NCBI GenBank assembly: GCA_029973975.1
Contig: JARKQF010000139.1
Span: 1-43,786, forward strand
Direction of reading: 5' to 3'
From: Paludibacter sp.
GTDB lineage: Bacteria > Bacteroidota > Bacteroidia > Bacteroidales > Paludibacteraceae
DNA: 43,786 nt
The notes below the pieces were generated by a model that searched no databases, was not told the origin of the DNA, and saw only the letters and a list, made by a program, of their open reading frames with translations. Shown piece after piece: positions 1-43,786 of the stretch. A program made the translations under genes and the position numbers. Numbering within the stretch: position 1 is the first letter of the stretch; each line of letters begins with the position of its first letter.

Positions 1-14
1 TCAAATAAAACACT

Positions 15-62
15 TTCCTCACATTTTCGAAACATTTTTGTAATGCACCATCTTTACTTTTG
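15..62 (+). promoter_or_regulatory. Putative Pho-box promoter of the lipoprotein gene at 102
   Basis: A -7 box TACTTTTG lies at 55-62. Upstream are three in-phase 11-bp units: TTCCTCACATT (15-25), TTCGAAACATT (26-36) and TTTGTAATGCA (37-47). The last unit ends 7 nt before the -7 box, the same geometry as at the four other promoters listed. The TTTG in this unit is only 14 nt from the -7 box, too close for the usual Bacteroidota -33 element (19-21 nt), so an activator probably replaces -33 recognition. Assignment to PhoB is inference from the phoB and pit promoters, which share the motif. Confidence 0.6.
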
Positions 63-101
63 CAGCGATATTTCATGTCAAAAAATTAATTTGAAACAAA
101 A

Positions 102-1502
102 ATGAGAAAATTATTGCTGAATTTTGCTGTTGTATTGCTGAGTGCAATCACCGTATTTTCTTCCTGTGAAGAAAAAGTGGATCCGGATGCAGACCTGAAG
201 GAAAATCCTTATGAGGCTATTATTAAAACAAAAATTACCGGTACCCGTAATTTCGTGAAAGATTCTGTTTATATCCTGATCGGACAAATCAACGTGGAGG
301 GTGTATTGAATATCGAGCCGGGAACTATTATTAAAGGCGATAAGAAAACGAAAGGTACGTTGGTTGTTGTGCCTGGTGGACAAATATTTGCAGAAGGTAC
401 TCCAAATCAACCCATTGTGTTTACTTCGCGCATGAAGCCGGGCGAAAGGGCCGCAGGTGACTGGGGTGGTGTAATCTTGGTTGGAAAAGCGCCGGTTAAT
501 CAGTCGAACGCGACAGTTGAAGGGTTATCGAATCCGGTTGAGTATGGAACGGCCGCAATTCCGGAAAGAAATGAAAATGACAATTCAGGAGTGCTGAAAT
601 ATGTGCGTATCGAATTCTCGGGTATAGCTTTGCAACCTGATAAAGAAACGAACGGTTTGACGATGTGTGCTGTGGGAAAAGGAACGGAGATTTCTCATGT
701 TCAGGTTTCTTATGGTGGCGACGATTCTTTTGAATGGTTCGGCGGCAATGTGAATGCCAAATATCTGATTGCTTATCTGGGGCTTGACGACGATTGGGAT
801 GTTGACTTCGGATATTCCGGCAATGTGCAGTTTGGACTGAGCGTGCGGAATCCCCGTGTGGCCGACGTATCGGCATCCAATGGTTTTGAATCGGATAATG
901 ATGGCAGTGGATCGGCAGCTTCCCCGAAAACATCAGCTGTTTTTTCTAACATGACAGTTATTGGTCCACTGAAAACCACAAGTGATAAAAATGTGAATGC
1001 CAACTATGGTGCAGCCATGCATTTGCGTCGTAATACATCTATCTCCATCTTTAACTCGGTATTTGCCGGATGGCACACAGGATTGTTGCTCGATGCAACT
1101 ACCACTTATACAAATGCTACAAATGGTGATATGGCTTTACAGAATATAGCTGTTGTAGGTATCAAGGGCAAAGCGCTTGCAGGTGCTGCCGGTGTGACGG
1201 ACGAGAATGCTACTGCTTTCTTTAACACGCAGGCTTTCAATAATTCAATCATAGCCACTGTGGCAGATGCAAAAATCTCAAATTCATTCTTCAATGCATC
1301 GAAAGAGGGTAGCGAAGCGATTCCATCTTCTTTCCTGCCGGAAACCGGTTCTCCGCTGTTAAATACCGGAGCTTTTGCTCATGCTAAGTTGCAAAATGTT
1401 TTCTTTGATAAAACGGCAACCTACAAAGGCGCTTTCGGAGCAAGCGACTGGACAAAAGAGGCCTGGGTGAATTTTGATCCTCAAAATACCAACTATAGAT
1501 AA
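102..1502 (+). CDS. Surface lipoprotein with beta-rich (beta-helix-like) body, putatively phosphate-regulated
   Basis: 466 aa. A lipoprotein signal ends in FSSC with Cys22, followed by acidic residues (EEKVDPDAD), as in Bacteroidota lipoproteins exported to the cell surface. The body is rich in Gly, Asn and Thr and short beta-forming stretches (INVEGVLNIEPGTIIKGD, then repeated N-x-x-V/I-x-G patterns), suggesting a right-handed parallel beta-helix; no catalytic motif is visible. Proteins of this type are often annotated as hypothetical or wrongly as multidrug transporters, and in other Bacteroidota often sit next to TonB-dependent receptors. I cannot see what lies upstream of the window. The promoter at 15-62 has the same phased repeats as phoB and pit, which suggests induction at low phosphate. 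A hairpin terminator follows at 1570. Substrate or partner is unknown. Confidence 0.75.
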   Translation: MRKLLLNFAVVLLSAITVFSSCEEKVDPDADLKENPYEAIIKTKITGTRNFVKDSVYILIGQINVEGVLNIEPGTIIKGDKKTKGTLVVVPGGQIFAEGTPNQPIVFTSRMKPGERAAGDWGGVILVGKAPVNQSNATVEGLSNPVEYGTAAIPERNENDNSGVLKYVRIEFSGIALQPDKETNGLTMCAVGKGTEISHVQVSYGGDDSFEWFGGNVNAKYLIAYLGLDDDWDVDFGYSGNVQFGLSVRNPRVADVSASNGFESDNDGSGSAASPKTSAVFSNMTVIGPLKTTSDKNVNANYGAAMHLRRNTSISIFNSVFAGWHTGLLLDATTTYTNATNGDMALQNIAVVGIKGKALAGAAGVTDENATAFFNTQAFNNSIIATVADAKISNSFFNASKEGSEAIPSSFLPETGSPLLNTGAFAHAKLQNVFFDKTATYKGAFGASDWTKEAWVNFDPQNTNYR

Positions 1503-1569
1503 TACTAGAGAAATAAATCGATGTTTGTAATTTAACTTCAGGAGAAAGGAAGCTGGCCTTCCTGGTTTT

Positions 1570-1598
1570 AAAGTGCGGAACAATGGTTCTGCACTTTT
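1570..1598 (+). terminator. Hairpin terminator after the lipoprotein gene
   Basis: Arms AAAGTGCGGAAC (1570-1581) and GTTCTGCACTTT (1586-1597) pair with one mismatch around the loop AATG; a short T run closes the right arm. It lies about 70 nt after the stop at 1502. Confidence 0.6.
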
Positions 1599-1650
1599 GT
1601 AATACATATTAAATTTTCCGGAAGTGGTACGGTTGTGCCGGATACAGCGT

Positions 1651-1658
1651 TATATTTG
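1651..1658 (+). promoter_or_regulatory. -7 box of the YwqK-type gene
   Basis: TATATTTG matches the Bacteroidota -7 consensus TAnnTTTG, about 70 nt before the preferred ATG at 1729. No good TTTG 19-21 nt upstream is seen, and the phased 11-bp repeats found at the neighbouring promoters are absent here. Confidence 0.45.
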
Positions 1659-1728
1659 CAACAATAATCCGGATTTTAACTACTAAAGGCTCAATAAAAA
1701 CATGATATACATGAGAAAAATAATAAAC

Positions 1729-2196
1729 ATGAGAACAAAATACCTGTTTATTTTACTGTTAAGTTGTTCAGGTTTGTTTGCACAGCAGAACTCCATAGTA
1801 ATCAGCAATGGCATTTTCTTTACCGATGCTACACAAACAAAATTATATAGTGGTGAATATAAAGAGTTTTATGAAAATGGAGCATTGAAAGTGGAAATGA
1901 ACATCCGCGACGGGAAACCCGAAGGGGCTTACATTGTTTATTTCCCGAATGGTCGTCCGAATGAAGTGAGGGCATACCGCAATGGTGAGTTTCATGGTAT
2001 CTGGAGAACCTATAACGAAACAGGTATGCTGATAGCAGAAGCGGAATACCGAAACAACAAAAAACATGGTACCTGGCACGTGTGGGATGATACCGGCATT
2101 ATGCGCTATGAAATGCAATACAGTAACGGAAAAAAATCCGGCATCTGGTATATGTGGGATGAAAAAGGCAAATTAATCTCCGAAAAACAATATTAA
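1729..2196 (+). CDS. Secreted YwqK/MORN-like repeat protein
   Basis: 155 aa from the ATG at 1729. In-frame ATGs at 1702 and 1711 would extend the N-terminus, but the 1729 start gives a clean signal peptide ending LFAQQ. After it come about five imperfect repeats of roughly 23 aa with the pattern Y-x-N-G-x-x-x-x-E/G-x-x-Y-x-x-G-K-x-x-G-x-W (YENGALKVEMNIRDGKPEG, YNETGMLIAEAEYRNNKKHGTW, WDDTGIMRYEMQYSNGKKSGIW). This is the YwqK-type repeat, which databases often call an antitoxin, but no toxin partner is present, so that label should not be taken literally. It is a probable periplasmic or surface protein of unknown role, with its own -7 box. A palindromic repeat follows immediately. Confidence 0.75.
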   Translation: MRTKYLFILLLSCSGLFAQQNSIVISNGIFFTDATQTKLYSGEYKEFYENGALKVEMNIRDGKPEGAYIVYFPNGRPNEVRAYRNGEFHGIWRTYNETGMLIAEAEYRNNKKHGTWHVWDDTGIMRYEMQYSNGKKSGIWYMWDEKGKLISEKQY

Positions 2197-2198
2197 AT

Positions 2199-2230
2199 TT
2201 GTAGAGACGCATGGCCGTGCGTCTCTACAA
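2199..2230. repeat. Perfect 13-bp palindromic repeat (GTAGAGACGC type)
   Basis: TTGTAGAGACGCA (2199-2211) and TGCGTCTCTACAA (2218-2230) are perfect inverse copies around the 6-nt loop TGGCCG. The stem is GC-rich in an AT-rich spacer directly after the stop at 2196. I recall closely similar GTAGAGACGC...GCGTCTCTAC palindromes as dispersed repeats in several bacterial phyla, so this may be a mobile or REP-like element that also acts as a terminator. There is no T run. Confidence 0.7.
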
Positions 2231-2235
2231 TGGTT

Positions 2236-2294
2236 TATTTCACATTATTGTATAAACTCTGTCACATTTTTGTAATAATGTCGCCTTATTTTTG
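2236..2294 (+). promoter_or_regulatory. Putative Pho-box promoter of the small secreted protein at 2335
   Basis: The -7 box TATTTTTG is at 2287-2294. Phased 11-bp units upstream are TATTTCACATT (2236), ATTGTATAAAC (2247), TCTGTCACATT (2258) and TTTGTAATAAT (2269-2279); the last ends 7 nt before the -7 box. The 13-mer ACATTTTTGTAAT at 2264 also occurs at 32 upstream of the first lipoprotein, exactly 10 nt before the -7 box in both. Confidence 0.6.
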
Positions 2295-2334
2295 TATCGT
2301 AAAAATGTAAAACAACGATACAAAACATATCAAA

Positions 2335-2676
2335 ATGAAAAAAGTAATTCTATTGGTTATCGCGACATTGTTGGCATTCAGCAATAGCAACGCAAAAGGA
2401 AAAATTGAACAGGATATGCTTGTTGAGGTAGCTGCTTCAGGAAGTAAATTGCATGGCGTGGTACTCGATAAGCAAACTAATGAAAGTCTGGCAGGTGTTG
2501 CTGTGTATGTTGACGGACAAAAAGTGTATACGGATTTTGATGGAAACTTCACATTTAACAATATCTCGAAAGGAAAATATGAAGTTAAAATAAGCATGAT
2601 CTCTTATCAGGATCAAACTATAACAGTAGATACCAATAAAAACAAACCGCTTGAAATTCAGCTTAGTCAGCGTTAA
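2335..2676 (+). CDS. Small secreted protein: stand-alone carboxypeptidase-regulatory-like domain
   Basis: 113 aa. A signal peptide (about residues 1-20, ending near SNSNAKG) is followed by one beta-sandwich domain at about 38-112. The start KLHGVVLDKQTNESLAGVAVYVDGQKV and the centre DGNFTFNNISKGKYEVKIS are typical of the CarboxypepD_reg-like domain that normally forms the N-terminal extension of Bacteroidota TonB-dependent receptors; here it stands alone. The receptor encoded at 10178-12973 carries the same kind of domain. The gene has its own Pho-box-like promoter and its own terminator, so it is a monocistronic unit just upstream of phoB. The function is unknown; a role at the outer membrane during phosphate limitation is inference. 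Confidence 0.7.
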   Translation: MKKVILLVIATLLAFSNSNAKGKIEQDMLVEVAASGSKLHGVVLDKQTNESLAGVAVYVDGQKVYTDFDGNFTFNNISKGKYEVKISMISYQDQTITVDTNKNKPLEIQLSQR

Positions 2677-2700
2677 GATATTATATTTAATTTAATTGAG

Positions 2701-2734
2701 GCTGTTTCGTGAAAAGAACGAAACAGCTTTTTTT
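2701..2734 (+). terminator. Rho-independent terminator
   Basis: A perfect 10-bp stem, GCTGTTTCGT (2701-2710) with ACGAAACAGC (2718-2727), has a 7-nt loop and is followed by seven Ts. It separates the small secreted protein gene from phoB. Confidence 0.85.
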
Positions 2735-2794
2735 GTTGTGGTTGGTATTGCTGTTTCTCAGTATTGTATTGATAATCATAGAAAATCATGTACA

Positions 2795-2853
2795 TTTGTA
2801 ATATGAATGTAATATCTATTACATGTTGTCGAAATATTAACGAACTAAATTTG
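2795..2853 (+). promoter_or_regulatory. Putative Pho-box promoter of phoB (autoregulation)
   Basis: The -7 box TAAATTTG is at 2846-2853. In-phase 11-bp units upstream are TTTGTAATATG (2795), AATGTAATATC (2806), TATTACATGTT (2817) and GTCGAAATATT (2828-2838); the last ends 7 nt before the -7 box. The two distal units share TGTAATAT with exact 11-bp spacing. PhoB-family regulators bind 11-bp direct repeats (7-bp half site plus 4-bp spacer), so autoregulation is a reasonable inference. Confidence 0.6.
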
Positions 2854-2886
2854 TAACGGTTATTTATTCACGATTAATTTTTCAAT

Positions 2887-3576
2887 ATGAATCCTTACCG
2901 TATTTTAGTTGTAGATGATGAAGAAGATTTATGTGAGATTCTTCAGTTCAACCTTGAGACAGAAGGTTATGTCGTAGAAGTTGCATACAGTGCAGAAGAA
3001 GCCTTAAAACTGGATGTTTCATCCTTTCATCTGATATTACTGGATGTGATGATGGGCGAAATGTCCGGGTTTAAAATGGCCCGTTTGTTGCGCGACAACT
3101 CCCAAACAGCCAAGATTCCGATCATCTTCCTTACTGCCCGGGATACTGAGAATGACAAGTTGACCGGATTTAATATCGGTGCCGATGATTATATCCCTAA
3201 ACCTTTTTCCATAAGAGAAGTTGTGGCAAGGGTAAAAGCTGTGATTCGCAGGTATGCTGCACCTGAAGAAGAAAAACCGGAAGACAAGTTGCTGATGTAT
3301 GATGGCTTAGTTATGAATCTGGGTAATAAAAAGGTGGTCGTTGATGGGGAAGAAGTACAATTTACCAAGAAAGAGTTCGAAATTTTGAGGTTGTTTCTGG
3401 AGTACCGTAACCGGGTTTTTACACGTGATGAAATTTTATCACGCGTCTGGACGGAAGATGTAATTGTACTCGACCGTACAATAGATGTAAATATAACCCG
3501 TTTGAGAAAGAAAGTAGGCCAGTACGGAAAAAACATAGTAACTCGTCTGGGGTATGGTTACTGTTTTGAAAGCTGA
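2887..3576 (+). CDS. phoB: PhoB-like response regulator (OmpR family)
   Basis: 229 aa. The receiver domain (1-120) has the acidic pocket D10/D11, phospho-acceptor D53, T83 and K105 (the KPF motif). A winged-helix DNA-binding domain occupies about 130-229 and ends RTIDVNITRLRKKVGQYGKNIVTRLGYGYCFE, with the usual R-x-x-x-x-H/N-I-x-x-L-R-x-K pattern. It would act as a cytoplasmic transcription factor activated by the sensor kinase encoded 46 nt downstream. Its promoter carries the phased 11-bp repeats also found at pit, the TonB receptor and two surface-protein genes. The name PhoB rests on overall type and on the linked phosphate transporter; other OmpR-type regulators are possible, but the context favours phosphate control. 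Confidence 0.8.
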   Translation: MNPYRILVVDDEEDLCEILQFNLETEGYVVEVAYSAEEALKLDVSSFHLILLDVMMGEMSGFKMARLLRDNSQTAKIPIIFLTARDTENDKLTGFNIGADDYIPKPFSIREVVARVKAVIRRYAAPEEEKPEDKLLMYDGLVMNLGNKKVVVDGEEVQFTKKEFEILRLFLEYRNRVFTRDEILSRVWTEDVIVLDRTIDVNITRLRKKVGQYGKNIVTRLGYGYCFES

Positions 3577-3622
3577 AAAAGATTGAGATGTTTGTCCGGT
3601 AAAATTTTATCGGAAGACACGA

Positions 3623-5371
3623 ATGAAAATTAAATGTATGAAACTGAACAGGAGGTTGTTTTTGTATTTTTTCTCGACCTTTTTTATCCTGATGATTGTG
3701 GTCGGATTTTTCCAGTATCAGCGGGAAAAGGCGTTTCGTACGGAGCAACTGGATCAACTGTTGTCTACTTATAACCAAACAATTTATAAATTCATCGAAT
3801 TGAATCCATGGGACACAAAGTCTCTGTCTTCTTTTTTACAGGTCTTTCCCGACAGTAACCTCAGGGTGACAGTCATAGCGCCCGATGGTGGTGTTATGTA
3901 CGATTCTTATGTACCGGATGTCAGTCAACTTGAGAATCATATTGACCGGCCTGAAATTGCCGAAGCCATGGTCGATCCTTTAGGTAAAGGGGTATCTATA
4001 CGAAAATCGACATCAACTAATATCGATTTTTACTATTTAGCGCATAAATTTGATCATTTTTATGTGCGCAGTGCTTTGCCTTATAACATAGGACTGATTG
4101 TGATGCTGAAAGCTAATATGCATTTCCTGTACTTTATGGTTCTGGTGCTGTTGTTGGCTTCTCTGATGTTGTCTGTTATTTCCAAGCGTATAACACGTTC
4201 TATCGATCGCCTTCAGCTATTTCTTTCCAGTATTGAGAATGAAAAAGCTGTCGATTCGGAAATTGTTTTCCCGGAAGATGAGTTGGGACAAATCAGCAGT
4301 AATATCGTAAAAACGTATAAAAAACTCTGGAAAACTAAATCGCAGGTAAAAAAAGAGCGTGAGAAGCTGATTCAGCATCTTCAGATATCGCAGGAAGGGT
4401 TGGGGATATTTTCTGATGAAAAAAAAGAAATTCTGGTCAATTCACACTTTATATTGTATTCCAGAATCCTGACCGACACAAACCTCTACTCGGTTGAAGC
4501 ATTGTTTCTGATTCCTGAATTAGCTGAAATTAATGCTTTTGTTGATGAAGGGTTGCGAAGTAAAGAATTGAACCGCAAACGGATTACCATTGAGAAAAGC
4601 GGTAAAGTTTTTTTAATTCAATGTATTGTGTTTAAAGATGAAACTTTTGAAATTTCGATAAACGACATTACCGCTCAGGAACAGGAAAACCGGTTGAAAC
4701 GGCATTTGACTCAAAATATTTCTCACGAGTTGAAAACTCCGGTCAGCAGTATACTTGGATATATGGAAAGTATTGTTAGCAATCCAGATCTTACTCCGGA
4801 AAGACAACGGTTTTTTATTGAACGCTCCTTTCAGCAGGCGCAGCGTTTAACAGCTTTGTTACAAGATATTTCAACCTTGAATAAAATAGAAGAAAGTACA
4901 GCACTGTTTGAGAAAGAAATTGTAGATATTGCTGAAATTGTAAAAGATGTGTTGAATGATGTGCATCTACAACTTGAGGCTAAACGTTTTAAGGTGATAA
5001 ATAATTTTCCTGATGAATTAAAGATCATGGGGAACCGCTCACTGATCTATTCTATTTTCAGAAATTTGACTGATAATGCTCTGGCTTATGCCGGAACGAA
5101 TATAACCCTGGAAATGAGTTGTTATAGGGAAGATGAACAGTTTTATTATTTTTCTTTTTCTGATAACGGAAACGGTGTACCCGAAGAACATTTGGTTCGT
5201 ATTTTCGAAAGATTTTACCGGGTGGATAAGGGACGAAGCCGTAAAATGGGTGGAACTGGCCTGGGGCTTGCTATCGTTAAGAATGCAGTAATCCACCATG
5301 GCGGAACCATCACGGCAAAAAATATCAGTACAGGCGGACTGAACTATATTTTCTCATTAAAGAAAAACTGA
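3623..5371 (+). CDS. phoR: PhoR-like sensor histidine kinase
   Basis: 582 aa. TM1 is at about 12-30, a sensor region of about 130 aa follows, TM2 is at about 166-188, then a HAMP-like linker and a PAS-like region (about 250-355). The HisKA motif NISHELKTP has the phosphorylated His368. The ATPase domain has an N box (NLTDNA), G1 (DNGNGVPE), an F box (IFERFYRVDKG) and G2 (GGTGLGLAIV), so all kinase motifs are intact. It would autophosphorylate and control the PhoB-like regulator 46 nt upstream, with which it is co-transcribed. The start could also be the ATG at 3638. In E. coli PhoR reads phosphate through PstSCAB and PhoU; neither PstS nor a free PhoU is in this window, but the Pit protein has a PhoU-like tail. 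Confidence 0.8.
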   Translation: MKIKCMKLNRRLFLYFFSTFFILMIVVGFFQYQREKAFRTEQLDQLLSTYNQTIYKFIELNPWDTKSLSSFLQVFPDSNLRVTVIAPDGGVMYDSYVPDVSQLENHIDRPEIAEAMVDPLGKGVSIRKSTSTNIDFYYLAHKFDHFYVRSALPYNIGLIVMLKANMHFLYFMVLVLLLASLMLSVISKRITRSIDRLQLFLSSIENEKAVDSEIVFPEDELGQISSNIVKTYKKLWKTKSQVKKEREKLIQHLQISQEGLGIFSDEKKEILVNSHFILYSRILTDTNLYSVEALFLIPELAEINAFVDEGLRSKELNRKRITIEKSGKVFLIQCIVFKDETFEISINDITAQEQENRLKRHLTQNISHELKTPVSSILGYMESIVSNPDLTPERQRFFIERSFQQAQRLTALLQDISTLNKIEESTALFEKEIVDIAEIVKDVLNDVHLQLEAKRFKVINNFPDELKIMGNRSLIYSIFRNLTDNALAYAGTNITLEMSCYREDEQFYYFSFSDNGNGVPEEHLVRIFERFYRVDKGRSRKMGGTGLGLAIVKNAVIHHGGTITAKNISTGGLNYIFSLKKN

Positions 5372-5372
5372 A

Positions 5373-6578
5373 CTAATTGTTGTAGGCAACCCGGAAGCCT
5401 CTGGTACTATGATAACTGTCGGGGAAATGACTACGACGCATCGCAGAACGGGAATATAAACTGTTGATATACCAGCTTCCTCCGCGTGTAACTTTCATGG
5501 AACCCAATGCCGGTCCGGTTGGGTTAGTTTGTGCTGTTGTTGTATACATATCGTACCAGTCTCCGCACCATTCCCATACGTTTCCATGCATGTCATATAA
5601 GCCCCATGCGTTGGCAGGAAAAGAACCTACCTGACTTGTTCCGGTGGGTGATGTGGTATTCTGATTGGAGCAGCTTCCATAAGGCAACGCCCAATCGTAG
5701 CTTGCATCTGTATCAGAGAGACAATTGCCGGTGGAAAACGGGGTTGATGAACCGGCACGACAAGCATATTCCCATTCGGCTTCAGTCGGAAGTCTTCCTC
5801 CGGCATAGCGGGCAAACTCATCTGCACCATACCATGTTACATTGATAACCGGATGGTTTTCAAAACCCTTCACTGGTTCCCACCCTGTTGTCGTGTTAAA
5901 TGTCAGTCCTATTCTGGTTTCAGCAAGGATTAATACTTGTTCCGGATACAGTCCTGTACTGAATTTTCCATTACCCTTGACGTTGTTTGTGTTCAGAAAT
6001 AACGCAAATTGCTGATTGGTTATTTCATATTTGCTAAGTTTAAAAGCGTTCAATGTCACAGTGTGTTGGGTCTCATCATTGTTTCTGTTAGGTTCTGTAT
6101 TGGGACTGCCCATGACAAATGTTCCTGCCGGAATGGATACGGTTGAGATTTCAGGTACATAAGTTGAGAAAGCTACTTCATCGCCATAAAGGATTCCATT
6201 CTCATTAATTGCATAAGCCCTCACATAATACCTTAAATTAGGCTCAAGTCCGGTAATGTTGGAGATAAAATTACCTACACCGGCTCCGTCGCTTGTATGG
6301 TTGTCTTTGATGGTCGGATTGGGAGAAGTGCTCCAGCAGACTCCGCGCCCTGTAATGGTTACTTCAGCCCTGTTTTTTATTGTTCCGCCTGTATTTACAG
6401 ATGTGCGTATTGTTCCGCCGGACAGAGCGGACTCAATAGTGATGTTTGAAATGGGTTTTGTTGCTATGTTGGTCAGGAAACGAGGGTCGATAAATGATTC
6501 ACAACCACTTAACAATAAGACGATGACTATGGCTAAACTGTAAATCGCATTTTGTGAAGTAAAACCTCTTTTTTTCAT
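5373..6578 (-). CDS. Lipoprotein with FGE-sulfatase (SUMF1) fold, catalytic cysteines absent
   Basis: 401 aa from the ATG ending at 6578; an upstream ATG at 6626 would bury the lipoprotein signal. Lipobox LLSGC has Cys26. A fibronectin-III-like Bacteroidota domain follows (about 50-140, with RGVCWST and Y-Y-V-R-A-Y-A), then a SUMF1-type domain (about 150-401: PAGTFVMGS, LSKYEITNQQFALFLN, RLPTEAEWEYACRAG, GLYDMHGNVWEWCGDWY, RGGSWYI, STRGFRVA). In true formylglycine-generating enzymes the stretch after RGGSW holds two copper-binding cysteines; here it reads YINSLYS, so both are missing. It is probably a binding or structural protein rather than an oxidase, so it should not be paired with the sulfatase maturase at 17820. 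It converges on phoR, with stop codons almost touching. Confidence 0.8.
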   Translation of the reverse strand: MKKRGFTSQNAIYSLAIVIVLLLSGCESFIDPRFLTNIATKPISNITIESALSGGTIRTSVNTGGTIKNRAEVTITGRGVCWSTSPNPTIKDNHTSDGAGVGNFISNITGLEPNLRYYVRAYAINENGILYGDEVAFSTYVPEISTVSIPAGTFVMGSPNTEPNRNNDETQHTVTLNAFKLSKYEITNQQFALFLNTNNVKGNGKFSTGLYPEQVLILAETRIGLTFNTTTGWEPVKGFENHPVINVTWYGADEFARYAGGRLPTEAEWEYACRAGSSTPFSTGNCLSDTDASYDWALPYGSCSNQNTTSPTGTSQVGSFPANAWGLYDMHGNVWEWCGDWYDMYTTTAQTNPTGPALGSMKVTRGGSWYINSLYSRSAMRRSHFPDSYHSTRGFRVAYNN

Positions 6579-6792
6579 TGTAAAGTAATTTGGTAAGATT
6601 GTTTTAAAACAGGTAAATATATTCAATTGTATATTCTTCGTTTAATTGCCACAAAGATATGAAATTACCATGAAAATTAACTTCATTTTAGAGTTGTGTT
6701 AACAATATTTCAGATAATAATTGCGTAATTAATAATTGTAAGAATTGCAACGGAATAATGTCTCATTTAAAACGTGTTTTTTAAATATTTTT

Positions 6793-6800
6793 TATCTTTG
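6793..6800 (+). promoter_or_regulatory. -7 box of the SDR gene at 6851
   Basis: TATCTTTG matches TAnnTTTG. No clear TTTG lies 19-21 nt upstream and there are no phased Pho-like repeats. The 6579-6850 spacer is otherwise AT-rich with no recognisable element. Confidence 0.4.
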
Positions 6801-6850
6801 CAATAGCTTATTTTGCTGAAATGTCTTGTGTTTTAATTTTATAACTCATT

Positions 6851-7825
6851 ATGCGCTATTTTATTACCGGTTGTACCGGCTTTATTGGAATTCATCTTTG
6901 CAGGAAGTTAATTGCTGAAGGGCATGAAGTATTCGGATTGGTTAGGAACCCCGGAAAAATTCCATCTGATCTGTTGGGTAGGTTGAAAGAAATCAAAGGA
7001 GGGGTAGAGATTTTTGAACGTGCAGATTTGATTTTACCCGAAGTAGATGTCGTGATACACCTTGCAGGTGTGACCACGGGTCGTAACAGCAAAGATTATG
7101 AGCGTATGAATTATGAACCCGTGCTTCATCTGCTCGATTGCCTGAACAGGCAGCAGTGGAAGCCGAAACGTTTTATCCTGGCTTCATCGCTTGCTGCAGC
7201 TGGACCAAATATAAACGGGAAGGTTTTACGAGAATCTGATGTGTCCGCTCCGATTGAGCCGTATGGTGTAGCCAAACTCAGGGCGGAGCAACTACTTAGG
7301 TCACAATTGTTTCCAACGACAGCTTTTCGTCCGCCGGCAGTAATCGGGCCGGGTGATCCGGCTATGCTGACCCTTTTTAAAATGGTTAAAAAGGGTTTTG
7401 CTCCACTGCCATCGGGTAAAGTACAGTTGCTGAGCTATATTTATGTCGGCGATCTGGTGGAAGCCATTTACATCATGTCGAAAGAAAATAGTGAAGAACA
7501 TAAATTGTATTTTACAACTGCGGATGATGTAATTACCAACTATGATATAATCAGGGAGATTGCGACTTCTTTACAGAAAAAAGCCTTGATTGTGCGTATC
7601 CCGAAAGGGCTAATCTGGCTGATTATGGTTTTTTCTACAGCTATATCTTATGTGTTCCGGATTCCTAACTTTTATGATTACCGGCAATATAAGCAGATGA
7701 CGGCTCCGGCTTTCGTTTGTGCGGGTGAATTGTTGACAGCCGAAACAGGATGGAAAGCAAAAACCGGACTGGCTGAAGCCATCCGGTTAAGCGCTTTGGG
7801 ATATAAGGAACTCAAGTGGCTGTGA
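6851..7825 (+). CDS. NAD(P)-dependent SDR-family epimerase/dehydratase-like protein
   Basis: 324 aa extended SDR. The cofactor motif GCTGFIG is at residues 7-13, followed by VIHLAG and an active-site Tyr-x-x-x-Lys in PYGVAKLRAEQ, with the upstream Ser in LASSLAAAG. A C-terminal hydrophobic stretch (KGLIWLIMVFSTAISYVF) near residue 255 resembles the membrane-touching segment of 3-beta-HSD-like and UDP-glucose 4-epimerase-like homologues in Bacteroidota. The substrate cannot be told from sequence. It is transcribed alone and converges on the pit gene, with only 8 nt between the two stop codons. Confidence 0.8.
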   Translation: MRYFITGCTGFIGIHLCRKLIAEGHEVFGLVRNPGKIPSDLLGRLKEIKGGVEIFERADLILPEVDVVIHLAGVTTGRNSKDYERMNYEPVLHLLDCLNRQQWKPKRFILASSLAAAGPNINGKVLRESDVSAPIEPYGVAKLRAEQLLRSQLFPTTAFRPPAVIGPGDPAMLTLFKMVKKGFAPLPSGKVQLLSYIYVGDLVEAIYIMSKENSEEHKLYFTTADDVITNYDIIREIATSLQKKALIVRIPKGLIWLIMVFSTAISYVFRIPNFYDYRQYKQMTAPAFVCAGELLTAETGWKAKTGLAEAIRLSALGYKELKWL

Positions 7826-7833
7826 TATTCCTT

Positions 7834-10068
7834 CTATTGTTTCATTTTTACAAGTCTTTTTTGAGATTTCATCAGGTTGCTTGATTGCAAAGCGATGATT
7901 TTTGTTTCGTTTAGCAGGCTGAGGAACAATATACTGTTGCGTGTTCCCGAATCTTTGGATTTTGCTCTTTTGATCTGATTACGGGTTGCCTGCGCATAGT
8001 AATCGGCAATAAGATGTCTCTTTTCGAGTAGATTGTCAAATCGTGAATAATCCCAGGATTGAATCATCGATATGAAGTCAGATGCCACTTCAATAACCTG
8101 TTCGCTTAACTTTGTAAGGTCGTTTACTTGTTCTTTTGTGAATCCCTCGTGGTTATCATTGATGTATTTGAAGCTGGACTCGGTCATTACTTTGAGTGAT
8201 TTTGAGATTTCGTAAAAATAATCAATGACCTGAATGTAGAACTGACCTACCTCTACAGGAGCGCTTTCGAGTCGCTTGAGTGTTGGTACAACCTCATAAT
8301 GCCGGCGATTTTTGTACTTACGGTAAAGAAAATCTGCTTCTTTATGTAATTGATTGAGTTTTTTCCTGTCTTCATTGAACAATCCGTCTAACGTATCTCT
8401 GTAAATCCGGATTGTGGTTTCAATAGCTTCTTCCATCTCATTGGAGCAAGACTGAATCAGATCTGATTCGTTTTTGATTTCAAGCGTGGTTTCTTTGGCT
8501 TCCTCTTTGGCAACACGTTTTTTATGCACCATGGTAAATTGAATGATAAGAACGACCACGAGAATCAGTAGCCCAATGATAGCGTAAACACCACCGTACA
8601 TCAATAGAAATGCAACTGCTGCCGAGGCAGTGAAGGCTGCTACAGCCGTTAGGAACCATCCGCTGATTACGGTTAGTACCCCGGTAATCCGGTATACTGC
8701 GCTCTCGCGTCCCCATGCCCGGTCGGCCAGCGAGGAACCCATGGCAACCATGAATGTTACGTATGTAGTTGATAAAGGCAGTTTTAATGATGTCCCGAGG
8801 GAAATCAGCATGGCTGCAACTGTCAGATTGACTGAAGCTCGTATAAGGTCGAAGGATGGATCGTTTGGTTCTTTCTTTTCAAGGGGTCTAAAACGGCTTT
8901 CGATAAAATCCTTTACTTTTTGCGGAGTGATGTAATTCACAAATTTACCTATACTGAGTGCATTTCTGACCAGTGAACGAGATGCGCCGGTTGAGGAGAA
9001 TTGTTCAAGGCCTTCTCCTTGCCGGGAAAGATTTACTTCTGTTTTGGTAACCGTGCGGGATTTTTTGTTGAACCACAATGCCAGAACCATTATAATTCCG
9101 GAACCTAACAGGAACCTCCAGTCTACATTTACAGCTTCGGATAATCGTCCCATATACAAATTGTCCACGTTGCCGCCCTGAGCTACAAATTCTCCTGCAA
9201 ACTGATAAGAGCTAAGCCCCGCCATGAATACGCCAATGAAATTCACCAGGTCGTTTCCGGCAAATGAGAGCGCCAAAGCAGCAGTGCCGGAAAGGATGAT
9301 GATTTTCAGGATGTTAACTTTAAATGCATGTTGTAACAGAGCCATTAGCCCGGTCATGCCCAGGAATGTGTAAAGCAGGATGATGCCGGTGTGTTCATTG
9401 AGGTACTGCATACTTTCCCCGGAAATCAGCGTGGTGCTTTTCAACCCTTTCAGGATTGCAAAATAAGCAATGGCGGTAAGTGCAATTCCTCCCCAGAGGG
9501 CGCCGACATATTGAAATGATTTTTGGTAATTAAACGAGAAAATAATACGGGAAATATACATAACCACCGAACCGACAGCGAAGGAAAGCAACACGGAGAC
9601 AAAAATACCGGAGATGATTTTAAGTGCTTTGCCGGTATTAATATATTGTGTCAAATCGACCACCTCATTGTTTTGCCAGATAGTGAACAAAGAAACAGCA
9701 ACAGCCGCACCGAGCAATTCGAAAACCAGCGATACGGTTGTAGAAGTGGGTAATCCGAATGTATTGAAGATGTCTAGTAAAATTACATCAGTAATCATAA
9801 CAGCCAAAAATAGCATCATGATACTGGCAAAGGTGAATTTTTCAGGATAAAAAACCCCGCTTCGGGCGATTTCCATCATACCGGTAGAAAAGAAAGAGCC
9901 AATGATTACGCCAACTGAAGCTACGGTAAGAATGACCCATAAAGGAGCAACTCTGGACCCGACGCTTGAATTCAGAAAGTTTACGGCGTCGTTAGCAACT
10001 CCTACTACCAGGTCGAGTGTTGCCAGAGCCAGTAATACGAGTACGATGACAATGTAAATGCTATCCAT
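7834..10068 (-). CDS. Pit-type inorganic phosphate transporter with PhoU-like C-terminal domain
   Basis: 744 aa. The N-terminal part (about 1-510) is a multi-pass PHO4-family permease with both inverted half-signatures, GVANDAVNFLNSSVGSR near residue 23 and FAGNDLVNFIGVFMAG near 265, plus KLPLSTTYVTFMVAMGSSLADRAWG near 440. A cytoplasmic loop of about 80 aa splits the two halves. The last 210 aa form a soluble helical region resembling PhoU/DUF47 proteins. Pit proteins are low-affinity metal-phosphate:H+ symporters in the inner membrane; the tail may tie transport to signalling. Long Pit proteins of this kind occur in other Bacteroidota. The promoter at 10113-10171 carries the best-preserved set of phased 11-bp repeats in the window, so it is probably under PhoB control. 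It converges with the SDR gene. Confidence 0.88.
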   Translation of the reverse strand: MDSIYIVIVLVLLALATLDLVVGVANDAVNFLNSSVGSRVAPLWVILTVASVGVIIGSFFSTGMMEIARSGVFYPEKFTFASIMMLFLAVMITDVILLDIFNTFGLPTSTTVSLVFELLGAAVAVSLFTIWQNNEVVDLTQYINTGKALKIISGIFVSVLLSFAVGSVVMYISRIIFSFNYQKSFQYVGALWGGIALTAIAYFAILKGLKSTTLISGESMQYLNEHTGIILLYTFLGMTGLMALLQHAFKVNILKIIILSGTAALALSFAGNDLVNFIGVFMAGLSSYQFAGEFVAQGGNVDNLYMGRLSEAVNVDWRFLLGSGIIMVLALWFNKKSRTVTKTEVNLSRQGEGLEQFSSTGASRSLVRNALSIGKFVNYITPQKVKDFIESRFRPLEKKEPNDPSFDLIRASVNLTVAAMLISLGTSLKLPLSTTYVTFMVAMGSSLADRAWGRESAVYRITGVLTVISGWFLTAVAAFTASAAVAFLLMYGGVYAIIGLLILVVVLIIQFTMVHKKRVAKEEAKETTLEIKNESDLIQSCSNEMEEAIETTIRIYRDTLDGLFNEDRKKLNQLHKEADFLYRKYKNRRHYEVVPTLKRLESAPVEVGQFYIQVIDYFYEISKSLKVMTESSFKYINDNHEGFTKEQVNDLTKLSEQVIEVASDFISMIQSWDYSRFDNLLEKRHLIADYYAQATRNQIKRAKSKDSGTRNSILFLSLLNETKIIALQSSNLMKSQKRLVKMKQ

Positions 10069-10112
10069 CCCAAACTAATTAATTGATTAAATAATAATTG
10101 TTATTTTCGCTG

Positions 10113-10171
10113 CAAAGGAATGAAATACATGTTACAAACATATTACAAAGTGATGTAAAAAATGTAACAAA
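10113..10171 (-). promoter_or_regulatory. Putative Pho-box promoter of the Pit transporter
   Basis: Read on the minus strand from 10171: TTTGTTACATT, TTTTACATCAC, TTTGTAATATG, TTTGTAACATG (ending at 10128), then 7 nt, then the -7 box TTCCTTTG (10120-10113; one mismatch to TAnnTTTG) and GCAGCG. Units 3 and 4 differ at one position. The same GCAGCG follows the -7 box of the lipoprotein gene at 102. Confidence 0.7.
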
Positions 10172-10177
10172 GTAAAA

Positions 10178-12973
10178 TTATTTCAATGTCCAGTTAACTC
10201 CTAATGACCAGGTTCTTCCTGTGTTGTAGCGTTTGTTGGTGAGTGTTACTCTTTGATTTGTTCCATTTTGTTGATATTCATAGGTTTGCTGCGTAAGATG
10301 ATCCTGTGACAACAAGTCTTTGATACCAAACTTCAGTTCAATTTGCTTCCCCAGTTTTTTATTGAAAGTGAAGTCTATTACATGACGGGGCATTTCGTAA
10401 ATATCAGGGACTTCTACTATAGCTTGATTTAGCTGTGCGGCAACCAGAATTCTTTTTCCTGTCACATTATACATGAGAGATGCAGACAGACCATTATTCT
10501 CCGGTTGATAATATAAGCCGATGTTTACAACATAGGGTGACTGACCCTGTAACGCTCTGTTTCGCTCAGTTTCCTGATCTTCAAATTCCACCATACTGGA
10601 AATTAAAGAAGCGTTCAGATTGACATTCAGGTTTTTTAAACCGATGAAGGCAAGTGATTTTTTTATTTCAAGTTCAAGTCCGATGTTGGTTGCTCCTTTG
10701 GCGTTGTTGAAGGAAAAGAGCGAGCCCTGTCCGATGCTTACCATTTCTATCGGATTCCTGAAGTGTTTGTAAAACGCAGCTAAGGTAAATGTTTCACCCG
10801 GAGTAGGGTAGTGTTCAAAACGAAAATCGATGTTTTGAATGCTTGCAACCTTTAAATCAGGATTTCCTACAATCGAGTTCTTTTCAGTAAAATCGTAATA
10901 AGTTAATGGAGCTATCTCTCTGAATTCCGGTCGATTGATGCTGCGGGAATAAGCGATTCTGAGTAAACTTTTTTCGTTAATATTGTATGAAGTATTCAAT
11001 GAAGGAAAGAAATCAATCTCTGGATTGTCGACTCTTACAGGTGCACTTGCGTGATAATAACCTTGTAGCATGAGGCGGTTGAATTCAGCCCTTAGTCCGG
11101 CGTTGATGTTGAAATTACCTAAAGGCAAAACCAATGCAGCATAACCGGCGGATAACCAGTTCTGAGCTGTGTATGCGTTGGCGATATTGGTTTGTTCGTC
11201 GGCGCTGATTACCTTGCCGGTACCCAGATAAGGTTCTGTAAAAAGAGATTCAAAAGGCAACTGGTTGATTTCAGCAGTGCTCAGGTTGCCGTAAGCATTC
11301 CGGTAGGTGATGCTTCTTTCTCTGAAATTTCTGGTTTTGAATTCATTATAAAGTCCTGCTTTTATAGTAGATTGTTGGTTAATCAGGTTGATTTTCCTTT
11401 CGCGATTCAGGACGGCAGTAACTACATATTCATGGTTGGTCATGTACAAACGCCCGAGTTCATTGATGCTGGGGACATCCGGTAAGACATACTGGTAAAT
11501 GCCGGGAGATACTTCTTTATTGCTACGGTTCTGCCGGTTAGGTTCCATCCGGTTGGCGTAGGCAAGGCCTATGTTCCAGTCAAGCAGGTTGTCGTCCATG
11601 TTTCTGACTCTATGATTTCCACTCAGCTGACCGGAATAAGTCGTTCTGGAAGAGTATTGATTGCTGAAATACTGAAAGTTACTCATTCTGTAATTGTTCC
11701 ATCCTTCCGTATTGGCTGTTTTATCGATGCCAATCTGGTTTAACAGGTTTTTAAATTCCAACCTTGTTCCTTCCGAATTTTGATAGGACCAGTTGTGTAA
11801 AATGCCGATTTTAAAATCGCGGGAATAAATATCCGACGTATAGCGGTATAAATAGATGGGGGTATCATTTGCTTCGTCATATCTTTCGTACATGTAATTC
11901 AACATGTTGTTGCGGGTGCTGTAAGAATTACTATAACTTACCGATGTCATGGTCCCGAGCCGGGCGCCAAAGTCTAAATTCCATTTCTTTCCCATCGAAA
12001 ATGAAAGTTTCTGATTTGGAAGTGCAATCAACGGTTGAGCAATCCATTGGGATGGTAATTGTAATGCAGCTGCATCTCTTTGGGTTATGGAGATTTCATT
12101 CAGATTGGCCGGAAAACCGGCTGGTAATGCACGATTGACAGAGCCCAAACCGAATAGATCCATCGGCATTAAATCCGGTAACAACATTTCTTTAAAAGTG
12201 GTTACATCATTATAGGCGACCCCGTATTCTACCTGCATGAAATCATCATCCGGAATGTTTTTAGTTGTGATTTTAATAAAACCTCCTGTAGCTTCTGCCG
12301 CATGTTCTGCTGATCCGGTTTTATAAATTAATAAATTGTCGATCATGTTACTGGGGATGGCGTCAAAGGAAAATGCCTTTACGTCCGTTTCGCTGCTTGG
12401 CGTTGCCGCATTGTTGAGCCAAACGTTGTTGTAGCGTTGATTCAGACCTCTGACAATGATGAAGCGATTGTCCTGAATGGTTACGCCGGGTATCCTTTTT
12501 ACGACTTCGGAAGCGTCTCTGTCGAGCGTTCTTCCTATTTGCTGAGATGAGATGCCGCTAACCACCTGGAGAGAAGTCCGGACACTCCTGAGCATCGACA
12601 GATCTGTGTCGGTTTTCATACGGGCCACAACCTGTACGCTTTCGAGTTCCATGGAAGCTTCTTCCATCTCAATATTGAGTATGGCTGGCTGATTTCTTGT
12701 AACGATTATATCCGTAATTTTACGTGTGGTGTATGATACATAGGAAACGATGAGCGTATATTTACCCGGTGCGATTTTAATTTCAAAATTACCGTCGATA
12801 TCAGCCGTTGTTCCGGTGGTAGTTCCCTCGACAAGGATCGCTGCACCGGTGAGAGGTTCGTTGTATTTCCGGTCGGTAACAGTCCCTTTGATAACAGACT
12901 GAGCCTGCATGGGGACGGAGATTGTAATGAGAAACAGAATGATGGATAAATAAAAAAATTGACCTTTCGTCAT
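10178..12973 (-). CDS. TonB-dependent outer-membrane receptor, putatively phosphate-regulated
   Basis: 931 aa from the ATG ending at 12973. An upstream in-frame ATG at 13003 lies inside the -7 box (13001-13008) and cannot be in the mRNA. The signal peptide ends PMQAQS; a carboxypeptidase-regulatory-like domain covers about residues 27-110 (IKGTVTDRKYNEPLTGAAILVEG, DIDGNFEIKIAPGKYTLIVSYVSY). Then come the plug (about 120-240, with RIPGVTIQDNRFIIVRGLNQRYNNVWLNNA) and a long beta-barrel with typical Bacteroidota features (LRIAYSRSINRPEFREIAP near the middle of the barrel). It is not followed by a SusD homologue, so it is not a glycan PUL. Its promoter has the phased repeats seen at phoB and pit, suggesting uptake of a phosphorus compound or a metal needed under phosphate limitation. 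A TetR gene lies just upstream on the same strand. Confidence 0.88.
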   Translation of the reverse strand: MTKGQFFYLSIILFLITISVPMQAQSVIKGTVTDRKYNEPLTGAAILVEGTTTGTTADIDGNFEIKIAPGKYTLIVSYVSYTTRKITDIIVTRNQPAILNIEMEEASMELESVQVVARMKTDTDLSMLRSVRTSLQVVSGISSQQIGRTLDRDASEVVKRIPGVTIQDNRFIIVRGLNQRYNNVWLNNAATPSSETDVKAFSFDAIPSNMIDNLLIYKTGSAEHAAEATGGFIKITTKNIPDDDFMQVEYGVAYNDVTTFKEMLLPDLMPMDLFGLGSVNRALPAGFPANLNEISITQRDAAALQLPSQWIAQPLIALPNQKLSFSMGKKWNLDFGARLGTMTSVSYSNSYSTRNNMLNYMYERYDEANDTPIYLYRYTSDIYSRDFKIGILHNWSYQNSEGTRLEFKNLLNQIGIDKTANTEGWNNYRMSNFQYFSNQYSSRTTYSGQLSGNHRVRNMDDNLLDWNIGLAYANRMEPNRQNRSNKEVSPGIYQYVLPDVPSINELGRLYMTNHEYVVTAVLNRERKINLINQQSTIKAGLYNEFKTRNFRERSITYRNAYGNLSTAEINQLPFESLFTEPYLGTGKVISADEQTNIANAYTAQNWLSAGYAALVLPLGNFNINAGLRAEFNRLMLQGYYHASAPVRVDNPEIDFFPSLNTSYNINEKSLLRIAYSRSINRPEFREIAPLTYYDFTEKNSIVGNPDLKVASIQNIDFRFEHYPTPGETFTLAAFYKHFRNPIEMVSIGQGSLFSFNNAKGATNIGLELEIKKSLAFIGLKNLNVNLNASLISSMVEFEDQETERNRALQGQSPYVVNIGLYYQPENNGLSASLMYNVTGKRILVAAQLNQAIVEVPDIYEMPRHVIDFTFNKKLGKQIELKFGIKDLLSQDHLTQQTYEYQQNGTNQRVTLTNKRYNTGRTWSLGVNWTLK

Positions 12974-13000
12974 TGCAGTATTGTGTTTGAAATTTTGCTG

Positions 13001-13059
13001 CAAAACTACGAAACGTGTATTTCAGAAATAAGAAGAAGATGTTACAATCAGGCTACAAG
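13001..13059 (-). promoter_or_regulatory. Putative Pho-box promoter of the TonB-dependent receptor
   Basis: The -7 box TAGTTTTG is on the minus strand at 13008-13001. In-phase 11-bp units, read from 13059 downwards, are CTTGTAGCCTG, ATTGTAACATC, TTCTTCTTATT and TCTGAAATACA (ending 13016), then a 7-nt gap. The two distal units match TTTGTAACATG at 8 and 9 of 11 positions; the proximal two are weak. This is the weakest of the five sites. Confidence 0.45.
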
Positions 13060-13077
13060 CATTATGAGGCAGCGCAA

Positions 13078-13680
13078 TTAATTGCTGTAAGGCATTTTAT
13101 CAATTTTGATGCCGTTAAAGATGAACTCGATGATATTGTATTTGTTTTCCTCGAATGCTTTTGTCAGTGTTTTACGAATATAGGGCACCTCCAATCCTTT
13201 GATGGCATGAAAAACAACCACAGAAGACAAATCCAGATCCATTTTCTTGAAAATTTTTTGTTCAATACCTTCTTCGAGTATGTCGCGAATCATTTTGATT
13301 TCAGCCATGTCGATTTTTCTCCGGGCACGTTCCACTTCGTAAATGTCACGAAAGAAGTCGGCGCTAAGCGAGCCGTTGCGGTTTACGATGTATTTTACTG
13401 CATCAAGGTGTGTAATGGCAATATTTCGCAGTTTGGTGTCGGGTGCATAAGCTTCCTGTGAAACCCGGGCCAGTTCTTCCAACAAGAATGTCAGCTCTTT
13501 GTCGATTACCGCTTTAAAAATTTCGTCTTTGTTGTTAAAGTAAGTGTAAAGCGTACGTCTCCCTTTTTTAGATGCTTCTGCGATATCATTCATGGTAATA
13601 TTGCGCTTACCGTGAGTGGCAAACAAGTCGCGGGCGACTTCAATCAGCATTTTCTTGGTTTTGGAGATTTTCTTCGACAT
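13078..13680 (-). CDS. TetR/AcrR-family transcriptional regulator
   Basis: 200 aa from the ATG ending at 13680; a longer frame opening at 13713 would start upstream of the -7 box at 13703-13710. The N-terminal helix-turn-helix (about 10-57) reads ILIEVA-like then NITMNDIAEASKKGRRTLYTYFNNKDEIFKAVI, typical of TetR proteins. The C-terminal ligand-binding part is helical and unassigned. It lies upstream of the TonB receptor gene on the same strand, with about 100 nt between the two coding regions, and has its own promoter. It could regulate itself or the receptor; no clear palindromic operator was found. Confidence 0.85.
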   Translation of the reverse strand: MSKKISKTKKMLIEVARDLFATHGKRNITMNDIAEASKKGRRTLYTYFNNKDEIFKAVIDKELTFLLEELARVSQEAYAPDTKLRNIAITHLDAVKYIVNRNGSLSADFFRDIYEVERARRKIDMAEIKMIRDILEEGIEQKIFKKMDLDLSSVVVFHAIKGLEVPYIRKTLTKAFEENKYNIIEFIFNGIKIDKMPYSN

Positions 13681-13702
13681 ACTTGATTCAGTTAAAGCTT
13701 TG

Positions 13703-13733
13703 CAAATATACAATAATTGCTCAGATTAACAAA
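13703..13733 (-). promoter_or_regulatory. Canonical Bacteroidota promoter of the TetR gene
   Basis: On the minus strand, TTTG (13733-13730), a 19-nt spacer and the -7 box TATATTTG (13710-13703). It sets the TetR start at 13680. Confidence 0.6.
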
Positions 13734-13907
13734 TTTTGTGTTGAAAATATGATAAATTAAGATAGATGAAAGGATAGACTCCGTTTTTCAGGTAAATCCG
13801 GGATAATCAATCTAATACCAGGTGTTTTTTTGCCGGTTTTTTATGCTTACCTTTGCCGGTTCATTTGTCGAACGTTTAAAAATTGCCGGTTGCCGGCTTT
13901 ATTTGTC

Positions 13908-15032
13908 ATGCTTTCAGATGTTTCCGGTAAAAGGGTGGATGAACTTTTTCAGACTCCGATTGTACAGCAAACTGCTTTTTGGTCACGCGTAAAAAATCAG
14001 TTAGGGGCTTCTACTGTGGCCGTGAATTTTAAATCCAGAAGAAAAAGATTATTTCAGGATGCTGCCTCGGATGATTACATTCATTCGGATGTATTGGTGA
14101 TTTTGCAACAGATTAACCGGCACGACTACATTGCTTATGTGCCTTACGGACCCGAGATTGAACCGGATGAGGAAAATCAGGGGCGGTTTCTGGAGGAAAT
14201 GTCGGAGTGTCTGCGTTCTTTTCTCCCGTTGAATTGTATCATGATTCGCTACGACCTTTGCTGGGAATCGTATTGGGCGAAAGACAGTGCTAATTTTGAT
14301 GAAAGTGGGAACTGGTTGGGTGAACCGGCAATTAATGCACAGGAATTGAGATTCAACTTCAATACCTCAAACTGGAACTTTCAGAAAGCTCAATTTAATA
14401 TCTTGCCTTCAAATACTATTTTTGTAGATTTGAGACCTGATGTGCAAACGGTTTTGAAAGAAATGAAGCCGAAAACGCGCTATAACATCGGACTATCGGT
14501 AAAAAGAGGGGTGGAAGTACGTACGGCGGGACTGGAAAGTATAGATATATGGTATCAGCTTTACAGGGAAACCGCGGCCAGAAATAACTTTCTCCTGAAT
14601 GATATCCGTTATTTTGAAGCTATCCTGAAAGCCAGGGCGGAGCATACTTCTTCACCGGCTGAGGTACGTTTGCTCATCGCTGAGTCCGACAAAATTCCAT
14701 TGGCTGCCATGTTTCTCATCATCTCAGGTAACAGAGGATCGTATCTGTATGGAGCCTCTTCGTCTTCAAACAGGAATCTGATGGCTACTTATGCTCTGCA
14801 ATGGGAAGCCATGAAAATTTCAAAAGAACATGGGTGTACCGAATATGACATGTTCGGGGTAGCGCCAAATCCGGATACTGCACATCCTCTGTATGGGTTA
14901 TACAAGTTTAAAGTAGGCTTCGGAGGGAATATCTACCACAGTATGGGATGCTGGGATTATCCACTGCATAAAGAAAAATACAATCAGTTTAAATCAGCAG
15001 AATTGTTGAGTCAGGGCTTTCATATCAGCTGA
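13908..15032 (+). CDS. FemAB/GNAT-like acyltransferase
   Basis: 374 aa from the ATG at 13908. A longer frame from 13830 would begin before the -7-like TACCTTTG at 13848-13855. The C-terminal half contains FemAB-type features: MKPKTRYNIGLSVKRGVEVR, then IPLAAMFLIISGNRGSYLYGASSSSNRNLMATYALQWEAMKISKEHGCTEYDMFGV, and the ending GLYKFKVGFGGNIYHSMGCWDYPL, where a Lys-Phe-Lys-x-Gly-Phe-Gly pattern is typical of the family. FemX/FemAB proteins move amino acids from tRNA onto lipid II, but many Bacteroidota with directly cross-linked peptidoglycan carry relatives of unknown substrate. No aminoacyl-tRNA enzyme or murein gene is adjacent. The role is therefore only class-level: a cell-envelope aminoacyl or acyl transfer enzyme. 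Confidence 0.75.
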   Translation: MLSDVSGKRVDELFQTPIVQQTAFWSRVKNQLGASTVAVNFKSRRKRLFQDAASDDYIHSDVLVILQQINRHDYIAYVPYGPEIEPDEENQGRFLEEMSECLRSFLPLNCIMIRYDLCWESYWAKDSANFDESGNWLGEPAINAQELRFNFNTSNWNFQKAQFNILPSNTIFVDLRPDVQTVLKEMKPKTRYNIGLSVKRGVEVRTAGLESIDIWYQLYRETAARNNFLLNDIRYFEAILKARAEHTSSPAEVRLLIAESDKIPLAAMFLIISGNRGSYLYGASSSSNRNLMATYALQWEAMKISKEHGCTEYDMFGVAPNPDTAHPLYGLYKFKVGFGGNIYHSMGCWDYPLHKEKYNQFKSAELLSQGFHIS

Positions 15033-15256
15033 TTTTTACAATTATATTTCAGAAAAAGATTTGTTCAACAAAAAATGTATGTTTGTTGTTAGTAAATAAG
15101 TGAAATAAAGTATCTTTACATCCGTATTTTAGATGATTCAGTCGTATTTGCATGAAATCAAAATAAGATTTGTAGAAAGAGCTTAAAGACGGAATTGCTG
15201 ACAAATAAAACAAACAAAAGCAAATAAATAAAAAAGTAAAAATAAAATTTAATCGT

Positions 15257-15793
15257 ATGAAAAAGTCAATTTTGAAAATATTTATATTAGTATTTATTTT
15301 TTCTTCCTGTGAAGATTTGAGTAAATTAACACAGTTTAAAATGGATTTTAAAGAATCTGTAACGATTCAGAAATCAGTGCCGTTTGATACGCCGTTTGAC
15401 TTTTTTACTCCTGATATTCAAACCAATTCTGAATCTGTTTTTGCAGTCAATAACACCAGCAAAGATTTAGTTGAACAAATTAAGTTAACTCAACTCAAAT
15501 TGACACTCAAATCTCCCTCAGAAGGGGATTTCGGATTTCTAAAATCCATCAGTATTTTTGTTTCAGCAGGTAGTGACTTGCCGGAAATTAAAGTTGCCTG
15601 GAAAGATAATATACCTCTTACGGCGGGCAAAGAACTTGTGCTGGATGTAACAAATGCTGATTTGCAGGAGTATATAAAAAAGGACTCATTTAAACTCAAA
15701 CTCAATACGGTTACGCGTAAAATCCTGGGTTCAGATTATCAGATTGATTTATATACGGAATTTTTAGTTGATGTGAAGGTACTGGGATTATAA
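15257..15793 (+). CDS. Hypothetical lipoprotein
   Basis: 178 aa. Short basic N-terminus, hydrophobic core and lipobox FIFSSC with Cys18, followed by acidic EDL (a surface-export-like signal). The rest is beta-rich (VTIQKSVPFDTPFDFFTPDIQ; LKLTLKSPSEGDFGFLKSISIFVSAG) without recognised motifs; it resembles small Bacteroidota adhesin-like or binding lipoproteins. First of a same-strand run with the deacetylase (14-nt gap) and another lipoprotein, so an operon is likely. The function is unknown. The spacer 15033-15256 is AT-rich, with a degenerate TATCTTTA at 15111 as the only promoter-like element. Confidence 0.7.
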   Translation: MKKSILKIFILVFIFSSCEDLSKLTQFKMDFKESVTIQKSVPFDTPFDFFTPDIQTNSESVFAVNNTSKDLVEQIKLTQLKLTLKSPSEGDFGFLKSISIFVSAGSDLPEIKVAWKDNIPLTAGKELVLDVTNADLQEYIKKDSFKLKLNTVTRKILGSDYQIDLYTEFLVDVKVLGL

Positions 15794-15807
15794 TTATATT
15801 GAGTTAA

Positions 15808-16659
15808 ATGCGGAATAAACTTCTCTTGTTACCTTGCCTGATTCTGATGTCGGCAATCTATAGTTGTGTCAACACGGATAATCATCCTGTTAAGCGTGAT
15901 GTATCGACTGACAAAATATCCACAGATAAACAACAAACTGAGAAAAAGCCTGATGTCAGACAAGCTGCAAATACAGCCGTTGAAATCCTCCAAAAAGCTG
16001 AAGTGCCTGTTCTTTGTTATCATCGTATAAGTGAAAGTGCAAAAGGTGACTACTCTGTCAGCCCTGCAACATTTGAGGCACACATGAAAGTGCTGGCAGA
16101 TAGTGGTTTTCAGTCTGTTTTGCCCGATCAGTTGTATGATTACCTCGTTTATAATAAAGCTTTACCTGAAAAGCCGGTGATGATCAGTTTTGATGATTCC
16201 AGAACAGAGCATGTTGAAATTGCAGCCCCTGTTATGGAACGGTTTGGATTTAAGGGTGTTTTTTTTATCATGACCATTACATATAATAAAAAGAATTATA
16301 TGACAACAGATCAGATTAAACAACTTTCTGAGAATGGTCATACAATTGGGTTGCATAGCTGGGATCATACGATGGCAACAAAATACAAAGAAGAAAACGA
16401 CTGGCTGCAACAGGTTGTCAATCCCAAAGCAAAACTGGAAGATATAACAGGTAAGCCTGTCTGTTACTGGGCGTATCCGAATGGAGTTTACGATCATCAG
16501 GCGGCAATGGAATTAAGCAGGTATTTTAAACTTTCGTTCATTTTGTCAAACAAATGTGACTCGATTCAACCTTTACAAACTGTTCGCCGTATGATTGTTC
16601 CGGAACTGACTCCTCAGGGTCTTTTGAAATCAATGAAACGTACGTTCTTCAGCGAGTAA
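15808..16659 (+). CDS. Polysaccharide deacetylase lipoprotein (NodB fold, CE4)
   Basis: 283 aa. Lipobox-type Cys20 (SAIYSC). After a Lys/Thr-rich linker of about 45 aa the NodB domain begins VPVLCYHRIS (about residue 67). Motif 1 reads MISFDDS (D129/D130; the usual TFDDG Gly is Ser), and motif 2 GLHSWDHT supplies H173 and H177 as metal ligands. Later YWAYPNGVYD corresponds to motif 3. Such enzymes remove acetyl groups from GlcNAc-type sugars in peptidoglycan or surface polysaccharide, depending on a divalent metal. It lies 14 nt after a lipoprotein gene and 39 nt before another, suggesting a surface-anchored group. The substrate is unknown. Confidence 0.85.
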   Translation: MRNKLLLLPCLILMSAIYSCVNTDNHPVKRDVSTDKISTDKQQTEKKPDVRQAANTAVEILQKAEVPVLCYHRISESAKGDYSVSPATFEAHMKVLADSGFQSVLPDQLYDYLVYNKALPEKPVMISFDDSRTEHVEIAAPVMERFGFKGVFFIMTITYNKKNYMTTDQIKQLSENGHTIGLHSWDHTMATKYKEENDWLQQVVNPKAKLEDITGKPVCYWAYPNGVYDHQAAMELSRYFKLSFILSNKCDSIQPLQTVRRMIVPELTPQGLLKSMKRTFFSE

Positions 16660-16698
16660 GGAATAAAGGATCGTGAATAGTTATTAAATAAGTTCAAC

Positions 16699-17736
16699 AT
16701 GAGAAGTAAATTATTCTATCTTTTTATTTTCGTTTTATCTCTGTCGTTTATCGGATGTGTTCGCAATCCTACGCAGGAAGATAAGGAAGATGCTGGAGGA
16801 CAAACATCAGAAAACACAACATCAGAAAAGGATATTAAGACAGAAGTTGTCACAATAGATACCCTTGCTTATCTGCAAAAAATAACAGCTTTGGCAAACG
16901 GAGACACCACCGGAATGTGGCCGGTCCAAAATCAGCCTTATCCGTTACCAGGGGCAATTTTACCGTTTAAAAGAATTGTAGCTTATTACGGTAATCTTTA
17001 TTCAAAGAAAATGGGAGCGTTGGGCGAATATCCGCCGAAAGAGATGTGGGACAGATTGAATGCTGAAGTGAAGGCCTGGGAAACAGCCGATCCGGCTACA
17101 CCGGTACAGCCGGCCATTCACTATATCGCGGTGGTGGCGCAGGGTATTCCTATGTCCGACGGGACTTACTGCAAACGCATGCCTGAGCTACAGATTGATT
17201 CTGCATTAGCAATTGCCAGAATGGGTGATGCCGTCGTTTTTTTAGACATTCAGGTCGGACTGAGCAATCTGCGACACGAAGTGCCTTTGTTGGAGAAGTA
17301 TCTTAAGATGCCTCATGTTCATTTAGGTATCGATCCTGAGTTTTCGATGAAAGACGGGAACATTCCGGGGAAGAAAATTGGTTGGTACGATGCTGAGGAT
17401 GTCAATTTTTGTTCGGAATACCTGGCTAAATTAGTCCGGGAAAACAACCTGCCTCCAAAGATGCTTATTGTGCATCGCTTTACGCAGGGTATGGTGAAAA
17501 ATTATAAAAACATTAAACTGCATCCTGAAGTACAGCTTGTTATGCACATGGATGGATGGGGAGAGCCGGTGCTTAAGAACAGTACTTATAATCGCTATAT
17601 ATACAGGGAGCCGGTGCAATTTACCGGATTCAAGTTGTTTTATAAAAATGATTTGAAGAAATCACCCAACCGCATGCTTACACCACCGGAATTACTGAAA
17701 TTAAAACCGCAACCGATATATATTCAATATCAGTAA
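16699..17736 (+). CDS. Hypothetical lipoprotein, possible TIM-barrel domain
   Basis: 345 aa. The lipoprotein signal ends SFIGC (Cys20), then an acidic Gln/Thr/Glu/Asp-rich linker of about 40 aa. The folded part (about 75-345) alternates strands and helices: IVAYYGNLYSKKMGALG, AIHYIAVVAQG, DAVVFLDIQVG, HVHLGIDPEFSM, KMLIVHRFTQGM and VQLVMHMDGWG. The conserved acidic residues at strand ends (FLDIQ, GIDPEF, MDGWG) look like a beta/alpha-barrel hydrolase, perhaps glycoside-acting, but I recognise no named family. It is the third gene in the probable lipoprotein/deacetylase operon. Confidence 0.65.
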   Translation: MRSKLFYLFIFVLSLSFIGCVRNPTQEDKEDAGGQTSENTTSEKDIKTEVVTIDTLAYLQKITALANGDTTGMWPVQNQPYPLPGAILPFKRIVAYYGNLYSKKMGALGEYPPKEMWDRLNAEVKAWETADPATPVQPAIHYIAVVAQGIPMSDGTYCKRMPELQIDSALAIARMGDAVVFLDIQVGLSNLRHEVPLLEKYLKMPHVHLGIDPEFSMKDGNIPGKKIGWYDAEDVNFCSEYLAKLVRENNLPPKMLIVHRFTQGMVKNYKNIKLHPEVQLVMHMDGWGEPVLKNSTYNRYIYREPVQFTGFKLFYKNDLKKSPNRMLTPPELLKLKPQPIYIQYQ

Positions 17737-17819
17737 CGTAGTTTTAATTGATTATTGCGATTGTTGAATGTGACTAAATTAATCGCTTCTGTGGGATTAA
17801 GATATTAAAAAAGAAACAC

Positions 17820-19058
17820 ATGAAAAAAACCGCTGTATTTAATCCTCTTTCGATGCCTACTTATGTGATGGCAAAACCAACAGGCTCAATCTGCAATCTG
17901 AATTGCAGCTATTGTTATTACCTGGAAAAGGAAAATTTATATAAAGGAAAACAAAGCTACCACATGAGTGATGAAATTCTCGAAAGATACATTGAGAGTT
18001 ACATCCAGGCGCAACCTGTTCCTGAAGTGCTTTTTACCTGGCATGGCGGAGAAACGTTGTTGCGTGATAAGTTATTCTACAATAAAGCCCTCGCATATCA
18101 GAAAAAACATGGTCGCGGCAGACGGATCGACAACAGTTTGCAAACCAATGGTGTACTGCTGACGGATGACTGGTGTAAATTTTTCAGAGACAATAATTTC
18201 CTGATCGGAATCTCAATTGATGGTCCGGAACATTGTCATGATGTATACCGTAAAAACAAGGGTGGAAGTGGTACTTTCAAACAGGTTATGCGCGGTATTG
18301 AATTACTTCAGAAACATGGCGTTGAATTTAATACACTTTCGGTGATCAATGATTATAATGTGGATTATCCGCTTGAAGTATATAATTTCTTTAAAGAGAT
18401 AGGTAGTCGTTACATGCAGTTCTCACCTATTGTAGAGCGTATCCATAAGAACGATGTTCCAAGCGGACTGAAATTGATGGGACCTGAAGAGGAAGATGAT
18501 TATGTGATTGCACCCTGGACTGTGGATGCCCGTAAATTTGGGAAGTTTTACATTGATATTTTTGATGAGTGGGTACGCAAGGATGTAGGACGATATTTTG
18601 TGCAGATATTCGATGCTACCTTGGCAAATACGGTTGGAGAGCAGCCGGGTTCCTGTATTTATGCCGAAAAGTGTGGCCACGCTTCGGTGATGGAATTTAA
18701 CGGTGATGTGTACGCTTGCGATCATTACGTTTTTCCGGAATATAAGCTTGGTAACATTAAACATAAGACGATTTTCGAGATGATGTTTTCGGAAGAACAA
18801 CTTCGTTTCGGAGCCGACAAGCGGGATAAATTACCGACGCAGTGTAAGCAATGTGAGTTCCTGAAACTTTGCAACGGGGAATGTCCGAAAAATCGCATTA
18901 TCAAAACTCCGACAGGCGAACCGGGCTTGAATTATCTTTGTGTCGGGTTTAAGATGTATTATCGTCATACCAAACCCTATATGGAGTTTATGGCTAATGA
19001 GTTGTTTTTCAAACGTTCACCGGCCAATGTGATGGCCTGGGCCAGAAGCCGGAAGTGA
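17820..19058 (+). CDS. Anaerobic sulfatase maturase (anSME), radical SAM/SPASM
   Basis: 412 aa. Radical SAM cluster CxxxCxxC (C25, C29, C32 in SICNLNCSYCYYLE), followed by FTWHGGETLLR and GISIDGPEHCHDVYR. The C-terminal SPASM region supplies auxiliary cluster cysteines (CIYAEKCGHASVMEFNGDVYACDHYV and CKQCEFLKLCNGECPKN). The family oxidises a Cys or Ser in sulfatases to formylglycine without oxygen, which fits an anaerobic or facultative host. No sulfatase is encoded in this window, so its targets must lie elsewhere. It follows the third lipoprotein gene by 83 nt on the same strand; whether that proximity is functional is unclear. Length is usual for the family. Confidence 0.88.
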   Translation: MKKTAVFNPLSMPTYVMAKPTGSICNLNCSYCYYLEKENLYKGKQSYHMSDEILERYIESYIQAQPVPEVLFTWHGGETLLRDKLFYNKALAYQKKHGRGRRIDNSLQTNGVLLTDDWCKFFRDNNFLIGISIDGPEHCHDVYRKNKGGSGTFKQVMRGIELLQKHGVEFNTLSVINDYNVDYPLEVYNFFKEIGSRYMQFSPIVERIHKNDVPSGLKLMGPEEEDDYVIAPWTVDARKFGKFYIDIFDEWVRKDVGRYFVQIFDATLANTVGEQPGSCIYAEKCGHASVMEFNGDVYACDHYVFPEYKLGNIKHKTIFEMMFSEEQLRFGADKRDKLPTQCKQCEFLKLCNGECPKNRIIKTPTGEPGLNYLCVGFKMYYRHTKPYMEFMANELFFKRSPANVMAWARSRK

Positions 19059-19068
19059 CTTATATGGT

Positions 19069-19971
19069 TTATAATAATATCTGCCCTACTTCTGGGAAAT
19101 GATATTCAAAGCCTTTTTCCAGTAGTTTTTTAGGCTGCACCCGGCTTCCTTTCAACAGAATATCTGCCATTTCTCCGAAAAGGATTCTTAGTACAAATGC
19201 TGGCACTGCCGGAAACCAAAATGGTTTTTTCAGAATTTTCGACAGCGTTTTCATCATTTCTTTGTTGGTGATGTGTTGCGGTGCCACGGCGTTAAAAGGA
19301 CCTGTAAATGTGTTATCTTCAATAGCTTTCAGGTATATTTCGCATAAATCATCGATATGAATCCAGGGTATGTATTGTTTGCCGCTGCCAAGAGAACTTC
19401 CTATTCCCATTTTGATGGGTAACAACATTTTCTTCAAAGCAGGTGCGTCATTACTCAACACCACACCTGTTCGGATTTTCACAGTACGGATACCAAGTTC
19501 CTGAAATCGGGCGGCTGCATTTTCCCATTGAAAACAGACATTTCCCAGAAAATCATGAGCAGCAGGCGCTTCTTCGTCGAAAATAGTGTCGCTGGTTACT
19601 GTTCCGTAATAGCCTGTTGCCGAAGCAGAAATAAAGGCTTTCAGCGGAACTTTATACAACAGAACTTTATCAAAAAGAAACCGGGTAGCATTCACACGGC
19701 TATCTAAAATTTCTTGCTTCCGTCTTTTTGTCCATCGCGCTGCCCCGATATTAGCTCCTGCCAAATGAATGATATAATCCACAGAATCAAAAGCTTTCCG
19801 GTTGATATCCTGATTCTCGGGATTCCAGTAAAAACAATCTTCCACATTAGAGTTCAATATATTCGTTGTGAGTGTACGAACTCTATAACCTTGTGTTTTG
19901 AGTTTCTGCTGGAGATGTCCGCTGATGTATCCGGATGCTCCGGTAATGAGTACTGTTCGCTTCTTTGCCAT
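19069..19971 (-). CDS. TIGR01777-type SDR protein (YfcH-like)
   Basis: 300 aa. Extended SDR fold beginning VLITGASGYISGHL; family hallmarks are VDYIIHLAGANIGAARWTKRRKQEILDSR, ASATGYYG (active-site Tyr) and the C-terminal DUF1731-like segment GEMADILLKGSRVQPKKLLEKGFEYHFP. In the nucleotide motif GxxGxxG the third Gly is Ser (GASGYIS), which may weaken or alter cofactor binding. The substrate is unknown; proteins of this family are widespread and poorly characterised. It is encoded convergently with the sulfatase maturase (10 nt apart). Confidence 0.85.
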   Translation of the reverse strand: MAKKRTVLITGASGYISGHLQQKLKTQGYRVRTLTTNILNSNVEDCFYWNPENQDINRKAFDSVDYIIHLAGANIGAARWTKRRKQEILDSRVNATRFLFDKVLLYKVPLKAFISASATGYYGTVTSDTIFDEEAPAAHDFLGNVCFQWENAAARFQELGIRTVKIRTGVVLSNDAPALKKMLLPIKMGIGSSLGSGKQYIPWIHIDDLCEIYLKAIEDNTFTGPFNAVAPQHITNKEMMKTLSKILKKPFWFPAVPAFVLRILFGEMADILLKGSRVQPKKLLEKGFEYHFPEVGQILL

Positions 19972-20177
19972 GATTAATATTTTGTTTTTTCTATGGAAGC
20001 CTAAAGTTAAGCATATCCTGTATGAATTCCAAATCCTTTTTCAATTGTGGTATTTACTCAGGCATAAATCTGAAACAAATAAAATAATTGAAAGTTTACA
20101 AAATCTTTCATAATCAAACACTTCGTATATGCTTTAATGCGATGATCTTGTTGTTTTTACTTTTTTTAATTGATTTC

Positions 20178-20208
20178 TTTGTTTTTCGATCAATTTATAT
20201 TATTTTTG
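20178..20208 (+). promoter_or_regulatory. Canonical promoter of the tRNA-Gln gene
   Basis: TTTG (20178-20181), a 19-nt spacer, then -7 box TATTTTTG (20201-20208), 18 nt before the mature tRNA. The rest of the 19972-20226 spacer is AT-rich, with nothing else recognised. Confidence 0.65.
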
Positions 20209-20226
20209 CATCCCCAAACACCAAAC

Positions 20227-20297
20227 TGACTTATGGTGTAACGGTAGCACTACAGATTCTGGATCTGTCTGTCCAGGTTCGAATCCTGGTAAGTCAA
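20227..20297 (+). tRNA. tRNA-Gln (anticodon CTG)
   Basis: 71 nt. The acceptor stem TGACTTA pairs with TAAGTCA (20290-20296); the D arm is GTG-TAACGGTAG-CAC. The anticodon stem ACAGA/TCTGT encloses the loop TTCTGGA with anticodon CTG (reads CAG, Gln). T arm CCAGG-TTCGAAT-CCTGG. Discriminator base A at 20297; CCA is not encoded. Its promoter is at 20178-20208 and a terminator follows. Confidence 0.93.
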
Positions 20298-20300
20298 CTA

Positions 20301-20340
20301 AAACGCCCGGTTATCAATTCAGATAAACCGGGCGTTTTTT
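20301..20340. terminator. Terminator between tRNA-Gln and ctpA
   Basis: AACGCCCGGTTATC pairs with GATAAACCGGGCGTT (one bulged base) around AATTCA, followed by a long T run on the plus strand. On the minus strand it also closes the ctpA gene (hairpin then TTTT), so it probably acts in both directions. Confidence 0.85.
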
Positions 20341-21959
20341 TATTTTCTGGCAAGTTCTTCGATGGCTTTTTTTACCGCTTCATCATCTTTAAACAGGATA
20401 GGGAAGAATCCGGCATCACCCAGGATATTTCGTGAGATGTACGCCTTCAAACGTGTCAGGATGAAGTTTTCTGATTGTTTGATTTCCTTTGGTACCGCTT
20501 TTACACCTTTTTCTTCGGCATAGGCGACAAATTCCTGTAAAAGTGGCTGACTGTCCAGATACCTTAACATCGCTTTCCAGTCTTTATATTTGCTTAGTTG
20601 CTGTCTGTTTTTATCGGTGTAGGCAAAAGCAAACTGATATAAATGCGCGTAGTTGACAACTTTATTCAGATAAGGAGTAAATTCAGTCGTATCGCGAGGA
20701 ATGAAAATGTCGGGCATGATACCACCGCCGCCATAAACAGTCCTGCCGGAAAGGGTCTTGTATTCAATGGTGTCTGCCTGATGTACACTGTCCTTCGTGT
20801 AGAATTCTCCATGCAGGAACCGGTTATACAAATCCATATTGTAATCTTCATTGTTTCCGATTTGATATGGTTTCTGGATGCTCCTCCCGGATGGGGTGTA
20901 GTATTTTGCCACGGTTAAACGGATTGCCGAACCGTCTGATAATGGTTTTTGCTGTTGTACAAGCCCTTTCCCGAATGATCTTCTGCCAATGACGGTTCCT
21001 CTGTCGTTATCCTGGATTGCCCCGGCAAAGATTTCACTGGCTGATGCTGAAAATTCATCAATCAGCACAACGACCGGATTACTGATACAACTTCCTGTTC
21101 CGTCTGATTTCGCGTCGAAACGCGGATATGATTTACCTTCAGTGTAGACAATGAGTTGACCGGCAGGAAGAAATTCATTGATCATTGAAATAGCCCTTTC
21201 CAGGTAGCCGCCACTATTTTCACGTAAATCGATAATGAATTTGGTTGCGCCTTCTTTCTTCAGTTTGGCAATGGCCACAAGAAACTCGGAATAAGTTGAT
21301 TCGCCGAATTTGTTGACTTTTATCAAACCGGTCTGAGGCGCTACCATATAACTGATGTCGACCGAACTGACCGGAATCTCACCCCGTGTGATGGTGTATG
21401 TCAATAGTTCTTTGGTGCCGTGTCTTCTGATGCCTAGTTTAACTTTGGTGTTGACTGGTCCGCGAAGTTTACGCAGTACCTTTTCGTTGTTAATCTGTTT
21501 GCCTGTAAATACCGAGTCGTCGACCATCACGATTCTGTCGCCGGCTAATAAACCTACCTTTTCAGACGGACCGCCACTGATGACCGAAATAATCATGATG
21601 GTGTCGTTTTGGATGTTAAACTGCACTCCAATGCCGGAGAAACTTCCTTCCAGTTCGTTGTTGACAATTTCAAGGTCCTTTGCCGGGATGTAAACCGAAT
21701 GTGGATCCAGTTTTGCAATTAACTCAGTCGCCATTTCTTCGGTCAGGTCGTTTACATCTACAGAGTCAACATAATAACTGTCTATCAGTTGAAGTAGTTC
21801 TGATATTTTATTATCTGATGATGAAAAGTTCTTGAATAAATTACCAAATGCAGCATCCAGGCCTCTTTGTTGCCTTGTTGCAATTAAATTGCCCAGCAAA
21901 ATGCCGCTGATGAGTGCTGCCAGTACGATGATAACCAGTGAAAGATTTTTCTTTGTCAT
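20340..21959 (-). CDS. CtpA-type S41 carboxy-terminal processing protease
   Basis: 539 aa from the ATG ending at 21959. A longer frame to 22085 would overlap the upstream deaminase gene and lacks a leader-like start. An N-terminal signal anchor (LSLVIIVLAALISGILLGN) leads to a PDZ domain (about 85-165: GIGVQFNIQNDTIMIISVISGGPSEKVGLLAGDRIVMV) and the S41 core (LIDLRENSGGYLERAI). The catalytic Ser lies in ASASEIFAGA and the Lys 25 residues on in RRSFGKGLVQ, the usual Ser-Lys pair. A C-terminal extension of about 150 aa follows. It processes or degrades periplasmic proteins. It is downstream of the dCMP deaminase gene by 31 nt, probably in one transcript, and ends in the bidirectional terminator. 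Confidence 0.9.
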   Translation of the reverse strand: MTKKNLSLVIIVLAALISGILLGNLIATRQQRGLDAAFGNLFKNFSSSDNKISELLQLIDSYYVDSVDVNDLTEEMATELIAKLDPHSVYIPAKDLEIVNNELEGSFSGIGVQFNIQNDTIMIISVISGGPSEKVGLLAGDRIVMVDDSVFTGKQINNEKVLRKLRGPVNTKVKLGIRRHGTKELLTYTITRGEIPVSSVDISYMVAPQTGLIKVNKFGESTYSEFLVAIAKLKKEGATKFIIDLRENSGGYLERAISMINEFLPAGQLIVYTEGKSYPRFDAKSDGTGSCISNPVVVLIDEFSASASEIFAGAIQDNDRGTVIGRRSFGKGLVQQQKPLSDGSAIRLTVAKYYTPSGRSIQKPYQIGNNEDYNMDLYNRFLHGEFYTKDSVHQADTIEYKTLSGRTVYGGGGIMPDIFIPRDTTEFTPYLNKVVNYAHLYQFAFAYTDKNRQQLSKYKDWKAMLRYLDSQPLLQEFVAYAEEKGVKAVPKEIKQSENFILTRLKAYISRNILGDAGFFPILFKDDEAVKKAIEELARK

Positions 21960-21990
21960 TGTGTCTGATCCTTTTTTTGTAAAAATAAGC

Positions 21991-22419
21991 TTATTCCTGA
22001 TCCGGTTTAAGCAGTTCAACTTCGATACCTGCTTTTCGTAATAGTTCAACGCCATCCATGATGCGGTATTCCTCTCCGTAAACAACTCTTTTAATTCCGG
22101 CCTGAATGATTAATTTGGAGCATTCGATACAGGGCGATGCAGTTACATACAGGGTAGCGCCGTCGCTGCTGTTGTGTGAGCGGGCGATTTTGCTGATGGC
22201 ATTGGCTTCTGCATGTAACACGTATGCTTTTGATACATTGTTCTCATCCTCGCATTTATTTTCAAATCCGGAGGGCGTCCCGTTGTATCCGTCAGAGATA
22301 ATCATCTTGTTTTTTACCAACAATGCCCCAACCTTTCTTCTCTCGCAATATGAATTCTCCGCCCAAATGCGTGCCATGCGCATGTAACGCTGATCGAGTA
22401 GTTTTTGTTTTGTGTCCAT
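21991..22419 (-). CDS. dCMP deaminase family protein
   Basis: 142 aa, normal length for deoxycytidylate deaminases. Zinc site: H69-A-E71 (HAEANAI) with E71 as proton shuttle, and P96-C97-I-E-C100. Substrate-side motif NGTPSGFENKCED (about 46-58) is typical of dCMP deaminases and similar to ComE operon protein 2. It converts dCMP to dUMP for thymidylate synthesis. It is co-oriented with ctpA (31 nt downstream) and lies after a heptad-repeat region separating it from mpl. Confidence 0.88.
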   Translation of the reverse strand: MDTKQKLLDQRYMRMARIWAENSYCERRKVGALLVKNKMIISDGYNGTPSGFENKCEDENNVSKAYVLHAEANAISKIARSHNSSDGATLYVTASPCIECSKLIIQAGIKRVVYGEEYRIMDGVELLRKAGIEVELLKPDQE

Positions 22420-22429
22420 TTTCTTTAAT

Positions 22430-22508
22430 GTCTCCGGTCTCCAGTCTCCGGTCTCCAGTCTCCGGTCAGTAGCCTGATCTCTGGAGTCTGGTGACTGGAG
22501 TCTGGTGA
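22430..22508. repeat. Heptad tandem repeat forming an imperfect inverted pair
   Basis: The left arm (22430-22469) is a run of the 7-mers TCTCCGG and TCTCCAG in alternation. The right arm (22480-22508) holds two copies of CTGGAGTCTGGTGA. The arms are inverse complements with roughly 80 percent identity around an 11-nt loop, giving a long imperfect hairpin between the mpl and dCMP deaminase genes. A short copy of the same heptad appears at 29826. Confidence 0.8.
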
Positions 22509-22512
22509 CAAT

Positions 22513-23877
22513 TTATTCTAATAGTTCTTTTGCAAATTCCACCAGGTTTACACCTGAAAAATTCCCGGATGTCATCAGCAAAAGCGCAGAATTGTCGTAT
22601 TGCATGCTTTTCAGTGTAGCCTGTAATGCTGATGAATCGGTATAAACATTGAGGTTATCTCCTCCGAAAGCATCTTTTACTTTTTCCGGATCAATGGGTT
22701 GCAATCCTTTGTGTTTGATAACTTCAGGGTTGAAATACACAAAAGCCACATCTGCTTCTTCCATACAACCTGCATATTGAGGCAGGAAAGCATCGGTCAG
22801 GCTGCTGAAAGTATGTAATTCCATACAGGCAACGAGTTTCTTAGCCGGGTATTGAGTTCTTACGGCATGCACTGTGGCTTTTAATTTTGAAGGAGAATGT
22901 GCAAAATCCTTGAATGCAACAGCATTGCTGGTTTCGCAAATTTTTTGCATCCGGTTCGAAGCACCCGGAAAATCGGAAATGGCGTTGTTAAACTGATCTT
23001 CGGTCACCCCGATTTGTTTACAGGCCAAACGGGCTGCATGCAGGTTTTGCAGGTTGTGTTCTCCGAAGATTTTTAAAGGCACATTCCCTTTACGCGTTTT
23101 CAAATAGGTTATTCCGTTCAGAATTTCATGCTCAGGTGTCTGATAAGGAAAAGGAACGATATCTCTACGCAGGTTATCTGTTATTTTCTGCAACTCCGGA
23201 TCTTCTTTAAAATAAATCAGTCGTCCCTGTGTTTCCATCAAATCAACAAATTTGCGAAATTGCTCTACATAATTTTCAAATGTAGGGAATACATTGATGT
23301 GATCCCAAGCGATACCGGTCAGGATAGCAACGTGAGGTTTGTACAGGTGAAACTTCGGACGCAGATCGATAGGAGAGGTCAGGTACTCATCTCCTTCAAA
23401 TACGGCAATCCGGGATTCGTAGGATAGTTTCACCATGTTGTCAAAGCCTTCTATTTGAGCTCCGACCATATAATCAGCTTCAATTTTTAATTTTTTGAGC
23501 ACATACAAGATCATCGCGGTGGTGGATGTCTTACCATGACTGCCGCCTACTACTATTCTGGTTTTGTTGCGGGTTTGCTGATAAAGATATTCCGGAAAAG
23601 AATAGATTTTCAGTTTCAGTTCTTTTGCGCGAATGAGCTCCGGGTTATCCTCACGGGCATGCATTCCCAAAATCACAGCCGACAGGTTTTTATTAATTTT
23701 TTCCGGGAACCAACCTGTTTTTTCAGGAAGTAAACCATGTTCTTTCAACCTGCTGTAAGATGGTTCGAAGATTTCATCATCTGAGCCGGTTACGACATAA
23801 TTTTCTTTTTTACTGATGGCAATGGCCAGGTTGTGCATGGCTGCTCCACCAATGGCTATGAAATGTACACGCTGCAT
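22513..23877 (-). CDS. mpl: UDP-N-acetylmuramate:L-alanyl-gamma-D-glutamyl-meso-DAP ligase
   Basis: 454 aa. Mur-ligase family. It begins VHFIAIGGAAMHNLA, the Mpl/MurC-type N-terminus. The ATP loop GGSHGKTSTTA is near residue 111, then AVFEGDEYLTSPIDLRPKFHLYKPHVAILTGIAWDHINVFPT, which is characteristic of Mpl. The C-terminal segment FKDFAHSPSKLKATVHAVR also fits. Mpl reattaches recycled tripeptide to UDP-MurNAc in the cytoplasm, implying meso-diaminopimelate peptidoglycan. The start is at 23877; the gene is divergent from the MBL-fold gene at 23960, with 82 nt between. Confidence 0.92.
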   Translation of the reverse strand: MQRVHFIAIGGAAMHNLAIAISKKENYVVTGSDDEIFEPSYSRLKEHGLLPEKTGWFPEKINKNLSAVILGMHAREDNPELIRAKELKLKIYSFPEYLYQQTRNKTRIVVGGSHGKTSTTAMILYVLKKLKIEADYMVGAQIEGFDNMVKLSYESRIAVFEGDEYLTSPIDLRPKFHLYKPHVAILTGIAWDHINVFPTFENYVEQFRKFVDLMETQGRLIYFKEDPELQKITDNLRRDIVPFPYQTPEHEILNGITYLKTRKGNVPLKIFGEHNLQNLHAARLACKQIGVTEDQFNNAISDFPGASNRMQKICETSNAVAFKDFAHSPSKLKATVHAVRTQYPAKKLVACMELHTFSSLTDAFLPQYAGCMEEADVAFVYFNPEVIKHKGLQPIDPEKVKDAFGGDNLNVYTDSSALQATLKSMQYDNSALLLMTSGNFSGVNLVEFAKELLE

Positions 23878-23959
23878 ATTGATTTGTCAGAATACGGTTT
23901 TTATTTAATTTTGTACCGGTTTAAAAGAATCAGCAAAAGTAATAAAAAATTAAGTAACA

Positions 23960-24796
23960 ATGAACATATATAAAATTGAAGCCGGACATTTTAACGCCGA
24001 TGGAGGGGCTTGTTTCGGAGTTGTGCCGAAGCGGGTGTGGAAAAAGCGTTATCCGTGCGATGAGGATAATTTTTGCAAACTGACCATGCGTTGTTTGCTT
24101 ATCGATACAGGAGAGAAAAAAATCCTGATTGATACAGGAACCGGTAATAAGCAAAAGGATTACCTGCGTTTTTATGGTATAAAGGAAATTGTGGATTTTG
24201 AGGTGGCATTGCAGGATTTCGGTCTGAGCTGTAACGATATTACAGATGTTATTTTAACCCACCTGCATTTCGACCATTGCGGCGATTGCACGAGGTATAA
24301 TGAAAATAAGGAATTGGTGCTGACTTTTCCCAATGCCGATTATTGGGTAGGGAAAACCCAGTGGGAAAATTTTCTGAATCCGAATGTCAGGGAAGGCGAT
24401 TCTTATTTTCCGGAGAATATGTTGCCGGTTCAGGAAGCCGGTCGCCTGAAACTGGTAACCGATACCACGGATGTTTGTCCGGATGTAACGCTGAAATTGT
24501 TTAATGGTCATACGCCGGGTCAGTTGGTCACCTATATCAGCAAAGGAGATAAAACCTTTGTTTATGCGGGTGATGTAATTCCTGCTGCACCCAATGTCCC
24601 GCTGGCCTGGGTGTCGGCATACGATACTTTTCCGGTGACTTCCATGACAGAAAAGAAAATTTTGCTCGACGAAGCTATCGCACACAATCAAATCATTATT
24701 TTCGAGCATGATGCCTATACTGAATGTTGTACGGTAACCGAATCAAACGGTAAATATAAGGTGTTGGAAACCGGTACGTTGGATTCGTTTTTGTAA
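23960..24796 (+). CDS. MBL-fold metallo-hydrolase (AHL-lactonase-like subfamily)
   Basis: 278 aa. Zinc motif H101-L-H103-F-D105-H106 followed by CGDCTRYN. Downstream ligands are probably His in FNGHTPGQL and Asp in YAGDVIPA, with a final His in FEHDAYT. Insert GGACFGVVPKRVWKKRYPCDEDNF at the N-terminus and overall length match the lactonase-like cytoplasmic branch rather than beta-lactamases. The substrate cannot be assigned. Probably single-gene transcription; a hairpin follows. Confidence 0.85.
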   Translation: MNIYKIEAGHFNADGGACFGVVPKRVWKKRYPCDEDNFCKLTMRCLLIDTGEKKILIDTGTGNKQKDYLRFYGIKEIVDFEVALQDFGLSCNDITDVILTHLHFDHCGDCTRYNENKELVLTFPNADYWVGKTQWENFLNPNVREGDSYFPENMLPVQEAGRLKLVTDTTDVCPDVTLKLFNGHTPGQLVTYISKGDKTFVYAGDVIPAAPNVPLAWVSAYDTFPVTSMTEKKILLDEAIAHNQIIIFEHDAYTECCTVTESNGKYKVLETGTLDSFL

Positions 24797-24829
24797 AATA
24801 CCTTGTTTATGGTATTGAATTACGCCAAA

Positions 24830-24860
24830 AAGGGTATTGGGAGCTTGTTCCGGTACCCTT
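24830..24860. terminator. Hairpin after the MBL-fold gene
   Basis: AAGGGTA (24830-24836) and TACCCTT (24854-24860) are perfect inverse copies around a partly complementary interior; ATTTTTG follows. The right arm touches a -7-like TATTTTTG (24860-24867) for the next gene, so terminator and promoter may be fused. Confidence 0.45.
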
Positions 24861-24897
24861 ATTTTTGTATCGTAATTAATAAGATAAAATTAAAGGT

Positions 24898-25380
24898 ATG
24901 AGTAATAATGCATTTTGTCCGATATCATTCAAGAAAATTGATGAACATGTAGCTCGGTTAAACGGATTTTTTACCGTTATTCTGTTGGTTGTTTTTTTGC
25001 TTACATTCAGTATCATTCCAGTGTTGTTCTTAGTTGCTGATTTTTTTGTACGTAGCATTGAAAAACCACAATATAGTCCGCTGGCGATTGTTTCAAAGTT
25101 TATACTGACTAAATTGAAGGTAAATCCGCAATTGATCAATGCTGGTCCGAAGATCTTCGCTGCCCGCATCGGATTGTTATTCTCTGTGATAATCAGTCTG
25201 GCAGTTCTATTCGGCTTGAATACTGCCGCAGTCGTTTTTACCATTGTTTTCGGAATATGTGCTCTGCTGGAAGCTGCTGTCGGTTTCTGTGTGGCATGTA
25301 AAATTTATCCTCTGGTTTATCGTTTGATTTATCAAACTGATTTCAGAAAAAAGAATTTAAATTCTGATTTTCAGATTTGA
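24898..25380 (+). CDS. DUF4395 family membrane protein
   Basis: 160 aa, matching DUF4395 in length and pattern. The N-terminal FCPISFKKIDEHVARLNG is the family signature. Two TM segments follow at about 22-48 (FFTVILLVVFLLTFSIIPVLFLVADFF), then a soluble stretch, then two near 90-130 (IGLLFSVIISLAVLFGLNTAAVVFTIVFGICALLEAA). A Cys-containing end (FCVACKIYPLVYRLI) follows. It is an inner-membrane protein of unknown function. The spacer to the next gene (25381-25584) holds only AT-rich sequence and a -7-like TATATTTG at 25548. Confidence 0.85.
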   Translation: MSNNAFCPISFKKIDEHVARLNGFFTVILLVVFLLTFSIIPVLFLVADFFVRSIEKPQYSPLAIVSKFILTKLKVNPQLINAGPKIFAARIGLLFSVIISLAVLFGLNTAAVVFTIVFGICALLEAAVGFCVACKIYPLVYRLIYQTDFRKKNLNSDFQI

Positions 25381-25584
25381 CACTGTTGTTGTTTGGTAAA
25401 CATTTTAAAAATATACAAATCTAAGACCTCTTGTTACGCTCAGGATCAAATTGTTTTTACCGGAGAACAATCATTTGAAAATATCAATTAAATAAATATT
25501 CATGCAAAAAATATTAGCCCTAACATAAATTTATCTCTGATTTCATTTATATTTGTGAGTCGTTAGATCAAAACACAGAAAATT

Positions 25585-26781
25585 ATGTTTGAAAGATTTA
25601 AAACTCACCTGACAAAAGTGTTGTCCGAAATAGAATCCGCCGGTCTGTACAAGAACGAGCGGATTATTTTGTCTCCGCAGGGCGCTGTTATCCGGGTATC
25701 GGATGGCAAAGAAGTGCTGAATTTTTGCGCGAACAACTACCTGGGGTTGTCGAATCATCCGGAATTGAAAGCCGCTGCGACAGAAGCGCTGGAAACGCAT
25801 GGTTACGGCATGTCTTCTGTACGGTTTATCTGTGGTACTCAGGATCTCCATAAACAACTTGAAACTGAAATCTCCCGGTTTTTCGGTACGGAAGATGCTA
25901 TTTTATATGCTGCCTGTTTTGATGCCAATGGTGGGGTTTTTGAGCCTTTATTGACAGAAGAAGATGCTATCATTTCCGATGCCCTGAATCATGCTTCGAT
26001 TATCGATGGAGTGCGTTTATGCAAGGCGCAACGTTACCGCTATGCCAATGCGGATATGGATGAGTTGGAACAGCAGCTTAAACTGGCTCAGCAGCAACGT
26101 TTTCGCCTGATTGTTACCGATGGCGTGTTCTCTATGGATGGCAATGTGGCGCCTCTTGATCGTATATATGAGCTGGCAAAACAATATGATGCGATTGTCA
26201 TGGTGGATGAATCACATTCAGCAGGTGTTGTGGGTGAAACAGGTCGTGGTGTAACAGAATTGTATAACTTAAAAGGTAAAATCGAAATCATAACCGGAAC
26301 CCTGGGTAAAGCCTTCGGAGGAGCTATCGGTGGTTTTACAACCGGGAAAAAGGAAATCATTGATCTGTTGCGTCAACGTTCCCGTCCCTATCTTTTCTCA
26401 AATTCAATTCCGCCTATGGTTGCAGCTGCCGGCATCAGGATGTTTCAACTGATGGAGACAACCAATGAGCTTCAGGAAAAGTTGCATCAAAATACAGCTT
26501 ATTTTGTTTCAAAAATGAAAAAGGCAGGTTTTGATATCAAACCGACGGCATCGGCTATTTGTGCTGTGATGTTATACGATGCCAAACTGGCACAGGAATT
26601 TGCAGCCCGGATGCTGGATGAGGGGATTTACGTGGTTGGATTCTATTATCCGGTAGTGCCGAAAGATCAGGCGCGCATCCGGGTTCAGCTCTCTGCCGCC
26701 CATACCGCTGTGCAATTGGATCAGTGCGTTGACGCCTTTTGCAAAACCGGAAAGGAATTAGGATTGTTGAAAAATAAATAA
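25585..26781 (+). CDS. kbl: Glycine C-acetyltransferase (2-amino-3-ketobutyrate CoA ligase)
   Basis: 398 aa, the normal length. Alpha-oxoamine synthase fold: NFCANNYLGLSNHPE near residue 48, the VDESHSAGVVGETGRG Asp and His that bind PLP, and K242 in GTLGKAFGGAIGG as the PLP Schiff-base lysine. It splits 2-amino-3-oxobutanoate with CoA into glycine and acetyl-CoA, the second step of threonine degradation. The next gene, tdh, supplies the first step, on the same strand after a 192-nt gap containing an inverted heptad repeat, so the pair may not be a tight operon. Confidence 0.94.
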   Translation: MFERFKTHLTKVLSEIESAGLYKNERIILSPQGAVIRVSDGKEVLNFCANNYLGLSNHPELKAAATEALETHGYGMSSVRFICGTQDLHKQLETEISRFFGTEDAILYAACFDANGGVFEPLLTEEDAIISDALNHASIIDGVRLCKAQRYRYANADMDELEQQLKLAQQQRFRLIVTDGVFSMDGNVAPLDRIYELAKQYDAIVMVDESHSAGVVGETGRGVTELYNLKGKIEIITGTLGKAFGGAIGGFTTGKKEIIDLLRQRSRPYLFSNSIPPMVAAAGIRMFQLMETTNELQEKLHQNTAYFVSKMKKAGFDIKPTASAICAVMLYDAKLAQEFAARMLDEGIYVVGFYYPVVPKDQARIRVQLSAAHTAVQLDQCVDAFCKTGKELGLLKNK

Positions 26782-26791
26782 TGATAAATTA

Positions 26792-26852
26792 ATTTACGAT
26801 TTACCGGAGAGCTCACGAACAGCATTTATCCTCAAAATAGTAAATCGTAAAT
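26792..26852. repeat. Inverted heptad repeat between kbl and tdh
   Basis: ATTTACGATTTAC (26792-26804) and GTAAATCGTAAAT (26840-26852) are perfect 13-bp inverse copies, each built of two copies of a 7-mer (TTTACGA, TTTACCG; AGTAAAT, CGTAAAT), with a 35-nt loop. Another AGTAAAT lies a little further right. It may act as a weak terminator or mRNA stabiliser in the kbl-tdh gap. Confidence 0.75.
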
Positions 26853-26973
26853 AAAAAAACAGTAAATAAGATGCAACCAACATGACAAAATTTAAACAAT
26901 TTTGATCCACAGGGAAATGTTTAAATTTTATTTTGTAAGTTCCATGTGACCATAAAAAAGCAATTATAAACAT

Positions 26974-27999
26974 ATGAAATCCCTTGTCAAACTCCGTCCT
27001 GAAAAAGGCATCTGGATGCAGGATATGCCCATGCCGCATGTTGGGATCAACGATGTGTTGATTAAAATCAAAAAAACAGCCATTTGTGGCACCGATTTAC
27101 ATATTTACAAGTGGGATGCATGGTCGCAGCGTACCATTAAAACACCCATGATTATCGGACATGAATATGTAGGTGAGGTGATTGAGAAAGGTCGCGGAGT
27201 GAAGAATATTCAAATTGGCGACCGCGTTACGGGCGAGGGACATATCGCCTGCGGTCATTGCCGGAATTGCAGACGGGGTAAATTGCACGTGTGTGAAAAT
27301 ACCATCGGAGTGGGAGTGAACAGGGATGGTTGTTTTGCCGAATACCTTTCGTTGCCGGCGTCCAATGTTGTTAAATTAGACTCCCGTATTTCCGACGATA
27401 TGGCAGCCATCATGGACCCGTTCGGAAATGCGGCGCATGCGGCTTTGTCATTCCCTCTGATCGCTGAAGATGTGTTGATTACAGGTGCCGGATTAATAGG
27501 TTGTATGGCAACAGCGATCTGTCGTTTCGCGGGTGCGCGCAATATCGTGGTAAGCGACCTGAGCGATTACCGTCTGAATATTGCCAGACAAATGGGCGCT
27601 ACGCTGACGATCAACCCATCGAAAGGAGAAACCATAGAAGGAGCCATCAAGCAGTTGCGTATGCATGGTTTTGATATCGGACTGGAAATGTCGGGTTCAC
27701 CGGTAGCCTTCGAAAGCATGCTGGAAAACATGTATAATGGGTCGAAGATAGCTTTACTCGGGATTTTACCTGAATCTACATCTGTAAACTGGGATACAGT
27801 TATTTTTAAAGCATTAACTATCAAAGGAATTTATGGCCGGGAAATGTGGGAAACCTGGTATCAGATGGAGCAAATGCTGATTACGGGGATTGATTTGTCT
27901 CCCGTTATCACGCATCGTTTTCACGTCGATGATTTTCAGCAGGGATTTGAGGTAATGGAAAGCGGGATGTGCGGGAAAGTCATCCTGGATTGGAACTGA
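26974..27999 (+). CDS. tdh: L-threonine 3-dehydrogenase
   Basis: 341 aa, same length as the E. coli enzyme. Zinc-dependent medium-chain dehydrogenase: catalytic-zinc Cys38 in [16 protein letters not shown] with a zinc/active-site His, and structural-zinc cysteines in [15 protein letters not shown]. The NAD site [13 protein letters not shown] follows. It oxidises threonine to 2-amino-3-oxobutanoate, which kbl upstream cleaves. The 3' end of the coding region is part of a 19-bp inverted repeat (27961-28019). Confidence 0.94.
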
Positions 28000-28019
28000 A
28001 CTTTCCGGAACATCCCGCT
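27961..28019. terminator. Long imperfect hairpin spanning the tdh stop codon
   Basis: The left arm 27961-27979 (AGCGGGATGTGCGGGAAAG) lies in the last codons of tdh, the right arm 28001-28019 after the stop; the inverse match is 17 of 19 positions with a 21-nt loop containing the stop. No T run follows. The convergent phosphohexomutase gene ends at 28045, so it may terminate or insulate both transcripts. Confidence 0.5.
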
Positions 28020-28044
28020 TTCGGGTAAGTATTCTGATTAAGAA

Positions 28045-29793
28045 CTATACGCCCAGCGATGCCCTGGCAGCCTCAATTTTTTTGTTGGCAGCAGCATCCG
28101 CCGCATCATAGTCAGCACGTGATTGCATGTCTCCGCGCACTTCGATATAAAATTTGATTTTCGGCTCTGTTCCTGAGGGGCGAACGGAAATTTTGGTTCC
28201 ATCTTCTGTAAAATATTGTAGTACATTGGATGTGGCCGGCATATCCAGATCAATGACTTTTCCGGTAGCAACATTGGTTTGTTTCAGCGTTTTGTAATCT
28301 TTGATAATTTTGATTGCCGAACCTGCCAGTTCTTTTGGTGGGTTACTGCGGAAATCGCTCATGATCTGCTGAATTTCTTCCGCACCCGATTTACCTTTTC
28401 TGACAACAGAAATACCCTTCTCTTTTCCGTAACCATATTCCAGATAGATGTCCTGCAATAACTGATATAAAGTTTTGCCATTATCTTTTGCCCAGGCTGC
28501 AATTTCAGCCATCAGCGTACAGGAAGAAACGCCGTCTTTGTCGCGTACAAAAGTTTCAGGAAGGAATCCGTAGCTTTCTTCTCCACCTCCGATGTAGTCC
28601 ATTTTATCTTCATTTTCCCGGATAACGCCTGCAATCCATTTAAAACCGGTATAGCAATCGAAACATACTACCCCGTTCCTTTCTGCAATTTCTTTGATGA
28701 TCTCGGTGGTGACAATTGTTTTTACAACGTATTCTTTGCCTTTTAATCTGCCGAGTTCTTTCCATCTGCGGATGAGGTAATACACGAAAAGGAGGGCTGT
28801 CTGGTTGCCGTTTACCAGAATCCACTGATTTTTATCATCCTTGATGGCAATTCCCATTCGGTCGGAGTCGGGGTCGGTAGCCATAACCAATTCGGCATCC
28901 GTTTCGATGGCTCTCTTAATGGCCATGTCGAGTGCGGCAGGTTCTTCGGGGTTCGGAGAATAAACTGTCGGAAAATTACCGCTCACCACATCTTGTTCGG
29001 GTACGTGAATGATATTGGTAAACCCATATTCTTTCAAAGCCCATGGAACAAGCTTAACCGCCGTTCCGTGTATCGGGGTAAAGACAATTTTCATGTCGTT
29101 ATTCCTTTTGATGGAACCAGGAGAAAGTATAAGTGTCTTTATTTTTTCTATAAATAATTTATCCACTTCTTCCCCGATGATTTCAATTAAATCAGGGTTA
29201 CCGTTGAATTTGATGTCGTTTACGTTCGTTATTTTCGTGACTTCGCTGATGACATTCTCATCATGCGGAGCAATCATCTGGGCGCCGTCATTCCAATAGG
29301 CTTTATATCCATTATATTCTTTCGGGTTGTGAGAAGCTGTCAGTATAATGCCACTCTGACATCCGAAATGGCGGATGGCAAAAGAAATTTCCGGTGTCGG
29401 TCTTAAATCTTCAAATAAATATACCTTGATGCCGTTGGCAGAAAAAATATCAGCAGAAATTTCGGCAAACTTCCGGCTGTTATTGCGGCAGTCGTGACCG
29501 ATAACCACCGAGATTTGTGGTAAATTGTCGAACTGAGCCTTCAGGTAGTTGCTTAAACCTTGTGTAGCAGCGCCTACAGTATAGATATTCATGCGGTTGG
29601 TTCCTGCACCCATGATACCACGTAAACCACCGGTTCCGAATTCAAGGTCGCGGTAAAATGATTCGATCAGTTCTGTTTTATCCTCAGCGTCGATCATACG
29701 GCGAACAGCTTCTTTCGTTTCAGTATCATAATTGCCGTCAAGCCAGATTTGAGCTTTTGCCAATACCTCGTTTAGTAATGCATTGTTTTCCAT
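28045..29793 (-). CDS. Phosphoglucomutase/phosphomannomutase (alpha-D-phosphohexomutase)
   Basis: 582 aa from the ATG ending at 29793; the longer frame to 29844 includes repeat-derived leader sequence, so the internal ATG is preferred. Phosphoserine S154 in TASHNPKEYNGYK. The metal loop ATDPDSDRMG and sugar loop GGGEESYGFL follow, and a C-terminal phosphate-binding loop (VRPSGTEPKIKFYIEVRG) closes the protein. It interconverts hexose-1- and hexose-6-phosphates, supplying glucose-1-P or mannose-1-P for nucleotide sugars such as those used by the Ugd enzyme encoded further along. Converges with tdh; its leader contains a short heptad repeat. Confidence 0.93.
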   Translation of the reverse strand: MENNALLNEVLAKAQIWLDGNYDTETKEAVRRMIDAEDKTELIESFYRDLEFGTGGLRGIMGAGTNRMNIYTVGAATQGLSNYLKAQFDNLPQISVVIGHDCRNNSRKFAEISADIFSANGIKVYLFEDLRPTPEISFAIRHFGCQSGIILTASHNPKEYNGYKAYWNDGAQMIAPHDENVISEVTKITNVNDIKFNGNPDLIEIIGEEVDKLFIEKIKTLILSPGSIKRNNDMKIVFTPIHGTAVKLVPWALKEYGFTNIIHVPEQDVVSGNFPTVYSPNPEEPAALDMAIKRAIETDAELVMATDPDSDRMGIAIKDDKNQWILVNGNQTALLFVYYLIRRWKELGRLKGKEYVVKTIVTTEIIKEIAERNGVVCFDCYTGFKWIAGVIRENEDKMDYIGGGEESYGFLPETFVRDKDGVSSCTLMAEIAAWAKDNGKTLYQLLQDIYLEYGYGKEKGISVVRKGKSGAEEIQQIMSDFRSNPPKELAGSAIKIIKDYKTLKQTNVATGKVIDLDMPATSNVLQYFTEDGTKISVRPSGTEPKIKFYIEVRGDMQSRADYDAADAAANKKIEAARASLGV

Positions 29794-29825
29794 ATCGCTA
29801 AAATTATAAATTATAAGTATTATTT

Positions 29826-29842
29826 GTCTCCGGTCTCCGGTC
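29826..29842. repeat. Short heptad repeat GTCTCCG in the phosphohexomutase leader
   Basis: Two full copies of GTCTCCG plus GTC, the same 7-mer as at 22430. It lies between a -7-like TAACTTTG (minus strand 29862-29855) and the ATG at 29793, so it would be transcribed into the leader of that mRNA. Confidence 0.7.
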
Positions 29843-29901
29843 ATTTTCAGAAAGCAAAGTTAAAAGATTTTCTGTGAAAAATCGAAAGCAAAGTAAAAAA
29901 T

Positions 29902-29958
29902 GTGAATAGCTTTCAGCTCTCCCTTCTCCGTTTTCTGCTATTCACTATTCGTTATTCA
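29902..29958. repeat. Heptad-periodic repeat and 9-bp hairpin between pgm-type and clpC genes
   Basis: GTGAATAGC (29902-29910) and GCTATTCAC (29937-29945) are perfect inverse copies. From about 29917 the sequence keeps a 7-bp rhythm: CTCTCCC, TTCTCCG, TTTTCTG, CTATTCA, CTATTCG, TTATTCA, CTAATTT. The 301-nt spacer 29794-30094 also contains the leader and -7-like box of the phosphohexomutase gene and a -7-like box for clpC; nothing else was recognised. Confidence 0.75.
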
Positions 29959-30062
29959 CTAATTTTCGCCTGACAAAATAGCAGTAAATATTAAAAAAAA
30001 CTTATGGGTATTAATTTTGTTATAGTAATAAGCCAAATTCAAGCTAAATAAAAATATTTCCA

Positions 30063-30070
30063 TACTTTTG
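30063..30070 (+). promoter_or_regulatory. -7 box of clpC
   Basis: TACTTTTG matches TAnnTTTG, 25 nt before the clpC ATG. No TTTG at the standard distance upstream. Confidence 0.45.
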
Positions 30071-30094
30071 TTAGGGAAATCAATTCGATGATAT

Positions 30095-32602
30095 ATGACA
30101 GTCAACTATTCTGAACAATTACATAATGTACTGCAATACAGTACACAGGAAGCCGAGAGATTAGGTAATAACTATGTGGGCCCCGAACATCTGTTGTTGG
30201 GATTGCTTCGCAACGGGCAAGGCAAAGCCATAGAAATTCTGCAGAATCTGCGGGTAAACCTTCCAAAGATTAAGCAAGCGATTGAAAGTCAGATTCGTAC
30301 GGATAAAGAGCCGGGTGGAGATAAAATTCCCGTGTTGAAAAGTACCGAACGTATCAAAAAAATCATGGAACTCGAAAGTCGCATGTTTGATGCCGACGTG
30401 GCAGATACGGAACATCTCCTGCTTGCCATTTTGAAAGAAAAAAACAACTTAGCTGTGGATGTACTCAATGCAGAAAATCTGACTTATGATGAGGTAAAAT
30501 CATATCTGGAGTCGCCTAAGCCCGAAGGACCGGTAATGGGAGCCGGCTTTCATGATGAGGACGACGAAGATGACGACCCGCGTTCGCAACAAAAAACGCC
30601 ACCGGCAGGCGGACAAAAACATTCGGATACACCGGCGCTTGATACATTCGGGGCTGATATTACCAAAGCGGCCATTGAAAACCGTCTGGACCCGATTGTA
30701 GGCCGTGAACGTGAAATTGAACGTCTGGCGCAGATATTAAGTCGTCGTAAGAAAAATAATCCGGTACTGATCGGTGACCCCGGTGTCGGTAAATCGGCTA
30801 TCGTGGAGGGACTTGCCCTGCGCATTATCCAGCGAAGGGTTTCACGTGTCTTGTTTGATAAGAGAGTTGTCGCGCTGGATATGGCTTCTATTGTGGCCGG
30901 TACAAAGTACCGCGGTCAGTTTGAGGAACGTATCAAAGCCATTTTGAATGAATTGCAGAAAAATCCCAATGTGATTTTGTTTATCGACGAAATCCATACT
31001 ATTGTGGGTGCCGGAGGAGCTCCGGGCTCGCTGGATGCTGCTAACATGCTGAAACCGGCTCTGGCAAGAGGCGAAATTCAGTGTATAGGTGCAACTACGC
31101 TCGATGAATACCGCCAGAGTATTGAAAAGGATGGCGCACTTGAACGCAGGTTCCAGAAAATCATGGTTGATCCGACCACTTCTGAAGAGACTTTACAGAT
31201 TCTGGAAAATATTCAAGACCGGTATGAATATCATCATAATGTGAGATATACGCCTGAGGCCATCAAAGCCTGTGTGCGACTTACTGATCGTTACATCACC
31301 GACCGTTGTTTCCCGGATAAGGCGATTGATGCTCTCGATGAAGCCGGATCGCGTGTACACATCGGTTCTGTTTCCGTTCCTGCCGAAATTGAGGAGCTGG
31401 AAAAGAAGATAGAAGAGCTGAAAAAAGAAAAAATGAAAGTCCTCAGCGAACAAAAATATGAGCTTGCCGGTCCTATCCGCGATCAGGAAAAACAATGTCA
31501 GTATCAATTGGAGGATGCCATCAGGCGTTGGGAGAAGGAATCGCAACTGCATCCCGAAACGGTTGACGAAGAGCAGGTTGCCGAGGTGGTTGCCATGATG
31601 TCGGGTGTGCCGGTACAACGCATTGCCCAGGCAGAAGGATTGAAGCTCCGCCAGATGAAGGATGAACTGATAAGAAGGGTAATCGGTCAGGATGAAGCGG
31701 TTAATAAAATTGTGAAAGCCATTCAGCGCAATCGGATTGGATTGAAAGATCCCGGAAAGCCAATAGGGTCATTTATTTTCCTGGGACCAACCGGTGTGGG
31801 AAAAACACATTTGGCCAAGGTGCTTTCTGAATTTATGTTCGACAGTCAGGATGCCCTCATCCGCATGGATATGAGTGAATACATGGAGAAATTCTCAGTT
31901 TCCCGTCTGATCGGAGCTCCTCCGGGATATGTGGGATATGAAGAGGGTGGTCAGCTCACTGAAAGGGTTCGTCGTAAACCCTATTCAATCGTGCTTTTCG
32001 ATGAAATTGAGAAAGCGCATCAGGATGTGTTTAACCTTTTGCTGCAAATAATGGACGAAGGTCGTTTGACCGACAGTTTAGGCCGCAGAATTGATTTTAA
32101 GAATACCATCATCATCATGACATCTAACGTCGGGACCCGTCAGTTGAAAGATTTTGGCAAGGGCGTTGGTTTCAATATCGATTCCAATCTGGAAATGGAT
32201 TCTGAATACTCCCGGGGTGTAATTCAAAAAGCCTTGAACCGTACATTTTCACCGGAGTTTTTGAACCGGGTGGACGAAATCGTGATGTTCGACCAGTTGA
32301 ATAAAGAAACCATCAAGAAAATTATCGATTTGGAATTGAAAGGTTTGTTCAGTCGTGTGACCAATTTGGGTTACAAGATAGAATTATCACCCGAAGCCAC
32401 AGATTTTATTGCCGAAAGGGGTTATGACGTTCAGTTTGGCGCCCGACCTTTGAAAAGAGCTATCCAGCGTTATCTCGAAGATCAGTTGGCAGACATTGTT
32501 CTCTCCGGAGAAGTTCATGAAGGCGATACGATTCTGATGGAATTGAATGAGGCAAAGGATGGGGTGAAAGCCAGGATTGTTTCTGCAACAGTCGTTAATT
32601 AA
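30095..32602 (+). CDS. clpC: ClpC-type AAA+ ATPase, Clp protease ATP-binding subunit
   Basis: 835 aa, usual for ClpC. Clp_N double repeat at about 1-145 ([10 protein letters not shown] and [11 protein letters not shown]), then an acidic Pro/Asp-rich linker. AAA-1 has Walker A GDPGVGKS (227-234) and Walker [14 protein letters not shown]-like coiled middle region (about 430-475) marks ClpC over ClpA/ClpB. AAA-2 has Walker A GPTGVGKT (564-571), Walker [13 protein letters not shown] and the C-terminal D2-small domain ([17 protein letters not shown]). It unfolds substrates and feeds them to ClpP, which is not encoded here. Own promoter; a heptad inverted repeat lies after the stop. Confidence 0.95.
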
Positions 32603-32608
32603 AAACTG

Positions 32609-32738
32609 AAAGCGGAAAACGGAGAACGGAAAACGGAAAACGGAAAACGGAGAACGATTAGTGCAGTTAGAGTATTAAACCAAAACTAACCATATAATCA
32701 ATTTCGTTTTCCGCTTTCCGCTTTTCGCTTTCCGCTTT
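32609..32738. repeat. Large heptad-repeat inverted pair between clpC and maf
   Basis: The left arm (32609-32656) is about six copies of CGGAAAA with CGGAGAA variants. The right arm (32705-32738) is five 7-mers of CGTTTTC/CGCTTTC/CGCTTTT type, the inverse complement of the left. The AT-rich loop is about 48 nt. The convergent clpC and maf genes end on either side, so it may serve as a two-way terminator. Confidence 0.85.
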
Positions 32739-32740
32739 TA

Positions 32741-33319
32741 TTACCACCGCTTCAACTCATTATATAGCCGTTGAATCGGCAACCCCATCACATTAAAATA
32801 CGAACCGTTAATTTGTTCCACTGCGATAAAGCCTATCCACTCCTGCACACCGTAGGAGCCGGCTTTGTCGTAAGGAGCGTAGTGCTCCAGATAATAATCA
32901 ATTTCCGCATCGTTCAATCGTGCAAACTTTACCTCGGAGATGGTGTGGAAAGTCCGGCGACGCAAGTTTGTACTGATGCACACACCAGTGATAACCTGAT
33001 GTGTTTTTCCTGAAAGTCTTTGCAGCATTTTGAAAGCATCCGCTTTATCTACCGGTTTCCCAAGCACTTTGCCATCCAGAAAAACGATTGTGTCGGCTGT
33101 AATAACCATCAATTCATCATTGAGCATGTTTTTGTAAGCATCCGCTTTTTTTTCAGCCAGATACATGGGAATTTCAACTCCGTTGAGATCAGGTGGGTAG
33201 CTTTCATCCACATTCATGGGTAAGACTTCAAAATTCAGATTGATGCCGCGCAGTAATTCCTGTCGCCTGGGAGAAGCAGAGCCCAGTACGATTTTGTATT
33301 TCTTCAGGTTGTCTAACAT
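32741..33319 (-). CDS. maf: Maf family nucleoside-triphosphate pyrophosphatase
   Basis: 192 aa, typical. N-terminal IVLGSASPRRQELL is the Maf signature; VITADTIVFLDGKVLGKP provides the conserved Asp, and the C-terminal DKAGSYGVQEWIGFIAVEQINGSYFNVMGLP matches the family. Maf proteins hydrolyse dTTP, UTP or modified nucleotides in the cytoplasm. It lies just downstream of the UbiA-type gene (11-nt gap) on the same strand, probably in one transcript. Confidence 0.93.
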   Translation of the reverse strand: MLDNLKKYKIVLGSASPRRQELLRGINLNFEVLPMNVDESYPPDLNGVEIPMYLAEKKADAYKNMLNDELMVITADTIVFLDGKVLGKPVDKADAFKMLQRLSGKTHQVITGVCISTNLRRRTFHTISEVKFARLNDAEIDYYLEHYAPYDKAGSYGVQEWIGFIAVEQINGSYFNVMGLPIQRLYNELKRW

Positions 33320-33330
33320 GATGTAAATGG

Positions 33331-34317
33331 TTATTGTATGCTAAATAGATTGAAAAGTCTGATTCCTGTTTCTTTCGCAAGCAGAAAATAAAAAACAGGA
33401 CTATAAAGTAAGCCGATAAACATAATAAACTTGGTTAATACCGAAGCCTGATGATAGTCTGCCGGTTTTTTAGCTCTGATTGTCAGATAAGTTAAAAAGC
33501 ATAATGGTAATGCCAGTCCGAAAATAATGTATTTGAGCGTAAGATTTCCTTCAAAGCCGATATAGGATTCATTCACAAAGAATAACAGGAAAAGTGTGGT
33601 CAGAATCATCAGTGTTACAATGAATTTTGTTGCTGTTTTTCCCCAGACAATCGGCATGGTACGGCATTCAAGTTCCCTGTCGCCATATTCATCTTCCATA
33701 TCTTTGATAATTTCCCTGATCCAGGTCAGCAATAAGGAAAAACCGGCAAATCCTCCGGTCCATGCATATAATTGAGCCGGAATAGGAGTGTTGTATATCA
33801 AATCGCTGTAACGTATCTCAAGCAGTGCAACTTCGCAAACGGCAACAATAATAACCGAAAGTGCAGCAATAAAAGCAATGACTAAATTGCCTATAATCAG
33901 TTGTCGTTTGTAGCTGGCAGAATAGAACCAGAGTAATCCAGGGATGACCACGAAAATAAAGGCCAGCGAAGCACTTTTCAGTTTCCATGCCAGCAACAAT
34001 CCGATGACAACTCCACATAAAGTAAATAACTGATGCATCAGCATGGCAGCTCGTTTCGAAATACTTTTACCAACCAATACAGAGCCTGGTTTGTTAATTG
34101 TATCGATTTTAACATCAAAATAGTCATTCAGTACATAGCCGCCGGCTGCAATCAAAACAGAAGCAGCAATCAGCAAATAGAGGTGTAATTGTTCGTTATG
34201 CAAATCAAAACCGTAAGTTTCCAGTAAAGGCACAAGCACAAACTGCCGGATCATAAATTGGATTAATATGATAAATAGCAGATTCTGAACTCTTATCAGC
34301 TTAAGGTATTTGAGCAT
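33331..34317 (-). CDS. UbiA-superfamily prenyltransferase
   Basis: 328 aa, eight or nine predicted TM helices. First Asp-rich motif N64-D-Y-F-D68-V-K-I-D72 (NDYFDVKIDTINKPG) and second Asp-rich region REIIKDMEDEYGDREL, which bind Mg-prenyl diphosphate. The overall layout fits the geranylgeranylglycerol-phosphate synthase-like branch common next to maf in Bacteroidales; quinone synthesis is also possible. It acts in the inner membrane. It lies 17 nt downstream of the barrel protein gene on the same strand, so barrel-UbiA-Maf form a likely operon. Confidence 0.88.
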   Translation of the reverse strand: MLKYLKLIRVQNLLFIILIQFMIRQFVLVPLLETYGFDLHNEQLHLYLLIAASVLIAAGGYVLNDYFDVKIDTINKPGSVLVGKSISKRAAMLMHQLFTLCGVVIGLLLAWKLKSASLAFIFVVIPGLLWFYSASYKRQLIIGNLVIAFIAALSVIIVAVCEVALLEIRYSDLIYNTPIPAQLYAWTGGFAGFSLLLTWIREIIKDMEDEYGDRELECRTMPIVWGKTATKFIVTLMILTTLFLLFFVNESYIGFEGNLTLKYIIFGLALPLCFLTYLTIRAKKPADYHQASVLTKFIMFIGLLYSPVFYFLLAKETGIRLFNLFSIQ

Positions 34318-34334
34318 GCGTTCTAAGTTTTATT

Positions 34335-35042
34335 TCAGAAAAGTACCCCGACGGAGAATACCATGTTTCCGTTTCGGATATCCGGTACCGGGTTCGTGGC
34401 TGAATACCTGATCGGAGTCATTTTGTAACCGGTTTCAGAAGCAATGTTGACAATTGAATTCTTATAATTTACTTCAGCAAAGAATTGAAATAGGCGGAGT
34501 ACCCTGAACTTTGCCCCGAAACCAATCTGAAAATTCAACTGGACAGGGTTAATAAGCTGGGTAATGTCGACACGACGGTCACTCGTCTGGAACGATGAAG
34601 CTTGATGAAACTCAGTTGCAGCAAGGCGATAAGCTGTTGTTATACCCCCCTGGGCATAGTAAGTCGTTTTTTCAAAAGGTAGTGAGTTTATCCGGATTAA
34701 AACAGGGATTTCGAGAGACGGGAAATTCATTCTGAAGTTGTTCTTTGTATTTTGATCAGCTAAAGATAAAGAATCTAAAACATATCCTCCGGGCAGTATG
34801 AAATTCAACCCGCTTACCAATGAAAATAAACGGCTGGATTTATATTCGGCTACGAAACCAAATCCCCCTGTTATTGTTGCTCCATCTGTTTGTAAATCAT
34901 CATGATCAGTGTCTAACCAGGAAATAACCGGGCTGACGGTTGCACCTAACAGAAATTTACCTGTTTCCGCTTTGTTATTGCTGTTCTGAGCATAAGTTAC
35001 CGGCATCAGAACCAGCCCTATCAGTAAAATCAGATTACGCAT
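34335..35042 (-). CDS. PorT-type outer-membrane beta-barrel protein
   Basis: 235 aa. The signal peptide MRNLILLIGLVLMPVTYAQN is cleaved near residue 20. The mature part has alternating hydrophobic beta strands, each ending near aromatic or Gly residues (FLLGATVSPVISWL, GGFGFVAEYKSSRLFSLVSGLNF, FPSLEIPVLIRI, YYAQGGITTAYRL, LNFQIGFGAKFRVLRLFQFFAEVNY, MVFSVGVLF), giving an 8-10 strand barrel of the OMP_b-brl_2/PorT type. The terminal Phe is the BAM signal. Only some family members belong to type IX secretion, and no other T9SS gene is present, so no specific role is claimed. Divergent from the polysaccharide export genes. Confidence 0.75.
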   Translation of the reverse strand: MRNLILLIGLVLMPVTYAQNSNNKAETGKFLLGATVSPVISWLDTDHDDLQTDGATITGGFGFVAEYKSSRLFSLVSGLNFILPGGYVLDSLSLADQNTKNNFRMNFPSLEIPVLIRINSLPFEKTTYYAQGGITTAYRLAATEFHQASSFQTSDRRVDITQLINPVQLNFQIGFGAKFRVLRLFQFFAEVNYKNSIVNIASETGYKMTPIRYSATNPVPDIRNGNMVFSVGVLF

Positions 35043-35060
35043 AGTATTTAATTTGTTTTA

Positions 35061-35093
35061 TTTGCAAAAATAAAGTATTTTTCTTTATCTTTG
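35061..35093 (+). promoter_or_regulatory. Canonical promoter of the exopolysaccharide operon
   Basis: TTTG (35061-35064), a 21-nt spacer, then -7 box TATCTTTG (35086-35093). It gives a leader of roughly 20 nt before the ATG at 35122 and probably drives the 35122-40566 run. Confidence 0.65.
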
Positions 35094-35121
35094 CGAAACT
35101 CTACTACTATTTCCTGAATTG

Positions 35122-35919
35122 ATGTATAAAATCTGTCTTCGTTTTGTATTTATCTCATTCTTAGTGATGCAGTTCAGTTCGTGTGTAACTGCACGCAAAG
35201 TGAATTACATGCAGGAGCCGAATAATATCATTCCAACGTACAGGGATAGTTTGGTTTATGAAGATTACCGGCTGAAAACCGGAGATAAATTATTTGTCCG
35301 GGTTTACTCGACTCACGAAGAAACAAATGCGCTTTTTAACGGTCCATACAATCAGCTGGTGTCGACAAATCTGGATGCCAATCCGCACACTGATTTATAC
35401 GCCTATACAGTACAGCCGAATGGCAGTATTGTTTTTCCCATGATTGGAGAAGTTTCTGTTGCCGGAAAAACAGTAAGAGAGGCAACAAGAACACTGGAAA
35501 AAGCTATTGAACCTTTATACGTATTCAGCACTGTTGAGTTACGCGTGCTGAACCGTTATTTCAGTGTGATAGGTGCAAACCGAACCGGTCATTATCCGAT
35601 TATCCGGGAGAAAATTAATATTTTTCAGGCGCTGGCTATGGCCGGTGATGCCGGTACTTATGCCGACAGGAGTAAGGTGCGTATTATACGGGAAACGGAA
35701 AGCGGCACCATAGTAAAAATGTTTGACTTGCGCAGCAGGGATATTGTTCATTCTGAATTTTATTATATTGAGCCCAATGATGTTATATATATTCAGAGGC
35801 TCGATGAGCAGTTTTTCAGCATACTGAATTTGCCGTCTTTAATAGCGACAACTATCTCGACGCTTTCACTCGGAATATTTACATATAATTTATTATTCCC
35901 GGCGTCGGGAGGTAATTAG
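35122..35919 (+). CDS. Wza-like polysaccharide export lipoprotein, first copy
   Basis: 265 aa from the ATG at 35122; a TTG three bases earlier is less likely. Lipobox QFSSC with Cys21. The Poly_export domain starts YEDYRLKTGDKLFVRVYS and includes the strong YTVQPNGSIVFPMIGEVSVAGKTVREATRTLEKAI pattern. An SLBB-like domain (YFSVIGANRTGHYPIIREKINIFQALAMAGDAGTYADRSKVRIIRETESG) follows. The end is hydrophobic (IATTISTLSLGIFTYNLLF), possibly an outer-membrane-spanning helix as in Wza. It is similar over its length to the next gene, showing tandem duplication; the two would form the secretion channel with the Wzc-like kinase. Confidence 0.85.
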   Translation: MYKICLRFVFISFLVMQFSSCVTARKVNYMQEPNNIIPTYRDSLVYEDYRLKTGDKLFVRVYSTHEETNALFNGPYNQLVSTNLDANPHTDLYAYTVQPNGSIVFPMIGEVSVAGKTVREATRTLEKAIEPLYVFSTVELRVLNRYFSVIGANRTGHYPIIREKINIFQALAMAGDAGTYADRSKVRIIRETESGTIVKMFDLRSRDIVHSEFYYIEPNDVIYIQRLDEQFFSILNLPSLIATTISTLSLGIFTYNLLFPASGGN

Positions 35920-35940
35920 GCAGTAAAAGATCAATCTGAT

Positions 35941-36690
35941 ATGATACAGAAAAAATACATCCTCATTTTTCCCCTCATCATACTGCTGTTGAGTTCCTGC
36001 TACAGTTACCGGCATGTCGGTTTGCTGCAGAAGCAAAATAAGCATTTACCGAAATATGAGGAAATTTCATACGAAGAATACAGGATAAAAATCAATGATG
36101 AGTTACTGTTCAGATTAATCACTTCAGATGAAACGATTTCCAGACTGATAGCTGGTAATCAAGGCATATCAGGATCCCAGAGTAATGTGTCATACAGGAT
36201 TTATCCTGACGGAACGGTTGATCTGCCGTTCTTAAAGAACATACCGGTTGTCGGATTAACACTGAATGAGGCAGCAAAAGTTATTGAATCCAGATTTAAA
36301 GAGTTAATTCCTGATGCTGCGGTTAAACTTACATTGGCAAATAAAAATTTCACGGTGATTGGAGAAGCAGGAACTGGAGTGTATCCCATTTTTAAGGATA
36401 AACTAACCTTGTTTCAGGCCTTATCGATGTCAGGTGAAATTACTTATACCGGAGATTATAAGGAAGTCAGAATCATCAGGGAGACAGAGAAAGGAACAGA
36501 AGTCCTTGAGTTTGATATTCGTCCGGCGAGTATCATCAATTCTAAGTATTATTATATCTATCCGAATGACATTATTTATGTGCAGCGAAATCCTGCAAGT
36601 TTTTATAAAGTAGATAATTACAGTTCATTTATTACGTTAATATCATCGTCGTTGAGTTTGTTGTTCACTGTTTTTTTCTATTTCAGGTAG
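35941..36690 (+). CDS. Wza-like polysaccharide export lipoprotein, second copy
   Basis: 249 aa. Lipobox LLSSC with Cys20. Same architecture as the preceding gene: EEYRIKINDELLFRL, YRIYPDGTVDLPFLKNIPVVGLTLNEAAKVIESRF, then the SLBB-like FTVIGEAGTGVYPIFKDKLTLFQALSMSGEITYTGDYKEVRIIRETEKG and YYYIYPNDIIYVQR. It ends in a hydrophobic tail, TLISSSLSLLFTVFFYF. Similarity with the upstream gene is clear along the whole length but both are well diverged, so duplication is old. Spacing is 21 nt, in one operon with the Wzc-like kinase 51 nt on. It may form a hetero-oligomeric channel with the first copy; this is inference. Confidence 0.85.
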   Translation: MIQKKYILIFPLIILLLSSCYSYRHVGLLQKQNKHLPKYEEISYEEYRIKINDELLFRLITSDETISRLIAGNQGISGSQSNVSYRIYPDGTVDLPFLKNIPVVGLTLNEAAKVIESRFKELIPDAAVKLTLANKNFTVIGEAGTGVYPIFKDKLTLFQALSMSGEITYTGDYKEVRIIRETEKGTEVLEFDIRPASIINSKYYYIYPNDIIYVQRNPASFYKVDNYSSFITLISSSLSLLFTVFFYFR

Positions 36691-36741
36691 AATTTTCAAA
36701 GAAACACATTTCTTCGTGACAGAAATTTCAATGCAACAGGT

Positions 36742-39192
36742 ATGGAAGAAACAAAAAAGAATATAGATAAACAGGTTTTTCAGGAAGAAGAATCCTCATT
36801 CGACATCATGGAATGGGTAATGCATTTCGTGAGTCACTGGTACCTTTTTCTGGTCGGACTGGCTGTTACGATGTCGCTGGCATATATGCAAAACAGGAAA
36901 TGGCTTCCTGAGTTTAAATCCGGTGGTACGGTTATTATCGATGAGAGCAGGTCAATGATGAACAGTGCGCAGGTGTTGATGCAGGGCTTTGGTATTCAGG
37001 AAAGTTACCGGAACGTAAACAATCAGGTGATTATGATTGGTTCTTATGACCTGATGGGAAGGGTTGTCGACAGTTTACCTCATTTTCAGACAGAATACAT
37101 CTCCAAAGGCAGGTTCAGAACCAGAAATTTATATGATTGGTCGCCTATCCTCATCGAACCTGACTATATCGCCCCTGAAGCTTACGGAATGTTGTTTAAA
37201 ATCAATATACACATTGATGGTACATTTACAATTACATCCGAAGATGAGAGGTTATCAAAAAGTTTCAGTATCAATGGACGGTTGGGGCAATTAACGCAGC
37301 ATCAGTTGATGTTTATTACTGTGAATGATGTAAACGGAGATATTACAGAAGAAGAGCTTTATTTCAGATTCAGAACCAAGGTGTCGTTGATTGACGAGTT
37401 TTCATCCAGATTGAGGCTGAATTTTGTGAATGAAGGTTCATCGGTGCTTGAAATTTCACTGGTTAGTCAAACCCCGCAGCGGGACGTTGATTTTATAAAC
37501 AAACTTTGCGAAATCTATCTGATATCGAATCTGGAAAGAAAAAATGATGCAGCAACAAAAACTATCAACTTTATTGATGAACAGTTGGAAAATGTGTCGA
37601 AATCGCTTGCAACATCGGAAGATGATCTCACTTCTTTCAGAAAACGGAATCAGATTATTGATGTGGGTAGTCTGTCGGGCGAATTACTTACAAAGGCTAC
37701 AGCTTATGACAATGAATTAAATCAGATCAGATTAAAGGAAACTTACCTGAGTTACCTGGATAAATACATCCGTACTAACCTCAGTGAAGGAACAATTGTG
37801 GCTCCAACAAGCCTGGGACTAAATGAGCCCATGTTGATGTCGCTTGTTCAACAAATCAATGACCTTATTATCAAAAGGAGTGAGTTGAGTGAAAAAAACA
37901 TGTTTTATGCCAAGTATACCCGTGATATTGAAAATGTGAAGGTTGCAATAAACGAGGTGGTCAGGAATATGCAAACTTCTAATGATTTGCAAAAACAGGA
38001 TTTAAACCGTCGTTTGGCAGATGTACAAAGACAAATTCAGAATCTTCCTGAAAAAGAACTGGAAATGATTGGTATAGAAAGGAATTACCGGATGAACGAC
38101 AGTTATTATACCATGTTTCTGCAAAAACGTGCAGAAGCACAGATTTTGAAGGCTTCTAACACACCTGATAATAATATTCTTGATCGTGCCAGAACAACTT
38201 CTGTAACTAATCAGGGAGCCAAGTCGAAGACAACTATGATTTTGTTGTTGCTTGGTGTTTTGTTGCCGGCAGGTTATGTTGTGTTAAAAGAGTTGATGAA
38301 TAATGCAGTCAGAACGACTAAAGACGTAGATAGATATTGTGTTTTCCCATTGATAGGTTTGGTTCGGCATACGAACTCCCAAAGCCCCTATATTGTTTCG
38401 GATTATCCCAGATCATCTTTTACAGAGATGTTCCGTATCATCAGAACCCGGGTTGAGTTTCTGGCTAAAAGGAAATCTGATATTACGATTATGATTACCT
38501 CTTCGGAGTCGGGTGATGGAAAAACTTACTTCTGTATCAATATGGCTTGTATTTACGCGATGGCAAGTCCGAAAACATTGCTGGTAGATATGGATATTCG
38601 TAAACCAAGTGTGTATAAACGTCTTGGTTGTGAAAATAATATGGGTGTTTCAAACTACCTTGCCAATCAATGTACGCTGGATGAAATCATAGTCAGACCT
38701 CCCGGAGCGGAGTTTGATTTCATTACGGCAGGGACTGTTCCTCCCAATGCGGGTGAGCTGATTCGCTCGGATAATCTCGTGGAAATGTTTGATGAACTAA
38801 GGAAAAGATATGAGTTTATTATTGTGGATACCAGTCCGATTGGCGTTGTAGCCGATGCTTATTCTTTTGCTTCGATGTCTGATATCAACTTGTTTGTAAT
38901 CAGGAGTAATAAAACAAATAAGTTGTTTTTGCGCAATTTGTCCAATCAGCTTAAAGCGGATGATGTTACTAATTTCTATTCGGTTTTAAACGATGTGGAA
39001 GTTGACTCAGGCAGCTATTCCCAATACTATTCGAGAAAATACGCATATGGCAGGAACAAGAGTTACGGTGTCGGAGCCTATGGTTATGGATATGGTTATG
39101 GATACGGTTACACTTCGGGATCAGGTAAAAATAAAGGTAAGAGTTCAGATTCTTATTATCAGTATTATCAGGATGATGCAAAGGATATTTAA
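36742..39192 (+). CDS. Wzc-like polysaccharide co-polymerase and BY-type tyrosine kinase
   Basis: 816 aa. A Wzz domain (about 20-110 with TM1 HWYLFLVGLAVTMSLAYM) leads to a periplasmic coiled region to about 490 (DEQLENVSKSLATSEDDLTSFRKRN). TM2 lies at about 505-525 (TMILLLLGVLLPAGYVVLKEL). The cytoplasmic kinase has Walker A with Lys594 (SSESGDGKT), Walker A' LLVDMDIRKP (D616, D618) and Walker B FIIVDTSP (D696). The C-terminal Tyr-rich tail (about 760-816) contains a run of Gly-Tyr pairs (780-790) and more Tyr before the end, likely autophosphorylation sites. It controls chain length and export of the exopolysaccharide. It is the third gene of the operon, before ugd. Confidence 0.92.
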   Translation: MEETKKNIDKQVFQEEESSFDIMEWVMHFVSHWYLFLVGLAVTMSLAYMQNRKWLPEFKSGGTVIIDESRSMMNSAQVLMQGFGIQESYRNVNNQVIMIGSYDLMGRVVDSLPHFQTEYISKGRFRTRNLYDWSPILIEPDYIAPEAYGMLFKINIHIDGTFTITSEDERLSKSFSINGRLGQLTQHQLMFITVNDVNGDITEEELYFRFRTKVSLIDEFSSRLRLNFVNEGSSVLEISLVSQTPQRDVDFINKLCEIYLISNLERKNDAATKTINFIDEQLENVSKSLATSEDDLTSFRKRNQIIDVGSLSGELLTKATAYDNELNQIRLKETYLSYLDKYIRTNLSEGTIVAPTSLGLNEPMLMSLVQQINDLIIKRSELSEKNMFYAKYTRDIENVKVAINEVVRNMQTSNDLQKQDLNRRLADVQRQIQNLPEKELEMIGIERNYRMNDSYYTMFLQKRAEAQILKASNTPDNNILDRARTTSVTNQGAKSKTTMILLLLGVLLPAGYVVLKELMNNAVRTTKDVDRYCVFPLIGLVRHTNSQSPYIVSDYPRSSFTEMFRIIRTRVEFLAKRKSDITIMITSSESGDGKTYFCINMACIYAMASPKTLLVDMDIRKPSVYKRLGCENNMGVSNYLANQCTLDEIIVRPPGAEFDFITAGTVPPNAGELIRSDNLVEMFDELRKRYEFIIVDTSPIGVVADAYSFASMSDINLFVIRSNKTNKLFLRNLSNQLKADDVTNFYSVLNDVEVDSGSYSQYYSRKYAYGRNKSYGVGAYGYGYGYGYGYTSGSGKNKGKSSDSYYQYYQDDAKDI
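39079..39111 (+). repeat. Hexamer repeat encoding the Gly-Tyr tail of the Wzc-like kinase
   Basis: About five copies of the 6-mer TATGGT/TATGGA (and TACGGT), encoding alternating Tyr and Gly at residues 780-790. Such in-frame hexamer runs can gain or lose units by slippage, changing the number of tyrosines in the phosphorylated tail without breaking the reading frame. Confidence 0.7.
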
Positions 39193-39231
39193 ATTAGTGT
39201 CTGTAGAATAGCAAAAGAGAATTATAATCAG

Positions 39232-40566
39232 ATGAAAATAGCGATAGTTGGAACAGGATATGTAGGATTGGTTTCAGGAGCATGTTTTGCCGAGATGGGG
39301 GTAAATGTGACTTGTGTAGATGTGAATACCGAAAAAATAGAAAAACTGCAACAGGGCATTGTTCCTATTTATGAGCCCGGGCTGGATGATTTGGTGGTAA
39401 GAAATTCGGAAGCCGGTCGTTTGCGTTTTACCACAAAGCTTACTGATGTGCTTGACGATGTCGAAGTGGTTTTTAGCGCGGTGGGAACTCCTCCTGATGA
39501 GGATGGTAGTGCAGATTTAAGATACGTACTGGAAGTTGCGCGCACTGTTGGCCGTCACATGAAACAATACGTTCTGCTGGTTACAAAAAGTACGGTTCCT
39601 GTAGGAACAGCCTTGCTCGTTAAACAAACCATCAGAGAAGAACTCGATAAAAGAGGCGTTGATATCCCGTTTGATGTGGCTTCCAATCCCGAATTTCTGA
39701 AAGAAGGAGATGCCATCAGCGATTTTATGAGTCCCGACAGGGTTGTGGTCGGAGTGGAAAGTGAAAATGCACGGGAACTAATGACTCGTCTGTACCGTCC
39801 GTTCCTGCTGAATAATTTCAGGGTTATTTTCATGGATATACCGTCTGCAGAAATGACCAAATATGCTGCCAATGCCATGTTGGCTACCCGTATCAGTTTT
39901 ATGAACGATATAGCGAATCTTTGTGAATTGTTGGGGGCAGATGTGGGAATGGTAAGAAAGGGAATCGGAACGGATGCGCGTATCGGTAGCAAGTTTTTGT
40001 ATCCCGGATGTGGTTATGGAGGTTCCTGTTTTCCCAAGGACGTGAAAGCTCTGATCCGGACAGGCAAATCGAAAGGATATGATCTGAAAGTGTTACGTGC
40101 TGTGGAGGATGTGAATACCAGACAGAAAGAAGTGCTGTATCATAAACTTTGCAAGTATTTTCCTGAAGGTCTGAAAGATAAAACAATTGCAATATGGGGA
40201 TTGAGTTATAAACCCAACACCGATGATATGCGTGAAGCCCCGTCATTGGTTTTGATAGAAAAACTGCTCAGAGCAGGAGCCCGGATAAGAGTTTTTGACC
40301 CGGTTGCCATGCAGGAAGCAGAAAAAACAATGAACAGACTGATGCCGGATCTGCCTCTTTCCAATGTATATTACGCGAAAGACTTATACGATGCTGCATT
40401 TGAGACAGATGCTTTGTTGGTTGTGACAGAATGGAAAGTTTTCAGATTACCTGGGTGGGGAGTTGTACGCAAAAGTATGCGCAATCCATTGGTGCTGGAT
40501 GGTAGAAATATCTACGATAAGAAAGAAATGAAAGAGTTGGGATTTAATTATGAAACCATTGGTTAA
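39232..40566 (+). CDS. ugd: UDP-glucose 6-dehydrogenase
   Basis: 444 aa. The NAD motif GTGYVGLV spans residues 7-14. Middle domain signature SNPEFLKEGDAISDF, the GCGYGGSCFPKDVKAL motif with catalytic Cys266, and the C-terminal IWGLSYKPNTDDMREAPSL define the UDP-glucose/GDP-mannose dehydrogenase family. It oxidises UDP-glucose to UDP-glucuronate with two NAD+; UDP-glucuronate would feed the polysaccharide made by this locus. Other nucleotide sugars in the family are possible. Fourth gene of the operon; a NUDIX gene follows on the opposite strand. Confidence 0.92.
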   Translation: MKIAIVGTGYVGLVSGACFAEMGVNVTCVDVNTEKIEKLQQGIVPIYEPGLDDLVVRNSEAGRLRFTTKLTDVLDDVEVVFSAVGTPPDEDGSADLRYVLEVARTVGRHMKQYVLLVTKSTVPVGTALLVKQTIREELDKRGVDIPFDVASNPEFLKEGDAISDFMSPDRVVVGVESENARELMTRLYRPFLLNNFRVIFMDIPSAEMTKYAANAMLATRISFMNDIANLCELLGADVGMVRKGIGTDARIGSKFLYPGCGYGGSCFPKDVKALIRTGKSKGYDLKVLRAVEDVNTRQKEVLYHKLCKYFPEGLKDKTIAIWGLSYKPNTDDMREAPSLVLIEKLLRAGARIRVFDPVAMQEAEKTMNRLMPDLPLSNVYYAKDLYDAAFETDALLVVTEWKVFRLPGWGVVRKSMRNPLVLDGRNIYDKKEMKELGFNYETIG

Positions 40567-40583
40567 TTCAGTTTTGTCAGAGA

Positions 40584-41102
40584 TTAAATCCCGGTTACCG
40601 GTAAAAGCCTGTTCCTGACAAGATAATTGAATTCGTATTCAAAATTTGGGGTGAAAATACCTTTCCCCATATTAGCCATAATTTCTGTAAATGACCAGAA
40701 CCTGCCGTCAGAGATTTCAGTGGGATCAGGAACAATTTTTTCGTCATGAATAGTATAGTAACTATGTACCAGTTCAGACTCAACTTCGGACGTAAACTTA
40801 TACCGGACCATGAAAACCGGAGAAAACCGATTGATACCTAATTCTTCGCTGGCTTCCCGGATTAAAGCATCCGCAATGGTTTCACCATAATCAACATGTC
40901 CGCCGACAGCAGTATCCCATTTCCCCGGTTGTACGTCTTTATTATCAGCTCTCTTCTGAAGATAGAGTTCTCCATGGGAGTTTATGACATGCAGGTGGAC
41001 TACGGGGTGTAATAAAAAGCTTTTGTTATGGCAGATCTCACGACTGGCCTTGCCAGTTACTTCGCCGTTTTCATCAACCAAAGGAAAGAATTCTGTACCC
41101 AT
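40584..41102 (-). CDS. NUDIX hydrolase (IPP-isomerase-like subgroup)
   Basis: 172 aa. Nudix box at 68-90: G-HVDYG-E74, then x7 to R82-E83, E86-E87, G89. The pattern WDTAVGGHVDYGE before it and the N-terminal FFPLVDENGEVTGKASREICH are typical of the YfcD/IDI-like branch. Substrate unknown, likely a nucleoside diphosphate derivative. The -7 box TAAATTTG lies at 41121-41114 (minus strand), giving a very short leader. It sits between ugd and the long export gene, on the opposite strand, splitting what would otherwise be a continuous polysaccharide operon. Confidence 0.88.
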   Translation of the reverse strand: MGTEFFPLVDENGEVTGKASREICHNKSFLLHPVVHLHVINSHGELYLQKRADNKDVQPGKWDTAVGGHVDYGETIADALIREASEELGINRFSPVFMVRYKFTSEVESELVHSYYTIHDEKIVPDPTEISDGRFWSFTEIMANMGKGIFTPNFEYEFNYLVRNRLLPVTGI

Positions 41103-41179
41103 TTTTTTTGTTGCAAATTTATAAAATTAATTTTATTCATTTTTCCATTGTTTACATATACGATTGCACATTTTTTTCC

Positions 41180-41211
41180 GTTGTTATAATTATACTTTTT
41201 TAGTACTTTTG
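41180..41211 (+). promoter_or_regulatory. Promoter of the long SLBB export gene
   Basis: GTTG (41180-41183, one mismatch to TTTG), a 20-nt spacer and the -7 box TACTTTTG (41204-41211). A transcript starting about 7 nt after this box would begin at or beyond the ATG at 41216, which rules out that start and supports 41273. Confidence 0.5.
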
Positions 41212-41272
41212 TTGCATGAATACTGCCCGGAATTATGTGAGTCAAAAAATAGGCAGTCAAAAAATATCATTT

Positions 41273-43786
41273 ATGAAAAAAAGCATACTACTATTTTTCT
41301 TAGTTACTACATATTTAGGTCTGTTTTCTCAGAATTCAGATAAATTAAGTTCTCAGCAAAGGTACCAACTGGAACAGCGGCTTGAGTCCCAGAACAAATC
41401 TTCTATGTCGGGTAGAGCTTTCTCTCAATCTAGTCTGAGAGGAGCTACAGGATTAGGCGATGGGGTGTCGAATCAGCAAATATCCGAATTCAGAAAATAT
41501 ATCAACAGTATAAATTCGGCTCAGGGTGAAAATCAGGATCCCTATTATCTTGACGAACGTTTTTTTGTTGAAGATTCCTTATACCGGGAGTTTATAAAAG
41601 AAGAAGATGAGAAAAAACTAAAAGTTTTTGGTTCAGAGATATTTAACCGTTCGAAGGTTACTTTTGAACCGAACCTGTATCTTCCTACACCGACCAATTA
41701 TGTAATTGGAACAAATGATGAATTGTTGGTCGATGTCTCAGGCTTGTATGATGTAAGTTACAAAATAAAGGTTTCTCCGGAAGGCAGAATACGAATACCG
41801 AATGCTGGTTTGATTAAAGTGGGCGGACTTTCAATTGATAACGCTACAAAAAGCATCCGCAGCGAATTATCGAAATACTATTCCGGAATCAATACCGGAG
41901 AAACAAGGGTTAATGTAAGTTTGGGTAATATCCGGAGTATAAAGGTTTCTATTGCCGGAGAAGCTGCTTACCCCGGTACATACACTTTACCTTCACTTGC
42001 TACGGTGGTTAACGCTTTGTACGCATGCGGCGGACCTGGCAAAATCGGTTCGATGCGTAATATCAGGGTGATAAGAAACGAAAAGACGGTAGCGGAGATT
42101 GATTTTTATCAGTTTCTAACGACGGGCAGGCTGGGTAACAACATTGTCTTGCAGGATAATGATGTGATAATAATCGAACCGAATAAAAATAAAGTTATTA
42201 TTGATGGGGCAATCAACAGAAGAGGCATTTATGAAGCGAAAGAGGGTGAATCATTGTATGATCTGTTGAATTATGCCGGCGGTTTCCGTGTGGATGCCAA
42301 CCGTTCCATGATATCGGTATACAGATATTCCGGTACACAAAGAACGGTTATCGACATTCCAGAAGCTTATGCAGCCACGAGTTTGGTGAAAAGTGGGGAC
42401 TCTATATATATTGCCAAGATTGAAAATGTATTCGATAATCGTGTTGAATTATCGGGTGCCGTTTATCGTCCAGGCGGATATGCCCTCACACCGGACCTGA
42501 CAGTTAGAAAGTTGATAGAAAAAGCAGGAGGAGTCTTGGATGAAGCGTTTATCAACATGGCAACAATCAAAAGGCAACGAAAGAATGACCTGCCTGAGAT
42601 GATCAGTTTTAATCTTGGTAAGGTGTTAAGTGGTGAAAATAAGGATATTGCATTAATGAAGGGTGATTCAGTCAAGGTAGACTCAATCGTTAACTTTATG
42701 GAAGAACAAGCTGTAAGTATTGAAGGAGAGGTGATTGTGCCCGGAGAGTATCCGCTTACCATGAAAATGACGGTTAAGGATCTGGTCTTCATGGCCAAAG
42801 GTTTCACGGAAAAGGCATCTACAGAAAATGTACAGTTAATCAGGATTATCAAAGACCCTTCAAAAATGGAGGGGGGAGACAAGAAATCATTCAACGTTAG
42901 TTTTAAACTGGATAAAGACTTGAATATTGAGGAGGGTTCCGGAGATATGGTGCTTGAAAACGGCGACATGGTAATTGTACGTCCGATTGAAGGTATAGAA
43001 CCTATTCGAATCGCATCTATCGAAGGTGAAGTGAAAAATCCGGGTTTTTATAATATTGAGCATAAAAATATTAAAGTTTCCGATTTAGTCAAAATGTCAG
43101 GAGGATTCACCAAATTTGCTTTTGTTGGTGGCGCCTATCTGATTCGCAACGAAAGCAAGGGTGCTAGCGAGAATTCAATGAATAGTATTCTGAGTCGTAA
43201 CCTGAAGCGTATTCTTCAAAGTTCTTCCGACAATAATATTGATGCGGCCATGCTGAATAAAATGCAGGTTAGCAGCCTGGAAGATTTAAATGCACTTGAT
43301 ACAATATCCGGTTTGGCCAATTTGAAAGAAATAGAAGACCTCTTACACTCTGAAGGAGTTGTATCGCTGAATCTGAATGAGATTATGAGACAGCCAGGTA
43401 CTTATAAAGATATTTTTGTTGAGGACGGAGATATCCTGTTTGTTCCTAAAAAATCCCAGACTGTTAAAGTAATTGGAGAGGTGATGTATCCATCTTTTGT
43501 AGTGCATACAAGTTCAAATAGTTTTAAAGATTACATTACAGCTTCCGGCGGATTCTCCAATAAAGCACTCAAAAAGAATGCCTTTGTGTTGCATCCGAAT
43601 GGAAAAGTTATTGGAACCCGTTCATTCCTGGGCATCCGGGTGTACCCGAAGGTGGTGGCAGGCTCCATTGTTGTGGTTCCAAAGAAACCCGTTGAATTAA
43701 CTAACCGGATGAATCCGGCAGAAGTAATTACCATGACCAGTTCGTTGGCGTCGATGACAGCATTGATTTATTCGATGTTGAAGTGA
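41273..43786 (+). CDS. Multi-SLBB polysaccharide export/capsule protein
   Basis: 837 aa from the ATG at 41273, where a clean signal peptide begins (MKKSILLFFLVTTYLGLFSQ); unlike the two short Wza-like genes it has no lipobox. The Poly_export domain lies at about 120-215 (YVIGTNDELLVDVSGLYDVSYKIKVSPEGRIRIPNAGLIKVGGLSI). At least five SLBB-like repeats follow, each with a V/I-x-G-x-V/A-x-x-P/R-G-x-Y core (IAGEAAYPGTYTL, IDGAINRRGIYEA, LSGAVYRPGGYAL, IEGEVIVPGEYPL, IEGEVKNPGFYNI) and a last one starting VIGEVMYPSFV. It ends with a hydrophobic C-terminus and a stop at the last base of the window. It probably forms a periplasmic or outer-membrane export channel. Genes for the rest of the pathway are expected downstream. 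Confidence 0.88.
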   Translation: MKKSILLFFLVTTYLGLFSQNSDKLSSQQRYQLEQRLESQNKSSMSGRAFSQSSLRGATGLGDGVSNQQISEFRKYINSINSAQGENQDPYYLDERFFVEDSLYREFIKEEDEKKLKVFGSEIFNRSKVTFEPNLYLPTPTNYVIGTNDELLVDVSGLYDVSYKIKVSPEGRIRIPNAGLIKVGGLSIDNATKSIRSELSKYYSGINTGETRVNVSLGNIRSIKVSIAGEAAYPGTYTLPSLATVVNALYACGGPGKIGSMRNIRVIRNEKTVAEIDFYQFLTTGRLGNNIVLQDNDVIIIEPNKNKVIIDGAINRRGIYEAKEGESLYDLLNYAGGFRVDANRSMISVYRYSGTQRTVIDIPEAYAATSLVKSGDSIYIAKIENVFDNRVELSGAVYRPGGYALTPDLTVRKLIEKAGGVLDEAFINMATIKRQRKNDLPEMISFNLGKVLSGENKDIALMKGDSVKVDSIVNFMEEQAVSIEGEVIVPGEYPLTMKMTVKDLVFMAKGFTEKASTENVQLIRIIKDPSKMEGGDKKSFNVSFKLDKDLNIEEGSGDMVLENGDMVIVRPIEGIEPIRIASIEGEVKNPGFYNIEHKNIKVSDLVKMSGGFTKFAFVGGAYLIRNESKGASENSMNSILSRNLKRILQSSSDNNIDAAMLNKMQVSSLEDLNALDTISGLANLKEIEDLLHSEGVVSLNLNEIMRQPGTYKDIFVEDGDILFVPKKSQTVKVIGEVMYPSFVVHTSSNSFKDYITASGGFSNKALKKNAFVLHPNGKVIGTRSFLGIRVYPKVVAGSIVVVPKKPVELTNRMNPAEVITMTSSLASMTALIYSMLK

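Follow-up and report, generated by a model that had tools for sequence, protein, structure and literature searches.

Introduction

Among the Bacteroidota, the described system closest to the locus analysed here is PhoRB of Bacteroides fragilis. According to the main text of the report, PhoB of this bacterium binds a 512-bp fragment of the pstC promoter in EMSA, and in the microarray of the phoB mutant at low phosphate, pstC, pstS and BF3715 (a phosphate permease) were reduced 428-fold, 103-fold and 52-fold, respectively; the wild-type data show neither a rise nor a fall of pstC and BF3715 at low phosphate (PMC3547664). The main text prints neither a motif nor a consensus for the binding site (PMC3547664). 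In Flavobacterium johnsoniae, phoBR is found together with TonB receptor and lipoprotein genes that are induced at low phosphate, and a search of the text of that study for the relevant terms returns no motif or Pho box (PMC8115612). PhoPR of Riemerella anatipestifer is described as a system responsive to phosphate starvation, in which PhoP goes up, and the DAP-seq motif given for this regulator, with TTTAACA, is likened by its authors to that of ArcA (PMC9603813). Apart from the latter motif, which differs from the one described below, we found no PhoB-box consensus for Bacteroidota in the open-access literature. The Pho box as a kind of site is known; for Bacteroidota it appears to be new within the open-access literature searched.

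So what does the operator of a Bacteroidota PhoB look like? Here we analyse a 43,786-nt stretch of the draft genome of Paludibacter sp. (43.8 kb; "the window" hereafter) that encodes PhoB and PhoR next to a Pit transporter, a TonB-dependent receptor, a lipoprotein and a small secreted protein (referred to as 2335 after its start). The window resembles B. fragilis in having an orthologous PhoB and tandem arrays of 11-bp units, which in B. fragilis precede pstC, pstS and pit, the pst and pit genes being PhoB-dependent there (PMC3547664, main text), and it resembles F. johnsoniae in the types of genes that accompany phoBR (PMC8115612, in the text searched). The window genome differs from B. fragilis with respect to pstC, which a search of the draft (86% complete) did not find, so that Pit may be the main phosphate importer of this Paludibacter. 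In contrast to the Riemerella motif, the arrays of the window are tandems of TGTAAYA.

Five tandem arrays in the window

To score the arrays, we used a weight-matrix model that consists of two units, optional further units and a -7 box, and was trained on sequences upstream of phoB in 24 other genomes. The training set comprised 24 of the 30 representative phoB arrays; the window species and five misaligned or ill-fitting arrays were left out, so the four-unit model was trained on well-fitting arrays. The five promoters that the original prediction named as carrying phased 11-bp repeats are the five best-scoring sites on the two strands of the window (Table 1). Ten Markov-shuffled windows gave maxima of 12.6 with the two-unit model and 9.1 with the four-unit model, and the remaining matches listed for the window are shifted readings of the same five arrays, with the single exception of a site at position 90 (score 12.9) that spans the start codon of the lipoprotein gene.

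Table 1. Candidate Pho boxes and associated genes of the window; scores are from the model trained on other genomes
Feature	Position	Strand	Two-unit score	Four-unit score	Details
Two-unit Pho box, lipoprotein gene	26..62	+	26.1		TTCGAAACATT (26-36), TTTGTAATGCA (37-47), 7 nt, -7 box TACTTTTG (55-62)
Lipoprotein gene	102..1502	+			466 aa; no match in Pfam and NCBIfam profile searches; predicted fold discarded (pLDDT 38)
Two-unit Pho box, 2335	2258..2294	+	27.9	24.5	TCTGTCACATT (2258-2268), TTTGTAATAAT (2269-2279), 7 nt, -7 box TATTTTTG (2287-2294); two further, weaker units upstream at 2236-2257
2335, small secreted protein	2335..2676	+			CarboxypepD_reg-like domain (PF13715)
Four-unit Pho box, phoB	2795..2853	+	17.9	50.4	Units 1-2 TTTGTAATATG (2795-2805), AATGTAATATC (2806-2816); unit 3, inverted core TATTACA (2817-2823); unit 4 GTCGAAATATT, core CGAAATA (2830-2836); 9 nt after core, -7 box TAAATTTG (2846-2853)
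phoB, response regulator	2887..3576	+			NF053854, 364.5 bits (cut-off 270)
phoR, sensor kinase	3623..5371	+			NF053855, 784.2 bits (cut-off 500)
pit, phosphate transporter	7834..10068	-			PF01384; 744 aa
Pho box, pit	10113..10171	-	36.0		TTTGTAATATG (10149-10139), TTTGTAACATG (10138-10128); inverted-looking TATTTCA (10127-10121); -7 box TTCCTTTG (10120-10113); outlying unit TTTGTTACATT (10171-10161); sole exact two-unit match in its own genome
TonB-dependent receptor	10178..12973	-			ATG at 12973; CarbopepD_reg_2 and Plug domains
Four-unit Pho box, TonB receptor	13001..13059	-	20.6	31.4	Units 1-2 CTTGTAGCCTG (13059-13049), ATTGTAACATC (13048-13038); unit 3 weak; unit 4 TCTGAAATACA, core TGAAATA (13024-13018); 9 nt after core, -7 box TAGTTTTG (13008-13001)

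The unit had been proposed to read TTTGTAAYATG. What stands out from chance is the 11-bp phased pair and not the single unit, which at up to 2 mismatches occurs 49 times in the window vs 44.5 expected, and the unit is better written nnTGTMAYAnn, that is, a TGTMAYA core with a period of 11 bp and variable nucleotides between the cores. Each array comprises at least two direct repeats of this period, with a conserved 7-nt core similar to TGTCATA and 4 less conserved nucleotides; the third unit of the four-unit arrays fits better when inverted (see below).

Two layouts are discernible: two units, 7 nt and the -7 box at the lipoprotein gene, 2335 and pit, and four units, 7 nt and the -7 box at phoB and the TonB receptor. 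The original prediction had the proximal unit always ending 7 nt before the -7 box, a rule that holds for the units it named at the former three promoters and breaks down at the latter two, where it would place the -7 box at TGTTGTCG (phoB) and TATTTCTG (TonB receptor). The better boxes of these two promoters lie 22 bp, or two units, further downstream, and it is a weaker fourth unit that ends 7 nt ahead of each of them. The same register is found in the relatives: TTTG is located 35 nt past the second core in 66 of the 69 phoB promoters with a good tandem (25/28 representatives). In the 35 other Pho-type promoters that have such a tandem, the usual positions of TTTG are 13 nt (15 promoters) and 35 nt (11), with smaller counts at offsets 2, 24, 9 and 57. 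The two main offsets differ by exactly two units; as the shorter one, 13 nt, also agrees with the 11-bp period of the units, a further unit could produce it as well. Ten background genes have a good tandem too; of these, one has TTTG at 13 nt and none at 35 nt. Judging by this register, the arrays take the place of the -35/-33 element, at a fixed distance from the -10/-7 box.

Arrays in related genomes

Among 80 phoB upstream regions, taken from the closest PhoB relatives in the named genomes, 58 contain a tandem that scores at least 13 of 14 and 71 one that scores at least 12, most of them aligning in the four-unit layout; for the other genes of these loci, a set that includes some Pho-type genes, the respective counts are 25/935 and 49/935. 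With the full model, scores of at least 15 were obtained for 2 of 821 background genes and scores of at least 20 for none, or for 17/886 and 11/886, respectively, once the non-window reference families are put back, a list that includes families added for one high-scoring member (two porin families, PhoU and a phosphoesterase) along with Pst, Na/Pi and other porin genes found through their arrays.

Among the homologues of the window genes, counted with the window-species locus L031, a score of at least 20 was reached upstream of 10/10 for 2335, 5/7 for the lipoprotein gene, 7/13 for the TonB receptor and 1/2 for pit. No homologue of phoR (0/71, no array of its own) or of the MORN gene (0/7) scored as high. 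The two porin families reached this score in 7 of 8 cases, having been picked because a member scored high; the phosphoesterase did so in 1/9 (5/9 at a score of at least 15), and within the 80 phoB loci the counts are 1/13 for PhoU, 2/26 for PstC-type and 0/8 for PstS-type genes. An array precedes the long form of the Pit gene in all six genomes searched from Bacteroides, Phocaeicola and Parabacteroides, as well as in one Paludibacter and the genome of the window; none was found at the long Pit gene of locus L035 or at the short Pit genes (~340 aa; 0/3).

Beyond close relatives, the array before phoB is patchy, being present in 12 of 30 cases examined in the family sample (35 found) and in 4/13 of the order sample. 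At 29 non-window loci of PhoB-like genes elsewhere in the phylum, no tandem exceeded 12/14, a ceiling that carries little weight since these genes do not reach the cut-off for PhoB and have assumed starts. PhoR, searched for across the class (E up to 1e-90), was retrieved in 3 of 60 genomes, and inspection by eye of the region upstream of phoB in the one of these that lies outside the order detected no tandem.

Genome-wide searches

The original prediction called for a scan of the genome and its relatives, with arrays expected to cluster before phosphate genes, and both searches that we ran bear this out. The two-unit pattern, defined as the units plus TTTG at the right distance with at most 1 mismatch, yielded 27 matches in 41 genomes of the family vs 2 for the reversed pattern that served as the control. 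In eleven of the 27, the gene downstream belongs to a phosphate or phosphonate family (phoB, pit, two PstS, PstC, three Na/Pi, two Porin_O_P and PbfA), the start of one Na/Pi gene being 363 nt away and that of one PstS gene 341 nt away; the other 16 comprise three relatives of one of those porins, three 2335-like genes and ten without a known link. The window itself contributes two of the 27, at pit and 2335. Genomes of the family that encode PhoB contain strict matches in 17 of 30 cases vs 2/11 of those without it (Fisher p 0.031). The search for the four-unit pattern, with at most 3 mismatches, in 12 genomes of the genus produced 46 matches vs 1 in the control, several of the 46 being dispersed repeats of a single genome (G189). 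Relatives of phoB, pit, PhoU, porins, the TonB receptor or 2335 follow the array at 24 of the 30 four-unit loci returned, a count in which three loci are the window's own and two precede only weak relatives of phoB. By these searches, arrays lie upstream of phosphate-acquisition genes.

In the 3.56-Mb draft to which the window belongs (86% complete), both two-unit matches with at most 1 mismatch and all three four-unit matches with at most 3 mismatches (0 in the control) fall within the window. The lipoprotein site, with 3 mismatches to the two-unit pattern, is below both genome searches. At 2 mismatches, the two-unit search of this genome gave 5 matches, 3 of them in the window, vs 4 in the control; looser tandem searches (32 matches vs 21 in the control) returned mostly noise and were discarded. 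An exact two-unit tandem is also present elsewhere in this draft (C35:7352-7369, minus strand; L130), where the search for a downstream gene on the same strand found none.

Other members of the genus offer further observations. In genome G087, a two-unit box with 1 mismatch precedes a gene for the phosphonate ammonia-lyase PbfA (L210; NF049939, 670.6 bits vs 525), which, as far as a sequence match goes, suggests that phosphonate use is under PhoB control in this organism. A weaker tandem (2 mismatches) in G192 lies before a gene that by eye is polyphosphate kinase-like (L252). Genomes G193 (L259-L262) and G189 (L263-L264) contain dispersed palindromes whose arms, runs of 11-bp Pho-box-like repeats, point outward from a short centre; these could be mobile or decoy sites.

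Pho-box-like arrays in Bacteroides fragilis

In B. fragilis S82, arrays are found just upstream of pstC and in the divergent direction, where the adjacent gene, by the map in the B. fragilis report, is pstS (PMC3547664), and another array precedes pit, the sole PHO4-family gene found. The tandem search of this genome at up to 1 mismatch returned 19 matches vs 7 in the control, and several of the 19 are intragenic or obtain low scores with the full model. By eye, the genes that follow other matches encode a methyltransferase and two transporters, one of them of Na/Pi type. On contig C4, divergent tandems lie between two genes that by eye encode a transporter and a methyltransferase, with scores of 22.7 and 22.5 in the two models (L280). 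We disregarded an exact match before an outer-membrane protein gene (L125) whose TTTG is not in register.

Comparison with the Pho boxes of Escherichia coli and the puzzle of the third unit

The Bacteroidales models recognize the Pho boxes of E. coli. In 20 kb that include pstS, the two boxes of this gene rank first and second of 39,956 positions with the two-unit model, and the four-unit model places the pstS operator first of 39,880 positions, with a score of 13.4 and the next best at -1.2. In the 30-kb phoA-phoB stretch, the phoB site is second and the phoA site fifth of 59,956 positions, and the reversed-model control reached 10.5, above the 7.7 of the phoB site. Measured to the -10 boxes of phoB, phoA and pstS at the positions where we take them to be, the distance from the 7-nt core is 9 nt in E. 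coli, the same as in the arrays of the window.

The two-unit boxes of E. coli phoB and phoA share with the window the 11-bp direct repeats, a TGTCAYN core and the 9-nt spacing; they differ from it in that the core of the window is mostly TGTAAYA, as well as in the promoter element, the window having a Bacteroidota-type -7 box instead of a sigma70 -10. The closest counterpart of the phoB operator of the window, which in full reads TTTGTAATATG AATGTAATATC TATTACATGTT GTCGAAATATT AACGAAC TAAATTTG, is the E. coli pstS operator, TCTGTCATAAA ACTGTCATATT CCTTACATATA ACTGTCACCTG TTTGTCC TATTTTGC. Both consist of four units in one register, with 9 nt separating the fourth from the -10 or -7 box, and in both the third unit is deviant (TTACATA in pstS, TTACATG in phoB of the window). 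The four-unit form belongs to pstS in E. coli and to phoB and the TonB receptor in the window.

Unlike in the plain description of the E. coli boxes, the conserved third unit of the Bacteroidales phoB operators reads as inverted. In 24 representative operators, the inverted reading, set 2 nt after unit 2, has a mean of 7.42 bits, and the reading as an in-register direct repeat was rejected on its mean of -0.35 bits; by eye, the third unit before pit in Bacteroides and Phocaeicola is inverted too (TATGACA or TATGAAA). A tentative interpretation is that the units of double Pho boxes do not all point the same way and that PhoB binds them as forward-forward-reverse-forward, an arrangement that, together with the promoter spacing, might be ancient, given that it is kept at the phoB genes of the Bacteroidales and that E. 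coli pstS has the deviant TTACATA. We do not consider this the expected outcome. Together, units 2 and 3 of phoB and of the Bacteroides pit form a 16-bp palindrome, TGTAAYA-NN-TRTTWCA, which, along with the difference in bits between the inverted and direct readings, would be compatible with a second, dimeric regulator whose site is superimposed on the Pho box. Such a regulator seems unlikely, considering that its half-site would be the PhoB unit itself, that all 10 homologues of 2335 fit the two-unit layout better and that a similar unit occupies the third position in E. coli pstS.

The regulator and the nature of the arrays

Both products of the phoBR pair exceed the cut-offs of the respective NCBIfam models, that for PhoB being the Bacteroides model (Table 1); against the general PhoB model TIGR02154, the product of gene 2887 scores 213.5 bits, below the curated cut-off of 296.2. 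Aligned with E. coli PhoB, the protein of the window retains Thr194, Val197 and Arg201, which are reported as base-contacting in the text of the E. coli study (PMC3973317), and does not retain His198, Arg200, Arg219 and Glu191, the last of which is reported there for the sigma contact. Arg219 is replaced by Leu, with an Arg one position earlier, and Glu191 by Leu.

We estimate at roughly 90% the probability that the arrays are Pho boxes, the operators of the adjacent PhoB, which would control a mostly local regulon. This conclusion stems from the phosphate genes that follow the arrays in the relatives, from the arrays at pstC and pit of B. fragilis, and from the match to E. coli pstS in both sequence and spacing; the same three lines support the Pho box and local regulon of the original prediction. 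Could the arrays instead belong to another response regulator of the OmpR/PhoB family, with phosphate genes as only a part of its targets? Direct repeats are usual in this family, and TTTAACA is part of the DAP-seq motif of Riemerella PhoP, itself up when phosphate is scarce (PMC9603813, in the text available). This explanation is nevertheless very improbable in view of the genes downstream of the arrays, the array at phoB itself, the match to the E. coli Pho boxes, and the phoB dependence of pst and pit in B. fragilis together with the binding of PhoB to the pstC promoter (PMC3547664, main text). Still less credible is a constitutive promoter element or an AT-rich repeat that is no operator, for which the fixed distance to the -7 box and the dispersed 11-bp repeats of similar sequence in some members of the genus could be cited, against the rarity of scores of 15 in the background genes (2/821, or 17/886 with the added families put back).

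Under the Pho-box interpretation, phosphate starvation would cause PhoR to phosphorylate PhoB, dimers of which would occupy the 11-bp units in head-to-tail orientation where the -33 element would otherwise lie, and recruit RNA polymerase to a Bacteroidota -7 box of the TAnnTTTG type. At all five sites, the -7 box is positioned 7 nt past the last 11-bp unit, following a putative single box with two good units at the lipoprotein gene, 2335 and pit, and a putative double box of four units, as in E. coli pstS, at phoB and the TonB receptor. What the analysis shows directly is the sequence and register of the arrays, their conservation, the genes they precede and their match to E. coli; for the organism of the window, we infer PhoB binding, its dependence on phosphorylation, activation, the sigma contact and the response to phosphate.

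Implications

These results provide a usable Pho-box model for the Bacteroidales, including the gut Bacteroides, where PhoB is known and no binding site is printed in the text searched. With such a model, phosphate regulons become predictable from sequence, as exemplified by the blind match before the phosphonate lyase gene. The inverted unit inside the double Pho boxes is a question that can be put to test. Finally, the comparison with E. coli indicates that E. coli and these Bacteroidota set their PhoB units in one and the same register to the core promoter, notwithstanding their differing promoter elements.
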